Assembly: GCA_029242085.1 (NCBI GenBank) | Contig: JAQWUP010000065.1 | Location: 62,001 to 126,000 of the forward strand | Reading direction: 5' to 3' | Length of the DNA: 64,000 bases | From: Porticoccaceae bacterium | GTDB lineage: Bacteria > Pseudomonadota > Gammaproteobacteria > Pseudomonadales > Porticoccaceae | Notes under the pieces: model-generated | Databases searched by the model: none | Told to the model about the DNA's origin: nothing | The model's input: only the letters and a program-made list of their open reading frames with translations | Position numbers and translations under genes: made by a program | Shown here: positions 1 to 64,000 of the stretch, piece by piece | How positions within the stretch are numbered: the stretch's first letter is position 1 | Layout: each line of letters starts with the position of its first letter

Positions 1-24
1 AGCGACCCGTCTTAATTTGTAGAG

Positions 25-1455
25 TTACTTTGCAACCCAGAAGTCGGCGTTCCCAATACCCGCTTTGTCAGGATCAAATACAGGGTCGATGCCCCGCACA
101 AGTTGCGTCTCATAATCTTTAAGCGCCACCAATGCCGGCTTTTGAAGTATCAATATAGCCACAATATTTAACCAGGCCATCACACCGACACCAACATCAC
201 CCAGCGCCCAGGCAACAGCCGCAGTTTTGAGTCCACCATAGATTACCGATCCCAGCACCAGTGCTTTGAGCGCAAAGACCAGCCAGGCGCGGTGCACTTT
301 GCGATTGATATACATGACATTGGTTTCGGCAATATAGTAATAAGCAACAATGGTCGTAAAGGCAAAGAACAGTAATGACAGTGCCAGAAGACCACTGCCA
401 AAGCCGGGCAGAATAGTATCAAAGGATGCCTGAACATAGCCTGGACCAGCAGCAACGCCAGCCAATCCCTCGTAGAGCATACCGCCATCGGCGCCCTGCA
501 CATTGTAGAGTCCCGTAAGCAAAATCATAAACGCGGTGGCTGTGCAGATAAGCAATGTATCGATATAGACCGAGAACGCCTGAACCAACCCCTGCTTAAC
601 CGGGTGCGAGACCTCCGCTGCCGCTGCGGCATGGGGTGAACTACCCTGCCCAGCCTCATTAGAATAAATACCACGCTTTACGCCCCACTGTACGGCCATA
701 CCAATAATGGCACCGTATCCAGCCTCCATACCAAAGGCGCTATTAAAAATAAGTTTTACCATGGCGGGCACTGCGTCTATATTGGCGCCAATCACTATCA
801 GTGCAATCAGAATATAACCCACTGCCATCGCAGGCACGGCAATCTGCGCAAAGTGGGCAATGCGTTTTACACCGCCAAAAACAATTAATGCCAGAGTGAC
901 ACAGAGAAATGCGACGGTAGCAACCGGCGGCACGCTCCAGGCATTATCCATCGCCATCACAATGCTATTGGCCTGAATTCCCGGCAGGCAGAAACCCATG
1001 GCGATAATGGTAGATGCGGCAAATAACCAGGCATACCAATTCTGTCCCATGGCTTTTTCAATATAGTAAGCAGGGCCACCACGGTACATACCGTTGTCAT
1101 CTTTCTCTTTGTATATCTGCGCTAATGTGGCTTCGACGTAGGCAGTCGATGCACCGAGAAAGGCGACCATCCACATCCAGAACACCGCACCGGGACCACC
1201 CATCGCAATCGCGGTGGCGACACCGGCAATATTACCTGTGCCTACCCGCCCAGACAGGGACATAGCCAGCGCTTGAAAAGAGGACACACCGGAGTCAGAA
1301 CTGCGACCATCGAAGATCAATTTAGCCATATGACGAAAATGACGCACCTGCAGAAACCGAGTGCGAACAGAGAAATACAGGCCTGAACCCAGACACAGAT
1401 AAACTAGCGCCGAGCTCCAAACGATACCATTGAGATCATTGATAAGTTGTTCCAA
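25..1455 (-). CDS. Sodium:alanine symporter, AGCS family (copy 1)
   Basis: Inner-membrane carrier predicted to import alanine or glycine with Na+. The 476-residue protein is strongly hydrophobic throughout and carries the family segments GRVGTGNIAGVATAI near residue 70, GAVFWMWMVAFLG, GGPAYYIE and SNEAGQGSSPHAAA, all typical of AGCS/DagA proteins. The start is TTG (tccaaa on the plus strand), and an AGAGG ribosome-binding site 7 nt upstream supports it. No partner gene overlaps; the FHA gene lies just upstream on the same strand. A second AGCS gene sits at 43.6 kb. The substrate is inferred from the family only. Confidence 0.9.
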   Translation of the reverse strand: MEQLINDLNGIVWSSALVYLCLGSGLYFSVRTRFLQVRHFRHMAKLIFDGRSSDSGVSSFQALAMSLSGRVGTGNIAGVATAIAMGGPGAVFWMWMVAFLGASTAYVEATLAQIYKEKDDNGMYRGGPAYYIEKAMGQNWYAWLFAASTIIAMGFCLPGIQANSIVMAMDNAWSVPPVATVAFLCVTLALIVFGGVKRIAHFAQIAVPAMAVGYILIALIVIGANIDAVPAMVKLIFNSAFGMEAGYGAIIGMAVQWGVKRGIYSNEAGQGSSPHAAAAAEVSHPVKQGLVQAFSVYIDTLLICTATAFMILLTGLYNVQGADGGMLYEGLAGVAAGPGYVQASFDTILPGFGSGLLALSLLFFAFTTIVAYYYIAETNVMYINRKVHRAWLVFALKALVLGSVIYGGLKTAAVAWALGDVGVGVMAWLNIVAILILQKPALVALKDYETQLVRGIDPVFDPDKAGIGNADFWVAK

Positions 1456-1483
1456 AATTTTTCCTCTAAAGTGCGAATTATTA

Positions 1484-2440
1484 TTATTTTTCCAGAGCCG
1501 CTTTATCCGCTAATTGAAATAACGGAACTATATCAGCCAGAAATTGTTCCGTTGTCTGGCCCTTAACCACGAGTAATGGCGGGGCACTGAGTGTACTAGA
1601 ATATTGTGGGAATGGGGAAAATTCATCCCAGCTCTTCATCTGTCCAATCGAGCCTATTATCAGGATGACACCAACAAATGCGGCACAGCCACTCCAGCGC
1701 GCCCGCGATGACAGATTGGTTGCTAGCGCCAAATTAGCACTGAGCAGTAAAAAGAGAATACTCATGGACACTAACTGCTGCGCCATGTCACCGAACAGCA
1801 CCGAGCTGAAGTTATAGCTCAGGGTGGATAGCAGCCAACCGCAACCGGTAAATAATAAGGAGGCCAGCAGAATCAGACTGTACTGACCCAAAAAATGTGC
1901 TTCCTGCCTCACCAGGCGGCCCACCAGTGACCAAAATATTGCACCGATAAAGATAACTAACTGGGCACTGATAATCACCGGTATGGTATTTTTCCATTCC
2001 CATTCTGCCAATGTGCTGGTGTAGACAGAGGTTAACTGAGTGACAAACACCATAACTAGCAGCGGTAACCAGACCGACAACCGATTGAGCTTGCTGGTGT
2101 CGCGCTCAAGCCGATGCAGCATCTTGGTATCTTCAAGGGGATGGCTCTCAGACACGAGGCGTAATTTAGTTCGTCCCAGTTTAATTTCTGCACCAGAGGT
2201 AAAAATACGCTCATCCGTGCTTGGGTTCTTTATCACCTGCAGGCCATTGAGACTGTCGAGATCAGTAATTGACCAACCTTCACCACAGGCATTTAAACGC
2301 AGATGATTGGCTGAGATATGGGGGTCCGATAAAACAATATCATTGTCGTAGCCACGACCAATACTGACTTGGTCGGCATCCACTTTAAAGTACTTACGAC
2401 GCTTGCCGCCCCAGCCGAGCACCTCAATAATTACTGCCAT
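1484..2440 (-). CDS. FHA-domain membrane protein
   Basis: 318-residue protein with an N-terminal forkhead-associated domain (about residues 20-95: IGRGYDNDIVLSDPHISANH then DLDSLNGLQV), the fold that binds phosphothreonine peptides. The second half (about 125-275) holds five or six hydrophobic segments, so the FHA domain is probably a cytosolic sensor anchored to the inner membrane. Its ATG overlaps the last 10 nt of the upstream serine protease gene and is preceded by GGAGG at good spacing, so the two are probably translated from one mRNA and may act together in envelope signalling. No kinase is visible nearby. Function beyond the domain is unknown. Confidence 0.8.
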   Translation of the reverse strand: MAVIIEVLGWGGKRRKYFKVDADQVSIGRGYDNDIVLSDPHISANHLRLNACGEGWSITDLDSLNGLQVIKNPSTDERIFTSGAEIKLGRTKLRLVSESHPLEDTKMLHRLERDTSKLNRLSVWLPLLVMVFVTQLTSVYTSTLAEWEWKNTIPVIISAQLVIFIGAIFWSLVGRLVRQEAHFLGQYSLILLASLLFTGCGWLLSTLSYNFSSVLFGDMAQQLVSMSILFLLLSANLALATNLSSRARWSGCAAFVGVILIIGSIGQMKSWDEFSPFPQYSSTLSAPPLLVVKGQTTEQFLADIVPLFQLADKAALEK

Positions 2441-3687
2441 TGGGACACCTCCATAAACTTTCCTGTGAAGGTCAGTGCATTTTCTTGGCTAACCCCTGCA
2501 AGGGTAAAATGACTGATAAGTGCCCTCTCTTTATCGTCCACCGAACCCTGTAAAAACAGTACGTCATAGAGCTTGGGATAATCCTTGTAGGCGCGCAGAC
2601 AGAAGACACTTTTACTCTGCCGACCACTGGGCTTCTGAGTAAATCCATGATCACATTGGAAGTCGGTAACATCCTCTTCGCCGGCGCGATTACCGGGTGC
2701 AAAATCACCGAACAGCCTTTCGTAATAGTTATAAAACTGCCAGCTGTTTAACTGATCGGCCTCGAGCCAGATGAATTGATACTCCAAAATACCTGTCGCA
2801 AAGTTTGAGGTCATATAGATATTGTCTTCACTGCGACAGGAGCGATCGGCACTTAGAAACTGAGCTTTTTCATCGGAACTATTGGAACCGCCCCAGCATT
2901 TAACAAAAGGAGCCAGCTCATCTAAAACCTGTGCTTCACCGAGTCCGATACCCTGCCAGTTGCGCGCAAACAGAGCAGTGAATTTTTGTTGCTGATCGGC
3001 CATCAGTTGCTCACCAATTCGCTGCTGCATATTTTCTATCGCTGCACCTCTGGCGCGATAATCGCTGACCAGTGCTTGCAGCCGGCGCACTGGAACCAAA
3101 AAGCTGATTTGGTTTCCAGCGGTTGCCACATTGATACCCACAACTCGCCCCTCCCTATCCATGGTTGGGCCGCCGCTCATTCCAGGATTCAGGGAACCGG
3201 TGAAATGGACACGGGGATGATAGCTGGCTCTATTTATGCCGTTGTAGGTGCCGGGCACCACGGTGAGACCCAAGTCTAGAGGGTTGCCCAGCGCATAAAC
3301 TGGCATGCCAATTTCTGGTTCTCGATTCGCCAACTGCATAGACTCGCCATCGAAATCCACAGCTTGCACCAGCGCTAGATCATTGATTACGTCGACATCA
3401 ACAAGTCGGAGTTCGCCAACCTTATTGGTCTCGGTCAGGTATTCGATACGGTACTGCTGTGGCTTGGTCGCAGCCAGCTGGATCACATGATAATTGGTGG
3501 CTATAAGTCCTGAGTTATCGACCGGAAAACCTGAGCCGATAGTACTTTTACTACCAGAGGTAAGGTCGATAATACGAATTTGTAAAATTGCAGATTTGTA
3601 ATCAGCAAAAAGGTTGCGCGCAATATCATTTTGCGCACAGATGGAACTGCTCCATAACAAGATACCAATTAAAGCCATCCTGACCAC
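2431..3687 (-). CDS. Periplasmic trypsin-like (S1C) serine protease
   Basis: A chymotrypsin-fold protease. Numbered from the start chosen here, the triad is His67 (IATNYHVI), Asp103 (INDLALV) and Ser171 (GMSGGPT). The N-terminus is a signal peptide (MALIGILLWSSSICAQ), so the protein acts in the periplasm. No PDZ domain is recognisable in the C-terminal half, unlike DegP/DegQ. The ORF opens at an upstream GTG (3714), but the AGGGAGG site sits inside that extension, 8 nt before the GTG at 3687, so I take 3687 as the start. It overlaps the FHA gene by 10 nt, suggesting a two-gene operon. Substrate unknown. Confidence 0.8.
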   Translation of the reverse strand: MVRMALIGILLWSSSICAQNDIARNLFADYKSAILQIRIIDLTSGSKSTIGSGFPVDNSGLIATNYHVIQLAATKPQQYRIEYLTETNKVGELRLVDVDVINDLALVQAVDFDGESMQLANREPEIGMPVYALGNPLDLGLTVVPGTYNGINRASYHPRVHFTGSLNPGMSGGPTMDREGRVVGINVATAGNQISFLVPVRRLQALVSDYRARGAAIENMQQRIGEQLMADQQQKFTALFARNWQGIGLGEAQVLDELAPFVKCWGGSNSSDEKAQFLSADRSCRSEDNIYMTSNFATGILEYQFIWLEADQLNSWQFYNYYERLFGDFAPGNRAGEEDVTDFQCDHGFTQKPSGRQSKSVFCLRAYKDYPKLYDVLFLQGSVDDKERALISHFTLAGVSQENALTFTGKFMEVSQWQ

Positions 3688-3871
3688 TGCAAATGCCTCC
3701 CTGTTTTTTATCACTATGATGCTCCAAGTTTTTACTACTATTTGTTTTTATATTCATTTTTCGTATAGGCATTATCGCAGGCATAACCGCTGATCACATA
3801 GCTATTTCTCCAGCTCAGAGTTAGACTCGTTGCCAATAATAACTCGCTGTTGCAAACAGGAATACCTCAAT

Positions 3872-6142
3872 ATGACTGATTCATTTAAAGAGAGCGCACT
3901 TAAGTATCATACCCACCCGCTGCCCGGAAAATTGGAAATCAGGCCTACCAAACCACTGGCCAATAAAAGAGACCTGTCCCTAGCCTATTCACCCGGTGTG
4001 GCACATGCCTGCGAACTGATCGTAGACAATCCTACCGATGTTGCATCGGTAACGGCGCGGGGCAATCTGGTTGCGGTAATCACTAATGGTACTGCGGTAT
4101 TGGGGCTGGGAAATATTGGCCCGCTGGCGTCGAAGCCAGTCATGGAAGGTAAAGCCGTTCTCTTTAAAAAGTTTGCCAATATTGATGTGTTTGATATTGA
4201 AGTCGATGAAACCGATGTGGATAAGCTGGTGGATATTATTGCCAGTCTCGAACCCACATTTGGCGGTGTAAACCTGGAGGATATCAAGGCGCCAGAATGC
4301 TTTATGGTCGAGAACAAACTCCGCGAACGCATGAAAATTCCGGTCTTTCACGATGACCAGCACGGCACAGCGATTGTTGCCGCCGCAGCGATATACAACG
4401 GCCTGCGTATCGTCGAGAAAAAGTTTGAAGATGTAAAACTGGTGGTTTCTGGTGCGGGCGCTGCCAGTATTGCCTGCGTGGATTTACTGGTGAGTATGGG
4501 CCTGCAAAAGAAAAATGTGCGTATGATTGATCGCACTGGAGTTATCTACGCCGGACGCAAAGAGGGTATGAATCCGTGGAAAGAAGGCTATGCCATCGAA
4601 ACCAGCGACCGCACCATTGAAGATGCAATCGAGGGCGCTGATCTGTTTATGGGTCTATCTGGCCCCGGGGTATTAAATGGTGAGCTGCTAAAGAAAATGG
4701 GTGAGAAGCCTATTATTCTGGCAATGTCGAATCCGGTCCCTGAGATTATGCCGGAAGAGGCGATGGCCGCTCGCCCTGATGCAATTTTGGCGACGGGTCG
4801 TTCCGACTACCCCAATCAGGTCAACAATGTTCTGTGCTTCCCATTTATTTTCCGCGGCGCGCTGGACTGTGGTGCCTCGACGATTAATGAAGAGATGAAA
4901 ATGGCCGCAGTAAAAGCAATTGCTGATCTGGCCACCAAAGAGACCTCTGATGTGGTCGCCGCGGCCTATGCCGATGAACAGCTCAAGTTTGGCCCCGATT
5001 ATTTAATTCCCAAAGCGTTCGATCCACGCCTGATTGAGGATGTGCCTATGGCTGTGGTTAAGGCGGCAATGGCAAGTGGTGTTGCAACCAGGCCCATTGA
5101 AGACTTCGAAGCCTACCGCCAAACGCTACATGAATTTGTCAATCAGGCCGGCCTGTTTATGCAGCCGATTATTGAGGTGGCAAAAAAATCACCGGCACGA
5201 ATTGTCTATGCCGAAGGCGAAAATGACGATGTGTTGATGGCTGTTCAGGCAGTGCTCGACGAAAATATTGCCAAGCCTATTCTGATCGGTCGTCGCGCTG
5301 GTATGGAAGTGAAGATAGATCGCCTGGGTCTGCGTATTGATCTCGACAATGAGGTCGAGATATTTGATCCCAGCAACAATGATAGCCACGAGGCATACGC
5401 TGCCTACTACCACGAAATGGTCGGGCGCAACGGTGTGTCTGTGGATGCTGCGCGCAAGATTATGCGTGATGACAATACTGCTATTGCTGCTGTGATGGTG
5501 GCTCGCGATGAAGCCGATGGTCTTATTTGCGGCAAGGTCGGGCGTTTTGATTTCCATCTGCGCGAGATTATGCATCTGCTGGGGCCGGAAAATAAGGATC
5601 AGTTAGTCTCCTCTGCGGCAGTATTGCTGATGCCTGATGGACCGTTATTTTTAGCCGATACGGCGATGAATGTGGACCCCAGCACTGAGGAACTGGTGCA
5701 AATTACCGAGGCCAGCATTGATTTGGTAAAGCGCTTTGGCATTGAGCCCAAGGTCGCACTGCTGTCGCACTCCAACTTTGGCACATCGAACAATCCATCG
5801 GCGAAAAAGGTCCGCCGTGCCGGTGAGATACTGCGCGCAACCTACCCCAGTCTGCAGGTCGATGGTGAGATGCATGTACTCAGTGCACTGAACCCAAAAC
5901 TGCGCGACACGGTTTACTCTCAAGCCAATATTAATGGTCGCGCCAATGTCTTGGTTATGCCTAATTTGGATGCTGCGAATATTGCCATGGGACTGATTCG
6001 GTCAATGACCGATGCGCTGCTAATCGGGCCGTTTATCAACGGTTTCCGCAAGCCGGCCCATATTGTGATTCCATCGGTTTCATCCCGCGGCATCTTTAAT
6101 ATGACGGCGCTGACGGTGGCCGATATTCAGGCTATGAAATAA
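3872..6142 (+). CDS. maeB: NADP-dependent malic enzyme MaeB with phosphotransacetylase-like domain
   Basis: Oxidative decarboxylation of malate to pyruvate, giving NADPH and linking the TCA cycle to pyruvate. The 756-residue length is that of the hybrid MaeB type: an N-terminal malic-enzyme half ([37 protein letters not shown](P)-binding [12 protein letters not shown]) followed from about residue 430 by a phosphotransacetylase-like domain ([25 protein letters not shown]). In E. coli this second domain is regulatory and not an active Pta. The tracked ORF starts 14 codons earlier at 3830; ATG 3872 is preferred because an ACAGGA site lies about 9 nt upstream and [13 protein letters not shown] matches the family N-terminus. 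It converges on rsmI with 4 nt between stop codons. Confidence 0.93.
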
Positions 6143-6146
6143 GCAG

Positions 6147-6995
6147 CTATTTTTTTTGCAGAGACAGCGCCAGGTTATAAAGCTGCTTTTTATCACCGCC
6201 GGTAATTTTGGCGGCGATGGAAGCGGCTTTGGTCAGAGGTAGTTCCTTTATCAATAGACCGATAATTTTCTCTGCATCCACCGATTTCAGATCACTGGGG
6301 CCGGTCTCGCCGCCAACCACCAAAACTATCTCGCCGCGCTGTTGGTTGCTGTCTGCAGATACCTGCTGTAACAGCTCGTCTAAGGTGCCATGCAGATAGG
6401 TTTCAAATTTCTTGGTGATCTCGCGGGCCATAAAGCTAGGTCTGTCTCTACCGAACACATCCACCATATCGCTGATGGTATCGAGGATACGATGAGGTGC
6501 CTCATAGCAGACCATGGTTTCAGCTCCCGCTTTAAATTGACCCAGAGCTGTTTTGCGCTGACTGCTTTTGGCCGGTAAAAAGCCAATAAAGCGAAAGCTA
6601 TCGGTAGGCAAACCCGAGACACTGAGCGCGGAAATAGCAGCACAGGCACCGGGAATAGGGACGACACTGTAGCCTTGCTGGCGGGCTTCTGACACCAATC
6701 TGTAGCCGGGATCTGAAATAAGTGGTGTACCGGCATCGGAGATTAATGCAATATCATCTCCCTCGCCCAGACGCCTGAGAATTTTATAACTGCTGCTTTT
6801 GTCGGCATGGTCATGGTAGGCCACACAGGGCTTATCTATACTGAAATGGTCGAGCAATTTTTTGCTGTGGCGAGTATCTTCGCAGGCAATTACACTGACA
6901 GACTGGAGAGTCTCCACTGCGCGGGGTACCATATCACCCAGATTGCCTATGGGTGTGGCGACGATATACAACGTACCGGACTGATTTGAATTCAT
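6147..6995 (-). CDS. rsmI: 16S rRNA 2'-O-methyltransferase RsmI (C1402)
   Basis: Methylates the ribose of C1402 in the decoding centre of 16S rRNA using S-adenosylmethionine. The 282-residue protein starts MNSNQSGTLYIVATPIGNLGD, the hallmark N-terminus of the YraL/RsmI tetrapyrrole-methylase fold, and contains EDTRHSKKLLDHF and ISDAGTPLISDPGYRLV. The ORF track extends far upstream to 7214, but that extension is low-complexity and lies antisense over lpoA. The ATG occupies 6995-6993, so it overlaps the divergent lpoA ATG by two bases. Any promoter of rsmI must lie inside lpoA. Confidence 0.93.
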   Translation of the reverse strand: MNSNQSGTLYIVATPIGNLGDMVPRAVETLQSVSVIACEDTRHSKKLLDHFSIDKPCVAYHDHADKSSSYKILRRLGEGDDIALISDAGTPLISDPGYRLVSEARQQGYSVVPIPGACAAISALSVSGLPTDSFRFIGFLPAKSSQRKTALGQFKAGAETMVCYEAPHRILDTISDMVDVFGRDRPSFMAREITKKFETYLHGTLDELLQQVSADSNQQRGEIVLVVGGETGPSDLKSVDAEKIIGLLIKELPLTKAASIAAKITGGDKKQLYNLALSLQKK

Positions 6996-8835
6996 GACTA
7001 TAAAAGCTCTACGTTTGATTGCCTTTGCGGGGTGCATCTTAGCCTTAATTGGGGGCTGTGCGCCAACCACAGATACAGTGAGAGCTCCGGCTATTAACAC
7101 CATCGATGCCCCCGACATCTCGGTGCTCGAAAAAGCGGCAGAGATGCTGCTGGAAGCCGAACTATCGGAGCAGTCAGATAGTCTGATTCTCACCGCAGCT
7201 GGCCTGATTGCCAATGCTGGTGATATAGCTCAAAGCACCGATGTGTTGGCGCGCATTAATGCAGATAATCTGAGTGACACACAATTTATTGAATATAGCC
7301 TGCTCGGCATTGAGCTTGATTTAATTCTCGCCAACTGGGCCAGGGCCGCGGCCTGGTTTGAAACCGATCGATTTATATTTTTGAGTGCAACATTTGATCG
7401 CGAACTGCGCCTGCGCACTCTCAGCCTGAAGTCAGATGCCAATTTTGCGCTGGGCAATTTTGAGCAGAGCCTGATCACCTCTATTCAGCTGGCTCGGATG
7501 CTGACCAAAAAATCTGAGGTGCGCGAAATTCACAATAAGATATGGCGTCAGCTCAATCAGCTTTCCTATGCTTTCCTGCAGCAGGGCCAGAATCATCAGA
7601 ATGTAAGACTCGCGGGCTGGCTTCAGCTGGCCGAACTATGCCGCAAGCATCAAAGCAGCCAGCAGGCTCAAATCCAGCAATTCAACAGGTGGCAGCTGCG
7701 CTGGAAAACTCACCCCGCCGCCCTCACACCACCAACGCCCTTTAGCAAAGGATTTAAATACTCGGCACCGCCAGCTCAGGTAGCCTTGCTGTTGCCCCTG
7801 CAAGAACAATATGAAGTGCCCAGTTATACATTATTAGATGGTTTTATGGGGGCTTACTATGAGCTATTGGCTCAGGCCGATGGACTGCCAGCTGATGCGC
7901 CCAGAGTGCGTATCTACGATACCTCTGTGCAGTCGGTACAGAAGGCCTATAACAATGCGGTGGATGATGGTGCCGCGGTCATTGTAGGGCCGATGCGTCA
8001 GTCTGAGGTCGCAGCGCTTCTCACAGTGCCCGAATTACCGGTACCGACCATCAGCCTTAACCGCACTGACGACAGTACCGGCCTTCAGGTGACAAATTTA
8101 TTTCAATTTGGTCTCTCACCTCTGGATGAAATGAGACAAATTGCCGATCGTGCCTGGCAGAGGGGCCAGCGCAATATTGTGCTTATCGCCCCGGACAATA
8201 ACTGGGGAAATCGCTCCAGTGAATTTTTTAATCAGTACTGGGCTGATATGGGAGGCGCTGTTTTAGCGACTGTCCCCTATCCAACGTCGGTGAATGATTT
8301 TACCCCGCTGCTAAAAGCGCCTCTGCAAATAGATCTCAGTGAGGAGCGCGGCCTGCAGCTCAAGCGCTTTATTAATAGTCGAGTGCAGTTTACCGCGCGC
8401 CGACGCCAGGATATTGATCTGGTGGTGGTGCTCGGGTACCCGGTTAGAGCGCGCCAGATTAAACCGGCGCTAGATTTTCTCTACGCCTCTGATATTCCAG
8501 TGGTTGCCACCTCGCATATTTATAATGGCACCGAGCAGGTGGGATTAGACCGGGACCTCTCTGGCGTCGAATTTGTCGCTATGCCTTGGACATTGCCCGG
8601 ACAGATGCCCAGCCAGCTGCAACCAGATCAACGCCTGCATATTGCTTATCGTCATCTCTACGCTATGGGTTACGATGCTTTTTTACTGCATAGAAATCTG
8701 CCAAATTTAACCTCAGAGCGCGCAATACCTATATTTGGCTCAACCGGCTTACTGTCACTGTCCGATGGTATTATCAAACGACAGGGCAAATGGGCCAAAT
8801 TCCAACGCGGAAAAGTCAGTGAGATTCAGCCCTGA
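6994..8835 (+). CDS. lpoA: Penicillin-binding protein activator LpoA
   Basis: Outer-membrane lipoprotein that reaches through the periplasm to stimulate PBP1A. The N-terminus is a lipoprotein signal with lipobox LIGGC (Cys about residue 22). Residues 40-240 are helical and TPR-like; from about 255 (APPAQVALLLPLQEQYE) there is a periplasmic-binding-protein-like domain with AAVIVGPMRQSEV and TISLNRTDD. The 613-residue length fits the family. It heads a rightward block lpoA-yraN-diaA-dolP, the same order as in E. coli. The start codon overlaps the rsmI start and has no obvious ribosome-binding site, but the signal peptide begins exactly there. Confidence 0.9.
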   Translation: MTIKALRLIAFAGCILALIGGCAPTTDTVRAPAINTIDAPDISVLEKAAEMLLEAELSEQSDSLILTAAGLIANAGDIAQSTDVLARINADNLSDTQFIEYSLLGIELDLILANWARAAAWFETDRFIFLSATFDRELRLRTLSLKSDANFALGNFEQSLITSIQLARMLTKKSEVREIHNKIWRQLNQLSYAFLQQGQNHQNVRLAGWLQLAELCRKHQSSQQAQIQQFNRWQLRWKTHPAALTPPTPFSKGFKYSAPPAQVALLLPLQEQYEVPSYTLLDGFMGAYYELLAQADGLPADAPRVRIYDTSVQSVQKAYNNAVDDGAAVIVGPMRQSEVAALLTVPELPVPTISLNRTDDSTGLQVTNLFQFGLSPLDEMRQIADRAWQRGQRNIVLIAPDNNWGNRSSEFFNQYWADMGGAVLATVPYPTSVNDFTPLLKAPLQIDLSEERGLQLKRFINSRVQFTARRRQDIDLVVVLGYPVRARQIKPALDFLYASDIPVVATSHIYNGTEQVGLDRDLSGVEFVAMPWTLPGQMPSQLQPDQRLHIAYRHLYAMGYDAFLLHRNLPNLTSERAIPIFGSTGLLSLSDGIIKRQGKWAKFQRGKVSEIQP

Positions 8836-8892
8836 TTTAAGTGCCGCTTGGAAGAGTTGGTCAACCGCACTATGGACAGTGAGGAAAACGCG

Positions 8893-9270
8893 ATGGATCG
8901 TGCAAGTAAGATGCTGTTATCTGGCGCCGCGGCTGAGCAACTAGCCTGCGACTATTTGTTAAATCAGGGTTTAATGTTGTTGGAACGCAATTTTCGTACT
9001 CGCAGAGGCGAAATTGATCTGATAATGCAGGATAATAAAGAGCTGGTGTTTGTCGAGGTCAGGTTCCGAAAATCCGTAAGGTTCGGCAGTGCAGAGGAGT
9101 CAATTACTCGCCATAAATGCGCACGGCTAACGGCAGCGGCACTGGCTTATATGCAGTATCGGCGCATCGGTGAGGACAGAGTGGTACGGTTCGATGCAGT
9201 GGCTATCAGCCCTGAGTCGAGCAATCAATCCGGCTTTAAACTTAACTGGATTAAACATATCTTAGCTTGA
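8893..9270 (+). CDS. yraN: UPF0102 endonuclease-like protein YraN
   Basis: Small 125-residue protein of the UPF0102 family, a predicted restriction-endonuclease-like (Holliday-junction-resolvase-related) fold. The signature is present: ERNFRTRRGEIDLIM followed by LVFVEVRFRK, where E, D and ExR would be the metal-site residues. The tracked ORF begins at TTG 8848; ATG 8893 is chosen because GAGGA lies 7 nt upstream and the resulting length is typical. It sits between lpoA and diaA as in E. coli. Biochemical role in most bacteria remains unproven. Confidence 0.88.
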   Translation: MDRASKMLLSGAAAEQLACDYLLNQGLMLLERNFRTRRGEIDLIMQDNKELVFVEVRFRKSVRFGSAEESITRHKCARLTAAALAYMQYRRIGEDRVVRFDAVAISPESSNQSGFKLNWIKHILA

Positions 9271-9280
9271 GTTGGACATT

Positions 9281-9844
9281 ATGGATCAGCAGATTTTTAA
9301 ACATTTTCAGAGCCAGATCGAGACCAGCATGGTGGTTGGCGATGCGTTCGCTGAGTCCATTGCCAATGCCGCTGAGAAAGTGACCGCGGCGCTGCTGGCC
9401 GGCAATAGTATCTTCACCTGCGGAGACAAGTCCGCAGCCCTGCTGGCGCAACTATTTTCTGATTATCTGGCTCTGGGTTTTGAAATTGAGCGGCCTGGAT
9501 TTCCGGCCCTGAATATCAATAAAATGGCCGAGAACAATTCGGGCAATCAGCGCTTCTCACAGGTGCTGAATATCCATGCGCGCAGTGCTGATGTGCTATT
9601 AGTCGTCAGCGCCGGTGGTAATAGCCCACCGTTAATTAGTGTTATTGAAACAGCAATCGAAAAAGATATGTCTATTGTGCTGCTCTCTGCAGCTAATGAC
9701 GATTTATTAGCCGCCAGTCTCGGCTACAATGATGTGCAGATCAGTTGTGCTGAGTTTTCAGGTCAGCTGACAGCGGCGGCACAGTTTCAAATAATCCAGT
9801 GCATCAGTGCACTGATTGATCATCAGATTTTTGGAGGAGAGTAA
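9281..9844 (+). CDS. diaA: SIS-domain DnaA initiator-associating protein DiaA
   Basis: A SIS-fold protein of 187 residues related to sedoheptulose-7-phosphate isomerase GmhA. In E. coli the gene at this exact position, DiaA, binds DnaA and promotes orderly assembly at oriC. Visible SIS features are GNSIFTCGDKSAALLAQLFSD and VLLVVSAGGNSPPLISVIE. ATG 9281 is preferred over the in-frame TTG 9272. It follows yraN by 10 nt and its TAA is immediately followed by the dolP ATG. The GmhA alternative is less likely given the neighbours and the absence of heptose genes. Confidence 0.85.
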   Translation: MDQQIFKHFQSQIETSMVVGDAFAESIANAAEKVTAALLAGNSIFTCGDKSAALLAQLFSDYLALGFEIERPGFPALNINKMAENNSGNQRFSQVLNIHARSADVLLVVSAGGNSPPLISVIETAIEKDMSIVLLSAANDDLLAASLGYNDVQISCAEFSGQLTAAAQFQIIQCISALIDHQIFGGE

Positions 9845-10411
9845 ATGCGACAGTTAACCCCAATTTTAGCGCTACTGTTTGTGCTGACCGGCTGTACCAC
9901 TGTGGTCAATTCAGTCACCGAGGGCCCGATTGAGACAGACCCCACAGATACCAGTGTCGGCACCAATATTAATGATCTCAAAATGGATACCTATATCGGC
10001 GTCAATATTAAAAAGGCCGATGAGCGGCTGAATAAGTCCCATGTCAATGTCAATGTCTTTAACTCGATCGTGCTGCTAACTGGCGAAGTGCCAAGTGCCG
10101 AGATGAAGGTTCTGGCAGGAGATGTCGCCCGAGACTTCAACGGTGTGCGTCAGGTTCATAATGAATTGCAGGTGCGTGGCAAAAGCTCCATGGTATCGCG
10201 CACTAATGACTCGCTGCTAACCGCCAAAATCAAAACCAAACTGGCTTTTGATAAGCAGATCAAGGCCTCAGATCTGCAGGTCGTTACCGAAGATAGTGTG
10301 ATTTATTTGATGGGCAAGGTACGACAGATAGATGGTGAAGCGGCGGCCAATATTGCGCGCTCAAGCAGTGGCGTAAGAAAGGTCGTTAAGGTCTTCGAAT
10401 ACGTCGACTAG
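9845..10411 (+). CDS. dolP: Dual BON-domain outer-membrane lipoprotein DolP (YraP)
   Basis: 188-residue lipoprotein with lipobox LTGC (Cys about residue 17) followed by two BON domains (about 45-115 and 120-188), each with the alternating pattern ending in GVRQVHNEL or GVRKVVKVFEY. In E. coli DolP binds anionic phospholipids, helps outer-membrane integrity and interacts with the BAM machinery. The ATG directly abuts the diaA stop and GGAGGAG lies just upstream, indicating cotranscription. It ends the rightward lpoA block. Confidence 0.9.
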   Translation: MRQLTPILALLFVLTGCTTVVNSVTEGPIETDPTDTSVGTNINDLKMDTYIGVNIKKADERLNKSHVNVNVFNSIVLLTGEVPSAEMKVLAGDVARDFNGVRQVHNELQVRGKSSMVSRTNDSLLTAKIKTKLAFDKQIKASDLQVVTEDSVIYLMGKVRQIDGEAAANIARSSSGVRKVVKVFEYVD

Positions 10412-10424
10412 AGACTCAGACAAC

Positions 10425-10454
10425 AGGCCCCTGACTACTGCTGTTCAGAGGCCT
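10425..10454. terminator. Hairpin between convergent dolP and thiolase genes
   Basis: AGGCCCCTGA pairs with TCAGAGGCCT (one mismatch) around a 10-nt loop. It sits between two convergent genes, where a bidirectional terminator is expected, but neither flank has a clear T tract, so intrinsic termination is uncertain. Confidence 0.35.
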
Positions 10455-10470
10455 AGATTGAGACGATAAT

Positions 10471-11649
10471 CTAAACCAGCTCAATCGCCATTGCGGTGGC
10501 TTCGCCGCCGCCAATGCACAGACTGGCAATACCCTTTTTGCCACCGCGCTGTTGCAACGCATGAATCAGCGTGACAATAATTCTCGATCCGCTGGCACCA
10601 ATCGGATGACCCAGTGCACAGGCACCGCCATTAATATTCAGCTTGTCGTGGTCAATTCCGAGCTCTTTCATGGCCGCCATAGCTACCACAGCAAAGGCCT
10701 CGTTCACTTCCCAAATATCAACATCAGCCACCGACCAACCAACCCGCGTCAATGTTTTATTGATGGCGCTGACAGGCGCAGTGGTAAACCATTCTGGCTC
10801 TTGAGATGACTGGTCATAACCATGGATCAAAGCGATAGGTTTTAAGCCCTGAGCCGCGGCTTCATCGGCCATCATCAGAGTTAATGCAGCTGCGCCATCG
10901 GATATTGAGCTGGCGTTGGCAGCGGTGACGGTACCGTCTTTTTGGAAGGCGGGACGCAACTGTGGAATTTTGTCAGGTCGAGCATTGCCCGGTTGCTCAT
11001 CAGTATCTACGACCGTTTCGCCCCGACGACTGGTGATGGTGACGGGGGCAATTTCGGCACTAAAGAGACCCTGCTCAATCGCGGCATTGGCGCGGCGCAG
11101 CGACTCGATGGCGTAGTCGTCCTGAAGCTCGCGACTAAAGTCGTATTTATTGGCACAGCTCTCAGCGAAATTGCCCATGGGGACACCCTGATAGGCGTCC
11201 TGTAAACCATCGTATTGAATATGATCCAACATCTCGGCACTGCCGAAACGATAGCCCTGACGTCCCTGAGGAATCAGATAAGGCGCCCTGCTCATGCTCT
11301 CCATACCGCCGGCAACAATCGCCTTTGACTGACCAGCGCGCAGTGCATTGCCAGCCATCATCACGGACATCATGGCCGAGCCACAGACTTTGTTGACGGT
11401 GGTACAGGCCGTTGCCTTGCTTACGCCCGCCGCCAGTGCCGCCTGCCTCGCTGGAGCCTGACCCAATCCTGCACTCAACACGCAGCCCATAATCACTTCA
11501 TCGAGTTGATCAGAATGTAATCCGGCGCGCTCCAAGGCGGCGCGAATGGCGACTGCACCAAGGTCAGGGGCAGGTACTGAGGACAAACTGCCCATCATGC
11601 CGCCCATAGGTGTGCGTGCTGCAGATAAAATAGCGATAGCTTGAGACAT
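10471..11649 (-). CDS. Acetyl-CoA C-acyltransferase (thiolase)
   Basis: Thiolase-family enzyme of 392 residues; condenses two acetyl-CoA or cleaves 3-ketoacyl-CoA. The three catalytic blocks are visible: Cys in NKVCGSAMMSV, His in ALGHPIGASGSR and Cys in SLCIGGGEATA. The ORF track starts at 11724, but ATG 11649 (MSQAIAILSAARTP) has GGAG 6 nt upstream and matches the family N-terminus. It stands alone without a hydroxyacyl-CoA dehydrogenase partner, so a biosynthetic AtoB/PhaA-type role and a degradative role cannot be separated. Confidence 0.9.
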   Translation of the reverse strand: MSQAIAILSAARTPMGGMMGSLSSVPAPDLGAVAIRAALERAGLHSDQLDEVIMGCVLSAGLGQAPARQAALAAGVSKATACTTVNKVCGSAMMSVMMAGNALRAGQSKAIVAGGMESMSRAPYLIPQGRQGYRFGSAEMLDHIQYDGLQDAYQGVPMGNFAESCANKYDFSRELQDDYAIESLRRANAAIEQGLFSAEIAPVTITSRRGETVVDTDEQPGNARPDKIPQLRPAFQKDGTVTAANASSISDGAAALTLMMADEAAAQGLKPIALIHGYDQSSQEPEWFTTAPVSAINKTLTRVGWSVADVDIWEVNEAFAVVAMAAMKELGIDHDKLNINGGACALGHPIGASGSRIIVTLIHALQQRGGKKGIASLCIGGGEATAMAIELV

Positions 11650-11683
11650 TGAGAACTCCATTCTGAATTTAAAGAAAAAGGAC

Positions 11684-12133
11684 TTACTTAACCACGCGCA
11701 ATGAGGGTTTTGACTTTCCTGCACCTATATCGGTGACAGGTTTTGACGCGGATTTATCAGATTTGGTTTTGACCACTTTGGGGCCATTGGGTGGTGCGGG
11801 GGGTGGTGTATCGTCATCAGTCTCTGGTTCAAACACCATACCCTGCCCATTTTCTTGGGTATAAATGCCCATTACCGCACCAATGGGTAGATAAATATCG
11901 ATAGGCATACCACTGAATCGAGTGGAGAGCTGAACAAACTCGTGATTCATATCGAAATTGGTGACTGCGCGAGGCGCAATATTGAGCACTATCTGCCCGT
12001 CGGTGACAAAGTCCTGGGGCACTTCAACACCGGGATAATGTGCATTGACAACAATGTAAGGCGTGCAGTCGTTATCTACTATCCAGTCAAAGAAAGCCCT
12101 TAACAGGTAGGAACGATTCGACCGCATCTTCAT
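11684..12133 (-). CDS. sspB: ClpXP adaptor SspB (stringent starvation protein B)
   Basis: Adaptor that binds the ssrA tag on stalled-ribosome products and hands them to ClpXP. The folded domain includes RSYLLRAFFDWIVDN near the N-terminus and VPQDFVTDGQIVLNIAPRAV; the tail is flexible and ends SKPSLRVVK, matching the ClpX-binding tail of E. coli SspB (LRVVK). ATG 12133 is two bases after the sspA stop; an earlier in-frame GTG at 12151 would overlap sspA. It forms the sspA-sspB operon. smpB, needed to add the tag, is at 48.2 kb. Confidence 0.9.
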   Translation of the reverse strand: MKMRSNRSYLLRAFFDWIVDNDCTPYIVVNAHYPGVEVPQDFVTDGQIVLNIAPRAVTNFDMNHEFVQLSTRFSGMPIDIYLPIGAVMGIYTQENGQGMVFEPETDDDTPPPAPPNGPKVVKTKSDKSASKPVTDIGAGKSKPSLRVVK

Positions 12134-12134
12134 A

Positions 12135-12755
12135 CTAGCCGCGAATCTCACGTTCGAGGTCGGTCAGACTCTCTTCAAAAGAGGGCCGCGCAAACAGGCG
12201 ATCCATATAGTCGAGTAGAGGCTTCACCTGACGGTTGCTGGGCAAGTCGATACCCAACTGAGGTAGGCGCCAGAGCATAGGCCCCAGGCAGCAATCGACC
12301 AGCGTGAACTCTTCGTTCATAAAGAAATCCATATCGGCAAAAATACTGGCTACACCGATTAATGACTCACGGAATTCTTTGCGTGCTGCCTCGGCTTTTT
12401 TGCTATCTGGGCTAGCCACGATCTGGTCGATCAAGGTACACCAGTCGCGCTCAATGCGGTAGATCCACAGACGGCTCTGCGCTCGAGCTACCGGATAAAC
12501 AGGCAACAGTGGTGGATGCGGAAAACGCTCATCCAGATACTCCATAACCACCTTAGACTCATACAGGGCTAGATCACGATCGACCAGAGTCGGCAGTGTA
12601 CCGTAGGGATTAGCCTCAAGGATTTCTTCAGTAACGGCGTTGGCTTCGATATCTTCGATATCAACAGTAACGCCTTTCTCCGCGAGTACAATGCGCACTC
12701 TATGGCTATACTGGCAAGTAGGATCAGAAAACAATGTCATCGATGATCGTCGCAC
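12135..12755 (-). CDS. sspA: Stringent starvation protein A (GST-fold RNA-polymerase-associated)
   Basis: 206-residue glutathione-S-transferase-fold protein; SspA binds RNA polymerase and sigma70 in E. coli and favours stationary-phase and acid-stress transcription. The N-terminal thioredoxin-like half shows [24 protein letters not shown], and [13 protein letters not shown] follows. The start is GTG 12755: GAGG lies 6 nt upstream, whereas the internal ATG at 12740 has no site. It is followed at once by sspB. A terminator of the pet operon lies upstream, so sspA has its own promoter. Confidence 0.9.
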
Positions 12756-12782
12756 AACAACCTCACATTTTTAAAAGTAAAT

Positions 12783-12805
12783 AAAAGGGCAGAATTACTC
12801 TGCCC
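12783..12805 (-). terminator. Rho-independent terminator after the cytochrome bc1 operon
   Basis: On the minus strand GGGCAGA-(5 nt)-TCTGCCC is a perfect 7-bp stem followed by TTTTATTT. It lies between petBC and sspA and separates the two transcription units. Confidence 0.75.
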
Positions 12806-12872
12806 ATAGCCGATAACCCGAAGGCCACCCTCTACCACAACAGACGTAAGCAGCCTGGGCGGACTGGAAAGT

Positions 12873-14909
12873 TTAGTGAATGCCTTTCCAGTACTCGCGG
12901 TTCAGTAACACTGTTGGTACTAACAATAGTAGCAGAAACAACAAAACCATCTTACCGATATGTTTGCGCTGCTCGGCCATTGGCTCAGCGATATAAGTCA
13001 AAAAGTTAACCAGGTCATAAACGGCAACCTCATATTTCTCTACCGACATGGTGCCAGTTTGATTGATTTCAAAACGACCACAGGGGTCATCGAGAATATC
13101 TGCACCAGTCATCAGGTCACGCTTGATACCGCCATTGGCGGCCAGCACTGGGCCGGGCGCGCATTCAGGCAAGCCCTGCAAGTCCAGCAGAGCATGGGGC
13201 ATACCCACATCTTTAAAGACACGATTGTTTACACCCAAGGGACGCGACGGATCGGCATAGAAGTTGGTCAGATAGGTATAGATCCACTCTGGTGAACGCG
13301 CTCTAGCCACTAATGTTAGATCTGGAGGCGTGGCACCAAACCAATCTTTAGCACCATCGGAGGGCATGGCAATATTCATCAACTCGCCGATTTTCTGGCC
13401 AGTAAAAATCATATTATCCATCATCATCTGGTTGGGAATACCGATATCGTTAGCAACGCGCTCCCAGCGCGAATACTTAAATGAGTGACAGCCCATGCAA
13501 AAGTTAACCGCTAACTTGGCGCCGTTTTGCAACGACGCATCATTAGACAGCTGCGCTTCAAAAGGCTCACAGTCGATACTGCCGCAGGATTTACCGCTTT
13601 CGGCACCTACAGCTTTGAGCGGCAGAACCACCAGTACAGCAACGACACATACTGCGCCTATGCTTCTCCAGAATCCGATACCGCCATCCATGGTGATGCG
13701 ATCTGGCTCAGGCTTAGTGGTTTCCATTCTGGTCCAGAAGTAGATACCGATAAAGTAGCCAAAGTACAGAACAGTACAGATCTGTGCCAGGAAGGTACGC
13801 TCTGGCGTCGGCGCTTTAACACCTAGATAACCGAGGATAATAAACACAGCGGGCAATACCAAGATTGCGATACGGCTGACGATACCCTTGTAGCGTATCG
13901 AGCGCACTGGGCTTCTATCCAACCAGGGCAGTACAAACAGAATGGCGATTGCCGCAGCCATAATAATAAAGCCACCGAGCTTATCTGGAACTGCTCTGAG
14001 CATTGAATAGTAAGGTGTGAAATACCAGACTGGGGCAATATGCTCAGGAGTCTTCAATGAATTAGCTATCTCAAAGTTAGCATGCTCTAGGAAGTAGCCA
14101 CCCATCTCAGGCATAAAGAACAGAATCGCACAGAACACAAACAGGAACACTACAATGGGCACCAGATCGTGAATCACAAAGTACGGGAAGAACGGAATAC
14201 CATCAATCGGGTTGCCGTCTTTGTCTTTGTGGTTCTTGATACTGACACCATCAGGGTTATTTGAGCCGACATCGTGCAAGGCAATAATATGCATAACCAC
14301 CAATGCAATCAGAATGATTGGCAGCGCCACAACATGAAGTGACATAAAGCGATTGAGGGTAATTCCTGAGATCAGGTAATCACCGCGAATCCACTGCACA
14401 ATATCTTCACCCACCACTGGGATCGCGCCAAACAGGCTGATAATTACCTGAGCGCCCCAGTAGGACATCTGTCCCCAAGGCAGTACGTAACCCAAGAAGG
14501 CTTCTGCCATCAGCGCTACATAGATAGTCATACCAAAGATCCATACCAACTCTCGCGGCGCCTTGTAAGAGCCATACATCAGGCCGCGGAACATATGCAT
14601 ATAGACGACGATAAAGAACGCAGACGCACCTGTACTGTGCGCGTAGCGAATTATCCAGCCGAGATCTACATCTCGCATAATGTACTCAACTGACGCAAAA
14701 GCCTGTTCAGCAGAGCCCTGATAGCTCATCAACAGCCAGATACCGGTAATCAGCTGAATAACCAGAACCACCATCGACAGGACGCCGAAGTAGTACCAGA
14801 AGTTAAAGTTTTTAGGCGCGTAGTACTCCGCCATATGCCGATTCCACTCGCGCTTGAGCGTTGGCATACGCGAGTCTAACCATGCGGCAAAACCAGTTTC
14901 ATTGCTCAT
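12873..14909 (-). CDS. petBC: Cytochrome b / cytochrome c1 fusion of the bc1 complex
   Basis: One 678-residue ORF carries both cytochrome subunits of ubiquinol:cytochrome c oxidoreductase. Residues 1-405 are cytochrome b: haem ligands His91/His192 and His105/His207 and the quinol-site motif PVWY (PEWY in mitochondria). Residues 413-436 are a hydrophobic, signal-like segment ending AVGA. Residues 437-678 are cytochrome c1 with haem site CMGCH (471-475), a likely axial Met near 570 (GMPHALL) and a C-terminal anchor. Most gammaproteobacteria have separate genes; the fusion resembles Bradyrhizobium fbcH, which is cleaved after synthesis. The ATG shares one base with the petA stop (TAATG), implying translational coupling. 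Confidence 0.93.
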   Translation of the reverse strand: MSNETGFAAWLDSRMPTLKREWNRHMAEYYAPKNFNFWYYFGVLSMVVLVIQLITGIWLLMSYQGSAEQAFASVEYIMRDVDLGWIIRYAHSTGASAFFIVVYMHMFRGLMYGSYKAPRELVWIFGMTIYVALMAEAFLGYVLPWGQMSYWGAQVIISLFGAIPVVGEDIVQWIRGDYLISGITLNRFMSLHVVALPIILIALVVMHIIALHDVGSNNPDGVSIKNHKDKDGNPIDGIPFFPYFVIHDLVPIVVFLFVFCAILFFMPEMGGYFLEHANFEIANSLKTPEHIAPVWYFTPYYSMLRAVPDKLGGFIIMAAAIAILFVLPWLDRSPVRSIRYKGIVSRIAILVLPAVFIILGYLGVKAPTPERTFLAQICTVLYFGYFIGIYFWTRMETTKPEPDRITMDGGIGFWRSIGAVCVVAVLVVLPLKAVGAESGKSCGSIDCEPFEAQLSNDASLQNGAKLAVNFCMGCHSFKYSRWERVANDIGIPNQMMMDNMIFTGQKIGELMNIAMPSDGAKDWFGATPPDLTLVARARSPEWIYTYLTNFYADPSRPLGVNNRVFKDVGMPHALLDLQGLPECAPGPVLAANGGIKRDLMTGADILDDPCGRFEINQTGTMSVEKYEVAVYDLVNFLTYIAEPMAEQRKHIGKMVLLFLLLLLVPTVLLNREYWKGIH

Positions 14910-15514
14910 TACGCAACCTCCGAATCTATACCAATAATCAAAACATCATCCGACTCATACACATGGGGCGGAATTTCGAGGTTAGTCGGTGCAGGAACAC
15001 CGGCATATACACGACCGGACAGATCAAACTTGGAACCGTGGCAGGGACAGAAAAATCCTCCCAACCAGGCATCGCCACCCAGATCTACCGCACCGACATC
15101 GGGGCGATACATAGGGGCACAACCCAGATGGGTACAGAGTCCGACCAGAACCAGAAACTCTTCCTTACCAGTCAGAGTACGGGCACTACCAGCGACATAG
15201 TCTGGTTGAGCAGCACTTTCAGAGGCGGGATCTTTGAGGATACCCTCGCTAAATGTATCGATGGTAGCCAGAGCCGCGGCATCGCGACGTACGATGTAAA
15301 CTGGCTTACCGCGCCACTCAACAACAAGACGACCACCGACTTCCAGCTTGGAAATATTTACTTTTACTGGGGCACCAGCAGCTTTCGCTTTTGCGCTGGG
15401 CTGCCAAGATGAAACAAAAGGTATCGCCGCACCTACTACGCCAGCACCACCAACTACAGAGGTAGCACCAAGCAAAAATTTGCGGCGACTATGGTTGACA
15501 CCGTCACTAGTCAT
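14909..15514 (-). CDS. petA: Ubiquinol-cytochrome c reductase Rieske iron-sulfur subunit
   Basis: 201-residue Rieske protein. The [2Fe-2S] ligand boxes are CTHLGC and CPCHGSKFD. The N-terminus SRRKFLLGATSVVGGAGVVGAA is a Tat-type signal that stays as a membrane anchor. It is the first gene of the petA-petBC operon and its TAA overlaps the petBC ATG by one base. It moves electrons from quinol to cytochrome c1 in the inner membrane. The 205-nt gap to rpsI contains the rpsI terminator and presumably the pet promoter, which I could not pin down. Confidence 0.95.
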   Translation of the reverse strand: MTSDGVNHSRRKFLLGATSVVGGAGVVGAAIPFVSSWQPSAKAKAAGAPVKVNISKLEVGGRLVVEWRGKPVYIVRRDAAALATIDTFSEGILKDPASESAAQPDYVAGSARTLTGKEEFLVLVGLCTHLGCAPMYRPDVGAVDLGGDAWLGGFFCPCHGSKFDLSGRVYAGVPAPTNLEIPPHVYESDDVLIIGIDSEVA

Positions 15515-15671
15515 GACGTTCTCCCTAAAACTTCAAAAATGGAATTCAAAACACACGGACTCGCGCGTCAATGAAAAAAAGCGGTGAATTTTAACGGAAA
15601 GCCGTTTTTTACGCAATAGTGGCATTGGCCTGAAATAGGTTAACTCACTGATTTTAATGCTAAAAAAAAGA

Positions 15672-15700
15672 CAAAAAAAAGCCCGACCAATGAGTCGGGC
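15672..15700 (-). terminator. Rho-independent terminator of rplM-rpsI
   Basis: On the minus strand GCCCGAC-(6 nt)-GTCGGGC is followed by an eight-T run and, after GTC, more T's. It lies 20 nt beyond the rpsI stop and is a strong intrinsic terminator. Confidence 0.88.
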
Positions 15701-15719
15701 TGTTCTTTTGAGGCTGAGA

Positions 15720-16112
15720 TTAACGCTTTGAGAACTGAGGACGCTTACGCGCCTTGTGCAGACCTACTTTCTTACGCTCAACCTGACGTGCATCACGAGT
15801 CAAAAAGCCTGCTTTGCGCAGTGATGGACGTAGATTTTCGTCGTAGCTAACTAGCGCGCGGGCGATGCCGTGGCGAATTGCTCCGGCCTGACCAAAGTTA
15901 CCACCGCCAGCGACAGTTATATTGAGATCGAACTTCTCAACCATATCGACAATCTCGAAAGGCTGACGAACAATCATTCGCGCTACTTCTCTACCGAAGT
16001 AAACTTCAATAGCACGGTTGTTAATGGTGATGTTGCCGTTTCCAGATTTCATGAAAACGCGGGCTGCTGATGTCTTTCGACGTCCAGTGCCATAAAATTG
16101 AGTATCTGCCAT
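15720..16112 (-). CDS. rpsI: 30S ribosomal protein S9
   Basis: 130-residue S9, which contacts the 16S rRNA head and the P-site tRNA through its C-terminal tail. The family N-terminus [16 protein letters not shown] and the conserved end [11 protein letters not shown], reaching the P site, are both present. It follows rplM by 12 nt in the universal rplM-rpsI operon and ends before a strong terminator. Confidence 0.97.
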
Positions 16113-16124
16113 GGTCCCTTTCCC

Positions 16125-16553
16125 TTACAGTTCGAGTGTCTGAGGCTGCTGCGCAGCATGGGGATGTTCCATACCAGCATAAACCTTGAGCTTTCTAAAC
16201 ATTTCCCGGCCGAGAGGTCCGCGCGGCAACATTCCTTTGACCGCTGACTGGATAACACGCTCAGGCGCTTTATCAATCAACTTCTCAAAGGAGATATCTT
16301 TAATGCCACCTGGGTAACCGGTGTGGGAGTAATAAATCTTGCCTTTGGCTTTGTTGCCTGTCACACCGACCTTCTCGGCGTTAACCACGACAACGTAGTC
16401 ACCTGTATCGACATGTGGAGTATATTCTGGCTTGTGCTTGCCACGTAAACGTGTCGCAATCTCAACGGCCAGACGACCCAGGGTTTTGCCCTCGGCGTCT
16501 ACGATATACCAGTCGCGTTGTACTGATTCTGCTTTAGCGCTAAATGTTTTCAT
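16125..16553 (-). CDS. rplM: 50S ribosomal protein L13
   Basis: 142-residue L13, an early-assembling 50S protein. It begins [20 protein letters not shown] and contains [27 protein letters not shown] and [18 protein letters not shown]. The tracked ORF starts at 16583; ATG 16553 matches the family start and has AGGA 4 nt upstream. It heads the L13-S9 operon. zapE lies upstream on the same strand, 99 nt away. Confidence 0.97.
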
Positions 16554-16652
16554 CTTATCCTGCCTGGCTTTGGGGGATCCCAAAAAAGGGTGCGAATTGT
16601 AATGACCACTGGGACGTTGTGCAAGGCCTGTGTGCAGTAAAGTTTAACTTTT

Positions 16653-17762
16653 TTATGGTCGGTGGGGCCGCGCCAGATATTCATGGCTCTGCATCTCCAA
16701 AAGCCGACTCTGGGTACGCTGAAACTCAAAGCCCAATCGACCACCAGAATACAGTGTATCTAGGGGTTCCGCGGCAGAAATGGCCAACTTTACATTGCGG
16801 TCATAGAATTCATCGACCAGATTGATAAAGCGCCGCGCCGCGTCGTCATTGATACCACCTAGCAGCGGGATATTGCTTATCATCACCGCGTGAAACTCAC
16901 AGGCAATATCGATATAGTCATTTTGACTGCGAGGACCTTCGCAGATTGATGTGAATTCAAACCACACTATGTCTTCGGCCAACTTTATAACCGGGATCGG
17001 GCGGCCCTCCACTTCCAGATCAACAGCCTCTTTGATTTCACCCTCTACTGGCACCAGTCGGTCAAAGGTATCGCTAACAGCCTGCTGTGCCGCCTGATCG
17101 AGGGGGGAATGGTATAACTCAGCTTGCTCTAGCGCACGCAGGCGATGATCCACGCCACCATCGACATTCAATACGCGGCAGCGCGCATTGAGCAGGGCTA
17201 TGGCCGGTAAAAAACGCTGGCGCTGGAGACCATTGTGGTAGAGATCATTAGGAATAATATTCGAGGTAGCAACCAGACAGACATCGCGGGCAAATAGCTC
17301 TTCCAACAGCATACCCAGAATCATGGCATCGGTAATATCACTGACAAAAAACTCATCGAAACAAATAATGCAGGTTTCACCCGCTATCTTGTCTGCCACC
17401 AGACGCAGCGGGTCAGCCTGACCCTTGAGCTGCTTTAAATCCTGATGCACCCGGCGCATAAAACGATGGAAGTGAACTCGCATCTTGCGCTCAAACGGCA
17501 GACTTTCATAAAAGTTATCCATCAGATAGGTTTTGCCGCGACCCACCCCACCCCAGAAATACAGCCCTTGCTCTGGCTTTAACTCAGATTTGGCAAATTT
17601 TTGTAGCAGCCCCCCCAGCAGGCCCGCCGAGGGCTGGCTGTGCTTCGCCACCAAACGCTGATAGAGATCTTCCAGCGCGTCCACAGCTGCGGCCTGCGCG
17701 GGATCTGCAACAAAGCCTTCGCGGGATAAATCTCTGAGGTAGCGCTGCTTGGGGGTGGGCAT
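16653..17762 (-). CDS. zapE: AFG1-like ATPase ZapE
   Basis: 369-residue P-loop ATPase; in E. coli ZapE associates with the Z ring and is needed for division under stress. Walker A is GGVGRGKTYLMD (about residue 75), Walker B is IICFDEFFVSD, and LVATSNIIPNDLYHNGLQR is a family signature. It is divergent from zapG, as in E. coli, across a 179-nt gap that should hold both promoters. The start ATG 17762 has only a weak upstream site. Confidence 0.92.
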   Translation of the reverse strand: MPTPKQRYLRDLSREGFVADPAQAAAVDALEDLYQRLVAKHSQPSAGLLGGLLQKFAKSELKPEQGLYFWGGVGRGKTYLMDNFYESLPFERKMRVHFHRFMRRVHQDLKQLKGQADPLRLVADKIAGETCIICFDEFFVSDITDAMILGMLLEELFARDVCLVATSNIIPNDLYHNGLQRQRFLPAIALLNARCRVLNVDGGVDHRLRALEQAELYHSPLDQAAQQAVSDTFDRLVPVEGEIKEAVDLEVEGRPIPVIKLAEDIVWFEFTSICEGPRSQNDYIDIACEFHAVMISNIPLLGGINDDAARRFINLVDEFYDRNVKLAISAAEPLDTLYSGGRLGFEFQRTQSRLLEMQSHEYLARPHRP

Positions 17763-17941
17763 TAGACACTAATTGGTTGCGGATAAAGGCGAACTTTAAC
17801 CAGCAAATTAATTGGTTACAACCAAAACTCTCGGGCGCCAACAGATAAAATCTAAGTTACAATGAGAAGGAGGCTTAAATGGAAAATGGCAATTGACCGC
17901 CGCTTCTATTTGCAGAGAATTAATCTAGAGGGGAAATAATC

Positions 17942-18466
17942 TTGGCAACACTGACCGTGGTACTTATAGCAGCTGCATTCTTTTTGATCGGCGCCGGTAT
18001 CGGACATCTCTATTCGCGCAAAACACAGGGCACTAACAAGTCCGTGCGCGATCTGGAGAAGCAACTTGAGCTGAGTGAGAAAAATCTCCGTCGCTACCAA
18101 CAGGAAGTGACCGAACACTTTGTCACCGTTTCGCACCTGACCACTAATATGGCCCAGAGCTATCGCCAGATTCATGAGCATTTAGCCACCAGCGCTATTC
18201 GTCTAGCCAGTCCTGAGATCGGTCGGCAGCTGCTTAAAGCCGGTGGTTCTGACCTTTCACTGCTCGATGCTGACGGCAATCCGCTGATCAATGCTGAGGA
18301 TATTCAACCACCGAGAGACTACGCCCCCAAAGTGCCCGGCGGTATTTTGAGTGAGGAGTACGGTCTCGATGACAATGATCTCAGCAAGGACCACCCAGAC
18401 GCAGCCAATGGCCAAAATGAGTCAGAGGATGACGAGAATAGCGATCCAACACTTAATGTCAGCTAA
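17942..18466 (+). CDS. zapG: Membrane-anchored coiled-coil division/envelope protein ZapG (YhcB, DUF1043)
   Basis: 174-residue protein with one N-terminal membrane segment (LTVVLIAAAFFLIGAGIGHLY), a coiled-coil (about residues 35-65) and the conserved block HFVTVSHLTTNMAQSYRQIHEHLA; the acidic tail is probably disordered. In E. coli YhcB/ZapG links cell division and envelope synthesis. The start is TTG 17942: GAGGGG lies about 9 nt upstream and no in-frame ATG is available nearby. Its position opposite zapE matches E. coli. Confidence 0.87.
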   Translation: MATLTVVLIAAAFFLIGAGIGHLYSRKTQGTNKSVRDLEKQLELSEKNLRRYQQEVTEHFVTVSHLTTNMAQSYRQIHEHLATSAIRLASPEIGRQLLKAGGSDLSLLDADGNPLINAEDIQPPRDYAPKVPGGILSEEYGLDDNDLSKDHPDAANGQNESEDDENSDPTLNVS

Positions 18467-18503
18467 CGTCAGATAATACATATAGCGAACAGGGAGGTTT
18501 GCT

Positions 18504-19250
18504 ATCAATTCAGTCTCAGCCCATCTAAGTCGCCTTACCAACCTACTATTACCCAGCGCTTGCACAGCCTGCAAAGGCCATTTGGAGCCTGAAAATCAAT
18601 GCCTGTGCAATGATTGCATCAATGCTCTGCCCTGGCTTACAGACCAGTGCCAGCGATGTGCCCTACCCCTGCCCAGACAATGCAATGAGCGCAATATCAT
18701 CTGTCCCGAATGCCAGAAGAGCACACCACCTTTTCAACGCTGCGTGGCGGCCTTCCACTATCAGGATCCAATTAACAATCTGATTGCCGCGATTAAAACT
18801 AACCCTCATGCTGCAGAACTGCCGCAACTATCGGGGCTGCTCGCAACCACTATTACAGATCGCTACCAAGCCACTGATCTGCCCCAGATTGTGATCCCAT
18901 TGCCACTACATTGGCGCAAATTAACTCGCCGAGGATTTAACCAGAGCTACAGTATTGCCAGAGTGCTGTGCCAGAAATTGCCGGGCACTGAGCTTCGCAG
19001 TGATATTTGCTATCGTCGCACCTACTCAGCCCCACAACACCTGCAGGGCAAGCCTCAGCGTCTGAGTTTTATGCGCAATGCGTTTGCCGTGCACAAACCA
19101 ATCGATGGCCGATCAGTCGCTATCGTTGACGATGTGGTCACGACCAAAGCCACGGCAATTGCAGCGGCCTCCAGCCTGATAAAGGCGGGCGCTGGGAGCG
19201 TTGATATATGGTGTATTGCAAGAACAGGCTGGCATATTACTGCGACCTGA
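18504..19250 (+). CDS. comF: ComF-family phosphoribosyltransferase-like protein with atypical start
   Basis: ComF/GntX family: an N-terminal zinc ribbon plus a phosphoribosyltransferase fold (VIPLPLHWRKLTRRGFNQSY, PRPP loop SVAIVDDVVTTKATA), linked to DNA uptake and use. The ORF track starts at TTG 18582, but this would delete the first zinc pair. Reading back in frame gives LLLPSACTACKGHLEPE, which restores CxxC. The frame is closed by TAG at 18483 and has no ATG, GTG or TTG before 18582; AGGGAGG (18491-18497) is correctly spaced for ATC 18504. So the start is either a rare ATC or the base is in error. It is followed 6 nt later by cysE. Confidence 0.75.
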   Translation: MNSVSAHLSRLTNLLLPSACTACKGHLEPENQCLCNDCINALPWLTDQCQRCALPLPRQCNERNIICPECQKSTPPFQRCVAAFHYQDPINNLIAAIKTNPHAAELPQLSGLLATTITDRYQATDLPQIVIPLPLHWRKLTRRGFNQSYSIARVLCQKLPGTELRSDICYRRTYSAPQHLQGKPQRLSFMRNAFAVHKPIDGRSVAIVDDVVTTKATAIAAASSLIKAGAGSVDIWCIARTGWHITAT

Positions 19251-19256
19251 CTCAGA

Positions 19257-20072
19257 ATGCGGCCTATGAATAATCTTGTCGATAACAATCAAGCAATGAC
19301 CAACAAGGTGTGGCGGTACATATTCCGCGAGGCGCAGACAACCGCCCAAGAGGAACCCGTATTAGCCAGCTACCTGCAAGCCACTATATTGGATCATGAC
19401 AATATGGGCAGTGCGCTGAGCTTTCATCTGTCCACCAAACTGGCCAGTAGTGCCACACCAATGCAGATGCTGGGCGATATTATGGACAGCGTTTACGCTG
19501 ATCCAGAGATTATTAGCTGTGCGGCAAAAGATATTCAGGCCACGGTAGACCGCGACTCTGCCTGCGACCTGTACAGCACACCTTTCCTCTATTTCAAGGG
19601 GTTTCTGGCTCTGCAAGCCTATCGCGTTGCACATCATCTATGGCTGCAAGATGAGCGCTCTGTGGCGCTTTTAATCCAGTACCGTATCTCGCTAACACTG
19701 GCGGTCGATATTCACCCAGCCGCCGTTATTGGCTGCGGGCTGATGATTGACCATGCTACAGGTCTGGTGATTGGCGAAACCGCAGTAGTCGAAGACAGCG
19801 TTTCTATAATGCAGTCAGTAACCTTGGGCGGAACAGGTAAAGTCAGCGGTGATCGCCACCCAAAAATTCGCAAAGGCGTCCTGCTTGGGCCCGGCGCAAA
19901 AATACTCGGCAATATCGAAATTGGAGAGGGAGCCATGGTTGCCGCTTCCAGCGTGGTACTCAAAGCAGTTGAACCTCATGCCATAGTCGCAGGCGTGCCA
20001 GCCAAGGTGGTCGGCCATGTGGATATTGATGAACCATCAAAAGTGATGGATCATTATTTTAAGTGTCCGTAA
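19257..20072 (+). CDS. cysE: Serine O-acetyltransferase CysE (copy 1)
   Basis: Makes O-acetylserine from serine and acetyl-CoA, the first step of cysteine synthesis. The 271-residue length fits the long CysE form: an N-terminal helical domain (VWRYIFREAQTTAQEEPVLASYL) and a C-terminal left-handed beta helix with DIHPAAVIGCGLMIDHATGLVIGETAVV and PGAKILGNIEIGEGAMV. It ends in KCP, not in the terminal Ile that docks E. coli CysE into cysteine synthase, so a CysE-CysK complex is doubtful. ATG 19257 or 19266 could start it. A paralogue lies at 28.9 kb. Confidence 0.9.
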   Translation: MRPMNNLVDNNQAMTNKVWRYIFREAQTTAQEEPVLASYLQATILDHDNMGSALSFHLSTKLASSATPMQMLGDIMDSVYADPEIISCAAKDIQATVDRDSACDLYSTPFLYFKGFLALQAYRVAHHLWLQDERSVALLIQYRISLTLAVDIHPAAVIGCGLMIDHATGLVIGETAVVEDSVSIMQSVTLGGTGKVSGDRHPKIRKGVLLGPGAKILGNIEIGEGAMVAASSVVLKAVEPHAIVAGVPAKVVGHVDIDEPSKVMDHYFKCP

Positions 20073-20095
20073 TTATGGCCAGAGGTCGGACTTGA

Positions 20096-21061
20096 TTAAC
20101 AGCGCTGCCAGCTAAATGGCATCACCTGATCAATAGAGTCAGCCCCCAGCAAGTGCATTAATAGCCTATCCACCCCAAGCGCAACGCCGGCACAGGCTGG
20201 CAAGCCCGAGTCCAGTGCCGCCATCAACTTTTCATCTATGGCTATAGCAGGCTTATTGTGAGCGCTGCGTTGCTCTGCATCTTTTTCGAAGCGCTGACGC
20301 TGCTGGACCGCATCGGTAAGCTCCATATAGCCATTGGCTAGCTCCATACTGTTAAAAAACACCTCAAAACGCCGACTGACCAATTGGCCCTGGGCATTCA
20401 GGTGGAGCTGTGCCAGAGCTGCCTGGCAGGCGGGGTAATCATAGATAAACACCAATCCATCCGGCAGCTGGGGCTCCACGCTGAGGCTAAATAATAGATC
20501 TAAACAGTTAGCGCGATTTTCCTGAGCCCAACTATCTGAGCTCGCATTCACCGCCAGCTGTTGTAAAGAAGCCAGTTCAGCACTGTGAGGGTCGACACCG
20601 AGAACCGATTTAAAGCATTCGCCATAACCCAGCTTAGTCACCGCAAGCTGCGCATCTGTGCCAGAGCTGACAAGCTGACCAATAAGCTCGGCAACCTCAT
20701 CCATAAGCTGATGTTCGTCCCAGCCACAGCGATACCATTCGAGCATCGTGAATTCTGGGTTGTGACGGCGCCCTGACTCAGCATCGCGAAATGCCTTACC
20801 CAGGCAAAAGATATCGCCAGAGCCAGCTGCAAGCAGCCGCTTCATAAAGTATTCAGGAGAAGTTTGTAAGTACCCACTACTGCCAGATACCAGATTATTA
20901 ATGCTTTCTATATTGATATCTGTAACGGTTGAGCGCGCCAGAACGGGAACATCAACCTCAAGAACCTGACGCTGCTGAAAAAAACTGCGCAGGCTTTGCA
21001 AAAGCTCGCTGCGATAGTGCAACGAACTCGGATCAATACCAGGCTGCCAATGATCAGCCAC
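20096..21061 (-). CDS. epmA: Elongation factor P beta-lysine ligase EpmA
   Basis: Truncated class II lysyl-tRNA-synthetase-like enzyme (321 residues, no anticodon-binding domain) that attaches beta-lysine to EF-P. Class II motifs are present: FRDAESGRRHNPEFTMLEWYR (motif 2) and GVALGVDRLLMHLLG (motif 3), with YLQTSPEYFMKRLLAAG. It starts with GTG that shares a base with the efp stop (TAGTG), so enzyme and substrate are translationally coupled. EpmB, the lysine aminomutase that supplies beta-lysine, is not in the window. Confidence 0.93.
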   Translation of the reverse strand: MADHWQPGIDPSSLHYRSELLQSLRSFFQQRQVLEVDVPVLARSTVTDINIESINNLVSGSSGYLQTSPEYFMKRLLAAGSGDIFCLGKAFRDAESGRRHNPEFTMLEWYRCGWDEHQLMDEVAELIGQLVSSGTDAQLAVTKLGYGECFKSVLGVDPHSAELASLQQLAVNASSDSWAQENRANCLDLLFSLSVEPQLPDGLVFIYDYPACQAALAQLHLNAQGQLVSRRFEVFFNSMELANGYMELTDAVQQRQRFEKDAEQRSAHNKPAIAIDEKLMAALDSGLPACAGVALGVDRLLMHLLGADSIDQVMPFSWQRC

Positions 21062-21630
21062 TACTCTTTGACGCGGCCCTGATATTCACCGGTGCGTGTA
21101 TCCACTTTAATCACGTCGCCCTGATCCAAAAATAATGGCACCTTAACCACAGCGCCAGTTACCAGCTTGGCGGGCTTGCTGCCACCCTGAGCGGTATCAC
21201 CGCGCAGACCCGGGTCTGTTTCAACAATTTCTAACTCGACATGGTTGGGCGGAACAACAGACAATGGGGCTCCGTTGTAAAGCGTAACGACACAGATATC
21301 CTGCTCACGCAGCCATTTTAACGCCTCACCAACGGCCTGCTCACTGGCCTGATGCTGCTCAAAGGTATCTGGCTCCATAAAGTACCAGAAATCCCCGTCT
21401 TCATAGAGATACTGCATATCCATATCAATCACATCAGCCCCTTCCAGCGACTCACCTGATTTAAAGGTTTTCTCTAAGACGCGACCAGACTTGAGATTGC
21501 GCAATTTAACACGGCTAAATGCCTGCCCTTTGCCCGGTTTAACAAATTCATTCTCGAGGATAGAACAGGGATCTCCATCGAGCATGAGTTTTAATCCAGA
21601 GCGAAATTCATTGGTTGAGTAACTAGCCAT
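21061..21630 (-). CDS. efp: Elongation factor P
   Basis: 189-residue EF-P, which rescues ribosomes stalled at polyproline. The three beta-barrel domains are visible; the modified lysine is in the loop KPGKGQAF (about residue 34), the expected EpmA target. The C-terminal signature [21 protein letters not shown] is intact. Cotranscribed with epmA. The 262 nt upstream, divergent with the PilZ gene, should hold both promoters, but I see no convincing consensus there. Confidence 0.96.
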
Positions 21631-21892
21631 TGTGGTCTTATCTCGAAAATTATGAAGGGCGATATGATACCTGAAGTGTCGACCATTTTGATCAGTTTTG
21701 AGTATTGGTCGAGTATTTACTGACAGCCACTGGGAGAAGTATTGCTGAAACGCCTAATGGTTAGTAAAAACTTGACTACAATATAGGTTACGAGAGATTA
21801 CAAGAACTGCTGATTACTCGGTCTAAACAGGGGTTCAATCCTGCCACTGACTATCAATAAGCATCTAACAAAGGAATGTTAAACGCGCACTT

Positions 21893-23623
21893 ATGGGTTT
21901 GGTAAAGGCCAAAAATCTTTCTACAATGCTGCGGGAAATCACCCCAGATACGGATCTATGCCAGTTTGCCAATAATCGTAGTTCTGCGCATTCAGAGGCC
22001 AATATAGACAGCAGCCAGTCAGTGCATCTATGGATTAGCCAGCTCTCATCAGCCAGTGCAGCGCAAACTGCCATCGAACTCTACAGATCCCTGCCACAGA
22101 TTATCAATCTGGATATTGATCCACAGAGCAAGCTCTCAACTCTTGAAATTCTCTACCCTGAAATTATCCAATGTACTGAGCAACTGCTGTCTAATCAGCT
22201 CACCCAAGACACCGCCAAGGCCGTCTCTTTGGGGCAGGCATTAATTCGCTATGCCTATGAGGGCTATAAATCTCTGGCCTACCAATTTAGTCTGCGGCTC
22301 AACAGCCTTGAGCGGACAAACAGCCTTGAGCAGACAAACAGCCTTGAGCCAGTTAACAGCCCTGAGCTATTGACAGACACCGAGCAAACAATAGGACGAT
22401 GTCTCTTCCGCAGCTTTCAGCTTCTCGGTCAGATCCAGTTTAATAGCCTCAGTCATTATCTCGCCAGACCGAGCAATTTTTGGCGCGACTTACATACTCT
22501 ATACTCAGTCGCCTGCACCATGGGAATTGAGCAGGACAACCTGAGCAAAAGAGTGGACCCCCGCAGCTCCATTCATACCGTCTATATCAAACTGCTATTG
22601 ATCAACTGCACCAGACCCAATCATTTTTCCAATTACGAATTAAAATTTTTTTTTAATGAACTGGACTTCTGGTCCTCTTTAGCGGAATTGGAAACTGGCT
22701 CCACAGGGGGCCTTTTTGTTATCGACACCGCCAGTAACCTTGGACCTGTTTATGCCGACAATGCCACTGCCAGCTCGGATAATCTGGTTTTAGATACCTT
22801 TAATCTGGTTAAATTTTTAAATAGCAGCTTGACCGAACGGGCCAATCACAATGTTTTCTCCGATCGAATTTCACGGCGTGTCGTCAAGGACTTAGTTCGC
22901 CAATGGGGCGAAAAAATTCTTCGCCAAGAAACCCATATCAAGGATAAAGCCAAGGTGAATATCGCCTGTGGCATTACCTCAACTCTGTGCATGCTGGCAA
23001 AAACCAATTCATTTGAAAATTTTCTTAAACTTTGCGGTCAATCTGCAATAGCACAGCCGGCTGTCAGTTACAGTCAAACCAGCAATGATATTTGGCATAG
23101 CGGGGCAGCCAATATCAGCCCTCAGCGCACCCCTCCCTCTGACCCCATCTCCTATGCGGAAATACAGCGACGACAGGCGAAGCTAAAACTAGTCACTGGC
23201 CTTAGAATTAATACCAGCCTAAATGGTGCCTGCATTGAGTTGGTAGAGGAGCAGCCCGAAATGCTGCCCGGAAAGCCAATCGCGCTGGGCGCCAAAGGAA
23301 CTCAGCGGTGGGCCGCAGGCATTGTGCGCTGGAAGCAAATCACTCCCTCTCTAAGCACATTGTGCGATATCCAGTTTCCCGCCAAATATTGCATACCTGC
23401 AGCTATCCGCGGGTTCAGGCGATCGCAAAATTCTGATCGCCAGTTTATGCAGGCGATTATATTTACGCGGCAAAAAGATCTCAGCGAGCAGACCTCATTA
23501 ATCTGCCCACCACTCCGCTACACCAAGGGTCCAAAATTCAATTACTCACGACCAACAACGAGTACACCGCAGCTTTGCTTGAAGAACTGGAAACCACCGA
23601 GCATCTCTCTCACTTCAAAATAG
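21893..23623 (+). CDS. PilZ-domain-like protein of the fimX locus, 3' end frameshifted
   Basis: A 576-codon ORF, largely of unrecognised helical sequence. A PilZ-like region lies at about residues 420-520: EIQRRQAKLKL then NTSLNGACIEL, which fits the (D/N)xSxxG half of the c-di-GMP motif while the RxxxR half is weak. The gene precedes a FimX-like effector, as an uncharacterised gene precedes fimX in Pseudomonas. After YTKG (about 23530) the frame turns into atypical sequence; the -1 frame continues KIQLLTTNNEYTAALLEELE and ends at TAA 23632-23634, overlapping the next ATG as TAATG. The true product is therefore probably about 580 residues and this copy has lost one G at 23527-23529. Confidence 0.7.
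   Translation: MGLVKAKNLSTMLREITPDTDLCQFANNRSSAHSEANIDSSQSVHLWISQLSSASAAQTAIELYRSLPQIINLDIDPQSKLSTLEILYPEIIQCTEQLLSNQLTQDTAKAVSLGQALIRYAYEGYKSLAYQFSLRLNSLERTNSLEQTNSLEPVNSPELLTDTEQTIGRCLFRSFQLLGQIQFNSLSHYLARPSNFWRDLHTLYSVACTMGIEQDNLSKRVDPRSSIHTVYIKLLLINCTRPNHFSNYELKFFFNELDFWSSLAELETGSTGGLFVIDTASNLGPVYADNATASSDNLVLDTFNLVKFLNSSLTERANHNVFSDRISRRVVKDLVRQWGEKILRQETHIKDKAKVNIACGITSTLCMLAKTNSFENFLKLCGQSAIAQPAVSYSQTSNDIWHSGAANISPQRTPPSDPISYAEIQRRQAKLKLVTGLRINTSLNGACIELVEEQPEMLPGKPIALGAKGTQRWAAGIVRWKQITPSLSTLCDIQFPAKYCIPAAIRGFRRSQNSDRQFMQAIIFTRQKDLSEQTSLICPPLRYTKGPKFNYSRPTTSTPQLCLKNWKPPSISLTSK
22301..22369 (+). repeat. 18-bp in-frame tandem repeat, 3.8 copies
   Basis: Unit AACAGCCTTGAGCRGACA is repeated at 22301, 22319, 22337 and (partial) 22355, encoding NSLE(R/Q)T-type hexapeptides inside the PilZ-like gene. 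The unit is a multiple of three, so copy changes would alter length and keep the frame. Confidence 0.9.
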
Positions 23624-23633
23624 CGATTTTTTA

Positions 23634-25724
23634 ATGATGTTCTCTCAGGATTCCCTGAAACTATTGATCGTCGGAAAATCCCATGACGATGCCAACCGCT
23701 TTAGTAGCATTTTGCGCAGCGCTGACTATCAGGTCGATGCCAAACTCGCCAGCAATGAAGAGGAGCTGCAAAAATACCTTTCGATGCGTAATTGGGATTT
23801 ACTAATAGCGCCTATGAATTACCCTAAGCTACCTGTGCAAAATATTTTTCAACGCATTCGCCGCAGTGAAAGGGATATTCCAGCAATCCTGATCAACCAT
23901 GAATATGATCCAAGCAAGCTTATTGAGGGTCTGCGCCTTGGCGCTCAGGACGTGGTGACAGAGGACCAAGACCAGCATTTTCTGAAGGTGGTAGAACGCT
24001 CATTGGCAGGGGTGTATGAGCGCCGTCAATGCCGTGAATGGGAGCGCAAACTGTCCCTTGCAGAAAAGCGCGCGCAACATCTAATGGATATCTCACGCTT
24101 TCCCATCGCCGTGGTTCAGGAAGGAACCTATGTCTATGCCAATGAAGCCTGCGCCTCGGTATTTGGTTTTGACCAACCAGACGAAATGCTTTGCCTGCCC
24201 ATTATCGACAATATCGCTGCCAGTGATCGCGACAAACTCAAGGCCTATATGGTGCCATTGGAAGTCCAGCATGAAATCATCCCCTTTGAAGCGGTGGTAA
24301 AAACTATCGACGCGGAGGGCACCGAGCTCAAAGCCTTTCTTGAAATCAATCAAATCCAGTACGAGGGTGAACCGGCCCTGCAATTTACCATTAATAAAGA
24401 CAAATTATTCGACGCCCATATCGACAAGAGCGAAGAATCCTCCATCACTGAGTGCAGCGCCATTCAACCACAGCTGGTCTATGAACTGATCAGCCGCGCG
24501 ATAAGCAAGTCGGTAGAGACCGGACAAGACAGTATCCTACTGAACTTTCAAATGGACCGTTTTGATCAGCTTAAAGATGAATTGGGCATTGCCAAAGCGG
24601 AAAAAATTGCTCATTCATTAGTGGCCTATGTGGTGGATATTTTCTCCCATAATGTCGACTGTGGACGTCTGAGTGAAAATGCATTTATTGTCACCTTAGC
24701 CGAGACTAACGAAGAGAAAGCACTGGAGATAGCCTCTGATATAGCGCAGAAAATCAGCCAGGAATTATTTGATATCGACACTGAGACCTTCTCATTAACC
24801 GTGGCCATCGGTGGCACATTACTCAATGAAAGCGTTCCCTCGGTTGAACGTGCACTGTCTCGAAGCCAAGAAGTCGTCAACGAGCTGCGCGACGAACAGG
24901 GCGTTGGCAATGGCGCCAAATTCTATATGCCAGATATTCATTCCAATGAGGTATCAAAAAATGAGGCGGTAATGATTACAGCCAAACGCCTGCTGGGTGA
25001 CGAACTTTTTTCAATACGCTACCAGCCCATTGTCGCCCTGACCAGTGGTGGCAGTGGCAAAGAATATTATGAAGTGATTCTCGGCGTGAATAAATCAGTT
25101 GCCAGCACTGAGATTCCCGCTGACTTTATCAATGATTTATTTAAATCTGATATTGCGGCAGAAGTTGATCGCTGGGTGATCAGTAAGGCGCTGGCTTCAT
25201 TATCCAAAAAACTCAGTATCAGCCCACAAACCCAGTTATTTATTAATATCAGTACTCAGTCGTTTTCCGATGGGGGATTTTTGCTCTGGCTAAAAGAGGC
25301 GCTTAAAAAAACCAAACTACCCGCCAATGCTGTGATTTTTCAATTTCGTGAGATTGACGCCGTACGCCACCTCAATCAGGCTGCGGCCATATCCGAGCAG
25401 ATGAAAAAGGTTGATGGTCAGATTAGTATTGCCAACTTTGGCTTGGCCATAAATCCGCTTAAAACATTGGAGCGGGTGGCTGTAGACTTTGTAAAGATTG
25501 ACCGTCTTATGGTCGAGAAGCTCGATCAGAGCGGCGACGGCAAAGCAGAGTTTCAAAAACTAATGGGTGGTATGACCGGTACTGGTGTGGATGTGATTGT
25601 GCCGTTTGTAGAAAAAGCCAGTATTCTACCCATTCTTTGGCAACAGGGAGTGCAGTATATTCAGGGCCATTATGTCAATGAGCCCTCTTTTGATATGGAC
25701 TATGATTTTTCTGAGAGCTCATAG
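23634..25724 (+). CDS. fimX: FimX-like degenerate GGDEF-EAL c-di-GMP effector
   Basis: 696-residue protein in the FimX layout: receiver-like domain (about 5-125), PAS (about 145-260), GGDEF-like (about 280-440) and EAL-like (about 460-690). The GGDEF site is lost (CGRLSENAFIVTL) and the EAL site reads YYEVILGV, lacking the Glu-Ala-Leu and metal ligands, so neither synthesis nor hydrolysis of c-di-GMP is expected. Pseudomonas FimX has lost the same sites and binds c-di-GMP to control type IV pili. The receiver lacks an obvious phospho-acceptor Asp (WDLLIAP). It is flanked by a PilZ-like gene and serB, as around Pseudomonas fimX. Its first ATG overlaps the frameshift-corrected stop of the PilZ gene. 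Confidence 0.8.
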   Translation: MMFSQDSLKLLIVGKSHDDANRFSSILRSADYQVDAKLASNEEELQKYLSMRNWDLLIAPMNYPKLPVQNIFQRIRRSERDIPAILINHEYDPSKLIEGLRLGAQDVVTEDQDQHFLKVVERSLAGVYERRQCREWERKLSLAEKRAQHLMDISRFPIAVVQEGTYVYANEACASVFGFDQPDEMLCLPIIDNIAASDRDKLKAYMVPLEVQHEIIPFEAVVKTIDAEGTELKAFLEINQIQYEGEPALQFTINKDKLFDAHIDKSEESSITECSAIQPQLVYELISRAISKSVETGQDSILLNFQMDRFDQLKDELGIAKAEKIAHSLVAYVVDIFSHNVDCGRLSENAFIVTLAETNEEKALEIASDIAQKISQELFDIDTETFSLTVAIGGTLLNESVPSVERALSRSQEVVNELRDEQGVGNGAKFYMPDIHSNEVSKNEAVMITAKRLLGDELFSIRYQPIVALTSGGSGKEYYEVILGVNKSVASTEIPADFINDLFKSDIAAEVDRWVISKALASLSKKLSISPQTQLFINISTQSFSDGGFLLWLKEALKKTKLPANAVIFQFREIDAVRHLNQAAAISEQMKKVDGQISIANFGLAINPLKTLERVAVDFVKIDRLMVEKLDQSGDGKAEFQKLMGGMTGTGVDVIVPFVEKASILPILWQQGVQYIQGHYVNEPSFDMDYDFSESS

Positions 25725-25781
25725 TTGTGCTTTTGGCTATTCGCTGCTCTGAGAGGCCTCAATTGAATAATTGCGTCCGAC

Positions 25782-27005
25782 TTACTCACTGAGACTAATC
25801 GTGTCCTTATCAGAGTAGCCCAGCAAATAGAGGATGCCATCGAGACCAACATTGGAAATTGACTGTTTAGCTGATGCCTTGACCACCGGCTTGGCCCTGA
25901 AGGCTATACCCAACCCGGCAATCGCCAGCATTGGCAGATCATTGGCCCCGTCGCCCACTGCGATCACCTGCTCCAAACGCAGACCCTCTTTATCAGCGAT
26001 CTCGCGTAGCAATTCTGCCTTGCGCTGGCCATCGATAATCTCGCCTTTAACGCGCCCTGTAACCCTGCCCTTATCAATATCCAACTCATTGGCATAGACG
26101 TAATCGACACCCAAAATACGTTGCAGATAACGGGCAAAAAAGGTGAACCCTCCAGACACAATGGCCGTCTTAAAACCTAGCTGTTTAAGGGTTTTAATCA
26201 GGTGCTCCGCTCCCTCATTGAGACGCAACCTTGCCGCCACAGACTCTAATACGTCTTCTCTCAACCCTTCAAGCAGCGCCATACGCTGGCTAAAGCTCTG
26301 TTTGAAATCTATCTCGCCCTGCATGGCAGCCTCAGTAATGGCGGCAACCTGCTCACCGACTCCCGCCTCTATGGCTAACTCATCAATGACTTCAGCATCA
26401 ATCAAGGTGGAATCCATATCGAACACCACTAACTGACGATTGCGGCGGAAAATGTTATCTTCCTGATAGGCGATATCAATATTGTATTGACCTGCCAATT
26501 CAAGCAGTGAGTGCCGTAAATTAGTGGCATCCTCGGGTTCTCCCCGCGCCGAGAATTCAATACAGGCACGTCCAAGCTGGTCACTTTCATCGAGTTTAAC
26601 GCGACCCGACAGCCGCACAATTTTATCAATATTAAGACCCTGCTCACTGGCAACATTGGTCACAGCAGCCAAATGACGGGCATCAGTTTTACGCGCCAGA
26701 AGAGTAACAATATGGCGCGGCTTGCCCTGCTGCTCGACCCAATTTTGGTAGTCCTGTTCTGTGATGGGTAAAAATCGCCCCACCATGTCAAGCTCATCAA
26801 GGCTGGCAGTCACTGCCTCAGTCACCCTATTGGTCTGCTCATTGCGAGGAACAGCGGCAAGGATACCTAGGTTGAGTTGATCGTGAATCACTGCCTGTCC
26901 AATATCCAGGACAGTCACATCGTAACGGGACAGCACATCAGTCACCGCGCTAGTGACACCGGGCTTGTCCTGTCCCGACACATTGATAAGTAAAATATCT
27001 TTCAC
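25782..27005 (-). CDS. serB: Phosphoserine phosphatase SerB with N-terminal ACT domains
   Basis: Last step of serine synthesis. The C-terminal HAD phosphatase has the nucleophile motif VVFDMDSTLIDAEVIDELA, SGGF and GDGANDLPML. The first 190 residues are two ACT-like regulatory domains (LLINVSGQDKPGVTSAVTDVL...), giving 407 residues as in Pseudomonas. The start is GTG 27005. It converges on fimX and is divergent from the following membrane-protein gene. Serine from this enzyme feeds the two CysE copies. Confidence 0.94.
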   Translation of the reverse strand: MKDILLINVSGQDKPGVTSAVTDVLSRYDVTVLDIGQAVIHDQLNLGILAAVPRNEQTNRVTEAVTASLDELDMVGRFLPITEQDYQNWVEQQGKPRHIVTLLARKTDARHLAAVTNVASEQGLNIDKIVRLSGRVKLDESDQLGRACIEFSARGEPEDATNLRHSLLELAGQYNIDIAYQEDNIFRRNRQLVVFDMDSTLIDAEVIDELAIEAGVGEQVAAITEAAMQGEIDFKQSFSQRMALLEGLREDVLESVAARLRLNEGAEHLIKTLKQLGFKTAIVSGGFTFFARYLQRILGVDYVYANELDIDKGRVTGRVKGEIIDGQRKAELLREIADKEGLRLEQVIAVGDGANDLPMLAIAGLGIAFRAKPVVKASAKQSISNVGLDGILYLLGYSDKDTISLSE

Positions 27006-27037
27006 AGATTGGAGCCGCCGTTATTTTTGAGGTCGCC

Positions 27038-27043
27038 ATTATA
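27038..27043 (-). promoter_or_regulatory. Candidate -10 box of serB
   Basis: Perfect TATAAT on the minus strand in the 62-nt gap upstream of serB, about 32 nt before its GTG. No good -35 is visible, so this is tentative. Confidence 0.35.
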
Positions 27044-27067
27044 GTAAAGTTGTGGGAATAGGATAGA

Positions 27068-28312
27068 ATGCGCGGCAAATTAAATTCAATTAAATTCAGG
27101 GATCTCGGGATGCATCGTCAATATTCGATGGCTAAAAAATTACCTGCAATCGTACTTGGCATTAACCTGCTTCTTGGATTATTCAGCTGGGTGATTCTAG
27201 CGACCCAAACCTCCAGTCTAGCCAATCAAACAATAGCCGATAAAAGCCGGACCACCATCAGCCAGCTTGTCGAAATGATTCGCACCCCCCTGTTCAATGA
27301 TGACACCATCAGTGTTCAGGTAGCACTGCGCAAAGCGACTCAGGATCGGGCCATCTACAGCGCCAGCTTTTATGACATCAATAATCAGCTGGTCGCCCAG
27401 AGTAAGCCATCGGGCAAGAAACCGGAGGATATGGAAACGGTAAGCGCGATTGTTGAACTTCAGAATACCGAGGCGGGAACGGTCTATATCGAGCTCAATA
27501 GCCCGCCAATTTATAGCCAGTACCGCAATGTACTTTTAAGCTGGCTGGCACTATGGTTTGCGTTTACCTCGGCCACTACCTACACAAGTCACAGATTTGC
27601 CGAACAGTTTGCCCGCCGCCTGCGTATTTTAAGTAATCGATTGCCGGGCAGTGCTGAGCAGATTGTGGATGAAATCAGTGCCCTAGAGGCACGTATTCAG
27701 CCGCTATTATCCACCGCTGGCCAAGGCGATGAGAATATTGCCAGCGGTTATTACTATTCCATGGTTACCGCGACCATCAAGAATCGCCAACGGTTAGATA
27801 ACCAACTCAATCGTGAAAACCTTGAGCTGCTGTTTGAGAAAATTGACTACTGCACCTCGCGTGCACTTGAACTCTATGGTGGCCAACGCCTGGAGGGTGC
27901 AGACGGCAGTATCTGTTTTTATATTCGCTCAACCCAGAGTTCCAAACAGCATTTATTAGTCTGCCTGATGGCAGTGTACTCTCTGCAACAGCTACTCGAA
28001 CGCCTGAGCTCAAAACTGGGCGTAGACTTGGAAATTAATTGGATTCTGCGCAGTGACAACCTGCCAACATTGCCGCTATTTCGATATCACGAAGGCATTG
28101 CCAGACTAAAACAGGACTCAGCACAACTTGCGGCACAGCTTCAAGAAGGGATTATTGCAATCCATTCAACTGAATATGATATTGAGCAGTTATCTTCCAT
28201 AGCGCGCTTCCAAACCTATGATACTGACTGCTACGTCCTGCAGGGCTTTCCCGAAGAGCGCCAGAAGCTGCTGGAAACGCAAATCCTGCATCTGGCCGGA
28301 ATCTGTTTATAA
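27068..28312 (+). CDS. YtjB/AhpA-type membrane protein divergent from serB
   Basis: 414-residue protein with a transmembrane segment near the N-terminus (LPAIVLGINLLLGLFSWVIL), a periplasmic domain of about 110 residues, a second membrane segment (NVLLSWLALWFAFTSATTY) and a long cytoplasmic part. This architecture and the position opposite serB match the SMP/YtjB (AhpA) family; function is not firmly known. Two starts are possible: ATG 27068 (AGGA 5 nt upstream) or ATG 27110 (AGGGA 8 nt upstream). I keep the longer one. Confidence 0.7.
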   Translation: MRGKLNSIKFRDLGMHRQYSMAKKLPAIVLGINLLLGLFSWVILATQTSSLANQTIADKSRTTISQLVEMIRTPLFNDDTISVQVALRKATQDRAIYSASFYDINNQLVAQSKPSGKKPEDMETVSAIVELQNTEAGTVYIELNSPPIYSQYRNVLLSWLALWFAFTSATTYTSHRFAEQFARRLRILSNRLPGSAEQIVDEISALEARIQPLLSTAGQGDENIASGYYYSMVTATIKNRQRLDNQLNRENLELLFEKIDYCTSRALELYGGQRLEGADGSICFYIRSTQSSKQHLLVCLMAVYSLQQLLERLSSKLGVDLEINWILRSDNLPTLPLFRYHEGIARLKQDSAQLAAQLQEGIIAIHSTEYDIEQLSSIARFQTYDTDCYVLQGFPEERQKLLETQILHLAGICL

Positions 28313-28320
28313 CCCCAGAT

Positions 28321-28784
28321 CTACTGCGGATCTTGCAAACTGAGATGGGAAGTGTCTATGTCCAGAGATGCCACTTCAGATTGCTCATCTGTGCGGATAA
28401 CATAGCTCCCCGCCGGCTCTGCCACCATGCCTGCTAGCTTTTCCTGATCTACCGCTGGAGCCGCGCTCTGCTGCGAGGATATGTCTTGCTCCGGCAGCAC
28501 ATTGGCGCCTAATGGCGCCATTGAGAGACTTTGCGGCTGGTCAGCACTTGGGACAATTTCAGCCACGGCGCCAGCATGCTCCATCGCATAGAGAATTTTA
28601 TCGGCACTGGTAAGGTCTGTATTGCGTTTAAGATAGGGGTCTGTCCAGAAAAAAGCCGCTCTACTTTGGCTTTATCCAGCTTAAATATTGCACCGACACG
28701 CTTTTTTACCTGGTCGATATTTTGACCCGCCTCGATTTCACCGCGAAACAAAACATCAAACAGCTCAGCTACTGATTCTGACAT
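28321..28784 (-). pseudogene. Small conserved protein gene split by a frameshift
   Basis: Two ORFs (28509-28784 and 28321-28584) are the halves of one gene. The first reads MSESVAELFDVLFRGEIEAG and KKRVGAIFKLDKAKVERLF; the second continues in the -1 frame as TDPYLKRNTDLTSADKILYAMEHAGA, open right up to the junction. The break is at a run of six T on the minus strand (28649-28654). The tail is Pro/Gln/Ser-rich and likely disordered. I do not recognise a function; the first half resembles short N-terminal modules found in gammaproteobacterial membrane proteins. A real mutation and a sequencing indel are both possible. Confidence 0.65.
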
Positions 28785-28916
28785 GAGCTTTAAGTCTCCC
28801 TGATAGGCAATCTTCCTAAGTAATGGAACAGTTTTTCAGTAAATACAAACTTTGACCGCAAATAACGGCAACTCATTCACATCTTTGCCTCTGAGAATTG
28901 AGAAGCGCCCTGGGGC

Positions 28917-29705
28917 TTAAGAGTGGGCCTCGAGGTTCTGGTCCATCTCCATTGCAGGTGACTGCTCACTCGGCCTGCCAACGATTTTGGCCGGCACGCC
29001 TGCAACAGTGACATGGGCAGGCACATCCTCAAGCACCAGACTACCAGCGCCTATTTTAACGCCATCGCCGACAGTGACATTACCGAGAATTTTGGCCCCG
29101 GCACTGATCATTACCCCATCGCCAATATGCGGATGACGATTACCGCCTTTGCAGCCGCTGCCGCCAAGAGTAACCGAGTGCAAAATAGACACATCGTTGC
29201 CAATAACAGCGGTCTCGCCAATAACTAGACCAGTCGCATGGTCGATCATAATGCCCGAGCCCATCTGCGCACCTGGATGGATATCGACAGCAAAGGTCTC
29301 AGAAATTTGATTTTGAAAAAACAGAGCCAGCGCCCGACGACCCTGCAACCAGAGCCAGTGCGACACGCGCTGAAGTTGCAGTGCCTGAAATCCTTTGAAA
29401 TATAAGATCGGTGTCAGATGGCGGTCACAGGCTGCATCGCGCTCAAAAGATGCGCGGATATCAAGGCGTATACTCTGACCAATACCCTTATCCTCACGCA
29501 ATGCCTGTGCAATTACCTCTGCAATGGTAGCCGCCGGCACTGCCGGACTGGACAGCTGCTCGGCTAGATTGTAACTCAGTGCACCGTCAAGACTGCTGTG
29601 ATCAAGCACCGATGACTGGAAAAACACTTCCAGCACAGGCTCTTCGACAGCCGCTTGTCGCGCCTCCTCGACAATAATATCCCAGATTGGATCACTGTCC
29701 TGCAT
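28917..29705 (-). CDS. cysE: Serine O-acetyltransferase CysE (copy 2)
   Basis: 262-residue paralogue of the gene at 19.3 kb with the same two-domain form: WDIIVEEARQAAVEEPVLEVFF then the beta helix DIHPGAQMGSGIMIDHATGLVIGETAVI, GNRHPHIGDGVMISAGAKILG. Catalytic His and Asp of DHATG and the NRHP block are intact, so both copies should be active. It ends in EAHS, again without a terminal Ile. It is clustered with a peptidase gene and a lipoprotein gene on the minus strand. Why two long-form SATs are kept is not clear; different feedback sensitivity is one inference. Confidence 0.9.
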   Translation of the reverse strand: MQDSDPIWDIIVEEARQAAVEEPVLEVFFQSSVLDHSSLDGALSYNLAEQLSSPAVPAATIAEVIAQALREDKGIGQSIRLDIRASFERDAACDRHLTPILYFKGFQALQLQRVSHWLWLQGRRALALFFQNQISETFAVDIHPGAQMGSGIMIDHATGLVIGETAVIGNDVSILHSVTLGGSGCKGGNRHPHIGDGVMISAGAKILGNVTVGDGVKIGAGSLVLEDVPAHVTVAGVPAKIVGRPSEQSPAMEMDQNLEAHS

Positions 29706-29728
29706 CGCTTAAAACTCCAGTAAAACCG

Positions 29729-30409
29729 TTAAACCTGAACAAAGCGCTGAACAATCTCATCGAGATGCTCTAACACTGTATCCAATAATAATAGCTCGCT
29801 ACCCCTGAGCCTCTGTGCAATAACCTCCGCACTGAGCTGTTGCGCATAGGCATCGGCAATAGGGGCATAACTCAGATGCCAGCGCTCAGGTGCAACGCCG
29901 CCTCTATCTACGCCATAGGGTCGATAAAACCCCAGCGCACTGTCTCTGCCAACGCAGCTATCCAGCCAGTCGTGCATGGGGGCAAAAATGCCACTGCCCT
30001 CTACCTCCCCTGGGATCAGCTTTATCTGATAGCCCTCCGGCATGGCTGCTGCATCATAGATATCAAAGTCTGTTCCCCAGTGGTGCCGAGAAGCACCGGG
30101 AAGCGCAGACCAACGCAGAACTGCCTCTATCTGCTGCCAGGGACTCAGTGCCTCTAAAACGATACTGTTACCAGCTTGATCAACCACAGGGCGCAAGCCT
30201 GAGAGCTTGCCATTCCAAATATGCAGCTGACGCTCAAAGGAGCGAAAGCCACTGCATATCTGTAGGTCAAAGCCCTGTTCTGCCGCTTGCATCTGCAGCT
30301 CAGCCACAGATGCCAACACCTGAGCATGCACCATAATAGGCTGCCCAGCAGCGCTCAATGAGCACAGATGACGCTCGGTGGAACCGGTTAAAATATCGTT
30401 ATCAGCCAT
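29729..30409 (-). CDS. M15 family D-alanyl-D-alanine carboxypeptidase-like protein
   Basis: 226-residue zinc peptidase of the VanY/M15B type. Zinc-site motifs are SRHHWGTDFDIYD (SxHxxGxAxD form) and PERWHLSY (ExxWH form), with YxxSGFRSF-like ICSGFRSFERQLHIWN. Such enzymes trim D-Ala or D-Ala-D-Ala in peptidoglycan, but no signal peptide is visible, so location is uncertain. It ends 23 nt before cysE copy 2 on the same strand. Confidence 0.82.
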   Translation of the reverse strand: MADNDILTGSTERHLCSLSAAGQPIMVHAQVLASVAELQMQAAEQGFDLQICSGFRSFERQLHIWNGKLSGLRPVVDQAGNSIVLEALSPWQQIEAVLRWSALPGASRHHWGTDFDIYDAAAMPEGYQIKLIPGEVEGSGIFAPMHDWLDSCVGRDSALGFYRPYGVDRGGVAPERWHLSYAPIADAYAQQLSAEVIAQRLRGSELLLLDTVLEHLDEIVQRFVQV

Positions 30410-30508
30410 ACTATCAACGCCTCTGTACAGGTGCAGATTCTGTTGTCTGAATGATCAGAAGTAAAGCGCCCATTGACTGAGCACCTATCATTGGCGGCCT
30501 ATTGCAGT

Positions 30509-30986
30509 TTAAATATCGGAGAGATTAACCACACCTTCACGCTGTACCCTGATGGGCATAAATCGGCTGCTCTCATGCAGCGTGACCTCAAGCTGATATT
30601 CAATAGCCTGAGCATTGGTATGCACTAATTTATGAAACAAAGAGGCACCGCCAATCAGATCACCGGTGCACTGCGCCTTAAATACTGATTGGCTCAGCGC
30701 TGGCACCACAAAGGGGGCTTCAATCACGCCCACTGCCACTCGGCTATTTTCCAAGTAGAGTCTAAATGAGCTTCCCTCAATATCAATTTGCGAATTATTT
30801 GGGTTGATCAGCTGCATACTAATACTGAATCTGGGCGCCAAGCCCTATGCTGGCAGCAGTTCCAGATCAGACAGCAGCACATCGGGTGACTGTCCTTGTA
30901 AGCTAGCGCAGCCAGTAGTGGCTATCAACAGCCACATCAGTAAGCTAGTTTGAGAGAAACCTCTGCTCTGTATTCTCCTTTTCATT
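30509..30986 (-). pseudogene. LEA14-like lipoprotein gene with a frameshift
   Basis: The tracked ORF (30509-30841) is only the C-terminal part of a late-embryogenesis-abundant type 2 domain: RFSISMQLINPNNSQIDIEG. Upstream in another frame is an untracked lipoprotein start at ATG 30986: MKRRIQSRGF..., lipobox ATTGC, then PDVLLSDLELL. That frame hits TAG at 30846-30848. Removing one base of the CC at 30853-30854 joins them as DLELLQHRALAPRFSIS, which reads as a normal LEA2 domain. The intact product would be a roughly 158-residue outer-membrane or periplasmic lipoprotein. Real decay or a sequencing insertion cannot be separated here. Confidence 0.7.
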
Positions 30987-31136
30987 CCCTGATCCCCGTT
31001 TAAAATTCCATTTCGAGTTCTAAAAATTGCTGCTCAGGCTTAAATCCGGTTACTCTATCAATATAGTTGATTTTTAGTTTGTCGACCTCATGTATAAGAC
31101 TCGGTTTTTTTAATCAGGCACAATCTGGAGGACCCG

Positions 31137-32027
31137 ATGTTTAGAATTGGTTTATTTCTCGCGACTAATATCGCCATTATTGCTATCGCCAGTATTTCAC
31201 TGCGCCTGCTGGGCGTTGAGAGCATTCTTACCAACCAAGGTATGGATCTCGACCTCAGAGCACTGTTGATTTTTTGTGCCGTATTTGGCTTTGTCGGATC
31301 TCTGATCTCACTGCTACTTTCAAAATTTATGGCCAAGATGTCGAGCCGCACAGAGATTATCCAGCAGCCGCAGAATGCAGAGCAACGCTGGTTACTGGAA
31401 ACCGTTGCGGAACTGGCCAAAAAAGCCGATATAGGCATGCCTGAGGTAGGTATTTTCCCAGCGCAGCAGTCGAATGCCTTTGCCACGGGCTGGAATAGAA
31501 ATAACGCACTGGTGGCAGTGAGTGAAGGCCTGTTGCGACGCTTTAGCAGGGAAGAAGTAAAAGCCGTGCTGGCCCATGAAATTGGCCATGTTGCCAATGG
31601 CGACATGATTACTCTGGCTCTGGTGCAGGGCGTGATCAATACCTTTGTTATGTTTGCCGCCCGGGTCATAGGCTTCTTTGTTGACCGAGTAGTGTTAAAA
31701 AATCGGGCTGGCCTTGGGATCGGCTATTGGGTAACCACCATCATTGCTGAGATCTGCATCGGTATTTTAGCCTCGACCATTGTTATGTGGTTTTCCCGCC
31801 AACGAGAATTTCGCGCCGATAATTCAGGGGCGCAGCTCGCTGGTCGCACAGCTATGATTGGTGCACTGCAGAAGCTGCAGGCTGAAGCTCAGTCTGGGGT
31901 GCCCAACCAAATGCCCGATACCATGACCGCTTTTGGTATCTCTGGCGGCTCGAAGCGTAAAATATCCAGATTATTTATGACCCACCCCCCTTTGGAGGAG
32001 CGCATTGAGGCCCTTAAATATGGATAA
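31137..32027 (+). CDS. htpX: Membrane zinc metalloprotease HtpX
   Basis: M48 protease that clears misfolded inner-membrane proteins. 296 residues with two N-terminal membrane spans (about 5-25 and 38-60), the zinc motif AVLAHEIGHVANGD (HExxH), two further spans and the third-ligand region REFRADNSGAQLAG. GGAGG precedes ATG 31137. The start of the next gene overlaps its last 8 nt. Confidence 0.95.
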   Translation: MFRIGLFLATNIAIIAIASISLRLLGVESILTNQGMDLDLRALLIFCAVFGFVGSLISLLLSKFMAKMSSRTEIIQQPQNAEQRWLLETVAELAKKADIGMPEVGIFPAQQSNAFATGWNRNNALVAVSEGLLRRFSREEVKAVLAHEIGHVANGDMITLALVQGVINTFVMFAARVIGFFVDRVVLKNRAGLGIGYWVTTIIAEICIGILASTIVMWFSRQREFRADNSGAQLAGRTAMIGALQKLQAEAQSGVPNQMPDTMTAFGISGGSKRKISRLFMTHPPLEERIEALKYG

Positions 32028-32421
32028 GCTAGAGCAAGAGATTAGCCTGTGCAATCTCGATGACCTCGAAGAACAGCAGGCCATGGAGCTAAGTATTGAC
32101 GAACGGCGCCTGTTTGCGATCCGTCAGGACAACCAGATTTATGCCTACTGGAATATCTGCCCACATCTGGGTATTCCATTAAATTGGGCACCGGATAGAT
32201 TTCTCGATCTCGACAAGACATTGATTCAGTGCTCGTCCCATGGCGCGTTATTTCATATCGACAGCGGTGAATGCATTGCCGGGCCCTGCGCTGGTCAGAG
32301 CTTGCAGCCGGTAGAGCTGCGCTGTGCTGATAAAAACTACTTTGTCACGGCAGACCAGCCGCTCCCTGCAGCACCATTAAATCTTAGAGAGCAGGCTCTG
32401 GCAGATCTTGAAGACAGCTAA
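32020..32421 (+). CDS. Rieske-type [2Fe-2S] ferredoxin
   Basis: 133-residue soluble Rieske domain with ligands in ICPHLGIPLNW (CxH) and IQCSSHGALF (CxxH); similar small proteins act as ferredoxin components or NirD-like subunits. ATG 32020 has GAGG 9 nt upstream and overlaps htpX by 8 nt, so the two are coupled. An in-frame TTG at 32005 is an alternative. No oxygenase partner is nearby. Its 3' end overlaps the convergent sfsA 3' end by 38 nt. Confidence 0.82.
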   Translation: MDKLEQEISLCNLDDLEEQQAMELSIDERRLFAIRQDNQIYAYWNICPHLGIPLNWAPDRFLDLDKTLIQCSSHGALFHIDSGECIAGPCAGQSLQPVELRCADKNYFVTADQPLPAAPLNLREQALADLEDS

Positions 32422-33126
32422 CAGGCTGTTGCAAAACGATTTCCTCAGCACTTAACCCAGCTCGCCAGGCAATAACCTCAACCCCAGCAGCTATGGCCTG
32501 TACCATAGTCTGGGCATAGGCGGGGTCAAGTTCTGCCGCCACCTCGACTCGCTCGACCCCAGATAGCTGTACACAGAAAAACAATACGGCACGATGTCCT
32601 GCGGCAACCATCGCCATTAACTCGCGCAAATGTTTGGCACCACGGCTGGTTACAGCATCTGGGAACATGGCCAAACCATCACCCATATCCAGAGTGACAT
32701 TTTGACCTCCACGTAGCACAGCCCCTGAGCGGAGTCTTGATCCCCCAACAGCAGATCAATACGGCTTTTTTCCTCACCATAACGAACCTCTGTGCGCAAT
32801 TGCTGGTAACCACGCAGCTCGGGAACCAAACCCGCCTCAATCGCTTCCCGTGCCAGATGATTCGGCCTTGAGGTATTCACCCCCGCTAACTGGCCATAGC
32901 TGGTCGTCACAATCTCCAAAGTCCCCGGCAGCTTGCGTTTGGGATTGTCCGACAATGAATACCAGCACGGCGAACCCTCGACCTGACAGTTCTTCATGGA
33001 TCCGGTATTGGGGCAGTGCAAGGTAATAATATTGCCCTGCTGATCACGCACATCGGCAAAAAACCGCTTGTAACGCTTGATAAACGTGGCGGGAAAGAAC
33101 GCCGGAATATTTTTCATCGATGTCAT
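32384..33126 (-). pseudogene. sfsA: Sugar fermentation stimulation protein SfsA, frameshifted
   Basis: SfsA is a putative DNA-binding, nuclease-like protein. The N-terminal ORF ([37 protein letters not shown]) and the C-terminal ORF ([25 protein letters not shown]) together make a complete SfsA of about 245 residues. They join exactly at CYVEVKNVTL if one A is added to the AAAA run (TTTT at 32700-32703 on the plus strand). ATG 33126 is chosen; 33117 is possible. This is either a recent null or a homopolymer sequencing error. Confidence 0.85.
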
Positions 33127-33253
33127 TGACCCCAAGTTAAAAAGAAACATCTCGCCGCCGTAAATGATCGGTGAGTCGCGAAATTTTACAATAATGATCT
33201 ATTATTAGTTGGCTGATAAATGAATTTTTATACTGCCCGAATGGAAATTTTCC

Positions 33254-33282
33254 TTGATATGTTGGTCGAAAATCTCTATAAC
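33254..33282 (+). promoter_or_regulatory. Sigma70 promoter of dksA with GC-rich discriminator
   Basis: TTGATA (33254-33259), a 17-nt spacer and TATAAC (33277-33282), followed by GGCCAGTCCCG. The GC-rich discriminator is the kind associated with negative control by ppGpp and DksA, which suggests autoregulation; this is inference. The start codon is about 40 nt downstream of the predicted start site. Confidence 0.65.
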
Positions 33283-33328
33283 GGCCAGTCCCGTTTTTTT
33301 AGCTTAGAACCAACAACGGATTTTATAA

Positions 33329-33817
33329 ATGTCAACAACGAAAGAAAAAGTAGTAAAAAAACCAGCTGCCAAGCCCAAAGTAGCAGCTAATTCAGCCTCG
33401 GTAACTCTTCACGGTCTCGCTCCCTATGTGGAGAAGAAAAACGAAGAGTATATGAACGAAAATCAGCGTGAACATTTTAAGCTGATTCTCAAAGCCTGGC
33501 GTCTTGAACTTATGGAGGAGGTTGACCGCACGGTTTCTCATATGAAAGATGAGGCGGCAAATTTTCCAGACCCAGCTGACAGAGCAACCCAAGAAGAAGA
33601 GTTTAGTCTTGAGTTGCGAACCCGCGATCGCGAGCGCAAGCTTATCAAGAAAATTGATAAGACATTATTGCGCGTCGAGGAGGACGACTATGGTTTTTGC
33701 GACCAATGTGGTGTCCATATTGGCATTCGCAGGCTTGAAGCTCGTCCCACTGCAAATCTATGTGTGGATTGCAAAACACTTGATGAAATCAAGGAGAAGC
33801 AGATTACGGGCGGCTGA
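33329..33817 (+). CDS. dksA: RNA polymerase-binding transcription factor DksA
   Basis: 162-residue DksA, which enters the RNA polymerase secondary channel and works with ppGpp. The coiled-coil spans about residues 45-115 and carries the [11 protein letters not shown] tip; the zinc finger is [17 protein letters not shown]...CVDC with all four cysteines, so this is the zinc-bound type. The N-terminus is Lys/Ala-rich, longer than in E. coli. It is followed by gluQ in the order conserved in pseudomonads. Confidence 0.96.
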
Positions 33818-33874
33818 TTTTAGCCGCACATATGTCTGTGCTGACTTCAGCACAGACTGCTCTGCCTCTTGTCT

Positions 33875-34771
33875 ATGTCAGCCTTGAGTAACATCGGGCG
33901 CTTCGCCCCCTCCCCTACAGGGCCGTTACACTTTGGTTCTCTGGTCAGTGCTCTGGCGAGCTATCTAGATATTAAAAAGCGCCGCGGCCAATGGTTAGTG
34001 CGAGTTGAAGATATTGATCCGCCCAGAGAAGTGCCGGGGGCCAGCGCGACTATTTTGCAGCAACTCGACGCCCATGGGCTGCACTGGGATGGGGATGTTC
34101 TCTATCAGAGTGAGCGCTTACCCGACTATCTGGCCGCCCTGGAACAGCTTGCACACAAGGACCTGACCTATTACTGCACCTGCAATCGCCAGCGCATGCA
34201 GACCCTGGGCGGTATCTATGACGGTCACTGCCGCGACTTGCAGCTAGCCGACAAAGACAGCGCCATACGCCTCAATGTGGGTGACACTGACAGGGGTCAT
34301 CAACAGTTTACCGATCTTATTATGGGAGACTACCAGCAGTCTTTGCGCACTGAGGTGGGCGATTTTGCCTTGCGCCGACGGGATGGGTTGTTTTCCTATC
34401 AATTAGCCGTGGTGGTCGATGACCATTATCAGGGTATCACCCATATTGTGCGCGGCTCGGATTTACTCGACTCAACACCCAGACAACTCTATCTGCAACA
34501 ATGTCTGGGTTACCAGCGACCTGAGTATATGCATCTGCCGGTGGCACTCAACACCGATGGGCAAAAGCTCAGCAAGCAGAATCATGCTGCGGCACTGGCC
34601 CCCGGCAACGAAGCTCATAATCTTTACACCGCGCTAGTATGGTTACAGCAACAACCGCCAGCCGAGCTAGCCTATCTTTCCGTCAGTGAGATACTGGGCT
34701 GGGGTATTACTAACTGGGCAATATCAAAAATCCCCAGTACCATGGGTATGAGTGCACCGGACAGGTTTTGA
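33875..34771 (+). CDS. gluQ: Glutamyl-Q tRNA(Asp) synthetase
   Basis: Truncated glutamyl-tRNA synthetase that charges glutamate onto queuosine 34 of tRNA-Asp. Class I motifs are APSPTGPLHFGSLVSALAS (HIGH equivalent HFGS) and DGQKLSKQN (KMSKS equivalent KLSKQ). Zinc ligands are in TYYCTCNRQRM and DGHCRD. 298 residues, no anticodon domain. ATG 33875 is preferred over the tracked TTG 33869. It lies 57 nt after dksA. Confidence 0.94.
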   Translation: MSALSNIGRFAPSPTGPLHFGSLVSALASYLDIKKRRGQWLVRVEDIDPPREVPGASATILQQLDAHGLHWDGDVLYQSERLPDYLAALEQLAHKDLTYYCTCNRQRMQTLGGIYDGHCRDLQLADKDSAIRLNVGDTDRGHQQFTDLIMGDYQQSLRTEVGDFALRRRDGLFSYQLAVVVDDHYQGITHIVRGSDLLDSTPRQLYLQQCLGYQRPEYMHLPVALNTDGQKLSKQNHAAALAPGNEAHNLYTALVWLQQQPPAELAYLSVSEILGWGITNWAISKIPSTMGMSAPDRF

Positions 34772-34869
34772 TGCAATCCTGAGATAGGCCTCTAAGGGGT
34801 TTGCTTTGCGCCTCCGGCTTGCATAACATCGACAGCCTATTTACGACTGATGAACCAATAACCCCAGCT

Positions 34870-35046
34870 ATGCTTAATTATCGCCTTGTCGCCACTCTTT
34901 TACTGCTTTGCACCGTGGTTTTTCCACTGGCAACCCAGTGGGCCCTAGAGTCAGATGGCAGCTGGTTCAGACCTTTCGTGGTTTGGGCCATGGTGGTGTT
35001 TGCATCTTACATTGTGCAGCGCGGCAGGAAGTTCGATGAATCTTGA
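34870..35046 (+). CDS. cbrX: Small membrane protein upstream of cbrA (CbrX-like)
   Basis: 58-residue protein with two hydrophobic segments (YRLVATLLLLCTVVFPLA and PFVVWAMVVFASYIV) and a basic end. The track starts at TTG 34801; ATG 34870 gives a natural small membrane protein. A short gene at the same place before cbrA is known in Pseudomonas as cbrX, where it couples translation of cbrA. Here its end overlaps the cbrA start by 11 nt. I name it by position and form; sequence similarity cannot be checked here. Confidence 0.65.
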   Translation: MLNYRLVATLLLLCTVVFPLATQWALESDGSWFRPFVVWAMVVFASYIVQRGRKFDES

Positions 35047-37900
35047 GATAGCCCTATCAACGCTATGTATGCTGGTTCTGGCAGTCCTAATCACGCGATT
35101 TCTAGCTCAGCGCGGCAGCGCAGACAATCATCTGGTTTTGGTGCTGGCATTATTTTCCGGTACTGGCGCGCTAATGGCTATGGGTTCGATCGAGATGGCC
35201 GGACGTTATGGCTACAGTGTTATTTTGGCGCTGATTGGCTTTACCCTTATTTTTGTTTTCTCACCCTTGATATTCCTGCCAATTCGCAGACTCAGCCAGA
35301 TTATCCGCTTCTCCACACCCGTAGATTTCTTGACCTTTAGATACCGTGGCAAAGGTGTTGCCGCAGTCGCCTGTGTCAGTTTAATTGTGATCGCTATTCC
35401 ATTGATTTTGGCCCAGCTGTTAGCGCTGGACTCAGTGATTAATTTTCTATTTGGCCAGTCCCTCTACTACCTGCCACTGCTCGCTATCGCAATTATTTTT
35501 CTCAACCGTCGCTCCATTCAGATAGGTGTGGTTAATCATTTGAGTTGGATTATGGCAGCAGCAGGATTACTGCTGATTCCAGCGCTTGGGCTGGCGGCCT
35601 GGACATCTATTCAATCGATCTTCGGCAGCATTGGCGAGATGAATACCTGGGTCATCGACAGTGGTCAGCGCTTTGTGGTGCAGCGCATGGATTCATCCTA
35701 TAGCCTGTTCACTATTTTTCTGGCCGCAAGTTTTGCTCTGCCAATTAATTTTAGTATTTTGGTCTCTGAAAATATTTCTGACCGCCAGGCAAGCACCACC
35801 GCCTGGGCCTACCCGCTGCTGATTCTACTGGCCTGTATTCCCGTATTCCCGCTGTTGTGGAGCGGTATTGCCGTTCGGTCTTCATCACCGCTGCAAGAAT
35901 ACCTATTCGCCCTGCCAGCACTGACCGAACATCCTATTATCGCGGGTCTGGGTGCCGCGAGTATTATTCTGTTGGCCGTTGCTCTGATCTGCAGCCTGAC
36001 CCTTACAGTGTCCAAAATAACGCTTAATAGCTTTCTATTACCAGGTAAAAATCTAGCCCAGCAAAAGGCCCTCGGTGACTGGATCAATAACCGCCAGATG
36101 ATTATCGCGGCGGCCTTACTGATTGCCTGCTTGCTGCTCAGCCTGATCGTCAAGGGGCGCAGTATTACCGACTTTTATCTCGTCGGACTGAGCGGCTTGG
36201 CACAGCTGACACCGGGAATGCTGGCAGTGATCTATATTCCTAAAGCTAACCGTCTGGGCTTTATAGTCGGCCTTACCGCCGGCATGTTCCTGTGGCTGAT
36301 GACGCTGGCGATACCCCTGCTGTTTGGTGACTGGGGGTTGTATCTGCCATGGCTGGACAAGACCCTCAGTTTTGGTATGCAAAACTGGAATATTTGGGCC
36401 GTCGAAGCACTGCTGCTGAATATAACGCTAAGTACCATTTTTTCTGTCTACGGCAAGATGAATGAAAAAGAAGAATATTATGCCGCTGTGTGCATGGCCG
36501 ACAATGTCTATATCCCGGCACGTACTGAGATCAGCCAAAAGTCGGTGACCGAGCTGCAACAGAGCCTGCGCCTTTCACTCGGCGATGCCGCAGACAGCGA
36601 AATAGACCAGGCACTCGAAGCGACTGGCTGCGACCAGTCTGAAGTTCGCCCCGGGGCACTGCGCAAGATTCGCGATAGCATCAATGCCTCTTTAAATTTG
36701 CGCTACGGTGTCCTTGCCGCCAGTAGAATTATGCAGCAGGCGATGCCGGTTAATCTGATCGCCAATAGAGATCCGGATAATATTTATTTGATTGAGTCGG
36801 TGCTCGCCATTCATGGGGGTCGCCTGACTGGTATTGCCAGCGAGCTAAACAAGTTGCGTGTTCACCACCGCGAAATTTTAGACAACTTGCCCATAGGTAT
36901 CATATCCATCGATCAAACCGGTGAAGTACTCAAGTGGAATGCGACAATTTCGGATTACACAAGTATCAGCGCCGAAATCGCCACCGGAGGTTCTATCAGT
37001 GATCTGCCAGAACCCTGGTGCAGCGCAATCAATACGTTTATTGACAGTGGTCAGACATATCTCGACAGCCTGCGTCTGGAGCTAGGCGCTGAGGTGCGCT
37101 GGTACAGCTTGCAAAAGTCCGTTGAACAAAATATCGAAGGTGCCAGCACCGAGATTATTCTATTAATCGAAGATCAAACTGAGTCGGTAATCTTGACTCA
37201 AAACTCCATCGATAATGAAAGATTGGCCTCAGTCGGCAGACTGGCCGCTGGCGTTGCCCATGAAATTGGCAATCCTGTCACTGGTATTGCCTGTCTGGCA
37301 CAAAATTTACAGCATGAAACCGAACCCGATCAGATTGCTGAATCGGCGCAACATATTCTGTCCCAGACCGAGCGTATAGACCGCATCGTTCAGTCATTAA
37401 TTAATTTCTCGCGCGGTGATCGAGCGCTGCAGAAGCCGGTGCAGCGAGTCAATCTGTATGATGCTGCCAATGAAGCTATCCAGCTGTTGACCATGAGTAC
37501 GGCAAAACCTGAGATCAAATATATCTGTGATATCGACAGTCAATTGCTTATCACCGGTGACTACCACCAACTTATTCAGGTTTTTCTAAACCTGCTCAGC
37601 AATGCACGAGACGCCTCCCCAGTGGATAGCCAGATTATTATCAGTGCAACCATCGAAGTAGAGCAGGTTCGAGTAACGATAAGCGACTATGGCACTGGCA
37701 TTGCAGAGGGTATTTCAGGTCGGTTATTTGAACCCTTTGTAACCTCTAAAGAGCCAGGTCAGGGCACCGGACTAGGACTCTGGGTGGTATTTAATCTGGT
37801 ACAGCAGCTAGGTGCCGAGATATCAATGTCCAGTCCCGCAGAAAATAGTGACTGTGGCACTACTGTGGCTCTGTGTTTTCCACTATCATCGCGCCCATGA
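35036..37900 (+). CDS. cbrA: Transporter-fused sensor histidine kinase CbrA
   Basis: 954-residue sensor: an N-terminal SLC5-like region with about 12 membrane spans (residues 1-480), a linker/STAC region (about 490-600), PAS (about 625-720), then the kinase core. H box is AAGVAHEIGNPVTGIACL, N box LNLLSNARDAS, G boxes SDYGTGIAEG and GQGTGLGLWVV, all intact. CbrA senses carbon/nitrogen status in pseudomonads and its transporter part can bind histidine. The ORF track starts at 34955; ATG 35036 has AGGAAG 5 nt upstream. Its TGA overlaps the cbrB ATG (ATGA). Confidence 0.9.
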   Translation: MNLEIALSTLCMLVLAVLITRFLAQRGSADNHLVLVLALFSGTGALMAMGSIEMAGRYGYSVILALIGFTLIFVFSPLIFLPIRRLSQIIRFSTPVDFLTFRYRGKGVAAVACVSLIVIAIPLILAQLLALDSVINFLFGQSLYYLPLLAIAIIFLNRRSIQIGVVNHLSWIMAAAGLLLIPALGLAAWTSIQSIFGSIGEMNTWVIDSGQRFVVQRMDSSYSLFTIFLAASFALPINFSILVSENISDRQASTTAWAYPLLILLACIPVFPLLWSGIAVRSSSPLQEYLFALPALTEHPIIAGLGAASIILLAVALICSLTLTVSKITLNSFLLPGKNLAQQKALGDWINNRQMIIAAALLIACLLLSLIVKGRSITDFYLVGLSGLAQLTPGMLAVIYIPKANRLGFIVGLTAGMFLWLMTLAIPLLFGDWGLYLPWLDKTLSFGMQNWNIWAVEALLLNITLSTIFSVYGKMNEKEEYYAAVCMADNVYIPARTEISQKSVTELQQSLRLSLGDAADSEIDQALEATGCDQSEVRPGALRKIRDSINASLNLRYGVLAASRIMQQAMPVNLIANRDPDNIYLIESVLAIHGGRLTGIASELNKLRVHHREILDNLPIGIISIDQTGEVLKWNATISDYTSISAEIATGGSISDLPEPWCSAINTFIDSGQTYLDSLRLELGAEVRWYSLQKSVEQNIEGASTEIILLIEDQTESVILTQNSIDNERLASVGRLAAGVAHEIGNPVTGIACLAQNLQHETEPDQIAESAQHILSQTERIDRIVQSLINFSRGDRALQKPVQRVNLYDAANEAIQLLTMSTAKPEIKYICDIDSQLLITGDYHQLIQVFLNLLSNARDASPVDSQIIISATIEVEQVRVTISDYGTGIAEGISGRLFEPFVTSKEPGQGTGLGLWVVFNLVQQLGAEISMSSPAENSDCGTTVALCFPLSSRP

Positions 37901-39180
37901 GCATCCACAGTAAAAACATCCTGATTGTTGAAGACGAGGAGATTATCCGCTCTTCGCTGCGCAAACTACTGGAGCGGAATAACTACATAGTCAGTGATGC
38001 CGTCAGCGTCAAAGCGGCCCGTGAGTCTTTTAATCTCAATAGCTTTGATTTAATTATTAGCGACCTGCGACTTCCAGGTGGCCCGGGAACAGACCTGATT
38101 AACCCGGCCAATTGTGTGCCTGTGCTGGTGATGACCAGCTATGCCAGCCTAAGGTCGGCAGTTGAAACCATGCGTCAGGGCGCCGCCGACTATATCTCTA
38201 AGCCGTTTGATCATGATGAGATGCTTGCCGCAGTTAAACGCATCATCAATGAATCCAAGCAAGATATTGATTTAGCCATTGCAGAAAATAAGCTGCTTAT
38301 GGGCTGTAGCCCAGAGATTTTAAAGATTTTACGCACCATTGATAAGGCGGCCCCAACCTCAGCGCCGGTGATTATTCAGGGTGAGAGTGGCACCGGTAAA
38401 CGGATTATTGCCGAGATTATTCACCGTGCCAGCGCCGCCGCCGAGCAGACGTTTACCGCCATTAACTGCGCCTCTGTGAACGCCGTGCAATTTTCTCAAC
38501 AGCTGGAACAGTTAACCGAGAAAGTCACCGGCACATTGTTTCTAGCCAATATTTGCGAACTACCTGCCGCACTGCAGTCTCAGGCGTTACAGGCCATTCA
38601 GCAGCACAGTGATATGCGCTGTATTGCTTCGACTGTAAAAGACCTGCAGGCACTGAGTCAGAGCGGGAAATTCCGCAAAGACCTGTTTTACAGCCTCAAT
38701 GTCGTCAGTATTCAGGTGCCAGCACTGCGCCATCGCGCCACAGATATTCCTAAATTAGCCGAGTATTTTCTCGATCAGTATTCAGCCGAACTGGGTACTC
38801 GCCTCGAATTGTCCGCAGATGTGCATCCGGTGCTGGCCGAGCACAGTTGGCCCGGCAATGTGCGTGAGTTACAGAACATGCTCTATCAGGGCGCGATTCT
38901 GTCAGAGCCGGGGCAAGCTATTACTCCGCATATTCTCGGCATGGGCTATATCGACGATCAACGGGAGGAAGAGGCTGACGGCACTCCCAGCCAACCGGCG
39001 ACCAACAGCGATGCCCCTACAGGGCTGTCTCTGGAGGACTACTTCACCAGTTTTGTGTTAGAAAATCAGGAAAATATGAGTGAAACTGCGCTCGCGCAAA
39101 AGCTTGGCATTAGCAGAAAATCCCTCTGGGAGCGGCGCAATAAGCTGGGAATTAGCCGTAAAAAGTCAGATTCAGCCTAA
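37897..39180 (+). CDS. cbrB: CbrB-type response regulator with degenerate AAA+ domain
   Basis: 427 residues: receiver (about 8-125; VEDEE, phospho-acceptor in IISDLRLPGG, SKPFD intact), NtrC-like AAA+ domain and a C-terminal Fis-type helix-turn-helix (SETALAQKLGISRKSLWERR). Walker A GESGTGKRII is present, but the GAFTGA sigma54 loop is missing: the sequence goes from NCASVNAVQFSQQLEQLTEKV straight to GTLFLANICELP. Walker B, GTLFLDEI in the family, is GTLFLANI, the sensor-I Asn is Val (IASTVKDL), and YRLN is YSLN. It is about 50 residues shorter than usual CbrB. It probably cannot activate sigma54 polymerase and may act as a sigma70 regulator or repressor. 4-nt overlap with cbrA. Confidence 0.88.
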   Translation: MSIHSKNILIVEDEEIIRSSLRKLLERNNYIVSDAVSVKAARESFNLNSFDLIISDLRLPGGPGTDLINPANCVPVLVMTSYASLRSAVETMRQGAADYISKPFDHDEMLAAVKRIINESKQDIDLAIAENKLLMGCSPEILKILRTIDKAAPTSAPVIIQGESGTGKRIIAEIIHRASAAAEQTFTAINCASVNAVQFSQQLEQLTEKVTGTLFLANICELPAALQSQALQAIQQHSDMRCIASTVKDLQALSQSGKFRKDLFYSLNVVSIQVPALRHRATDIPKLAEYFLDQYSAELGTRLELSADVHPVLAEHSWPGNVRELQNMLYQGAILSEPGQAITPHILGMGYIDDQREEEADGTPSQPATNSDAPTGLSLEDYFTSFVLENQENMSETALAQKLGISRKSLWERRNKLGISRKKSDSA

Positions 39181-39218
39181 GCTACAAGGTTATTCAGCGA
39201 TCTTTGTTTCAAAAAGTA

Positions 39219-39243
39219 ACAGTTAGCTGTCTGAGACAGTTAG
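39219..39243. promoter_or_regulatory. Palindrome with repeated ACAGTTAG, candidate regulator site
   Basis: CTGTC-TGA-GACAG lies between two direct copies of ACAGTTAG (39219 and 39236), about 75-100 nt upstream of the predicted small-RNA start. The place fits an upstream activator site for the adjacent CbrB-like regulator. It follows the cbrB stop by about 40 nt. No experimental link; inference from position and symmetry. Confidence 0.35.
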
Positions 39244-39294
39244 TCGGAAAATAAACTCAAAAAACGCTTGTAGCCAGCGTATTTCTAATTAGAA

Positions 39295-39310
39295 TGGCTA
39301 AACCAAGGCA
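39295..39310 (+). promoter_or_regulatory. Sigma54-like promoter element
   Basis: TGGCTAAACCAAGGCA keeps TGGC and GCA with GG and GC exactly 10 nt apart, as in TGGCACN5TTGCW, but departs from consensus at other positions. It lies just before the A-rich start of the candidate small RNA. A competing sigma70 element is the perfect TATAAT at 39344-39349, which has no good -35. Confidence 0.4.
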
Positions 39311-39320
39311 AGGTCTTGAG

Positions 39321-39443
39321 TAATAATAACAATAAAAAATAATTATAATTGGATGGATTGCAAAAGTGTTCTGGGGGTTATAGCTTTAGGGCTCGAACTT
39401 TAAGAACCATTGAAAGGGATTGTCCTCAGGACAATCCCTTTTT
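39321..39443 (+). ncRNA. Candidate CrcZ/CrcY-type small RNA between cbrB and pcnB
   Basis: The 429-nt gap between cbrB and pcnB has no ORF but ends a transcript with a perfect terminator at 39413-39443, 167 nt before pcnB. Downstream of a sigma54-like element is AATAATAACAATAAAAAATAA, which contains overlapping AANAANAA motifs of the kind Hfq/Crc bind in catabolite repression. In pseudomonads the CrcZ RNA lies in this same interval and sequesters Hfq/Crc. Here the RNA would be only about 120 nt and the motifs sit at its 5' end, so it is shorter than CrcZ (about 400 nt). Position and elements support it; family membership is inference. Confidence 0.45.
39413..39443 (+). terminator. Strong Rho-independent terminator
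   Basis: AAAGGGATTGTCC-TCA-GGACAATCCCTTTTT: a perfect 13-bp stem with a 3-nt loop and a five-T run. It ends the candidate small RNA and isolates pcnB from cbrAB read-through. Confidence 0.92.
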
Positions 39444-39609
39444 ACTTTTAGGCTTTTGATAAATTTTCGCTAAGGCTCTGGTTAAACTATCGCTGGTGAG
39501 CTGCATAAACATCCCGCGGCTCCCCTCATTATCACTGCAAACCAACCTCCACTGTTGCCCAATCCTCTGTTAGACTGGCGTCTTTAAATTATCTATCGGC
39601 ACGCTGTAC

Positions 39610-40962
39610 ATGCTGGAAATCATTAGTAGGTTCTTCGATAAGAGTCAGGCTCAAAGAGATGCTGGCGACCCGGTTATCGTCAGCGCCCAATACCACTCAC
39701 TATCACCTAAAATGATCAGCCGTGATGCGCGCCGAGTCGTCGATGTATTGCAGGATGCAGGCTACGAGGCCTACATTGTTGGTGGCGCAGTCCGCGACCT
39801 GCTGCTGGGACTTAAAGCCAAAGATTTTGATGTGGCCACTAACGCCAAACCCGCCGAGGTAAAGTCGTTATTTAGACGCTCGCGTATTATTGGCCGTCGC
39901 TTTCAGATTGTGCATGTGCAATTTAGCCGTGAGATTATTGAAGTCACGACATTCCGCTCCAATGAAACCAAATCCAACGACAAGAGAAAGAACCACCGTC
40001 AACAAACCGATAGTGGCATGCTCACCCGCGACAATGTCTTTGGCAGTTTGAATGATGATGCCAGTCGCCGAGATCTGAGCATAAACGCTATGTACTATGA
40101 TCCGGGCGATAACAGCATTCATGATTTTGCCGAGGGTCTGGACGATATAGAAAAACGGGTTATTCGCATTATGGGTGACCCCGCGACCAGATTTCGTGAA
40201 GACCCTGTGCGGATGCTGCGCGTGGTTCGTTTTGCGGCCAAGTTGGGCTTCAATATAGAAAACCGCACTGGCAAACCCATGCATAAGTTGGCGACGGATC
40301 TAGAGCATGTTTCACCGCCAAGATTATTTGATGAAACCCTCAAATTGTTTATGAGTGGACAGGGACTCGCCTCTTTTTGGCTGCTCAATGAGTACGGCCT
40401 GTTCGAGCGTATCGTGCCGCAAATTGGCAATATGATGAAAGACCGCAATAGTCTCACCAGTAAACTGGTTGAGCAGGCATTCACCAATACCGATCTGCGT
40501 ATTCGCGCCGAAAAACGTGTTACGCCAGCATTTATCTACGCTGCACTGCTGTGGCCTGCTGTGCAAAAGCTTGCTGCGCATTATCGCGATCGCGGCAATT
40601 CACCCTCCTATGCTTTGAGCAAAGCCTCAGGCGAGGTGATCGCCCGACAGATATCTATCACCGCAATTCCCCGGCGCTTTACCATGCCAATGCGTGAGAT
40701 CTGGGATTTACAACTGCTACTGCCACGCCGAGGCGGGCATCGCGCCAAGCGGCTTATTGAACATCCGCGCTTTCGAGCGGCCTATGACTTTGTGCTACTG
40801 CGAGAGCAGGCCGGTGAGGAACTGAGCGGCCTCGGCGACTGGTGGACTGCCTATCAGGATGCCAGCGACGAACAGAGAGAGCATATGGCTCGCTCTGTGG
40901 GTGATCCCGGTAAAAATCGCAAGCGACGCAATCGGCGCAAACCTAAACCCGCCGCTGAGTAG
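39610..40962 (+). CDS. pcnB: Poly(A) polymerase I
   Basis: 450-residue class II nucleotidyltransferase that adds 3' A tails and marks RNA for decay. The active site is YIVGGAVRDLLLGLKAKDFDVAT (G-G-x-V-R-D and DxD), followed by RRDLSINAMYYD and the ERDPVRMLRVVRFAAKLGF-like segment REDPVRMLRVVRFAAK. The tail is Arg/Lys-rich (KNRKRRNRRKPKPAAE), as in E. coli PcnB. tRNA nucleotidyltransferase is the alternative, but length, tail and folK neighbour favour pcnB. The ribosome-binding site is weak. Confidence 0.93.
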   Translation: MLEIISRFFDKSQAQRDAGDPVIVSAQYHSLSPKMISRDARRVVDVLQDAGYEAYIVGGAVRDLLLGLKAKDFDVATNAKPAEVKSLFRRSRIIGRRFQIVHVQFSREIIEVTTFRSNETKSNDKRKNHRQQTDSGMLTRDNVFGSLNDDASRRDLSINAMYYDPGDNSIHDFAEGLDDIEKRVIRIMGDPATRFREDPVRMLRVVRFAAKLGFNIENRTGKPMHKLATDLEHVSPPRLFDETLKLFMSGQGLASFWLLNEYGLFERIVPQIGNMMKDRNSLTSKLVEQAFTNTDLRIRAEKRVTPAFIYAALLWPAVQKLAAHYRDRGNSPSYALSKASGEVIARQISITAIPRRFTMPMREIWDLQLLLPRRGGHRAKRLIEHPRFRAAYDFVLLREQAGEELSGLGDWWTAYQDASDEQREHMARSVGDPGKNRKRRNRRKPKPAAE

Positions 40963-40969
40963 TCAACCA

Positions 40970-41458
40970 ATGGCTGAGGTATATATTGGGCTGGGCAGTA
41001 ATCTTGAAGACCGTGGCGACAGTCCCGAAACCCAGCTGGATCGAGCAATAGAGAGTATTTCCCAACATCCAGCTATCAGTCTGATAGCTGTCTCATCGCG
41101 CTACCAAACCAAAGCCATAGGGCCTGGAAATCAGCCTGACTATATCAATGCTGCAGCCCGCCTTAGCACCGCATTATCACCGCTGGACCTCCTCGACGCC
41201 CTGCAGCAGATAGAGCATCAGCAGGGTCGCGTGCGCACCATTCGCTGGGGAGCCAGAACCCTCGATCTGGATATTTTGCTCTACAACAATCAGGTAATCG
41301 ACAGTGAACGACTCAATGTGCCTCACCCAAGAATGCATGAACGCGCATTTGTGCTCGCGCCTCTGCGTGATTTAGACGCCAGTATTGAGCTTCCCAGCGG
41401 TGAAAGTATCCTCAACCTATTGGCAAACTGCTCGGACCAAGGTATCGTAAAATTATAG
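40970..41458 (+). CDS. folK: 2-amino-4-hydroxy-6-hydroxymethyldihydropteridine pyrophosphokinase
   Basis: HPPK of folate synthesis, transferring pyrophosphate from ATP to the pterin. 162 residues: YIGLGSNLEDRGD at the N-terminus, RTIRWGARTLDLDILLYNN (the RWGxRTLDLDIL signature) and VPHPRMHERAFVLAPL. The ORF track starts at 40859; ATG 40970, 7 nt after the pcnB stop, is the real start. Confidence 0.95.
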   Translation: MAEVYIGLGSNLEDRGDSPETQLDRAIESISQHPAISLIAVSSRYQTKAIGPGNQPDYINAAARLSTALSPLDLLDALQQIEHQQGRVRTIRWGARTLDLDILLYNNQVIDSERLNVPHPRMHERAFVLAPLRDLDASIELPSGESILNLLANCSDQGIVKL

Positions 41459-41491
41459 GTTCGGTAACGGTCAACACAAGTGGAGAGCAAT

Positions 41492-42193
41492 GTGGAACAG
41501 AGTAGTATCAGTGATTTAACGTTTGATCTATCTGCGTCTACCATTCCTAGTTACATTGCTATAGAAGGCCCAATAGGAATTGGCAAAACCACATTAGCCA
41601 AGCGCCTGGCGCAAACATTTAACTATGAAACACTGCTAGAAGAAGCTGACGAAAACCCTTTCTTAGAACGCTTTTATCAGGACCGCCGTGCCAATGCACT
41701 GCCAACTCAGCTGTATTTCTTGTTTCAGCGCATGCGCAAACTTCAGGACCTGCGCCAGGGCGATATTTTTCAGCAGGTTCGCATATCGGATTTTTTAATC
41801 GACAAAGACCCGCTATTTGCTCAGGTAACTCTGGATGACGATGAGTATCGTCTCTATCAAAATGTCTACGACAATATTATTACCGACCTACCCAAACCAG
41901 ATTTGGTTATCTATCTGCAGGCCCCGACCGAAACCCTCTATGACCGTGTACAGCGCCGCGGCACAGCAATAGAGAGACCTATTGAGCAGTCCTACCTCCA
42001 ACAGTTAAACGATGCCTATACCCAGTTCTTTTACCATTATGACGATACGCCGTTACTGATCGTTAACACCGCAGAAATTAATCTGGCCGAAGGTGATCTC
42101 GATTACAATAATCTGGTGAGATACATCCTGCAGACAAAATCTGGCCGCCATTACTACAATCCTCACCCGATAGCTCGAGCGGCTGCGGGTTGA
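41492..42193 (+). CDS. Deoxynucleoside kinase
   Basis: 233-residue P-loop kinase of the deoxyadenosine/deoxyguanosine kinase family: IAIEGPIGIGKTTLAKRLA (P loop), LLEEADENPFLERFYQDR, the DRVQRRGTAIER lid segment. It phosphorylates deoxynucleosides for salvage; base preference cannot be read from sequence. The start is GTG 41492 with GGAG 6 nt upstream; the tracked GTG 41480 lacks a site. It sits between folK and panB. Confidence 0.87.
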   Translation: MEQSSISDLTFDLSASTIPSYIAIEGPIGIGKTTLAKRLAQTFNYETLLEEADENPFLERFYQDRRANALPTQLYFLFQRMRKLQDLRQGDIFQQVRISDFLIDKDPLFAQVTLDDDEYRLYQNVYDNIITDLPKPDLVIYLQAPTETLYDRVQRRGTAIERPIEQSYLQQLNDAYTQFFYHYDDTPLLIVNTAEINLAEGDLDYNNLVRYILQTKSGRHYYNPHPIARAAAG

Positions 42194-42263
42194 TCGCTTG
42201 TCATAATCGGTGAAACCCAGTAACGTGGCCGACTCAGAGACTTATTGAGGCTTAATCTCCACA

Positions 42264-43055
42264 ATGAAAACCACCACCATTAGCAGTTTAATTGCGATGA
42301 AAGCGGCCGGCGACAAGTTTGCCGTAATCACCGCCTACGACTATACCTTTTCAAGGATGATTGAGACCGCCGCCATTGAGGTGACATTGGTCGGTGACTC
42401 ACTGGGCAATGTGATTCAGGGTCGCGACAGCACCATTCCAGTCACTGTTGACGAAATGGCCTATCACACCGCCGCAGTAAAGCGTGGCAACAGCCGCACA
42501 TTGCTAATGACAGATATGCCTTTTATGTCCTACGCCACTGAGGCTCAGGCGCTGGATAATGCCGCCACACTGATGCAGGCCGGTGCGCAAATGGTTAAAT
42601 TAGAAGGTGGTGAATGGCTTGCCGACAGCATTTATATGCTCACCGAGCGCGGCATTCCCGTCTGTGGCCATGTTGGCCTGACCCCACAGTCAGTGCACAA
42701 GCTTGGCGGCTACAAAGTACAGGGTAAAGAGGAAGAGGCAGCAGCAAATATGATTGCTGAAGCCAGAGTACTTGAAGAGGCAGGTGCCGACTTAATTGTT
42801 GTAGAATGCGTGCCCTCGTCTCTCGGCCGCCAGCTATCTCAAGCACTGACAATACCAGTGATAGGCATTGGCGCCGGCCCAGACACCGACGCTCAAGTCC
42901 TGGTGCTACATGATATGTTAGGGATCTCCCAGCGCCTGCCCCGCTTCTCACGCAATTTTCTTGAATCGTCCTCCAGTGTTCAGGATGCTATTACCGCCTT
43001 TGGCACTGCAGTGCGCGACGGCAGCTTTCCGGCCGCGGAGCACTGCTTTAAATAA
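42264..43055 (+). CDS. panB: 3-methyl-2-oxobutanoate hydroxymethyltransferase
   Basis: First committed step of pantothenate and CoA synthesis. 263 residues with ITAYDYTFSRMIE, VGDSLGNVIQGRDSTIPVT (metal and substrate site), PFMSY, VKLEGG, CGHVGLTPQSV and GIGAGPDTDAQVLVLHDMLG. In pseudomonads panC follows, but here the next gene is a glutathione peroxidase, so panC must lie elsewhere or be missing. Confidence 0.96.
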   Translation: MKTTTISSLIAMKAAGDKFAVITAYDYTFSRMIETAAIEVTLVGDSLGNVIQGRDSTIPVTVDEMAYHTAAVKRGNSRTLLMTDMPFMSYATEAQALDNAATLMQAGAQMVKLEGGEWLADSIYMLTERGIPVCGHVGLTPQSVHKLGGYKVQGKEEEAAANMIAEARVLEEAGADLIVVECVPSSLGRQLSQALTIPVIGIGAGPDTDAQVLVLHDMLGISQRLPRFSRNFLESSSSVQDAITAFGTAVRDGSFPAAEHCFK

Positions 43056-43088
43056 CCCATTCAAATAAGACTAAAAAAGAGATTGACC

Positions 43089-43568
43089 ATGGCTACATCC
43101 ATATATGACTTTAGCGTACCTACCAGCAGCGGCGATGAAAAAGCCCTGCAAGACTACAATGGCAAGGTGTTGCTGATTGTTAATACCGCCAGTAAATGTG
43201 GCTTTACACCTCAGTACGAGGGTCTGCAGGCGCTCTATGATCAGTACCATGAGCGCGGTCTGGTGGTTATTGCCATGCCCTGTAATCAGTTTGGCAAGCA
43301 GGAGCCTGGCAGCAATGCTGAGGTGCAGGAATTTTGCCAGATCAACTATGGTTTGAGCTTTCCCGTGATGGGAAAAATTGATGTTAATGGTGCCAACCGG
43401 CACCCACTTTACAGCTACCTGACCGAACAGGCTGGCGGCCTGATCACCGACGGTATCAAATGGAATTTCACCAAGTTTTTAGTCGGCCGAGACGGCCAGG
43501 TAGTTAAGCGCTTTGGCAGTATCAGTAAACCTGAGGCCATCGCCGCAGATATTGAAAAACTGCTCTAG
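43089..43568 (+). CDS. Glutathione peroxidase-like peroxidase
   Basis: 159-residue thiol peroxidase. The peroxidatic Cys is in NTASKCGFTPQYEGL (Cys, not selenocysteine), with the Gln of PCNQFGKQEPG and the Trp of IKWNFTKFLV completing the catalytic set. No second Cys in the usual PHGPx-type resolving position is obvious apart from QEFCQINYG. Cytoplasmic, no signal peptide. ATG 43089 is preferred over the tracked TTG 43083. Confidence 0.92.
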   Translation: MATSIYDFSVPTSSGDEKALQDYNGKVLLIVNTASKCGFTPQYEGLQALYDQYHERGLVVIAMPCNQFGKQEPGSNAEVQEFCQINYGLSFPVMGKIDVNGANRHPLYSYLTEQAGGLITDGIKWNFTKFLVGRDGQVVKRFGSISKPEAIAADIEKLL

Positions 43569-43580
43569 CCGCGGAGTCTT

Positions 43581-43606
43581 GATATGCCAGCCCGGACTGG
43601 CATATC
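43581..43606. terminator. Hairpin between convergent peroxidase and symporter genes
   Basis: GATATGCCAG-CCCGGA-CTGGCATATC is a perfect 10-bp inverted repeat in the 46-nt gap between two convergent genes. No T tract, so it may act with Rho or as an mRNA end. Confidence 0.5.
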
Positions 43607-43614
43607 GAGTTGCA

Positions 43615-44994
43615 CTACTGGTTCTTCAGCGCAGTAAAGTAAGCCTTGGCAGCCTTGTTTACCTGAGGCGCCAAATACAGCGCTGAAATCATAGTCGGAA
43701 TCGCCATAGTCGCGTAGGACGCCAGAATTAAACCATTAACAATATCCAGAGACACCACTGCACCAACCACCAATAGGCCCAGATAGATCGGTGAATAATA
43801 GTATTGCCGTTTCACACCGAACAAGAATCCCATACATTTAACGCCATAGAACCACATGGTAACCATGGTGCTAAAACTCAGCATACCAACCATAATCAAA
43901 AGTAAGTAGATGCCGGTATTTGGGAATACCTGCTCGATCGCGCGGGCAGTCATAGTGACGCCCTGAAGACCGGCTTCAGTTTGCCAGACACCGGTCAGCA
44001 AAATAATTAATGCGGTGCAGGTACAGACCACCAAGGTATCGATGACCGGCCCGATCATGGCCACAACACCCTCGCGAATAGGCTGCGCTGTTTTAGCCGC
44101 ACCATGAGCCAGAGACTCAGTACCTATGCCGGCTTCATTACTAAACGCACCACGGCGCACACCAATTAGAATCACCGCACCAATAGAGCCACCAGCGGCA
44201 GCCTCACCGGTAAAGGCATCGCTCACAATTAACCACAGCATGGCGGGAATATCAGCGGCATAGCTATACAATACCGTCACTGTCATCAATAGATACATGA
44301 TCACCATGGTCGGCACCAAACGCACCGTCAGGCGCCCGATACTCTGAATTCTGCCAGCCACAACCATGGCCACCAATGTCGCCACTATTGAGCTGGCAAC
44401 CAGATCAAAGGTGAAATGCTGTTCACTGGTAGCCCAGCCGGCGGGAATAGCCACCACATCGCGAAGCAGCTGAATAAACTGATTAGCCTGAAAAAGGGGC
44501 AGCGCACCAATTAGACAGGCCGCTGCAAAAAGCGCCGCCAGTGGATACCAGCGCTGTCCCATCCCCTGAGTAATCACATACATAGGACCACCATGAACTG
44601 TGCCCTCGGCGTCTTTGCCACGATACATAACGGCAAGAGAGGCGGTATAAAACTTGGTGGCCACACCGACAATCGCTGTGACCCACATCCAGAACACCGC
44701 ACCCGGGCCGCCAATACTGATGGCAATTGCCACCCCGGCAATATTGCCTAGACCTATGGTGCCAGAAAGTGCCGTCGCCAAAGCCTGAGAATGCGGAATG
44801 TGCCCCGGGTCATTGGGGTCGCTGAACTTACCGCGCAACAAATCAACGCCATGACCGAAATAGCGATAGGGCTGCAAACGTGAGTAGAACATAAAGAAAA
44901 CACCGCCACCGACCAGCAAAATTACCAGCGGAGTACTCCACATCATATCGGCCCAGGCGTTAAAAAAGTCTTCGAGTTGCTGCAGTGAAATCAT
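43615..44994 (-). CDS. Sodium:alanine symporter, AGCS family (copy 2)
   Basis: 459-residue inner-membrane carrier of the same family as the gene at 25-1455. Family blocks are LSGTIGLGNIAGVAIAISIGGPGAVFWMW, GGPMYVI and SNEAGIGTESLAHGAAKT. The sequences of the two copies differ widely (different C-termini and linkers), so this is an old duplication or separate subfamilies. Predicted Na+-coupled uptake of small neutral amino acids. fur lies just upstream on the same strand, 41 nt away. Confidence 0.9.
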   Translation of the reverse strand: MISLQQLEDFFNAWADMMWSTPLVILLVGGGVFFMFYSRLQPYRYFGHGVDLLRGKFSDPNDPGHIPHSQALATALSGTIGLGNIAGVAIAISIGGPGAVFWMWVTAIVGVATKFYTASLAVMYRGKDAEGTVHGGPMYVITQGMGQRWYPLAALFAAACLIGALPLFQANQFIQLLRDVVAIPAGWATSEQHFTFDLVASSIVATLVAMVVAGRIQSIGRLTVRLVPTMVIMYLLMTVTVLYSYAADIPAMLWLIVSDAFTGEAAAGGSIGAVILIGVRRGAFSNEAGIGTESLAHGAAKTAQPIREGVVAMIGPVIDTLVVCTCTALIILLTGVWQTEAGLQGVTMTARAIEQVFPNTGIYLLLIMVGMLSFSTMVTMWFYGVKCMGFLFGVKRQYYYSPIYLGLLVVGAVVSLDIVNGLILASYATMAIPTMISALYLAPQVNKAAKAYFTALKNQ

Positions 44995-45035
44995 GGCAGG
45001 TTGTTCTTTTTATTAAAGGGGGAGTAGACCGCAAT

Positions 45036-45443
45036 CTAGTCTTTGGGCTTCACATATAAAACCAGGCTGTGACCCACTAGTTGAAAGCCATTTTGGCTGG
45101 CGATGCGCTCTTGGATTTTTTCAATTTCGGCATCATGAAATTCAATAACAGCGCCGGTCTCCGTGCATACCATATGATCGTGGTGCTCACCGCGATCAAG
45201 TTCGTAGACGGCTGGGCCATTATCAAAATTATGTCGCTCAATAAGGCCTGCAGTTTCAAACTGAGTCAGTACCCTGTAGACAGTTGCTATACCCACATCC
45301 TCCTCCGCATCTCGCAGAGACTGGTAGATATCCTCGGCGGTCATATGCCGATCGTCGCAGTTTTCTAGAATCTGCAAAATTTTGATTCTGGGCAATGTGA
45401 CCTTTAGGCCTACTTTTTTAAGCTCCTGATCTTCTGGAGTCAT
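45036..45443 (-). CDS. fur: Ferric uptake regulator Fur
   Basis: 135-residue Fe2+-dependent repressor. Winged helix (KVTLPRIKILQILEN, TAEDIYQSLRDAEEDVGIATVYRVLTQFETAGLI) then the dimer domain with metal ligands HHDHM and the C-terminal His. The structural-zinc CxxC is reduced to CTET, as in Fur types that lack the second Cys. It is divergent from bamE across 70 nt, as in other gammaproteobacteria. Confidence 0.95.
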   Translation of the reverse strand: MTPEDQELKKVGLKVTLPRIKILQILENCDDRHMTAEDIYQSLRDAEEDVGIATVYRVLTQFETAGLIERHNFDNGPAVYELDRGEHHDHMVCTETGAVIEFHDAEIEKIQERIASQNGFQLVGHSLVLYVKPKD

Positions 45444-45513
45444 AGTTACCTCTTCTCTATAGGATGGGCTTTAGGTATTATCCCCATTCGCGCAACTAAC
45501 TGGAAGCCCATCA

Positions 45514-45867
45514 ATGCGAATTGTTACTACCTTACTGTTCAGTTTCATTCTACTTACTACTGGCTGCAGTTGGGTAAAGTTTCCCAGCGTGCACAAAGTT
45601 AATATCCAGCAGGGTAACATTGTTGATCAAGAGATGATTGATAAGCTGCGTCCCGGCATGACCAAGTCACAGGTTCAATTTGTTTTAGGCACGCCATTGG
45701 TCATAGATACTTTCGATCAGCAGCGCTGGGATTACTTCTTTAGCCGCTTATCAGCCACCGGCGTAAAAACTGAAGAGAATGTGACCATCTACTTCGATGA
45801 GCAGGATAAACTTGAACGCATGACCGGCGACTACCTGCCCAGCTCAGCGGTTCCTGAAGAGCGCTAA
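45514..45867 (+). CDS. bamE: BAM complex lipoprotein BamE (OmlA/SmpA)
   Basis: 117-residue outer-membrane lipoprotein of the beta-barrel assembly machine. Lipobox LTTGC (Cys about residue 18); the SmpA/OmlA domain shows QGNIVDQEMIDKLRPGMTKSQVQFVLGTP and WDYFFS. Opposite fur; downstream is a terminator shared with ratB. Confidence 0.95.
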   Translation: MRIVTTLLFSFILLTTGCSWVKFPSVHKVNIQQGNIVDQEMIDKLRPGMTKSQVQFVLGTPLVIDTFDQQRWDYFFSRLSATGVKTEENVTIYFDEQDKLERMTGDYLPSSAVPEER

Positions 45868-45898
45868 CAGCTGCAGCAGCCGAAAAATACTAAAACAT

Positions 45899-45928
45899 AA
45901 AAAAAGCAGGCCAGAGCCTGCTTTTTTT
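45899..45928. terminator. Bidirectional Rho-independent terminator
   Basis: AAAAAGCAGGC-CAGA-GCCTGCTTTTTTT: stem of 11 pairs including the A/T ends, with a T run on both strands. It ends bamE on the plus strand and ratB on the minus strand. Confidence 0.9.
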
Positions 45929-45949
45929 ATACTGAGGTTTTCCCTATTC

Positions 45950-46270
45950 TTATTTTTTTGCCTTCGCCTCTTCAGCGCGACGACGCCTCACTTCCTTGGG
46001 ATCGGCAATAAGCGGCCGATAGATCTCGATACGATCTCTCTCACGCAGCCTGTAAGAGGCTGGCTCGTCCAGCCCCTTTGTGCCTAACACCTGAGAAAAG
46101 ACCCCCATTTTGTCGCTATTTACGTCTATCTGCGGGAAACTTATCAAAATGCCAGACTGTTCAACAGCCTCTAGTGCCGTCGTACCTGCAGGCACAGACA
46201 GCGTTAATAATGCCTGCTTTTCAGGTAACGCATAGGCCACCTCCACAGTAATCATACTGCTATCGGTCAT
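45950..46270 (-). CDS. ratB: RnfH family protein RatB
   Basis: 106-residue ubiquitin-like RnfH-family protein, the antitoxin-named partner gene of ratA; its antitoxin role is doubtful in the literature. Visible: ITVEVAYALPEKQALLTLSVPAGTTALEAVEQSGIL and RDRIEIYRPLIADPKEVRRRRAEEA. The track starts at 46387, but GGAGG lies 6 nt before ATG 46270. It overlaps the ratA end by 11 nt. Confidence 0.9.
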   Translation of the reverse strand: MTDSSMITVEVAYALPEKQALLTLSVPAGTTALEAVEQSGILISFPQIDVNSDKMGVFSQVLGTKGLDEPASYRLRERDRIEIYRPLIADPKEVRRRRAEEAKAKK

Positions 46271-46724
46271 CATGACCCTCCAAAAAAACCTTATCCGCGC
46301 GCTGACACAGGGAATCAACCAGGTTATTCGCAACTCCCGAAAACAGATTGGACGCCGCCATACCCAGACCTCTATTTTTAAACTCAAATTCCAAATCCAA
46401 CGCTACCTTTGAGGCCTCATCAGTTAATGGCGTAAATGTCCACAACCCGAAAAAAGTCTTAAAAGGACCATCTTCTAACCTCATCTCTATATTGCTCGGC
46501 CCCGCAGTGGTGGGACCAGACAAATTATTTCTCGTCATTAAGCTGATCTGCACACCTGCCTTTTTGAGATCGAGACGCGCCAACATTGTGCTATCACTGT
46601 GCTCAAACACTTCGACCCCATGGCAACCATCCATAAATTGCGGATAGCTGGCAACATCATTGACCAATGAGTACATTGCCGTAGCCGAGTGCATTACCAG
46701 CGCTGAGCGTTTGATAGTCGTCAA
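46260..46724 (-). CDS. ratA: START-like protein RatA (coenzyme Q-binding Coq10 family)
   Basis: 154-residue SRPBCC/START fold protein. In E. coli RatA was described as a ribosome-association toxin, while homologues bind ubiquinone (COQ10). Family features: MYSLVNDVASYPQFMDGCHGVEV and WTFTPL. The start is TTG 46724 with AGGA 6 nt upstream, overlapping the stop of the upstream symporter gene. The position next to smpB is conserved. Confidence 0.92.
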   Translation of the reverse strand: MTTIKRSALVMHSATAMYSLVNDVASYPQFMDGCHGVEVFEHSDSTMLARLDLKKAGVQISLMTRNNLSGPTTAGPSNIEMRLEDGPFKTFFGLWTFTPLTDEASKVALDLEFEFKNRGLGMAASNLFSGVANNLVDSLCQRADKVFLEGHDDR

Positions 46725-46732
46725 ACTAAATC

Positions 46733-48106
46733 CTAAGAGAAAAATTTATCGTAAATGCCCATGGCAAACACCGCACTAATAGCCGCAGGCGCAATATAAC
46801 GCAGAGTCACTTGCCATAGCTTCATCACTATTGGCGCTGTGCCCTGCATTTCAAAATCGACCAACTCTCGCTTCATCACATAACCCACAAACAGCGCGAT
46901 CAGCAGGCCTGAGAGTGGCAGCATAATATTGGCTGTCAAGAAATCAAGGAAGTCGAAGAAAGTAAACCCAGCCAACTTTATATCCGACCAGACATTAAAT
47001 GACAGAACCGACCCCAGCCCCAGCACCCAGGCCATTCCTGCCAGCAACAAATTAGCCTGTACGCGGCCCATATTCTTAGCCTCTATCAGCCAGGCAACAC
47101 AGGGCTCCAATAGGGAAATTGCTGAGCTCCACGCGGCGATAGAGACCAAGACAAAGAACGCGGCGCCGATCAATAAGCCGCCGGGCATACCGCCGAATGC
47201 AACCGGCAGACTGATAAACATAAGCCCGGGACCCGCACTGGGCTCAATGCCTTGAGTCGCAAAAACAATCGAGAAAATAATTAGGCCAGAGACAATCGCC
47301 ACCAGACTGTCAAAAAATGCCACGATCAATACGGTTCTACCTATATTGGCCTTCTGCGGCATATAGGCGCCATAGGCCATAATTGCACCCATACCAATAC
47401 TCAGGGTAAAAAAGGCCTGACCCATTGCTTCCAGAACACCACGCCAGGTCAGCAATTCCAGATTGAAGTTAAATAGAAAATTCCAGGCCGCCGAGAAATT
47501 ACCCTGAAAGTAACTAAAACCGAGCAGAAGCAGCAACATAACAAACAGTAGTGGCATAAGAATTTCGACCGCCACACCCAGACCTTTTTTAACCCCACCC
47601 ACCACTACACCAACACAGAGCAGCATAAATATTGACTGCCAGAAAATAAGACGGCTGGGGTCTGCCAGCAGGGCGCCAAATATATTGCCCGCCGTATCGC
47701 CGTTGATACCGGTCAGCTCACCAGAGGCGGCCTCAAAAATATAGGCCAGCGCCCAACCGGCAATCACCGCGTAAAATGACAGAATTAACATGCCGGCGGC
47801 AACACCCACCCAGCCAACATGACGCCAGCGGGAATTAGCACCGCTTTCATGCACCGCATCTCGCATGGCATTTATCGGGCTCTGGCGACCCTGGCGGCCA
47901 ATCAATACCTCAGCCATCATCACCGGCACACCAATCAGCAGAATGCAGCCCAGATACACTAGCACAAAGGCCCCACCGCCATTGCTGCCAGCCACATAGG
48001 GAAACTTCCACATATTGCCCAGACCAACAGCAGAGCCAGTAGCGGCCATAATAAAGGTCCAGCGACTGGCCCAGGTTCCATGCATGCCTTTTTGTTGTAA
48101 CGCCAC
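46733..48106 (-). CDS. Neurotransmitter:sodium symporter (NSS) family transporter
   Basis: 457-residue LeuT-fold carrier, predicted Na+-dependent amino-acid uptake. The first helix SRWTFIMAATGSAVGLGNMWKFPYVAGSNGGGAFVLVY is diagnostic; about 11-12 membrane spans follow. The start is GTG 48106 with GGAG 7 nt upstream. It lies only 8 nt from ratA and is inserted between smpB and ratA, which are normally direct neighbours, so ratA and ratB may be cotranscribed with it. Confidence 0.92.
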   Translation of the reverse strand: MALQQKGMHGTWASRWTFIMAATGSAVGLGNMWKFPYVAGSNGGGAFVLVYLGCILLIGVPVMMAEVLIGRQGRQSPINAMRDAVHESGANSRWRHVGWVGVAAGMLILSFYAVIAGWALAYIFEAASGELTGINGDTAGNIFGALLADPSRLIFWQSIFMLLCVGVVVGGVKKGLGVAVEILMPLLFVMLLLLLGFSYFQGNFSAAWNFLFNFNLELLTWRGVLEAMGQAFFTLSIGMGAIMAYGAYMPQKANIGRTVLIVAFFDSLVAIVSGLIIFSIVFATQGIEPSAGPGLMFISLPVAFGGMPGGLLIGAAFFVLVSIAAWSSAISLLEPCVAWLIEAKNMGRVQANLLLAGMAWVLGLGSVLSFNVWSDIKLAGFTFFDFLDFLTANIMLPLSGLLIALFVGYVMKRELVDFEMQGTAPIVMKLWQVTLRYIAPAAISAVFAMGIYDKFFS

Positions 48107-48188
48107 AATTTATCTCCATTTTTTATGGCTCAAATTGTACCCATAACCCCTGACGAATACAGCACTCAATTAAGCTTGTTAATATTTC

Positions 48189-48216
48189 ATGACAATCGCG
48201 GCGGCCAACGTATAAT
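48189..48216 (+). promoter_or_regulatory. Sigma70 promoter of smpB
   Basis: ATGACA (48189-48194), a 16-nt spacer and perfect TATAAT (48211-48216). The predicted start site is at about 48223, almost on the smpB ATG at 48225, and no ribosome-binding site exists, so the mRNA would be leaderless or nearly so. Confidence 0.6.
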
Positions 48217-48224
48217 CGCGGCCT

Positions 48225-48698
48225 ATGAGTAAAAAGAAGCCAAAACAGCAGTCCACCACCATCGCCTTAAATAAAAAGGTGAAGCGCGATTATTTTCTCG
48301 AAGAGAAGTTCGAGGCTGGACTCTCATTAATGGGTTGGGAAGTAAAAAGCCTGCGAGAAGGTCGTATTAACCTGACCGATACCTATGTCTTTTTAAAAAA
48401 TGGTGAAGCCTTTTTGATTGGCACCAATATCACACCACTGCCATCGGCCTCGACCCATTATGTAACCGACTCGACAAGAACCAGAAAGTTACTGCTCAAT
48501 CACCGCGAACTGCAGAAGCTAGAGGAAGGGGTCAATCAAAAAGGTCACACCTGCGTGTGCACCGCCCTGTACTGGAAAGGCCATCTTATCAAGTGCGAAA
48601 TTGCCCTGGCCAAAGGCAAGGCGACCTACGACAAGCGCCAAGATGACAAGGCGCGGGACTGGGACCGCCAGAAGCAGCGCATTATGCGTCACAAATAG
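48225..48698 (+). CDS. smpB: SsrA-binding protein SmpB
   Basis: 157-residue partner of tmRNA in rescue of stalled ribosomes. Typical blocks: [60 protein letters not shown] and the C-terminal [22 protein letters not shown] that enters the mRNA channel. Tagged products would be passed to ClpXP by SspB (11.7 kb). The ssrA gene itself is not in the window. Confidence 0.96.
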
Positions 48699-48715
48699 AC
48701 AGCCTCTTGTAACCG

Positions 48716-49441
48716 CTATTTTCTCAGCCCTTTAAATAGGCCTTTTAGCTCACCAGCCCTATCTTTGATCTGATCTTCCAACTTACTGCCCACATCTTTT
48801 GAAGCTCCAGATTGAAGGGCCGTCCTGGTCGCACTCGCAGAAATCTCGGCAATTATTTTGGCACTGGCCTCGGCGATGGAAACTCCCTGCCCCGGCTCGC
48901 CAATATTGCTCAGCTGCAACTCCGGCAATGGCAGCTCCACCGCAGTCGATCCCAACAGGCCATATTCGAGCACAGCGTCGCTAATCAGTAGATCTCTAAT
49001 GATAATATTTTTGCTGGCACCTTCATCAGACGCCGGCGCACTGTCACTGGACCCCAGATAGCGTTGGATGTTTTGCTGAAGCCTGTCCAGATTACTGCCG
49101 CCGCGGCCCGACTCCATAATAATGTGCGGAGCCAGAATACGCAGCGACTCGACAACAATGGTGTCACTACTCAGAGATTCCGCATCCAATTTAAAACTGA
49201 TCTCACCCAGGGAAAAAGCATGCTCGGTATCAAAGCCGTCAGGATTGCCAATAACCAAATCTTTGAGGCTGCCCTCGCCTGATATCAATGAGATTTCTGC
49301 TTCGCGCAAACTGACCTGCGCCTGAGTCATCTCCGGGCCGAGAGTTTCAATCAATGTTTTAAGCCCGCTGCCCAGATTCATCAGCACAACGACAGCGACA
49401 ACCAATATTAATGCCAGAGTTATTTTTACCACTTTGCCCAT
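48716..49441 (-). CDS. AsmA-like periplasmic-facing protein of unknown function
   Basis: 241 residues with one N-terminal membrane anchor (VVKITLALILVVAVVVLMNLG) and then beta-rich sequence recalling the N-terminal repeat of AsmA-type proteins: LKDLVIGNPDGFDTEHAFSLGEISFKLD and GGSNLDRLQQNIQRYL. The end is amphipathic and charged (LEDQIKDRAGELKGLFKGLRK). AsmA-like proteins are tied to lipid transport between membranes, but this one is short. It converges on smpB. Confidence 0.7.
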   Translation of the reverse strand: MGKVVKITLALILVVAVVVLMNLGSGLKTLIETLGPEMTQAQVSLREAEISLISGEGSLKDLVIGNPDGFDTEHAFSLGEISFKLDAESLSSDTIVVESLRILAPHIIMESGRGGSNLDRLQQNIQRYLGSSDSAPASDEGASKNIIIRDLLISDAVLEYGLLGSTAVELPLPELQLSNIGEPGQGVSIAEASAKIIAEISASATRTALQSGASKDVGSKLEDQIKDRAGELKGLFKGLRK

Positions 49442-49545
49442 CTGCTCTCCCTCAGACTACGCTTAATTAAAAAGTACAGGTTTTAAAAAGCATAGATGCT
49501 ATTCTTGGACTTGTAAAAATTGATCGAGCAAACAGTTATAAAACC

Positions 49546-50319
49546 ATGCACAGACAAGCTTCCATTATTTCCAGCCCGGCACTCATAGTTGAGGGCCTTA
49601 AATTACTCTGGCATCGTCAGATTCGCTGGCTGGTTATAATACCTTTAGTCATCAATATCCTGCTGTTCGTCAGCGTCACTGGCTTGGCCGTGCAATGGTT
49701 CAGCGGTTGGCTAGATAGCTTAATGAGTCTGGTGCCAGATTGGCTGCACTGGCTGGTATGGATTATCTGGGGACTATTCGCCGCCCTGGCACTGGTGATT
49801 TATGCCTTTACCTTTACCCTGATTGCCAATCTGATCGGTTCACCTTTTTACGGCCTGATAGCAGAGCGAGTAATATTGATGTCAGGTGACAATCAAACAC
49901 CAGCAGCGACTGCATCCATGTTAAAAATCGCATTGGCCAGCTTTGTCCGGCAGCTGCAGCTAATGGCCTACCTGATTCCTCGATCAATCGCCGTAGCCCT
50001 GCTGTGTTTTCTGATTAGCTTTGTTCCGCTGGCCAATCTAGTCGTGCCCGCTGTGGCTGGATGCTGGGCAGCTTGGTCGCTATGTCTGCAGTATCTGGAT
50101 TATCCAGCGGATATCAAGCAGGTCGGCTTCAGGGAATTGCGCCAGCGTGCAGGGGCGCAGAGGTGGCAGTCTATGGGGTTTGGGTTCTCTGCATTGGCGG
50201 CGTCGGCTATCCCGTTGTTCAATTTGCTGCTATTGCCAGCGACAGTTATTGGCGGGACGTTGCTGTGGATAAGAACCTATGGGCTAGAAACTGCTAGCGA
50301 AAAGTCTAGTCTTCGCTAA
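49546..50319 (+). CDS. cysZ: Sulfate transporter CysZ (EI24 family)
   Basis: 257-residue inner-membrane protein with at least four long hydrophobic segments: [57 protein letters not shown] and a C-terminal pair; family motifs [15 protein letters not shown] and LQYLDYPAD are present. CysZ imports sulfate for cysteine synthesis, consistent with two cysE genes in the window. Its 3' end overlaps rhlB by 14 nt. Confidence 0.9.
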
Positions 50320-51808
50320 CAGTCTGCTCGGCAGCTGGTGCTGGTTTTTGCTCTTGCCGCTGCTCTTTTTGTTCTGGCACCTGATCTGCTTTTGATTGTG
50401 CAGGCTGGTCTTGCTCTACTGGTTTTTTGGGCTTGCGCGGCGCAGGTTTTGGCTTTGCAGGAACATCTTGCAGAAGCTTTTCCTCCGGCATGGTACAGGC
50501 CAGCTTGGTCTCCAATAGCTTCTCGATTGGCTCGAGTAAAAACGCATCGTCTTCACAGGCAAAGCTAATCGATGTACCTGTACTACCGGCACGACCTGTG
50601 CGACCAATGCGGTGAACATAGTCCTCTGGCTCTTCCGGCAATGTGTAATTAATCACATGGCTTACACCATCGACATGAATACCGCGGCCAGCAACATCGG
50701 TTGCCACCATCACCTTAGTCGCACCACTCTTAAAGGATTCGAGGGTTTTCATGCGTCGGTTCTGAGGCACATCGCCAGACAGCAAGCCTGCCTTAAAGCC
50801 TTTCTTGTTAAGCTTTTCCTGCAGCGTTCGGCAAATATCGCGACGATTGGCAAAAATCATCACACTGTCGACACCCTCACCAATCAAGATATTGTGTAGA
50901 AGGGCAAATTTTTCATTGGCAGTGGTGATATAAACTTTTTGCTCCACGGTGTCGGTCGCCACGCGCTCGGCACCAATTTCTACGGTTACCGGATTATCCG
51001 TCCAGGTACCTGAAAGGCGCAGAATCTCTGGTGTAAAGGTTGCCGAGAACAGCAAGGTCTGACGATCTTCACGCTTTGGCGTCAAATTAACCAGACGGCG
51101 TACCTGAGGAATAAAGCCCATATCCAGCATGCGGTCGGCTTCATCAATCACCAAGACTTCAACCTGATCCAGATAGATATCGCGGTTATTGGCAAAATCC
51201 AATAATCGACCCGGTGTACCAATCAAAAGATCGCAGTGAGATTTTTGCATTTTGTGCAGCTGCTTACCGTAATCCATACCACCCACTAAACAGTGCACAT
51301 TGAGTTTGGTATGTTTCAAAAGAGCGACGGCGTCGTCAGCGATCTGTATCGCCAGCTCACGCGTTGGAGCCAAAATTAATGTTCGAGCCTCGCCCATATA
51401 GCGCTCACCCTCAACTGGGTGATTGAGCAGATCGTTGATAATATTAATCAGAAAGGCAGCCGTCTTACCTGTGCCTGTCTGTGCCTTACCCACGATATCG
51501 TGACCATTCAATGTATGCGGCAATGATGCACCCTGAATCGGTGTGCAATATTCAAATCCGGTATCCTGAATTCCACGCATCAGCAGCGCTGGCAAATTGA
51601 AGTCATGAAATCTGACTTTGCCCTCTTGGGGTTCAACCTTGAATTGCGAGATATCCCAGCTGCGTTCACCTCGACTGCGGCTGCGACGATTTGAAGAGGA
51701 TTTGCCAGCATCGCTATCAGTTTTGGAATGCTTGGATTCAGGGCCCGCTGCTATGGGCTCAGGCTCAGCCACAGATGGCGAATTAGATGGGGAATTAGTT
51801 TCAGTCAA
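50306..51808 (-). CDS. rhlB: DEAD-box ATP-dependent RNA helicase RhlB
   Basis: 500 residues. The helicase core (about 65-430) has the Q motif [39 protein letters not shown] (DEAD), [16 protein letters not shown] and HRIGRTGR. The flanks are disordered: a Ser/Arg-rich N-terminus ([14 protein letters not shown]) and a Lys/Pro/Gln-rich tail. RhlB unwinds RNA for the degradosome; RhlE-type helicases are the alternative. The tracked start is TTG 51808 without a visible ribosome-binding site, so the exact start is uncertain. Confidence 0.88.
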
Positions 51809-51969
51809 AGTATATCTACGCAGTAATTAACAAGTGGTTGGCTGGACAGCCCAGATCCTGTTTTAAGATTTGGCACCCCGCCTTCGGCGCGGATTGTAGC
51901 AGAATTGTTAATTATTCGCTGGATTAATAAACTGCCCCCAACTGGCGTCAGAGGCAGAGACTTTCGAGT

Positions 51970-52611
51970 TTATGGATTAAAGCGTCTAGCAATCCAGTAA
52001 TCAAGACTCACCCAGCGGCCGCCGCCGGTGAATAACAGACTTAACAGCATAATCAGATAGGTCGCGGCGAACTCGATACCATTGTTAAGAATGACGAAAT
52101 TGCCCTTCTGCGTAAGCCAGCTGTAATTGCCATGTTTGCGCAAAATACTTTTTGCCGCGCCAATGCGCTCGCCCACCTCCTCACTATTTGCCAGACTTCT
52201 CTGCGCTGCCGAAATACCCACTGCAGCCAATACAGCAGCAGTGCTGGTGGAGGGATCACCTGGAGCAATCGCAAACCAACCGTTATCCCAATGACTGGTG
52301 ACCATGGCAACCAGCATGGTGATAATTAGTGGTATAGCGGAGAGCCTAGTGGCTACACCCAACAGCAGCGCAATACCTCCCAACAACTCAGCACTGGCGG
52401 CGAGAAACACCATCAGTGTCGGCATCGGCAGGCCCAAGCCCCAGTAGGGGTTGCCGAACCAGGCCACCATATCTTCGAAATTAGCAAATTTATGCGCCCC
52501 GACACCGATAAAAACAGGCGCCAGATACAGTCGAAACGCCAGTGGCCCCAACCAATCAATGGATTTTAATTTTTCAACCAATAAACTATAGACGCTGACA
52601 AGTCCCTGCAT
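51970..52611 (-). CDS. DoxX-family membrane protein
   Basis: 213-residue protein with about four membrane spans and the DoxX pattern GVGAHKFANFEDMVAWFGNPYWGLGLPMPTLMVFLAASAELLGGIALLLG. Members occur in quinol oxidase-related and thiol-oxidation settings, but no function can be assigned here. An extra soluble loop (about 130-175) separates the last two spans. The gene stands alone between rhlB and the MATE exporter. Confidence 0.82.
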   Translation of the reverse strand: MQGLVSVYSLLVEKLKSIDWLGPLAFRLYLAPVFIGVGAHKFANFEDMVAWFGNPYWGLGLPMPTLMVFLAASAELLGGIALLLGVATRLSAIPLIITMLVAMVTSHWDNGWFAIAPGDPSTSTAAVLAAVGISAAQRSLANSEEVGERIGAAKSILRKHGNYSWLTQKGNFVILNNGIEFAATYLIMLLSLLFTGGGRWVSLDYWIARRFNP

Positions 52612-52772
52612 AATAACTACTCCCTAGATATGGTTTCACAATGTCTGCGAGTTAGAGCACCCTGGCGTGAAAAAATTCCTCAGTCAGAGAAACCTGCGGC
52701 GCCGATGAAATTTAGCTTTCTTTGCCACAGACATTGGACGAGAATGATGGCAAGCCAAAATAAAGTAATCTA

Positions 52773-54179
52773 ATGACTTCCCAGACTCACAAAAAACCAA
52801 CGTTTGTGCAAAACGCGACGGACCTGTTGCGCTTAGCCGGGCCCCTGATGCTGGGCCAGCTGGCTGTGGTCGGCATGACTGTGACTGATATTTATATGGC
52901 TGGGCAGGTCAGCGCAGACACCTTGGCAGCACTGCAATTGGGCGGCAGCATCTGGGCCATGATAAGCCTGTTGGTTATCGGCATTATGATTGGCAACAGT
53001 CCCATTATTGGCAACTTTTGGGGCGCCGGCCAACCGGATAAGGTGCGCTTTCAATTTCAACAGGGGCTGTGGCTCTCGCTGCCAATGAGTATTGCTGTGT
53101 GCTGCGCCATTCTTCTTGGTGTCCGGCTCTTGGGCAGTTTGGATATCTCCTCTGAGGTCTACCGTATCGCTCGAGGATATCTGCTGCCCTATTTAATCAC
53201 CGGCGCTATGTTCCCCGCATTTTTTGCCTTTCGCAGCTCCTTTGAAGGGGTCGGCGATATCAGGCCGGTGATGATATTCAATGCCATCGCGTTCTTTCTC
53301 AATGCTATTCTCGATTATATTTTGGTATTCGGTAAGCTCGGTTTTCCGGCGATGGGCGGTATTGGTGCAGCCTGGGCAACCACCGTGGTTATGGCTTTTT
53401 TGCTTGTCGCCATGGCTGCCTATGGGCGCTACGCCAGCAACATGAAGCGCCTGCAACTGTACCAACAATTCGCTGCACCCAGCGCCACGGCCATTGCCGG
53501 CATATTGCGTCTGGGTATTCCTATCGCCCTGATGATCGCCGCAGAAGTGGGCTTCTTTGCCATTATTCCGATGATGATCGCCCATCTGGGCGCGAACGTG
53601 TTGGGTGCCCATGCCATCACCAATAATCTGGATTCCCTCGCCTACATGATCCCCCTGGGTCTGGGCCAGGCATTAACCATTAAGGTATCTCATGCCATGG
53701 GTCGCGGAGATCCGCTGGATGCAAGACAGATCTGCCTAACCGGGTTTAAATTAGTCTTTGTATTGGCTCTGATTCTGGGCAGCATAAAGATTTTGCTACG
53801 TCATGACTTTGCCGAAATGTTTAGCACTGAGCCCGAGGTGCAGGTGATTGCCGCCAGCCTATTCTTTTTCTCGGCGGCACTGGGTTGCTTCGACAGCATG
53901 CAGATGGCGACCAGTGGTGCACTGCGCGGCTATAAAGATGCCAGAGTGCCGCTGATCATCCAGATAATAGCCTTTTGGGTGATTGCTTTCCCGATTGCCT
54001 ACAGCCTGGCACTGACCGATTTTTGGGGCGAGCCCACAGGGGTCTATGGATTTTGGACGGGGCTCGTTATAGCTGCCTGTCTAGCTAGTATGATGATGCT
54101 GTACCGATGGAATATAGTCTCGAAAAATGCCATCCATACGCTGAGTAAATCTAACAAGGGCGCAGCTGACCCAATGTAA
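52773..54179 (+). CDS. MATE-family cation/drug antiporter
   Basis: 468-residue exporter with 12 hydrophobic segments in two MatE repeats; the NorM-like start is LAGPLMLGQLAVVGMTVTDIYMAGQVSADTLAAL. NorM-type pumps use Na+ or H+ to extrude cationic drugs, fitting the Na+-rich lifestyle suggested by the symporters. Its last 29 nt overlap the 3' end of prmC on the other strand. Confidence 0.9.
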   Translation: MTSQTHKKPTFVQNATDLLRLAGPLMLGQLAVVGMTVTDIYMAGQVSADTLAALQLGGSIWAMISLLVIGIMIGNSPIIGNFWGAGQPDKVRFQFQQGLWLSLPMSIAVCCAILLGVRLLGSLDISSEVYRIARGYLLPYLITGAMFPAFFAFRSSFEGVGDIRPVMIFNAIAFFLNAILDYILVFGKLGFPAMGGIGAAWATTVVMAFLLVAMAAYGRYASNMKRLQLYQQFAAPSATAIAGILRLGIPIALMIAAEVGFFAIIPMMIAHLGANVLGAHAITNNLDSLAYMIPLGLGQALTIKVSHAMGRGDPLDARQICLTGFKLVFVLALILGSIKILLRHDFAEMFSTEPEVQVIAASLFFFSAALGCFDSMQMATSGALRGYKDARVPLIIQIIAFWVIAFPIAYSLALTDFWGEPTGVYGFWTGLVIAACLASMMMLYRWNIVSKNAIHTLSKSNKGAADPM

Positions 54180-54984
54180 TACGATCCATCTGATTGTAGT
54201 CACAGCGGGTCTCAACAGCAGAAAAGCCAGCCTCGGCAAATAGTGCTCTGACCCGAGAGCCCTGATCGCAGCCATGTTCAACCAACAGCCAACCACTGGG
54301 CTGCAAAAACGCTGCGCTGTGGCCAATTACATGGATTAGATCATTCAGCCCCTCGGCACCAGAAACCAGTGCTGAGGCAGGTTCAAATCGCACATCGCCC
54401 TCGGAAAGATGAGGGTCATTATTTTCTATATAGGGCGGGTTGCTCAGGATCAAATCAAATTTGATAGCCGGTATTGCGGCGAACCAATCACTGTGCAATA
54501 TCTGCACATTATGCAGCTGATGGGCTGCTCTATTCTCCTCAGCCAGCGCCACCGCCTGAGCTTGGAAATCCAGGGCGGTAACTTTCCAGTCACTGCGTTC
54601 ACTGGCCAATGCCAGTGCAATGGCGCCTGTGCCTGTGCCCAGGTCCAGCACCGAGCTTTGCTGCGGTAGCTGCAACTCAAGTGCGGTCTCGACCAGTAAC
54701 TCAGTTTCCGGGCGCGGGATTAGGGTATGTTGTGAAACTTTTAGATCCAGACTCCAAAAACCCTGATAACCCAAAATATAGGCGATCGGTTCACCTCTGA
54801 GACGGCGCTGAAAAAGTGCCGCAAAAGTAGTCACACAATCAGAATCCGGCTGCCGATCTGGCCAGGTTTTTAAATAGGTGGGACTGACATTTAGAGCATG
54901 GGATAACAGCAGTTCAGTATCCAGCACAGCACTATCGCTAGCGGTGAGCTCGGCACTGCGCTGCAGCAACTCAGAGATAGTCAC
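54151..54984 (-). CDS. prmC: Release factor glutamine methyltransferase PrmC
   Basis: Methylates the Gln of the GGQ motif of release factors. 277 residues; SAM site VLDLGTGTGAIALALAS and catalytic LILSNPPYIENND (NPPY). The track starts at 55050 within prfA; the GTG at 54984, 4 nt after the prfA stop, gives the right length (VTISELLQRSAELT). Enzyme and substrate are in one operon (hemA-prfA-prmC). Confidence 0.94.
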   Translation of the reverse strand: MTISELLQRSAELTASDSAVLDTELLLSHALNVSPTYLKTWPDRQPDSDCVTTFAALFQRRLRGEPIAYILGYQGFWSLDLKVSQHTLIPRPETELLVETALELQLPQQSSVLDLGTGTGAIALALASERSDWKVTALDFQAQAVALAEENRAAHQLHNVQILHSDWFAAIPAIKFDLILSNPPYIENNDPHLSEGDVRFEPASALVSGAEGLNDLIHVIGHSAAFLQPSGWLLVEHGCDQGSRVRALFAEAGFSAVETRCDYNQMDRITLGQLRPC

Positions 54985-54988
54985 AGGT

Positions 54989-56071
54989 TTAGTCTGCCAG
55001 GGTAGCGAGCTGCTCGGCCTGGAATTCATTGACCAGAGGCTGAACCACATCGGTCAATGAGCCCTCCATCACCTCGGCCAACTTATACAGGGTGAGGTTA
55101 ATACGATGGTCTGTGACCCGACCCTGAGGAAAGTTATAGGTGCGAATACGCTCCGAGCGATCACCACTGCCCACCAGACTTTTGCGCTGATCCGACTGCT
55201 CTTTGGCGACGGCTTCATCCTGCGCCGATGTCAGACGCGCCTGCAACACGGCCATAGCTTTGGCGCGATTCTTGTGCTGTGAGCGCTCGTCTTGACATTC
55301 CACCACCAACCCTGTCGGCAGATGCGTCAGACGAATAGCAGAATCGGTTTTGTTGACATGCTGACCACCAGAGCCCGAGGCGCGAAAGGTATCGACACGC
55401 AGATCGCCTTTATTAATCTCGATAGCATCTTTCTCGTCTGCTTCGGCCATAATGGCGACCGTGCAAGCGGAGGTATGAACTCGGCCCTGAGACTCGGTCT
55501 CAGGCACCCGTTGCACACGATGGGCACCGGATTCAAACTTGAGTTTTGAATACACCCCCGATCCGACAATACGTGCAATTATTTCTTTAAAGCCACCGTG
55601 GTCACCACGATTTTCACTGATCACCTCTATTTTCCAGCGCTGAGTTTCAGCAAATTTGCTGTACATGCGAAACAGATCCCCAGAGAAAATGGCCGCCTCA
55701 TCACCGCCGGTACCGGCACGAATTTCTAAAAACACATTTTTGTCATCATTGGGATCTTTGGGCAGCAATAACTTTTGCAGATCCATCTCCAAGCCATCCT
55801 GCTGCGCCTCTCCTTCCTTCACCTCGTCCTGCGCCATGGCGCGCATATCTGCATCAGAGTCTTTTAGCAGCAGTTTCGCCTCTTCAATATTATCGACCGC
55901 TTCCCTGTAACGCTTGTAGCAGATAACCACAGGCTCCAGCTCGGCATACTCTTTAGACAGTTCTCTAAATTTATTTTGGTCACCGATAATATCCGGGTCA
56001 CTCAACAGCGCGCCGACTTCTTCATAGCGTTCGGCGAGGTGATCCAGCTTGGCCAGTATTGATGCTTTCAT
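54989..56071 (-). CDS. prfA: Peptide chain release factor 1
   Basis: 360-residue RF1, which ends translation at UAA and UAG. The peptidyl-hydrolase GGQ is in [35 protein letters not shown] is the family block and the PxT-type recognition region is in the central domain ([18 protein letters not shown]). It lies 12 nt after hemA and 4 nt before prmC. Confidence 0.97.
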
Positions 56072-56083
56072 GCAGAACCTTGG

Positions 56084-57337
56084 TTACTTTTTATTTAAAT
56101 CAAACAGCTCGTGGGCGACATGAATCGTATCATCTCGACCCTCCTCGCTAGCCTGCTTTAGTTTTGTGGTGGGTTTGTGCAACAGTTTATTGGTGAGATT
56201 GCGCGCCAGCGCAGCAATAACCTCAGCCGAGTTCTGACCTCGCTCCAAAGCACTTAGCGCCTTTTCCACCTCACCATCACGAATACTTTCCACGCTATCG
56301 CGAAAGGCTTTAATAGTATCTACAGCGGCTAGTGCGCGCTGCTGTTTGGACCAGGATTCAACCTCTTGATCAATAATATCCTGCCCCAGGTCTGCTGCAG
56401 TTTGGCGGGCACGAATATTGTCTTGAATAACCTCTTCCAGATCGTCCACGGTATAAAGATAGACATCGGCGAGCTCTTCAACCTGCGGCTCAATATCTCT
56501 TGGCACTGCAATGTCCACCATAAACATCGGTTTGGATTTGCGCTGTTTAAGCGCTGACTCAACCGCACCTTTGCCCAGTATGGGCAGCTGGCTGGCGGTT
56601 GATGAGATCACAATATCGGCTCGGTGCAAATACTCGGGTATATCAGATAGCAAAATAGCCTCAGCGGAAAAGTCTGCCGCCAGCTCCTGAGCCCGCGTCA
56701 ATGTTCGATTGGCCACAGTGATCTGACCAATGTTTTTTTCCTGTAAGTGCCGCGCCACCAACTCAATGGTTTCACCCGCACCAATTAACATTGCATGGGC
56801 ACTGTTGAGATCAGCAAAAATTTGCTCTGCCAAACTTACCGAGGCATAGGCCACAGACACTGGATTTTGACCAATAGCGGTCTCAGAGCGCACGCGCTTG
56901 GCCGCGGAAAATGCCTGCTGAAAAGCCTGATTGAGATAGGTCGATACAGTGTCGGCCTCACGCCCCACCGAGTAGGCGGACTTGATCTGGCCAAAAATTT
57001 GCGGCTCTCCCAACACTAATGAGTCCAGACCACTGGCCACCCGCATCATATGGCGGATCGCCTGTTCGTCGCGATGGCAGTAGTAGCACGATTGCAGTTC
57101 TTCGAGCTCAAGCCCTTTGATCTCTGCCAGCCAAGCCAATAGCTGTTCATCACTGACCTCGCCGTGCAAATAAATTTCAGTGCGATTGCAGGTAGACAGC
57201 AGAGCAATTTCAGCGGCATCGATGGTGGCCAACGCGGTCTGCAGCGACTCAACCACTATTTCCGGCGCAAAGGCAATCCGCCCACGGAGATCTACCGAAG
57301 CCGATTTGTGATTAATGCCAAATGCCAGAATGCCCAT
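56084..57337 (-). CDS. hemA: Glutamyl-tRNA reductase
   Basis: First step of C5-pathway tetrapyrrole synthesis: reduces Glu-tRNA to glutamate-1-semialdehyde. 417 residues, catalytic Cys50 in STCNRTEIYL, GEPQIFGQIKSAY, and the NADPH domain MLIGAGETIELVARHL. Haem made from this route supplies the bc1 cytochromes. It heads the hemA-prfA-prmC operon, divergent from the TPR lipoprotein. The 159-nt gap shows no clear promoter. Confidence 0.96.
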   Translation of the reverse strand: MGILAFGINHKSASVDLRGRIAFAPEIVVESLQTALATIDAAEIALLSTCNRTEIYLHGEVSDEQLLAWLAEIKGLELEELQSCYYCHRDEQAIRHMMRVASGLDSLVLGEPQIFGQIKSAYSVGREADTVSTYLNQAFQQAFSAAKRVRSETAIGQNPVSVAYASVSLAEQIFADLNSAHAMLIGAGETIELVARHLQEKNIGQITVANRTLTRAQELAADFSAEAILLSDIPEYLHRADIVISSTASQLPILGKGAVESALKQRKSKPMFMVDIAVPRDIEPQVEELADVYLYTVDDLEEVIQDNIRARQTAADLGQDIIDQEVESWSKQQRALAAVDTIKAFRDSVESIRDGEVEKALSALERGQNSAEVIAALARNLTNKLLHKPTTKLKQASEEGRDDTIHVAHELFDLNKK

Positions 57338-57496
57338 AGCGCCTAAAAACTACCTATATGGTTTAGGCGGCGATTTTACACGAGTCTGGCTCGCGAATGT
57401 GCATCGTGGAAAAATGATTTTGGTTAAAGCGGCCTGCACAGCTAAACTTTATCCATAGTAGTTGTCTTAACTTTCGACATACTTGAAAATGAATCT

Positions 57497-59284
57497 ATGA
57501 AAAAACTACATCTCGGCGCTGTTACCACCCTATGTCTTTTAGTGGCTGCCTGTGCCAGCGCGCCCCAGAATGCTCAGCAAGATAGCCCTAAAACCCAGCC
57601 CGAGGTAACCCAGGCACCAGAGCTTCCGGCAACGCCCTTTGCCATCGATACTCTCTACGATCTACTGGTTGGCGATGTAGCCCTTACTCGCAGTCAGTTT
57701 GATATCGCTCTGCCCAGATACATGGACCAGGCTCGTCAAACCCGAGATGCGGCTATTATTCAGATGGCCAGCCGTGTTGCCAGCCATTTGCGCGACAACC
57801 AAGCCAGCACAGAAATGGCTCTACTGTGGGTTGATGTGGAGCCCAATAATCCACAATCGCACAGTGCCGCACTGCAGGCCTATGCAATGCAGGGCGATGC
57901 CATAAATGCGCTATCCCATGCCAGCTGGTTATATCAGCGCAATGATGACCTCGAAGCCTTTTTAGCAGTGACATCTATTTTTCAAGGACCGACATCTACA
58001 GCGGTCACTGAGCAAGAAAAAAGGGCTCAAATCGTCGAACTGATCTCTGCCTATCAGCAGCTTGATCTGCCTCAGGAAAAACAGCCGACCATCTTATTAG
58101 CCACCGCTATTTTGCATAGAGACAACGCGCAGCTCGACCGCGCCGAACAAGTAGCCAAGGCGTTTCTAAAAGCTGCACCAGATAATCAGCGCGGCTTACT
58201 GCTGTTGGCGCAGTTATTACAGCAGCTAGATAGAATTGATGAAGCGGTGTTGCTGATTGAGGATACATTGACCCGCAAGCCCGATGATAGAAAGTTGCGT
58301 CTGCAATACGCGCGTTTTTTGACTATTACTGACCGCAATCAGGCGATCGTGCAATTTAAAGCGCTGCACAAGCAAACTCCCAATGATCAGGACATTAATT
58401 TCCTGCTTGCCCTGCTGCAACTCAATCAGGGCCAGGAGCAGCAAGCCGCTGAACTGTTAGCTCAGGCTGCCCGCAAACCCAGCCTGAGTGCCGATGCCCA
58501 TTATCACCTCGGTGGCATCGCCGATCGTCGCGACGATATAGCCAAGGCGCTGGGACATTACCGTCAGGTGCGCTTTGGCCGCAACTATCTGGCCGCGGCT
58601 TCAAGAGTAACTGTACTTCTCGCTCAACATAACAACCTGACATCCGCTCGTCAGTATTTGCAACGCCTGCGCATTGAGCAACCGGAGCAGTCGGTGGGCC
58701 TGTTTCAGATTGAGTCCAATCTGCTGATCAGTGCCAATCAACCAGATCAGGCACTGTCTATTCTCACCGACGGACTGGATGCATTTCCCAACGATGCCCA
58801 ACTCCTCTATGCCCGATCAATGGTTGCCGAGCAGCAAGATAACTTTGCCATGGCAGAGCAGGATCTGCGCACTCTGATTGAGCAGAATGAGAATAATGCC
58901 ACTGCACTTAACGCGCTGGGTTACACCATGATTCTGCACACTGATCGCCACGAAGAGGCCTATGCGCTGATTAAACGCGCCTATCTGCTCAACCCGGGTG
59001 ATCCAGCTACCATAGATAGTATGGGTTGGGTGTTATTTAAGATGGGCGAGTTAGAACAGGCGCTGGCACATCTAACCAAGGCAATCGGTATTATGCCGGA
59101 CCCTGAAATCGCCGCGCATCTGGGTGAAGTTCAATGGGCATTGGGTGATAGAGACAGCGCCATCGCAACCTGGACCAAGGGCCTGCAGCAGGCTCCACGG
59201 CACAGCACCATTGTGACTACTATGCAGCGTCTGGGTGCTGAGCTAAGCCCCGCTCAGCCTGAGAACGGAGAATCTCAATTATGA
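57497..59284 (+). CDS. TPR-repeat lipoprotein upstream of lolB
   Basis: 595-residue lipoprotein: signal and lipobox LVAAC (Cys about residue 19), then an almost continuous array of TPR helices (for example ALNALGYTMILHTDRHEEAYALIKRAYLLNPGDPATIDSMGWVLFKMGELEQALAHLTKAIGIMPDPEIAAHLGEVQWALGD in the last third). A similar gene precedes lolB in Pseudomonas. It likely scaffolds envelope proteins at the outer membrane. Its TGA overlaps the lolB ATG (ATGA), implying coupled translation. Confidence 0.88.
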   Translation: MKKLHLGAVTTLCLLVAACASAPQNAQQDSPKTQPEVTQAPELPATPFAIDTLYDLLVGDVALTRSQFDIALPRYMDQARQTRDAAIIQMASRVASHLRDNQASTEMALLWVDVEPNNPQSHSAALQAYAMQGDAINALSHASWLYQRNDDLEAFLAVTSIFQGPTSTAVTEQEKRAQIVELISAYQQLDLPQEKQPTILLATAILHRDNAQLDRAEQVAKAFLKAAPDNQRGLLLLAQLLQQLDRIDEAVLLIEDTLTRKPDDRKLRLQYARFLTITDRNQAIVQFKALHKQTPNDQDINFLLALLQLNQGQEQQAAELLAQAARKPSLSADAHYHLGGIADRRDDIAKALGHYRQVRFGRNYLAAASRVTVLLAQHNNLTSARQYLQRLRIEQPEQSVGLFQIESNLLISANQPDQALSILTDGLDAFPNDAQLLYARSMVAEQQDNFAMAEQDLRTLIEQNENNATALNALGYTMILHTDRHEEAYALIKRAYLLNPGDPATIDSMGWVLFKMGELEQALAHLTKAIGIMPDPEIAAHLGEVQWALGDRDSAIATWTKGLQQAPRHSTIVTTMQRLGAELSPAQPENGESQL

Positions 59285-59877
59285 CCAAAACCCTATCCAA
59301 ACTGGCTGTTATGCTGCTGGTTGTCAGTGGCTGTAGCTCGCAACCCACAATCACCTCCAGCGGCGTTAGCTGGCAACAGCACAGCGCCCGGATAACATCG
59401 CTGAATCAGTGGCAAGTCGATGGCAAGTTGGGCTACAAATCGGCGGGTCAGGGCGGCAGCGCCAATCTTAACTGGTCGCAAAACCAGCAACAGTACCAAC
59501 TTTCTCTAAGCGGCCCCTTTGGTGCAGGCAGCGCCATTATTCGCGGTAATAACAGAATAGCCTCTCTGTACAGAGGTAATCAGGCTGATACTGATCTGCC
59601 ACAACAGCTGGCACTGCGACTGACCGGCTTGCCAATTCCAGTGGATGCCCTGAGCTGGTGGGCGCGAGGACTGCCCTCACCCAGCAAAGATGCCGCAACT
59701 GATTTAATCACTGGCGCCGATGGAGCAGCCATGGGTTTTAATCAGGCTGGCTGGCAACTGGCATTTTCTCGCTACAGTTTCACCTCAGATGGCAATCTGC
59801 CAGGAAAAATTGTCGGTCAACTTGGGGACCACTCCTTTAAGCTGGTAATATCTCGCTGGAGCTTTCCAGAAAAATAG
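59281..59877 (+). CDS. lolB: Outer-membrane lipoprotein receptor LolB
   Basis: 198-residue lipoprotein that takes lipoproteins from LolA and inserts them in the outer membrane. Lipobox VVSGC (Cys about residue 18); WQVDGKLGYKSAGQGGSANLNW, LSLSGPFGAGSA and the WWARGLPSP loop are typical. Overlaps the TPR gene by 4 nt and precedes ispE, the order of Pseudomonas and E. coli. Confidence 0.94.
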   Translation: MTKTLSKLAVMLLVVSGCSSQPTITSSGVSWQQHSARITSLNQWQVDGKLGYKSAGQGGSANLNWSQNQQQYQLSLSGPFGAGSAIIRGNNRIASLYRGNQADTDLPQQLALRLTGLPIPVDALSWWARGLPSPSKDAATDLITGADGAAMGFNQAGWQLAFSRYSFTSDGNLPGKIVGQLGDHSFKLVISRWSFPEK

Positions 59878-59894
59878 TCAGCGGTCTAAAAACC

Positions 59895-60761
59895 ATGCCT
59901 TCAGTCACACTGCCCTCACCGGCTAAGCTAAATCTGTTTTTGCATATCACCGGTCGTCGAGATAACGGCTACCATGATCTGCAGACGCTCTTTCAACTGC
60001 TGGATTTTGGCGATAGCCTGACCTTCACCGCCAATAAAAATGGCGAAATCCGCCTGAGTCCGCAAATTTCTGGTGTTTTAGCTGAAGATAATTTGATTGT
60101 TCGCGCCGCGCGCCTGTTACAGCAAAAAACAGCCTGTACCAAGGGCTGCGATATTGTTCTGGAAAAGGTGCTGCCTATGGGCGCCGGACTTGGCGGCGGC
60201 AGCAGTAATGCTGCCACAGTACTGGTTGGCCTTAATAGCCTTTGGGAATGCGGCCTATCGCTGCATGAGCTGGCCGAAATCGGCTGCGAGCTGGGTGCAG
60301 ATGTACCTGTTTTTGTGCATGGCAACAGCGCCTTTGCCGAGGGAATTGGTGAGCTTTTAACCCCCATGCAGTTACCCGAGCAATGGTATTTGGTGATTAC
60401 CCCTAAATGTCAGGTGTCTACAGGTGAAATTTTTTCACATCCTCAATTGACAAGGAACTCGCCACCGATCAAAATACGCGCCCTCTCAGGGGAGCAGTAC
60501 AGGAATGACTGCCAATCTGTGGTTGAAAAGCTCTATCCAGCAGTGAAACAGGCACTGGAATGGCTTCAAGATTACAGCAACCCACTGATGACAGGGACTG
60601 GTGCTAGCGTATTTAGCTGCTTTGACAACCAAGCCGAGGCGCAACAGGCTCTCGACAGGGTTCCAAAACACTGGAATGCGTTTATAGCGCGAGGAGCGAA
60701 TATCTCCTCACTGCATCGGCAAATGGGAAAACTTTTTACTGGGGCGTGGCCAAGTGGTTAA
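59895..60761 (+). CDS. ispE: 4-diphosphocytidyl-2-C-methyl-D-erythritol kinase
   Basis: GHMP kinase of the MEP isoprenoid pathway. 288 residues: SPAKLNLFLHITGRRDNGYHDLQTLFQ, the ATP loop LPMGAGLGGGSSNAATVL and LMTGTGASVFSCF. Its last seven codons and stop (TGAWPSG, TAA) lie inside the tRNA-Gln gene: the stop falls in the tRNA D-loop, a 22-nt overlap. The natural family C-terminus is short after HRQMGKLF, so the tail is probably dispensable. Confidence 0.95.
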   Translation: MPSVTLPSPAKLNLFLHITGRRDNGYHDLQTLFQLLDFGDSLTFTANKNGEIRLSPQISGVLAEDNLIVRAARLLQQKTACTKGCDIVLEKVLPMGAGLGGGSSNAATVLVGLNSLWECGLSLHELAEIGCELGADVPVFVHGNSAFAEGIGELLTPMQLPEQWYLVITPKCQVSTGEIFSHPQLTRNSPPIKIRALSGEQYRNDCQSVVEKLYPAVKQALEWLQDYSNPLMTGTGASVFSCFDNQAEAQQALDRVPKHWNAFIARGANISSLHRQMGKLFTGAWPSG

Positions 60762-60814
60762 GGCACCGGGTTTTGATCCCGGCATCGGAGGTTCGAATCC
60801 TCCCGCCCCAGCCA
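60740..60814 (+). tRNA. tRNA-Gln (anticodon TTG)
   Basis: 75 nt with encoded CCA. Acceptor TGGGGCG pairs with CGCCCCA; discriminator G; anticodon stem CCGGG/CCCGG around TTTTGAT with anticodon TTG (60773-60775); T arm GGAGGTTCGAATCCTCC. The gene lies between ispE and prs, as in pseudomonads, and its first 22 nt are also the end of the ispE coding region. Confidence 0.97.
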
Positions 60815-60845
60815 TTTCTTTATTATGAATACCAGGGAAAATGAC

Positions 60846-61787
60846 GTGGCAAGATTGATGGTCTTCTCCGGGAACGCAAACCCGGAACTGGCAAATGAAA
60901 TCGCTCGCACACTGGGGATTCCGCTCGGTGATGCGCTGGTATCATTATTTTCAGACGGCGAGATTAATATCGAGATTCGCGAAAATGTTCGCGGTCACGA
61001 TGTCTTTGTAGTGCAGCCCACCTGTGCACCGACCAACAGACATCTAATGGAACTGGTATTGATGATCGATGCACTGCGTCGCGCATCTGCCGCACGTATT
61101 ACCGCAGTTGTTCCCTACTTTGGCTATGCTCGTCAAGATCGTCGCGTACGCTCTGTGAGAGTGCCTATCAGCGCCAAAGTGGTTGCCGATATGCTGTCTA
61201 ATGCTGGTGTTGATCGGGTACTGACCGTCGACCTCCACGCAGAACAAATTCAAGGCTTCTTCAACTGTACAGTTGATAACGTCTATGGCGCACCGGTCTT
61301 ACTCGGTGACATCGAGCGTCAAAACTACAAAAACTTGCAGGTGGTATCACCAGATGTGGGCGGTGTAGTCAGGGCACGAGCCGTAGCTAAACAGCTTGGT
61401 TGTGATCTGGCAATTATCGATAAGCGTCGCCCTACTTCTAATCAGAGCGAAGTGATGAATCTGATCGGTGAAGTTGAAGGCCGCACCTGTGTTCTGGTCG
61501 ATGATATCGTCGATACCGCAGGCACATTGTGCAAAGCCGCCGAAGCACTGAAGAAGAATGGTGCTACTAAGGTAGTGGCCTACGCCACCCACGCCGTACT
61601 CTCTGGTGGCGCTATTGAAAATATTAATAAGTCACAGTTGGATGAGTTGGTTGTCGCCAACAGTATCCCGCTGAGTGACGAGGCCAAAAAGTGTAAGAAG
61701 ATCCGCACACTGCAACTGGCCAAACTACTGGGTGAATCTGTTCGCCGTATCAGCAATGAAGAATCTATCAGTGCCATGTTCGACTAG
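60846..61787 (+). CDS. prs: Ribose-phosphate pyrophosphokinase
   Basis: Makes PRPP for nucleotide, His and Trp synthesis. Blocks: [35 protein letters not shown] (metal/ribose-5-P) and [19 protein letters not shown] (PRPP loop). The tracked ATG 60825 leaves no room for a ribosome-binding site after the tRNA; GTG 60846 has AGGGA 7 nt upstream and gives 313 residues with the family start [15 protein letters not shown], so I use it. Confidence 0.95.
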
Positions 61788-61891
61788 CGTTTCGCTGGTC
61801 AGCAAACACTGTTACACCGCCTTATATCGAGGCATTAAACCCCATTACAGGTCTGGTCGCGGTCTGTTTTGGCTTAACTTAGGAGACTACT

Positions 61892-62557
61892 ATGTCTACT
61901 GATTTTACGTTACAAGCTACAGGTCGTGAAGAAACAGGGAAAGGTGCGAGCCGCCGCCTGCGTCGTCTGGCCGGTGAAGTTCCTGCAATTGTTTATGGTG
62001 GTAAGAAAGATCCAGCTAAAATTCAGCTGATCCTTAAAGATGTGACAAAATCTTTGGAAAACGAAGCATTTTATTCACATATTATTGGTCTTGAAATCGA
62101 TGGCAAATCAGAAGATGTAATTCTGAAAGATATGCAGCGTCATCCCGCCAAAAACATCATCATGCATATGGATTTCTTGCGCGTGAGCAAGAACACCAAA
62201 CTGCAGACCAAGGTGCCTTTACACTTTATTAACGAAGATATCTGTGTCGGCGTTAAGCTCGGCGGCGGTATTGTTGGCCACAGTATGACTGAGCTGGACA
62301 TTTTGTGTCTGCCAAAAGATCTGCCTGAGTATCTCGAAGTCGATATGACTGATGTCGATCTGGGTCAGACCCTGCATATCTCTGACATCAAGCTTCCAAA
62401 AGGCGTCGAGAGTGTTGCACTCACCCATGGTACCGATCACGATCTGCCAATCGCAGCAGTGAACAAGCCTAAGGGCGTTGCTGTTGACGATGAAGTCGAT
62501 GCTGAAGCTCCTGCAGCCGATTCAGAAGCCGATGGCGAGGAAGCAAGCGAAGAGTAA
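61892..62557 (+). CDS. rplY: 50S ribosomal protein L25 (CTC form)
   Basis: 221-residue long form of L25, binding 5S rRNA through the N-terminal domain (RRLAGEVPAIVYGGKKDPAKI) with an added C-terminal TL5/CTC beta domain (about 100-190) and a very acidic Ala/Glu/Asp tail. E. coli has only the short domain. GGAG precedes the ATG. It lies between prs and pth, as in Pseudomonas. Confidence 0.95.
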   Translation: MSTDFTLQATGREETGKGASRRLRRLAGEVPAIVYGGKKDPAKIQLILKDVTKSLENEAFYSHIIGLEIDGKSEDVILKDMQRHPAKNIIMHMDFLRVSKNTKLQTKVPLHFINEDICVGVKLGGGIVGHSMTELDILCLPKDLPEYLEVDMTDVDLGQTLHISDIKLPKGVESVALTHGTDHDLPIAAVNKPKGVAVDDEVDAEAPAADSEADGEEASEE

Positions 62558-62589
62558 TCTTCAGTCTTGCCCTCTAGAAGGCCCTGACA

Positions 62590-63171
62590 TTGGACACGCC
62601 CGTTGAATTAATCGTAGGGCTGGGAAACCCCGGCCCTGACTACGAACGGACGCGTCATAATGCCGGGGCCGACTTGGTTCTGGAATTAGCTAAATCTCTG
62701 CACGTCGATCTCAAACACGAGAGTAAGTTTTTCGGTGACACCGCGAGGGTGACCCTAGACGGCAATGATGTGCGCCTGCTGATTCCCAGTACCTTTATGA
62801 ATCTAAGCGGTAAATCGATCAGTGCACTGGCGAATTTTTATCAAATCGCCCCCGAAGCTATTTTGGTTGTGCACGATGAACTGGACAAGCCTCCGGGTGA
62901 GGCGCGCTTTAAAAAAGGCGGCGGCCACGGCGGCCACAATGGCCTGCGCGACACCATCAAATGTCTGGGTAACAATAAAGAATTCGCGCGTCTGCGCATT
63001 GGTATCGGCCATCCCGGCAATGCCAAACAGGTTGCCGACTATGTACTTAAAAAAGCATCGCCCAATGATCAACAGCTAATTGCAAACAGCATTGATGATG
63101 CACTGCGTGCGCTCCCTCTAGCCGTTGCCGGCGAGTGGGAAAAAGCCATGCTTAAATTGCACAGCGTCTAA
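62590..63171 (+). CDS. pth: Peptidyl-tRNA hydrolase
   Basis: 193 residues; frees tRNA from dropped-off peptidyl-tRNA. [24 protein letters not shown] contains the catalytic His (about residue 23); [20 protein letters not shown] and [12 protein letters not shown] follow. The start is TTG 62590 with AAGG about 8 nt upstream; no other start fits the short N-terminus of the family. Confidence 0.95.
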
Positions 63172-63208
63172 AACAACAACGCTAGAACGCTAGCACAAGG
63201 AATTTAAA

Positions 63209-64000
63209 ATGGGTTTTAATTGTGGAATAGTGGGTTTGCCCAATGTTGGCAAATCCACATTATTTAATGCACTCACCAAAGCCGGTATCAGCGCAGAAAA
63301 CTTTCCCTTCTGCACCATTGAGCCCAACACTGGCATAGTGCCCATTCCCGATCCTCGTCAGGATAAAATTTCCAATATCGTCAATCCAGAGCGGCTTATT
63401 CCCACCGCCATGGAATTTGTCGATATCGCCGGGCTGGTTGCCGGTGCCTCCAAAGGCGAAGGTCTGGGCAATAAGTTTCTCGCCAATATTCGCGAAACCG
63501 ATGCCATAGCCCATGTCGTGCGCTGCTTTGAAGATGAAAATGTTATTCATGTGGAAGGCAAGATAAGTCCAGCCGATGATATAGACGTTATTAATACCGA
63601 GCTCGCTCTGGCCGACCTTGAGAGCGTTGAAAAGGCTCTGCTGCGCGTCGCCAAAGCCGCTAAGGGCAAGGACCAAGACGCCATTATTCTCAAAGGCGTA
63701 GCCGAAAAAATTCTGCCTCATCTCAACGAGGCTAAACCATTGCGCTCATTTGAGTTGAGCGATGATGAACTAAAAATACTGAGACCTCTCAGCCTACTCA
63801 CATTAAAGCCAACCATGTATATTGCCAATGTCGATGAAGAGGGTTTTGACAACAACCCCTATCTTGACGAAGTGAAGTCTATTGCCGCTGCCGAGGGTTC
63901 AGTAGTTGTCCCTATCTGCAATAAGATGGAAGCTGAGATCAGCGAGCTTGAAGCCGATGAGATCGCCGAGTTTTTAGAAGAGATGGGTATGGAAGAGCCG
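63209..64000 (+). CDS. ychF: Ribosome-binding ATPase YchF/EngD, truncated by the window
   Basis: Not in the ORF track because the frame runs off the end. 264 codons are present (full length about 363). P-loop of an Obg-family protein that prefers [21 protein letters not shown], then [17 protein letters not shown] and [27 protein letters not shown] lies about 7 nt before the ATG. It follows pth by 37 nt, as in E. coli. The antisense ORF at 63260-63721 is a shadow. Confidence 0.96.

Follow-up and report, generated by a model that had tools for sequence, protein, structure and literature searches.

CbrB, the response regulator of the CbrAB carbon-control system, has almost certainly lost the ability to activate sigma54-dependent transcription throughout the marine SAR92 group, and it has probably become a class-I-like regulator of sigma70 promoters. 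SAR92 bacteria are abundant heterotrophs that are common in the ocean. The group corresponds to the genus HTCC2207 of the Porticoccaceae and includes the isolates H921, H231, HTCC2207 and MOLA455; LSUCC0057 is an isolate from a sister genus.

The cbr locus and the state of CbrB

The window, a stretch of 64,000 nucleotides, comes from a MAG that is 83% complete. It carries the gene order dksA-gluQ-cbrA-cbrB-sRNA-pcnB, and the features given with coordinates below are on the forward strand. A search with an HTH probe found CbrB in 347 of the 392 genomes of the order, and orthology is indicated both by position, with cbrA-cbrB lying between gluQ and pcnB, and by a conserved receiver combined with a CbrB-type Fis HTH. 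cbrA (35,036–37,900) encodes a transceptor histidine kinase of 954 residues with Pfam HisKA and HATPase_c domains; its membrane part, where Pfam gave no match, we take to be SLC5-type from knowledge of the family. The kinase motifs and H742 are intact, and His742 and its neighbours are invariant in an alignment of CbrA from six species, including one whose CbrB lacks the AAA+ domain.

cbrB (37,897–39,180; 427 residues) overlaps the stop end of cbrA by four nucleotides and encodes a receiver, a degenerate AAA+ domain and a Fis-type HTH. The receiver (37,906–38,250) retains the phosphorylation site D56, the acid pair, T80 and K102, and the HTH (39,025–39,153) is near-invariant, with dN about 0 in close pairs. 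A sequence-only reading of this gene had judged CbrA, the receiver and the DNA-binding domain to be intact, and in this it was correct.

The AAA+ remnant (38,293–38,931) keeps its fold according to structure prediction, and it has lost the L1 and L2 loops and the catalytic residues. Walker A is present as GESGTGKR (38,380–38,403). In the sequence alignment, a deletion between NCAS and GTLFLANI (38,476–38,529) has taken out L1 together with its GAFTGA motif, and Walker B reads GTLFLANI instead of GTLFLDEI, the DE pair having become AN (38,530–38,553). A second deletion, near residues 236–241, shortens the pre-sensor-I insertion (L2) by about 12 residues. FRKDLFYSLN stands in place of FRxDLxYRLN (38,671–38,700), and its R to S change removes one candidate arginine finger, the second of the candidates. 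Of the features expected of a sigma54 enhancer-binding protein, the window CbrB has Walker A and lacks GAFTGA, the Walker B DE pair and a complete set of arginine fingers. The retained Walker A, the missing GAFTGA, the altered Walker B and the lost YRLN had all been noted from the sequence alone. The reported loss of a sensor-I Asn was mistaken: at sensor I, intact CbrBs from other families have ATHRD or ATHRN, leaving no Asn to lose, and the change in SAR92 CbrB is from ATHR to ASTV or ASTx. That reading, made from one gene, missed the L2 deletion and did not extend to the sRNA with its promoter switch, the second target or the cases of complete AAA+ excision.

Loss of the sigma54 machinery across SAR92

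Aligning CbrB with its relatives, as the sequence-only reading had suggested, places the loss at the level of the genus. No SAR92 CbrB that is readable through the AAA+ domain, isolates included, has GAFTGA, the acids of Walker B or the L2 loop, the second to contact sigma54; elsewhere in the order, 23 CbrBs belonging to other families keep GAFTGA-type loops. The same losses are common to independent MAGs, to H921, H231, HTCC2207 and MOLA455, to LSUCC0057 from the sister genus and to a single-contig genome. Most species retain Walker A, and its Lys is replaced by Arg in one clade (G004, G011, G013, G019, G022 and L127). At least four lineages have gone further and dispensed with the entire AAA+ domain, so that a receiver–HTH protein of about 185 residues is left. 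Placed on a tree of CbrA and PcnB, these cases represent at least four independent complete excisions: G017, G033 and G018; G006 and G020; G410, UBA2618 and FRAM18_bin288; and G154. A short CbrB frame in G329 was set aside, since a contig end cuts it.

Given that the whole genus is without L1, L2 and the acids of Walker B, that the Walker A Lys is replaced in one subclade and that the domain is absent from several lineages, we regard the loss of sigma54 activation, which had been proposed earlier, as near certain. The check for rpoN proposed with it found the gene in the source genome, and 45 of 47 genomes of the genus keep it. CbrB alone has thus been uncoupled, and a general loss of sigma54 was rejected.

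The receiver shows dN/dS of 0.03–0.12 in genus pairs with intact CbrA and receiver. Purifying selection on receiver and HTH is strong also in species without the AAA+ domain, where dN of the HTH is near 0. Selection on the AAA+ remnant is weaker but real. The receiver is degenerate in G005, and reduced genomes have deleted CbrAB; SAR92 genomes that lack it include G008, G014, G035 and G043.

A small RNA with a switched promoter

The interval separating cbrB from pcnB contains a CrcZ-like small RNA (39,300–39,443) with a 5' hairpin, an A-rich core AATAATAACAATAA, the motif GGATGGATTGC and a rho-independent terminator (39,413–39,443). Its structure includes nine pairs with compensatory changes, and the RNA occurs in 34 of 47 SAR92 genomes. 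It shares with CrcZ and CrcY the position between cbrB and pcnB and several A-rich AAN motifs of the Hfq/Crc type, and the source genome has an Hfq gene. A search of positions 33,000–45,000 gave no Rfam match for it up to an E value of 1.

In place of the sigma54 promoter with upstream CbrB sites that is expected for CrcZ and CrcY, the sRNA has a predicted sigma70-type promoter, TTGTAG-N16-TAGAAT (39,268–39,295), together with a CbrB-like site. This promoter was taken from alignment and an anchored search, as scoring sigma70 promoters by a simple scheme gave misleading results in the A-rich core. At loci with intact CbrB, the sRNA promoter is sigma54-type (TGGCAC-N5-CTGCT) in 19 of 25 cases, compared with 2 of 36 after loss of the machinery (Fisher test, 9e-9, not corrected for relatedness), where a conserved sigma70-type promoter occupies that place. 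G154 lacks the AAA+ domain yet keeps the sigma54 promoter. A sigma54-like match in G013 (locus L084) was set aside as chance, since its position does not correspond to that of the promoter in relatives. The sRNA is kept in four genomes after complete loss of CbrAB, so its promoter can evidently work without CbrB; conversely, one clade has lost the sRNA and keeps CbrAB.

Conserved palindromes at two promoters

A putative CbrB site, TGTTTC-AAAAA-GTAACA (39,205–39,221), lies upstream of the sRNA promoter and is one of two places in the genome with the exact palindrome TGTTWC-N5-GTAACA. The other is upstream of a DUF3450-ExbB-ExbB-ExbD-TonB uptake operon. About two exact palindromes occur per genome, and where they were listed, in 15 relatives, they lie at the sRNA, the TonB operon or both, with a reversed-pattern control nearly at zero. 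A looser scan allowing two mismatches scored below its own control, and only the exact palindrome is informative. No recognisable palindrome was found at the sRNA in many SAR92 lineages, including all those without the AAA+ domain; the TonB-operon palindrome is kept in the tested SAR92 species without that domain.

The palindrome lies 62–63 bp upstream of the −35 element at the sRNA in the window clade and 63–65 bp upstream of it at the TonB operon in SAR92. Between lineages, the spacing shifts by about −10, +10, −10 and +11 bp at these two unrelated promoters, a helical-turn pattern that was noticed after inspection and comprises a small sample of four shifts.

Proposed mechanism and alternatives

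The explanation that best fits the whole, and which we consider probable, is that phosphorylated CbrB acts in the manner of a class-I regulator at sigma70 promoters. CbrA would phosphorylate the intact receiver, and CbrB~P would bind TGTTWC-N5-GTAACA through its Fis-type HTH, probably as a dimer. Bound on one helical face at a site centred about −89 relative to the transcription start, it would act on sigma70 RNA polymerase, perhaps via the alpha C-terminal domain, with the neighbouring sRNA and the TonB operon as targets. The AAA+ remnant would be an oligomerisation scaffold at most. What the sequences show directly are the losses, the altered promoter type and the conserved, regularly spaced sites; phosphotransfer, DNA binding, the sign of regulation and the polymerase contact are inferred.

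The sequence-only reading had offered two outputs, control of sigma70 promoters or a DNA-bound switch. The first draws independent support from the change of promoter type and from the CbrB-like sites in helical phase. The second, in which CbrB would be a repressor or a passive phospho-switch and sigma70 promoters would be blocked or modulated instead of activated, we consider possible but unlikely. The sites are in helical phase at a distance of about 89 bp from the transcription start, upstream and not over the promoter, which is the usual geometry of an activator. The near-consensus sRNA promoter, which persists without CbrAB, would nevertheless suit a repressor, and GAFTGA-less NtrC of Caulobacter also represses, at hvyA and sciP (PMC10274813).

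Somewhat less likely still is that the palindrome is the site of a different transcription factor while CbrB decays toward loss, its remaining function being unrelated. The many CbrB-keeping species without the sRNA palindrome, the deletion of CbrAB from reduced genomes and the faster evolution of the AAA+ remnant are in keeping with this. The strong constraint on receiver and HTH speaks against it, and the half-sites TGTTAC/GTAACA are identical to tested subsites of Pseudomonas CbrB (PMC8871633). Moreover, the TonB-operon palindrome is absent from CbrAB-less G008 and from G005, the only two genomes that test co-loss. G029, an apparent CbrAB-less genome with this palindrome, is no exception, as its contig ends exactly at the locus. 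Half-site identity and distribution are the grounds for proposing CbrB as the probable palindrome-binding protein.

Activation of sigma54 through a non-canonical loop of the degenerate domain is very improbable: Walker A in most species, the predicted fold and rpoN persist, but neither sigma54-contact loop is left and the Walker B acids are missing, one clade has Arg for the Walker A Lys, others have no AAA+ domain at all, and the flagship target no longer has its sigma54 promoter. An assembly or annotation artefact in one MAG, which its incompleteness might suggest and which had been named as a refutation, can be dismissed, as all readable SAR92 CbrBs, cultured isolates and the single-contig genome share the loss.

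Relation to known regulators and evolutionary implications

The SAR92 system resembles Pseudomonas CbrAB with CrcZ/CrcY in gene order, SLC5-type CbrA, receiver and HTH, half-sites and an A-rich sRNA at the crcZ position. It differs in that CbrB lacks the sigma54 activator machinery, the sRNA has a sigma70-type promoter and is only about 145 nt long in the window, and the site is one compact N5 palindrome rather than TGTTAC-N12-14-GTAACA-N15-19-GTAACA.

NtrC-type proteins that lack GAFTGA and act with sigma70 are already known: R. capsulatus NtrC and HupR, Caulobacter NtrC, V. cholerae VpsR, and E. coli TyrR and DhaR (PMC10274813, PMC3162934). SAR92 CbrB shares with them the loss of GAFTGA from L1 and probably also the retained DNA binding and the shift to sigma70 promoters. 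Caulobacter NtrC, however, needs Walker A and B residues and the AAA+ domain, and ATP binding is required for NtrC of R. capsulatus (PMC10274813), whereas SAR92 CbrB has lost Walker B too and has repeatedly had the whole domain excised; unlike in these systems, its target promoter changed along with the regulator. This repeated excision with a promoter switch appears to be new.

CbrBs without the AAA+ domain have the layout of RegA, PrrA and ActR: a receiver, a short linker and a Fis-type HTH in about 185 residues. The small receiver–HTH structure 3rqi is matched by sequence over nearly all of its length; Foldseek, run with a model of pLDDT 70, matched many receiver–HTH proteins and was unspecific. 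We assign them to CbrB because position and HTH make them orthologous to NtrC-type CbrB. They differ from RegA, PrrA and ActR in having arisen from CbrB by AAA+ excision and in having CbrA, not RegB or PrrB, as partner.

The likely ancestor used CbrB at a sigma54 promoter, that of the sRNA, and at a sigma70 promoter, that of the TonB operon. Later, the sRNA promoter would have become sigma70-type as the AAA+ motor decayed, and complete discard of the domain, several times over, would have produced RegA/PrrA-like proteins. That an NtrC-type regulator repeatedly turned RegA-type by such decay and excision while its flagship sRNA target went from sigma54 to sigma70, enabled by an ancestor already serving both sigma factors, is a history to which we give about even weight.

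The origin of sigma70-dependent regulators from sigma54-dependent ones, and of RegA-like regulators, has largely been argued from end points. Here, a single orthologous regulator is found on one tree in intact, degenerate and fully excised form, alongside the corresponding states of its target promoter, and several SAR92 isolates (H921, H231, HTCC2207 and MOLA455) are at hand. CbrAB with a CrcZ-like RNA was described as confined to Pseudomonadaceae in a 2022 review (PMC8871633); the combination occurs widely outside that family. In SAR92, the proposed two-target regulon would tie carbon sensing to TonB-driven uptake.

Degeneration of the sigma54-activator domain of CbrB

The window derives from a metagenome-assembled genome (MAG; 83% complete, 2.19 Mb) whose histidine kinase CbrA has its relatives in the SAR92 clade genomes HTCC2207, H921, H231 and MOLA455 (family Porticoccaceae). 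The locus is arranged as dksA-gluQ-cbrA-cbrB-pcnB. In the partner response regulator CbrB (37897-39180), the receiver and Fis-type helix-turn-helix (HTH) domains are whole and the AAA+ domain is degenerate: Walker A is kept, the L1 loop with GAFTGA and the pre-sensor-I L2 insertion are missing, Walker B reads GTLFLANI without its acids, and one candidate arginine finger is also gone. The sequence-only reading had described these domains, the GAFTGA loss and both Walker motifs correctly. Its claim that the sensor-I Asn was lost is rejected, since intact CbrBs of the order Pseudomonadales read ATHRD or ATHRN at that position.

Comparison with related CbrBs bore out the loss. Most of 76 relatives encode CbrA, and the adjoining CbrB was read for nearly all of those. 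GAFTGA was found in none of the SAR92 CbrBs readable through the domain, whereas CbrBs from the order's other families carry GAFTGA, GAFSGA or GSFTGA plus the Walker B DE in 23/23 read. Within Porticoccaceae, CbrB is intact in genera g31 (G125, G286, G343) and g32 (G227) and degenerate in g33 (LSUCC0057, Ww380). CbrBs consisting solely of receiver, short linker and HTH occur in g34 (G410), the MAGs UBA2618 and FRAM18_bin288, SAR92 species G017/G033/G018 and G006/G020, and the g32 genome G154, sister to the intact G227. On a CbrA+PcnB tree, the simplest placement is a single loss of GAFTGA in the ancestor of the LSUCC0057+SAR92 clade; the AAA+ domain was completely excised at least four times independently, three times within this clade and once in G154. 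In one SAR92 subclade the Walker A Lys is replaced by Arg. As far as sequence can show, the sigma54 function of CbrB has been lost.

AlphaFold (pLDDT 78) and Foldseek still recover an NtrC-type fold for the AAA+ remnant. Among closely related species pairs whose receiver is intact, the receiver has a dN/dS of 0.03-0.12, the HTH ~0-0.1 and the remnant 0.07-0.34; an intact AAA+ domain gives 0.024. Selection on the remnant is relaxed, yet it remains under constraint.

A small RNA and its promoter switch

The cbrB-pcnB gap contains a CrcZ-like small RNA (sRNA; 39300-39443, +). Compensatory changes back its 5' hairpin, and it also has an A-rich AATAATAACAATAA core, the motif GGATGGATTGC and a terminator. 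Rfam gave no match in the window. A covariance model finds a single copy in 34 of 47 SAR92 genomes and weak matches at the same locus in Porticoccaceae with intact CbrB; other families of the order have a similar A-rich sequence with TGTTAC/GTAACA half-sites at this position. By analogy with CrcZ, the sRNA probably titrates Hfq, whose gene is present. Many of the order's families carry CbrAB and a CrcZ-like A-rich RNA at this locus (L050-L072); a 2022 review describes CbrAB as unique to Pseudomonadaceae (PMC8871633).

Four reduced SAR92 genomes of 1.2-1.7 Mb (G043, G014, G035, G008; L271-L274) have cleanly deleted cbrAB between gluQ and the sRNA, and retain the sRNA and a sigma70-type promoter. 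A CbrAB-keeping clade (G046, G038, G023, G039, G041, G044, G036; L093, L098, L101-L105) lacks the sRNA in its 89-166 nt cbrB-pcnB gap, and the covariance model detects no copy elsewhere.

A sigma54-type pattern, TGGCAC-N5-[AC]TGC[TA], precedes the sRNA in 16/22 outgroup and 3/3 Porticoccaceae loci with intact CbrB, and in 2/36 loci where the activator machinery is lost, one of these being an off-position match and the other, G154, a real exception. Most machinery-lost loci instead carry the sigma70-type pattern TTGNNN-N16/17-TANAAT ~83 bp before the GGAT motif. At the G154 locus (L161), with its AAA-less CbrB, the sigma54 promoter of the sRNA is intact; the AAA+ loss looks recent, and the promoter is either stranded after it or taken over by another enhancer-binding protein.

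Palindromic sites and their spacing

A compact palindrome found in SAR92, TGTTWC-N5-GTAACA, is a putative CbrB site, differing from the longer-spaced, three-half-site arrangement of Pseudomonas CbrB, TGTTAC-N12-14-GTAACA-N15-19-GTAACA (PMC8871633). Exact copies occur at two places in the window's genome; each of 15 relatives has one or two, and the reversed-pattern control gives zero except in a single genome. The sRNA is the first of these places. The second palindrome (TGTTAC-N5-GTAACA, G000:C72:51606-51622, within L281, G000:C72:45500-52500) lies ~190 bp upstream of an operon adjacent to folA, DUF3450-ExbB-ExbB-ExbD-TonB-TPR; nearly every SAR92 genome checked has it, as do G227 and G154. 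It is absent from the CbrAB-less G008 and from G005. G005 and G010 (L166, L164) have lost CbrA. Their orphan CbrB combines a conserved HTH with a degenerate AAA+ domain and a degenerate receiver that lacks the acid pair and Lys. Upstream of the sRNA, each has a perfect copy of TGTTAC-N5-GTAACA.

In the window's clade, 62-63 bp separate the palindrome start from the sRNA -35; the distance is 53 in G002 (a one-base variant) and 74 in LSUCC0057. At the TonB operon, the palindrome lies 63-65 from the -35 in SAR92, AAA-less species included. Counted to the -10 region, the spacing is 82-84 for SAR92 and 92-93 for the LSUCC0057 group; a hand count on the sequences gives 72 for the intact G227 and for G154. 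These differences between lineages are whole helical turns (p ~0.0005 for four shifts in a uniform-phase simulation, on a small sample picked after inspection).

A proposed sigma70 role for CbrB

In the model that we consider likely, phosphorylated CbrB (CbrB~P) would be a dimer that regulates sigma70 promoters in a class-I-like manner; we infer that CbrB binds these sites, depends on phosphorylation and activates. NtrC-type regulators lacking GAFTGA and acting on sigma70 promoters are already known (PMC10274813, PMC3162934). Caulobacter NtrC, however, still needs its AAA+ domain and Walker residues (PMC10274813), whereas several CbrB lineages here have excised the domain completely. In the literature searched, we found no account of a CbrB whose AAA+ domain was repeatedly and completely excised, coupled to a sigma switch at its target promoter; this combination appears to be the new part. 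Because G227, with its intact CbrB, has the TonB-operon palindrome and no sigma54 promoter there, the sigma70 role of CbrB may predate the loss of the machinery.
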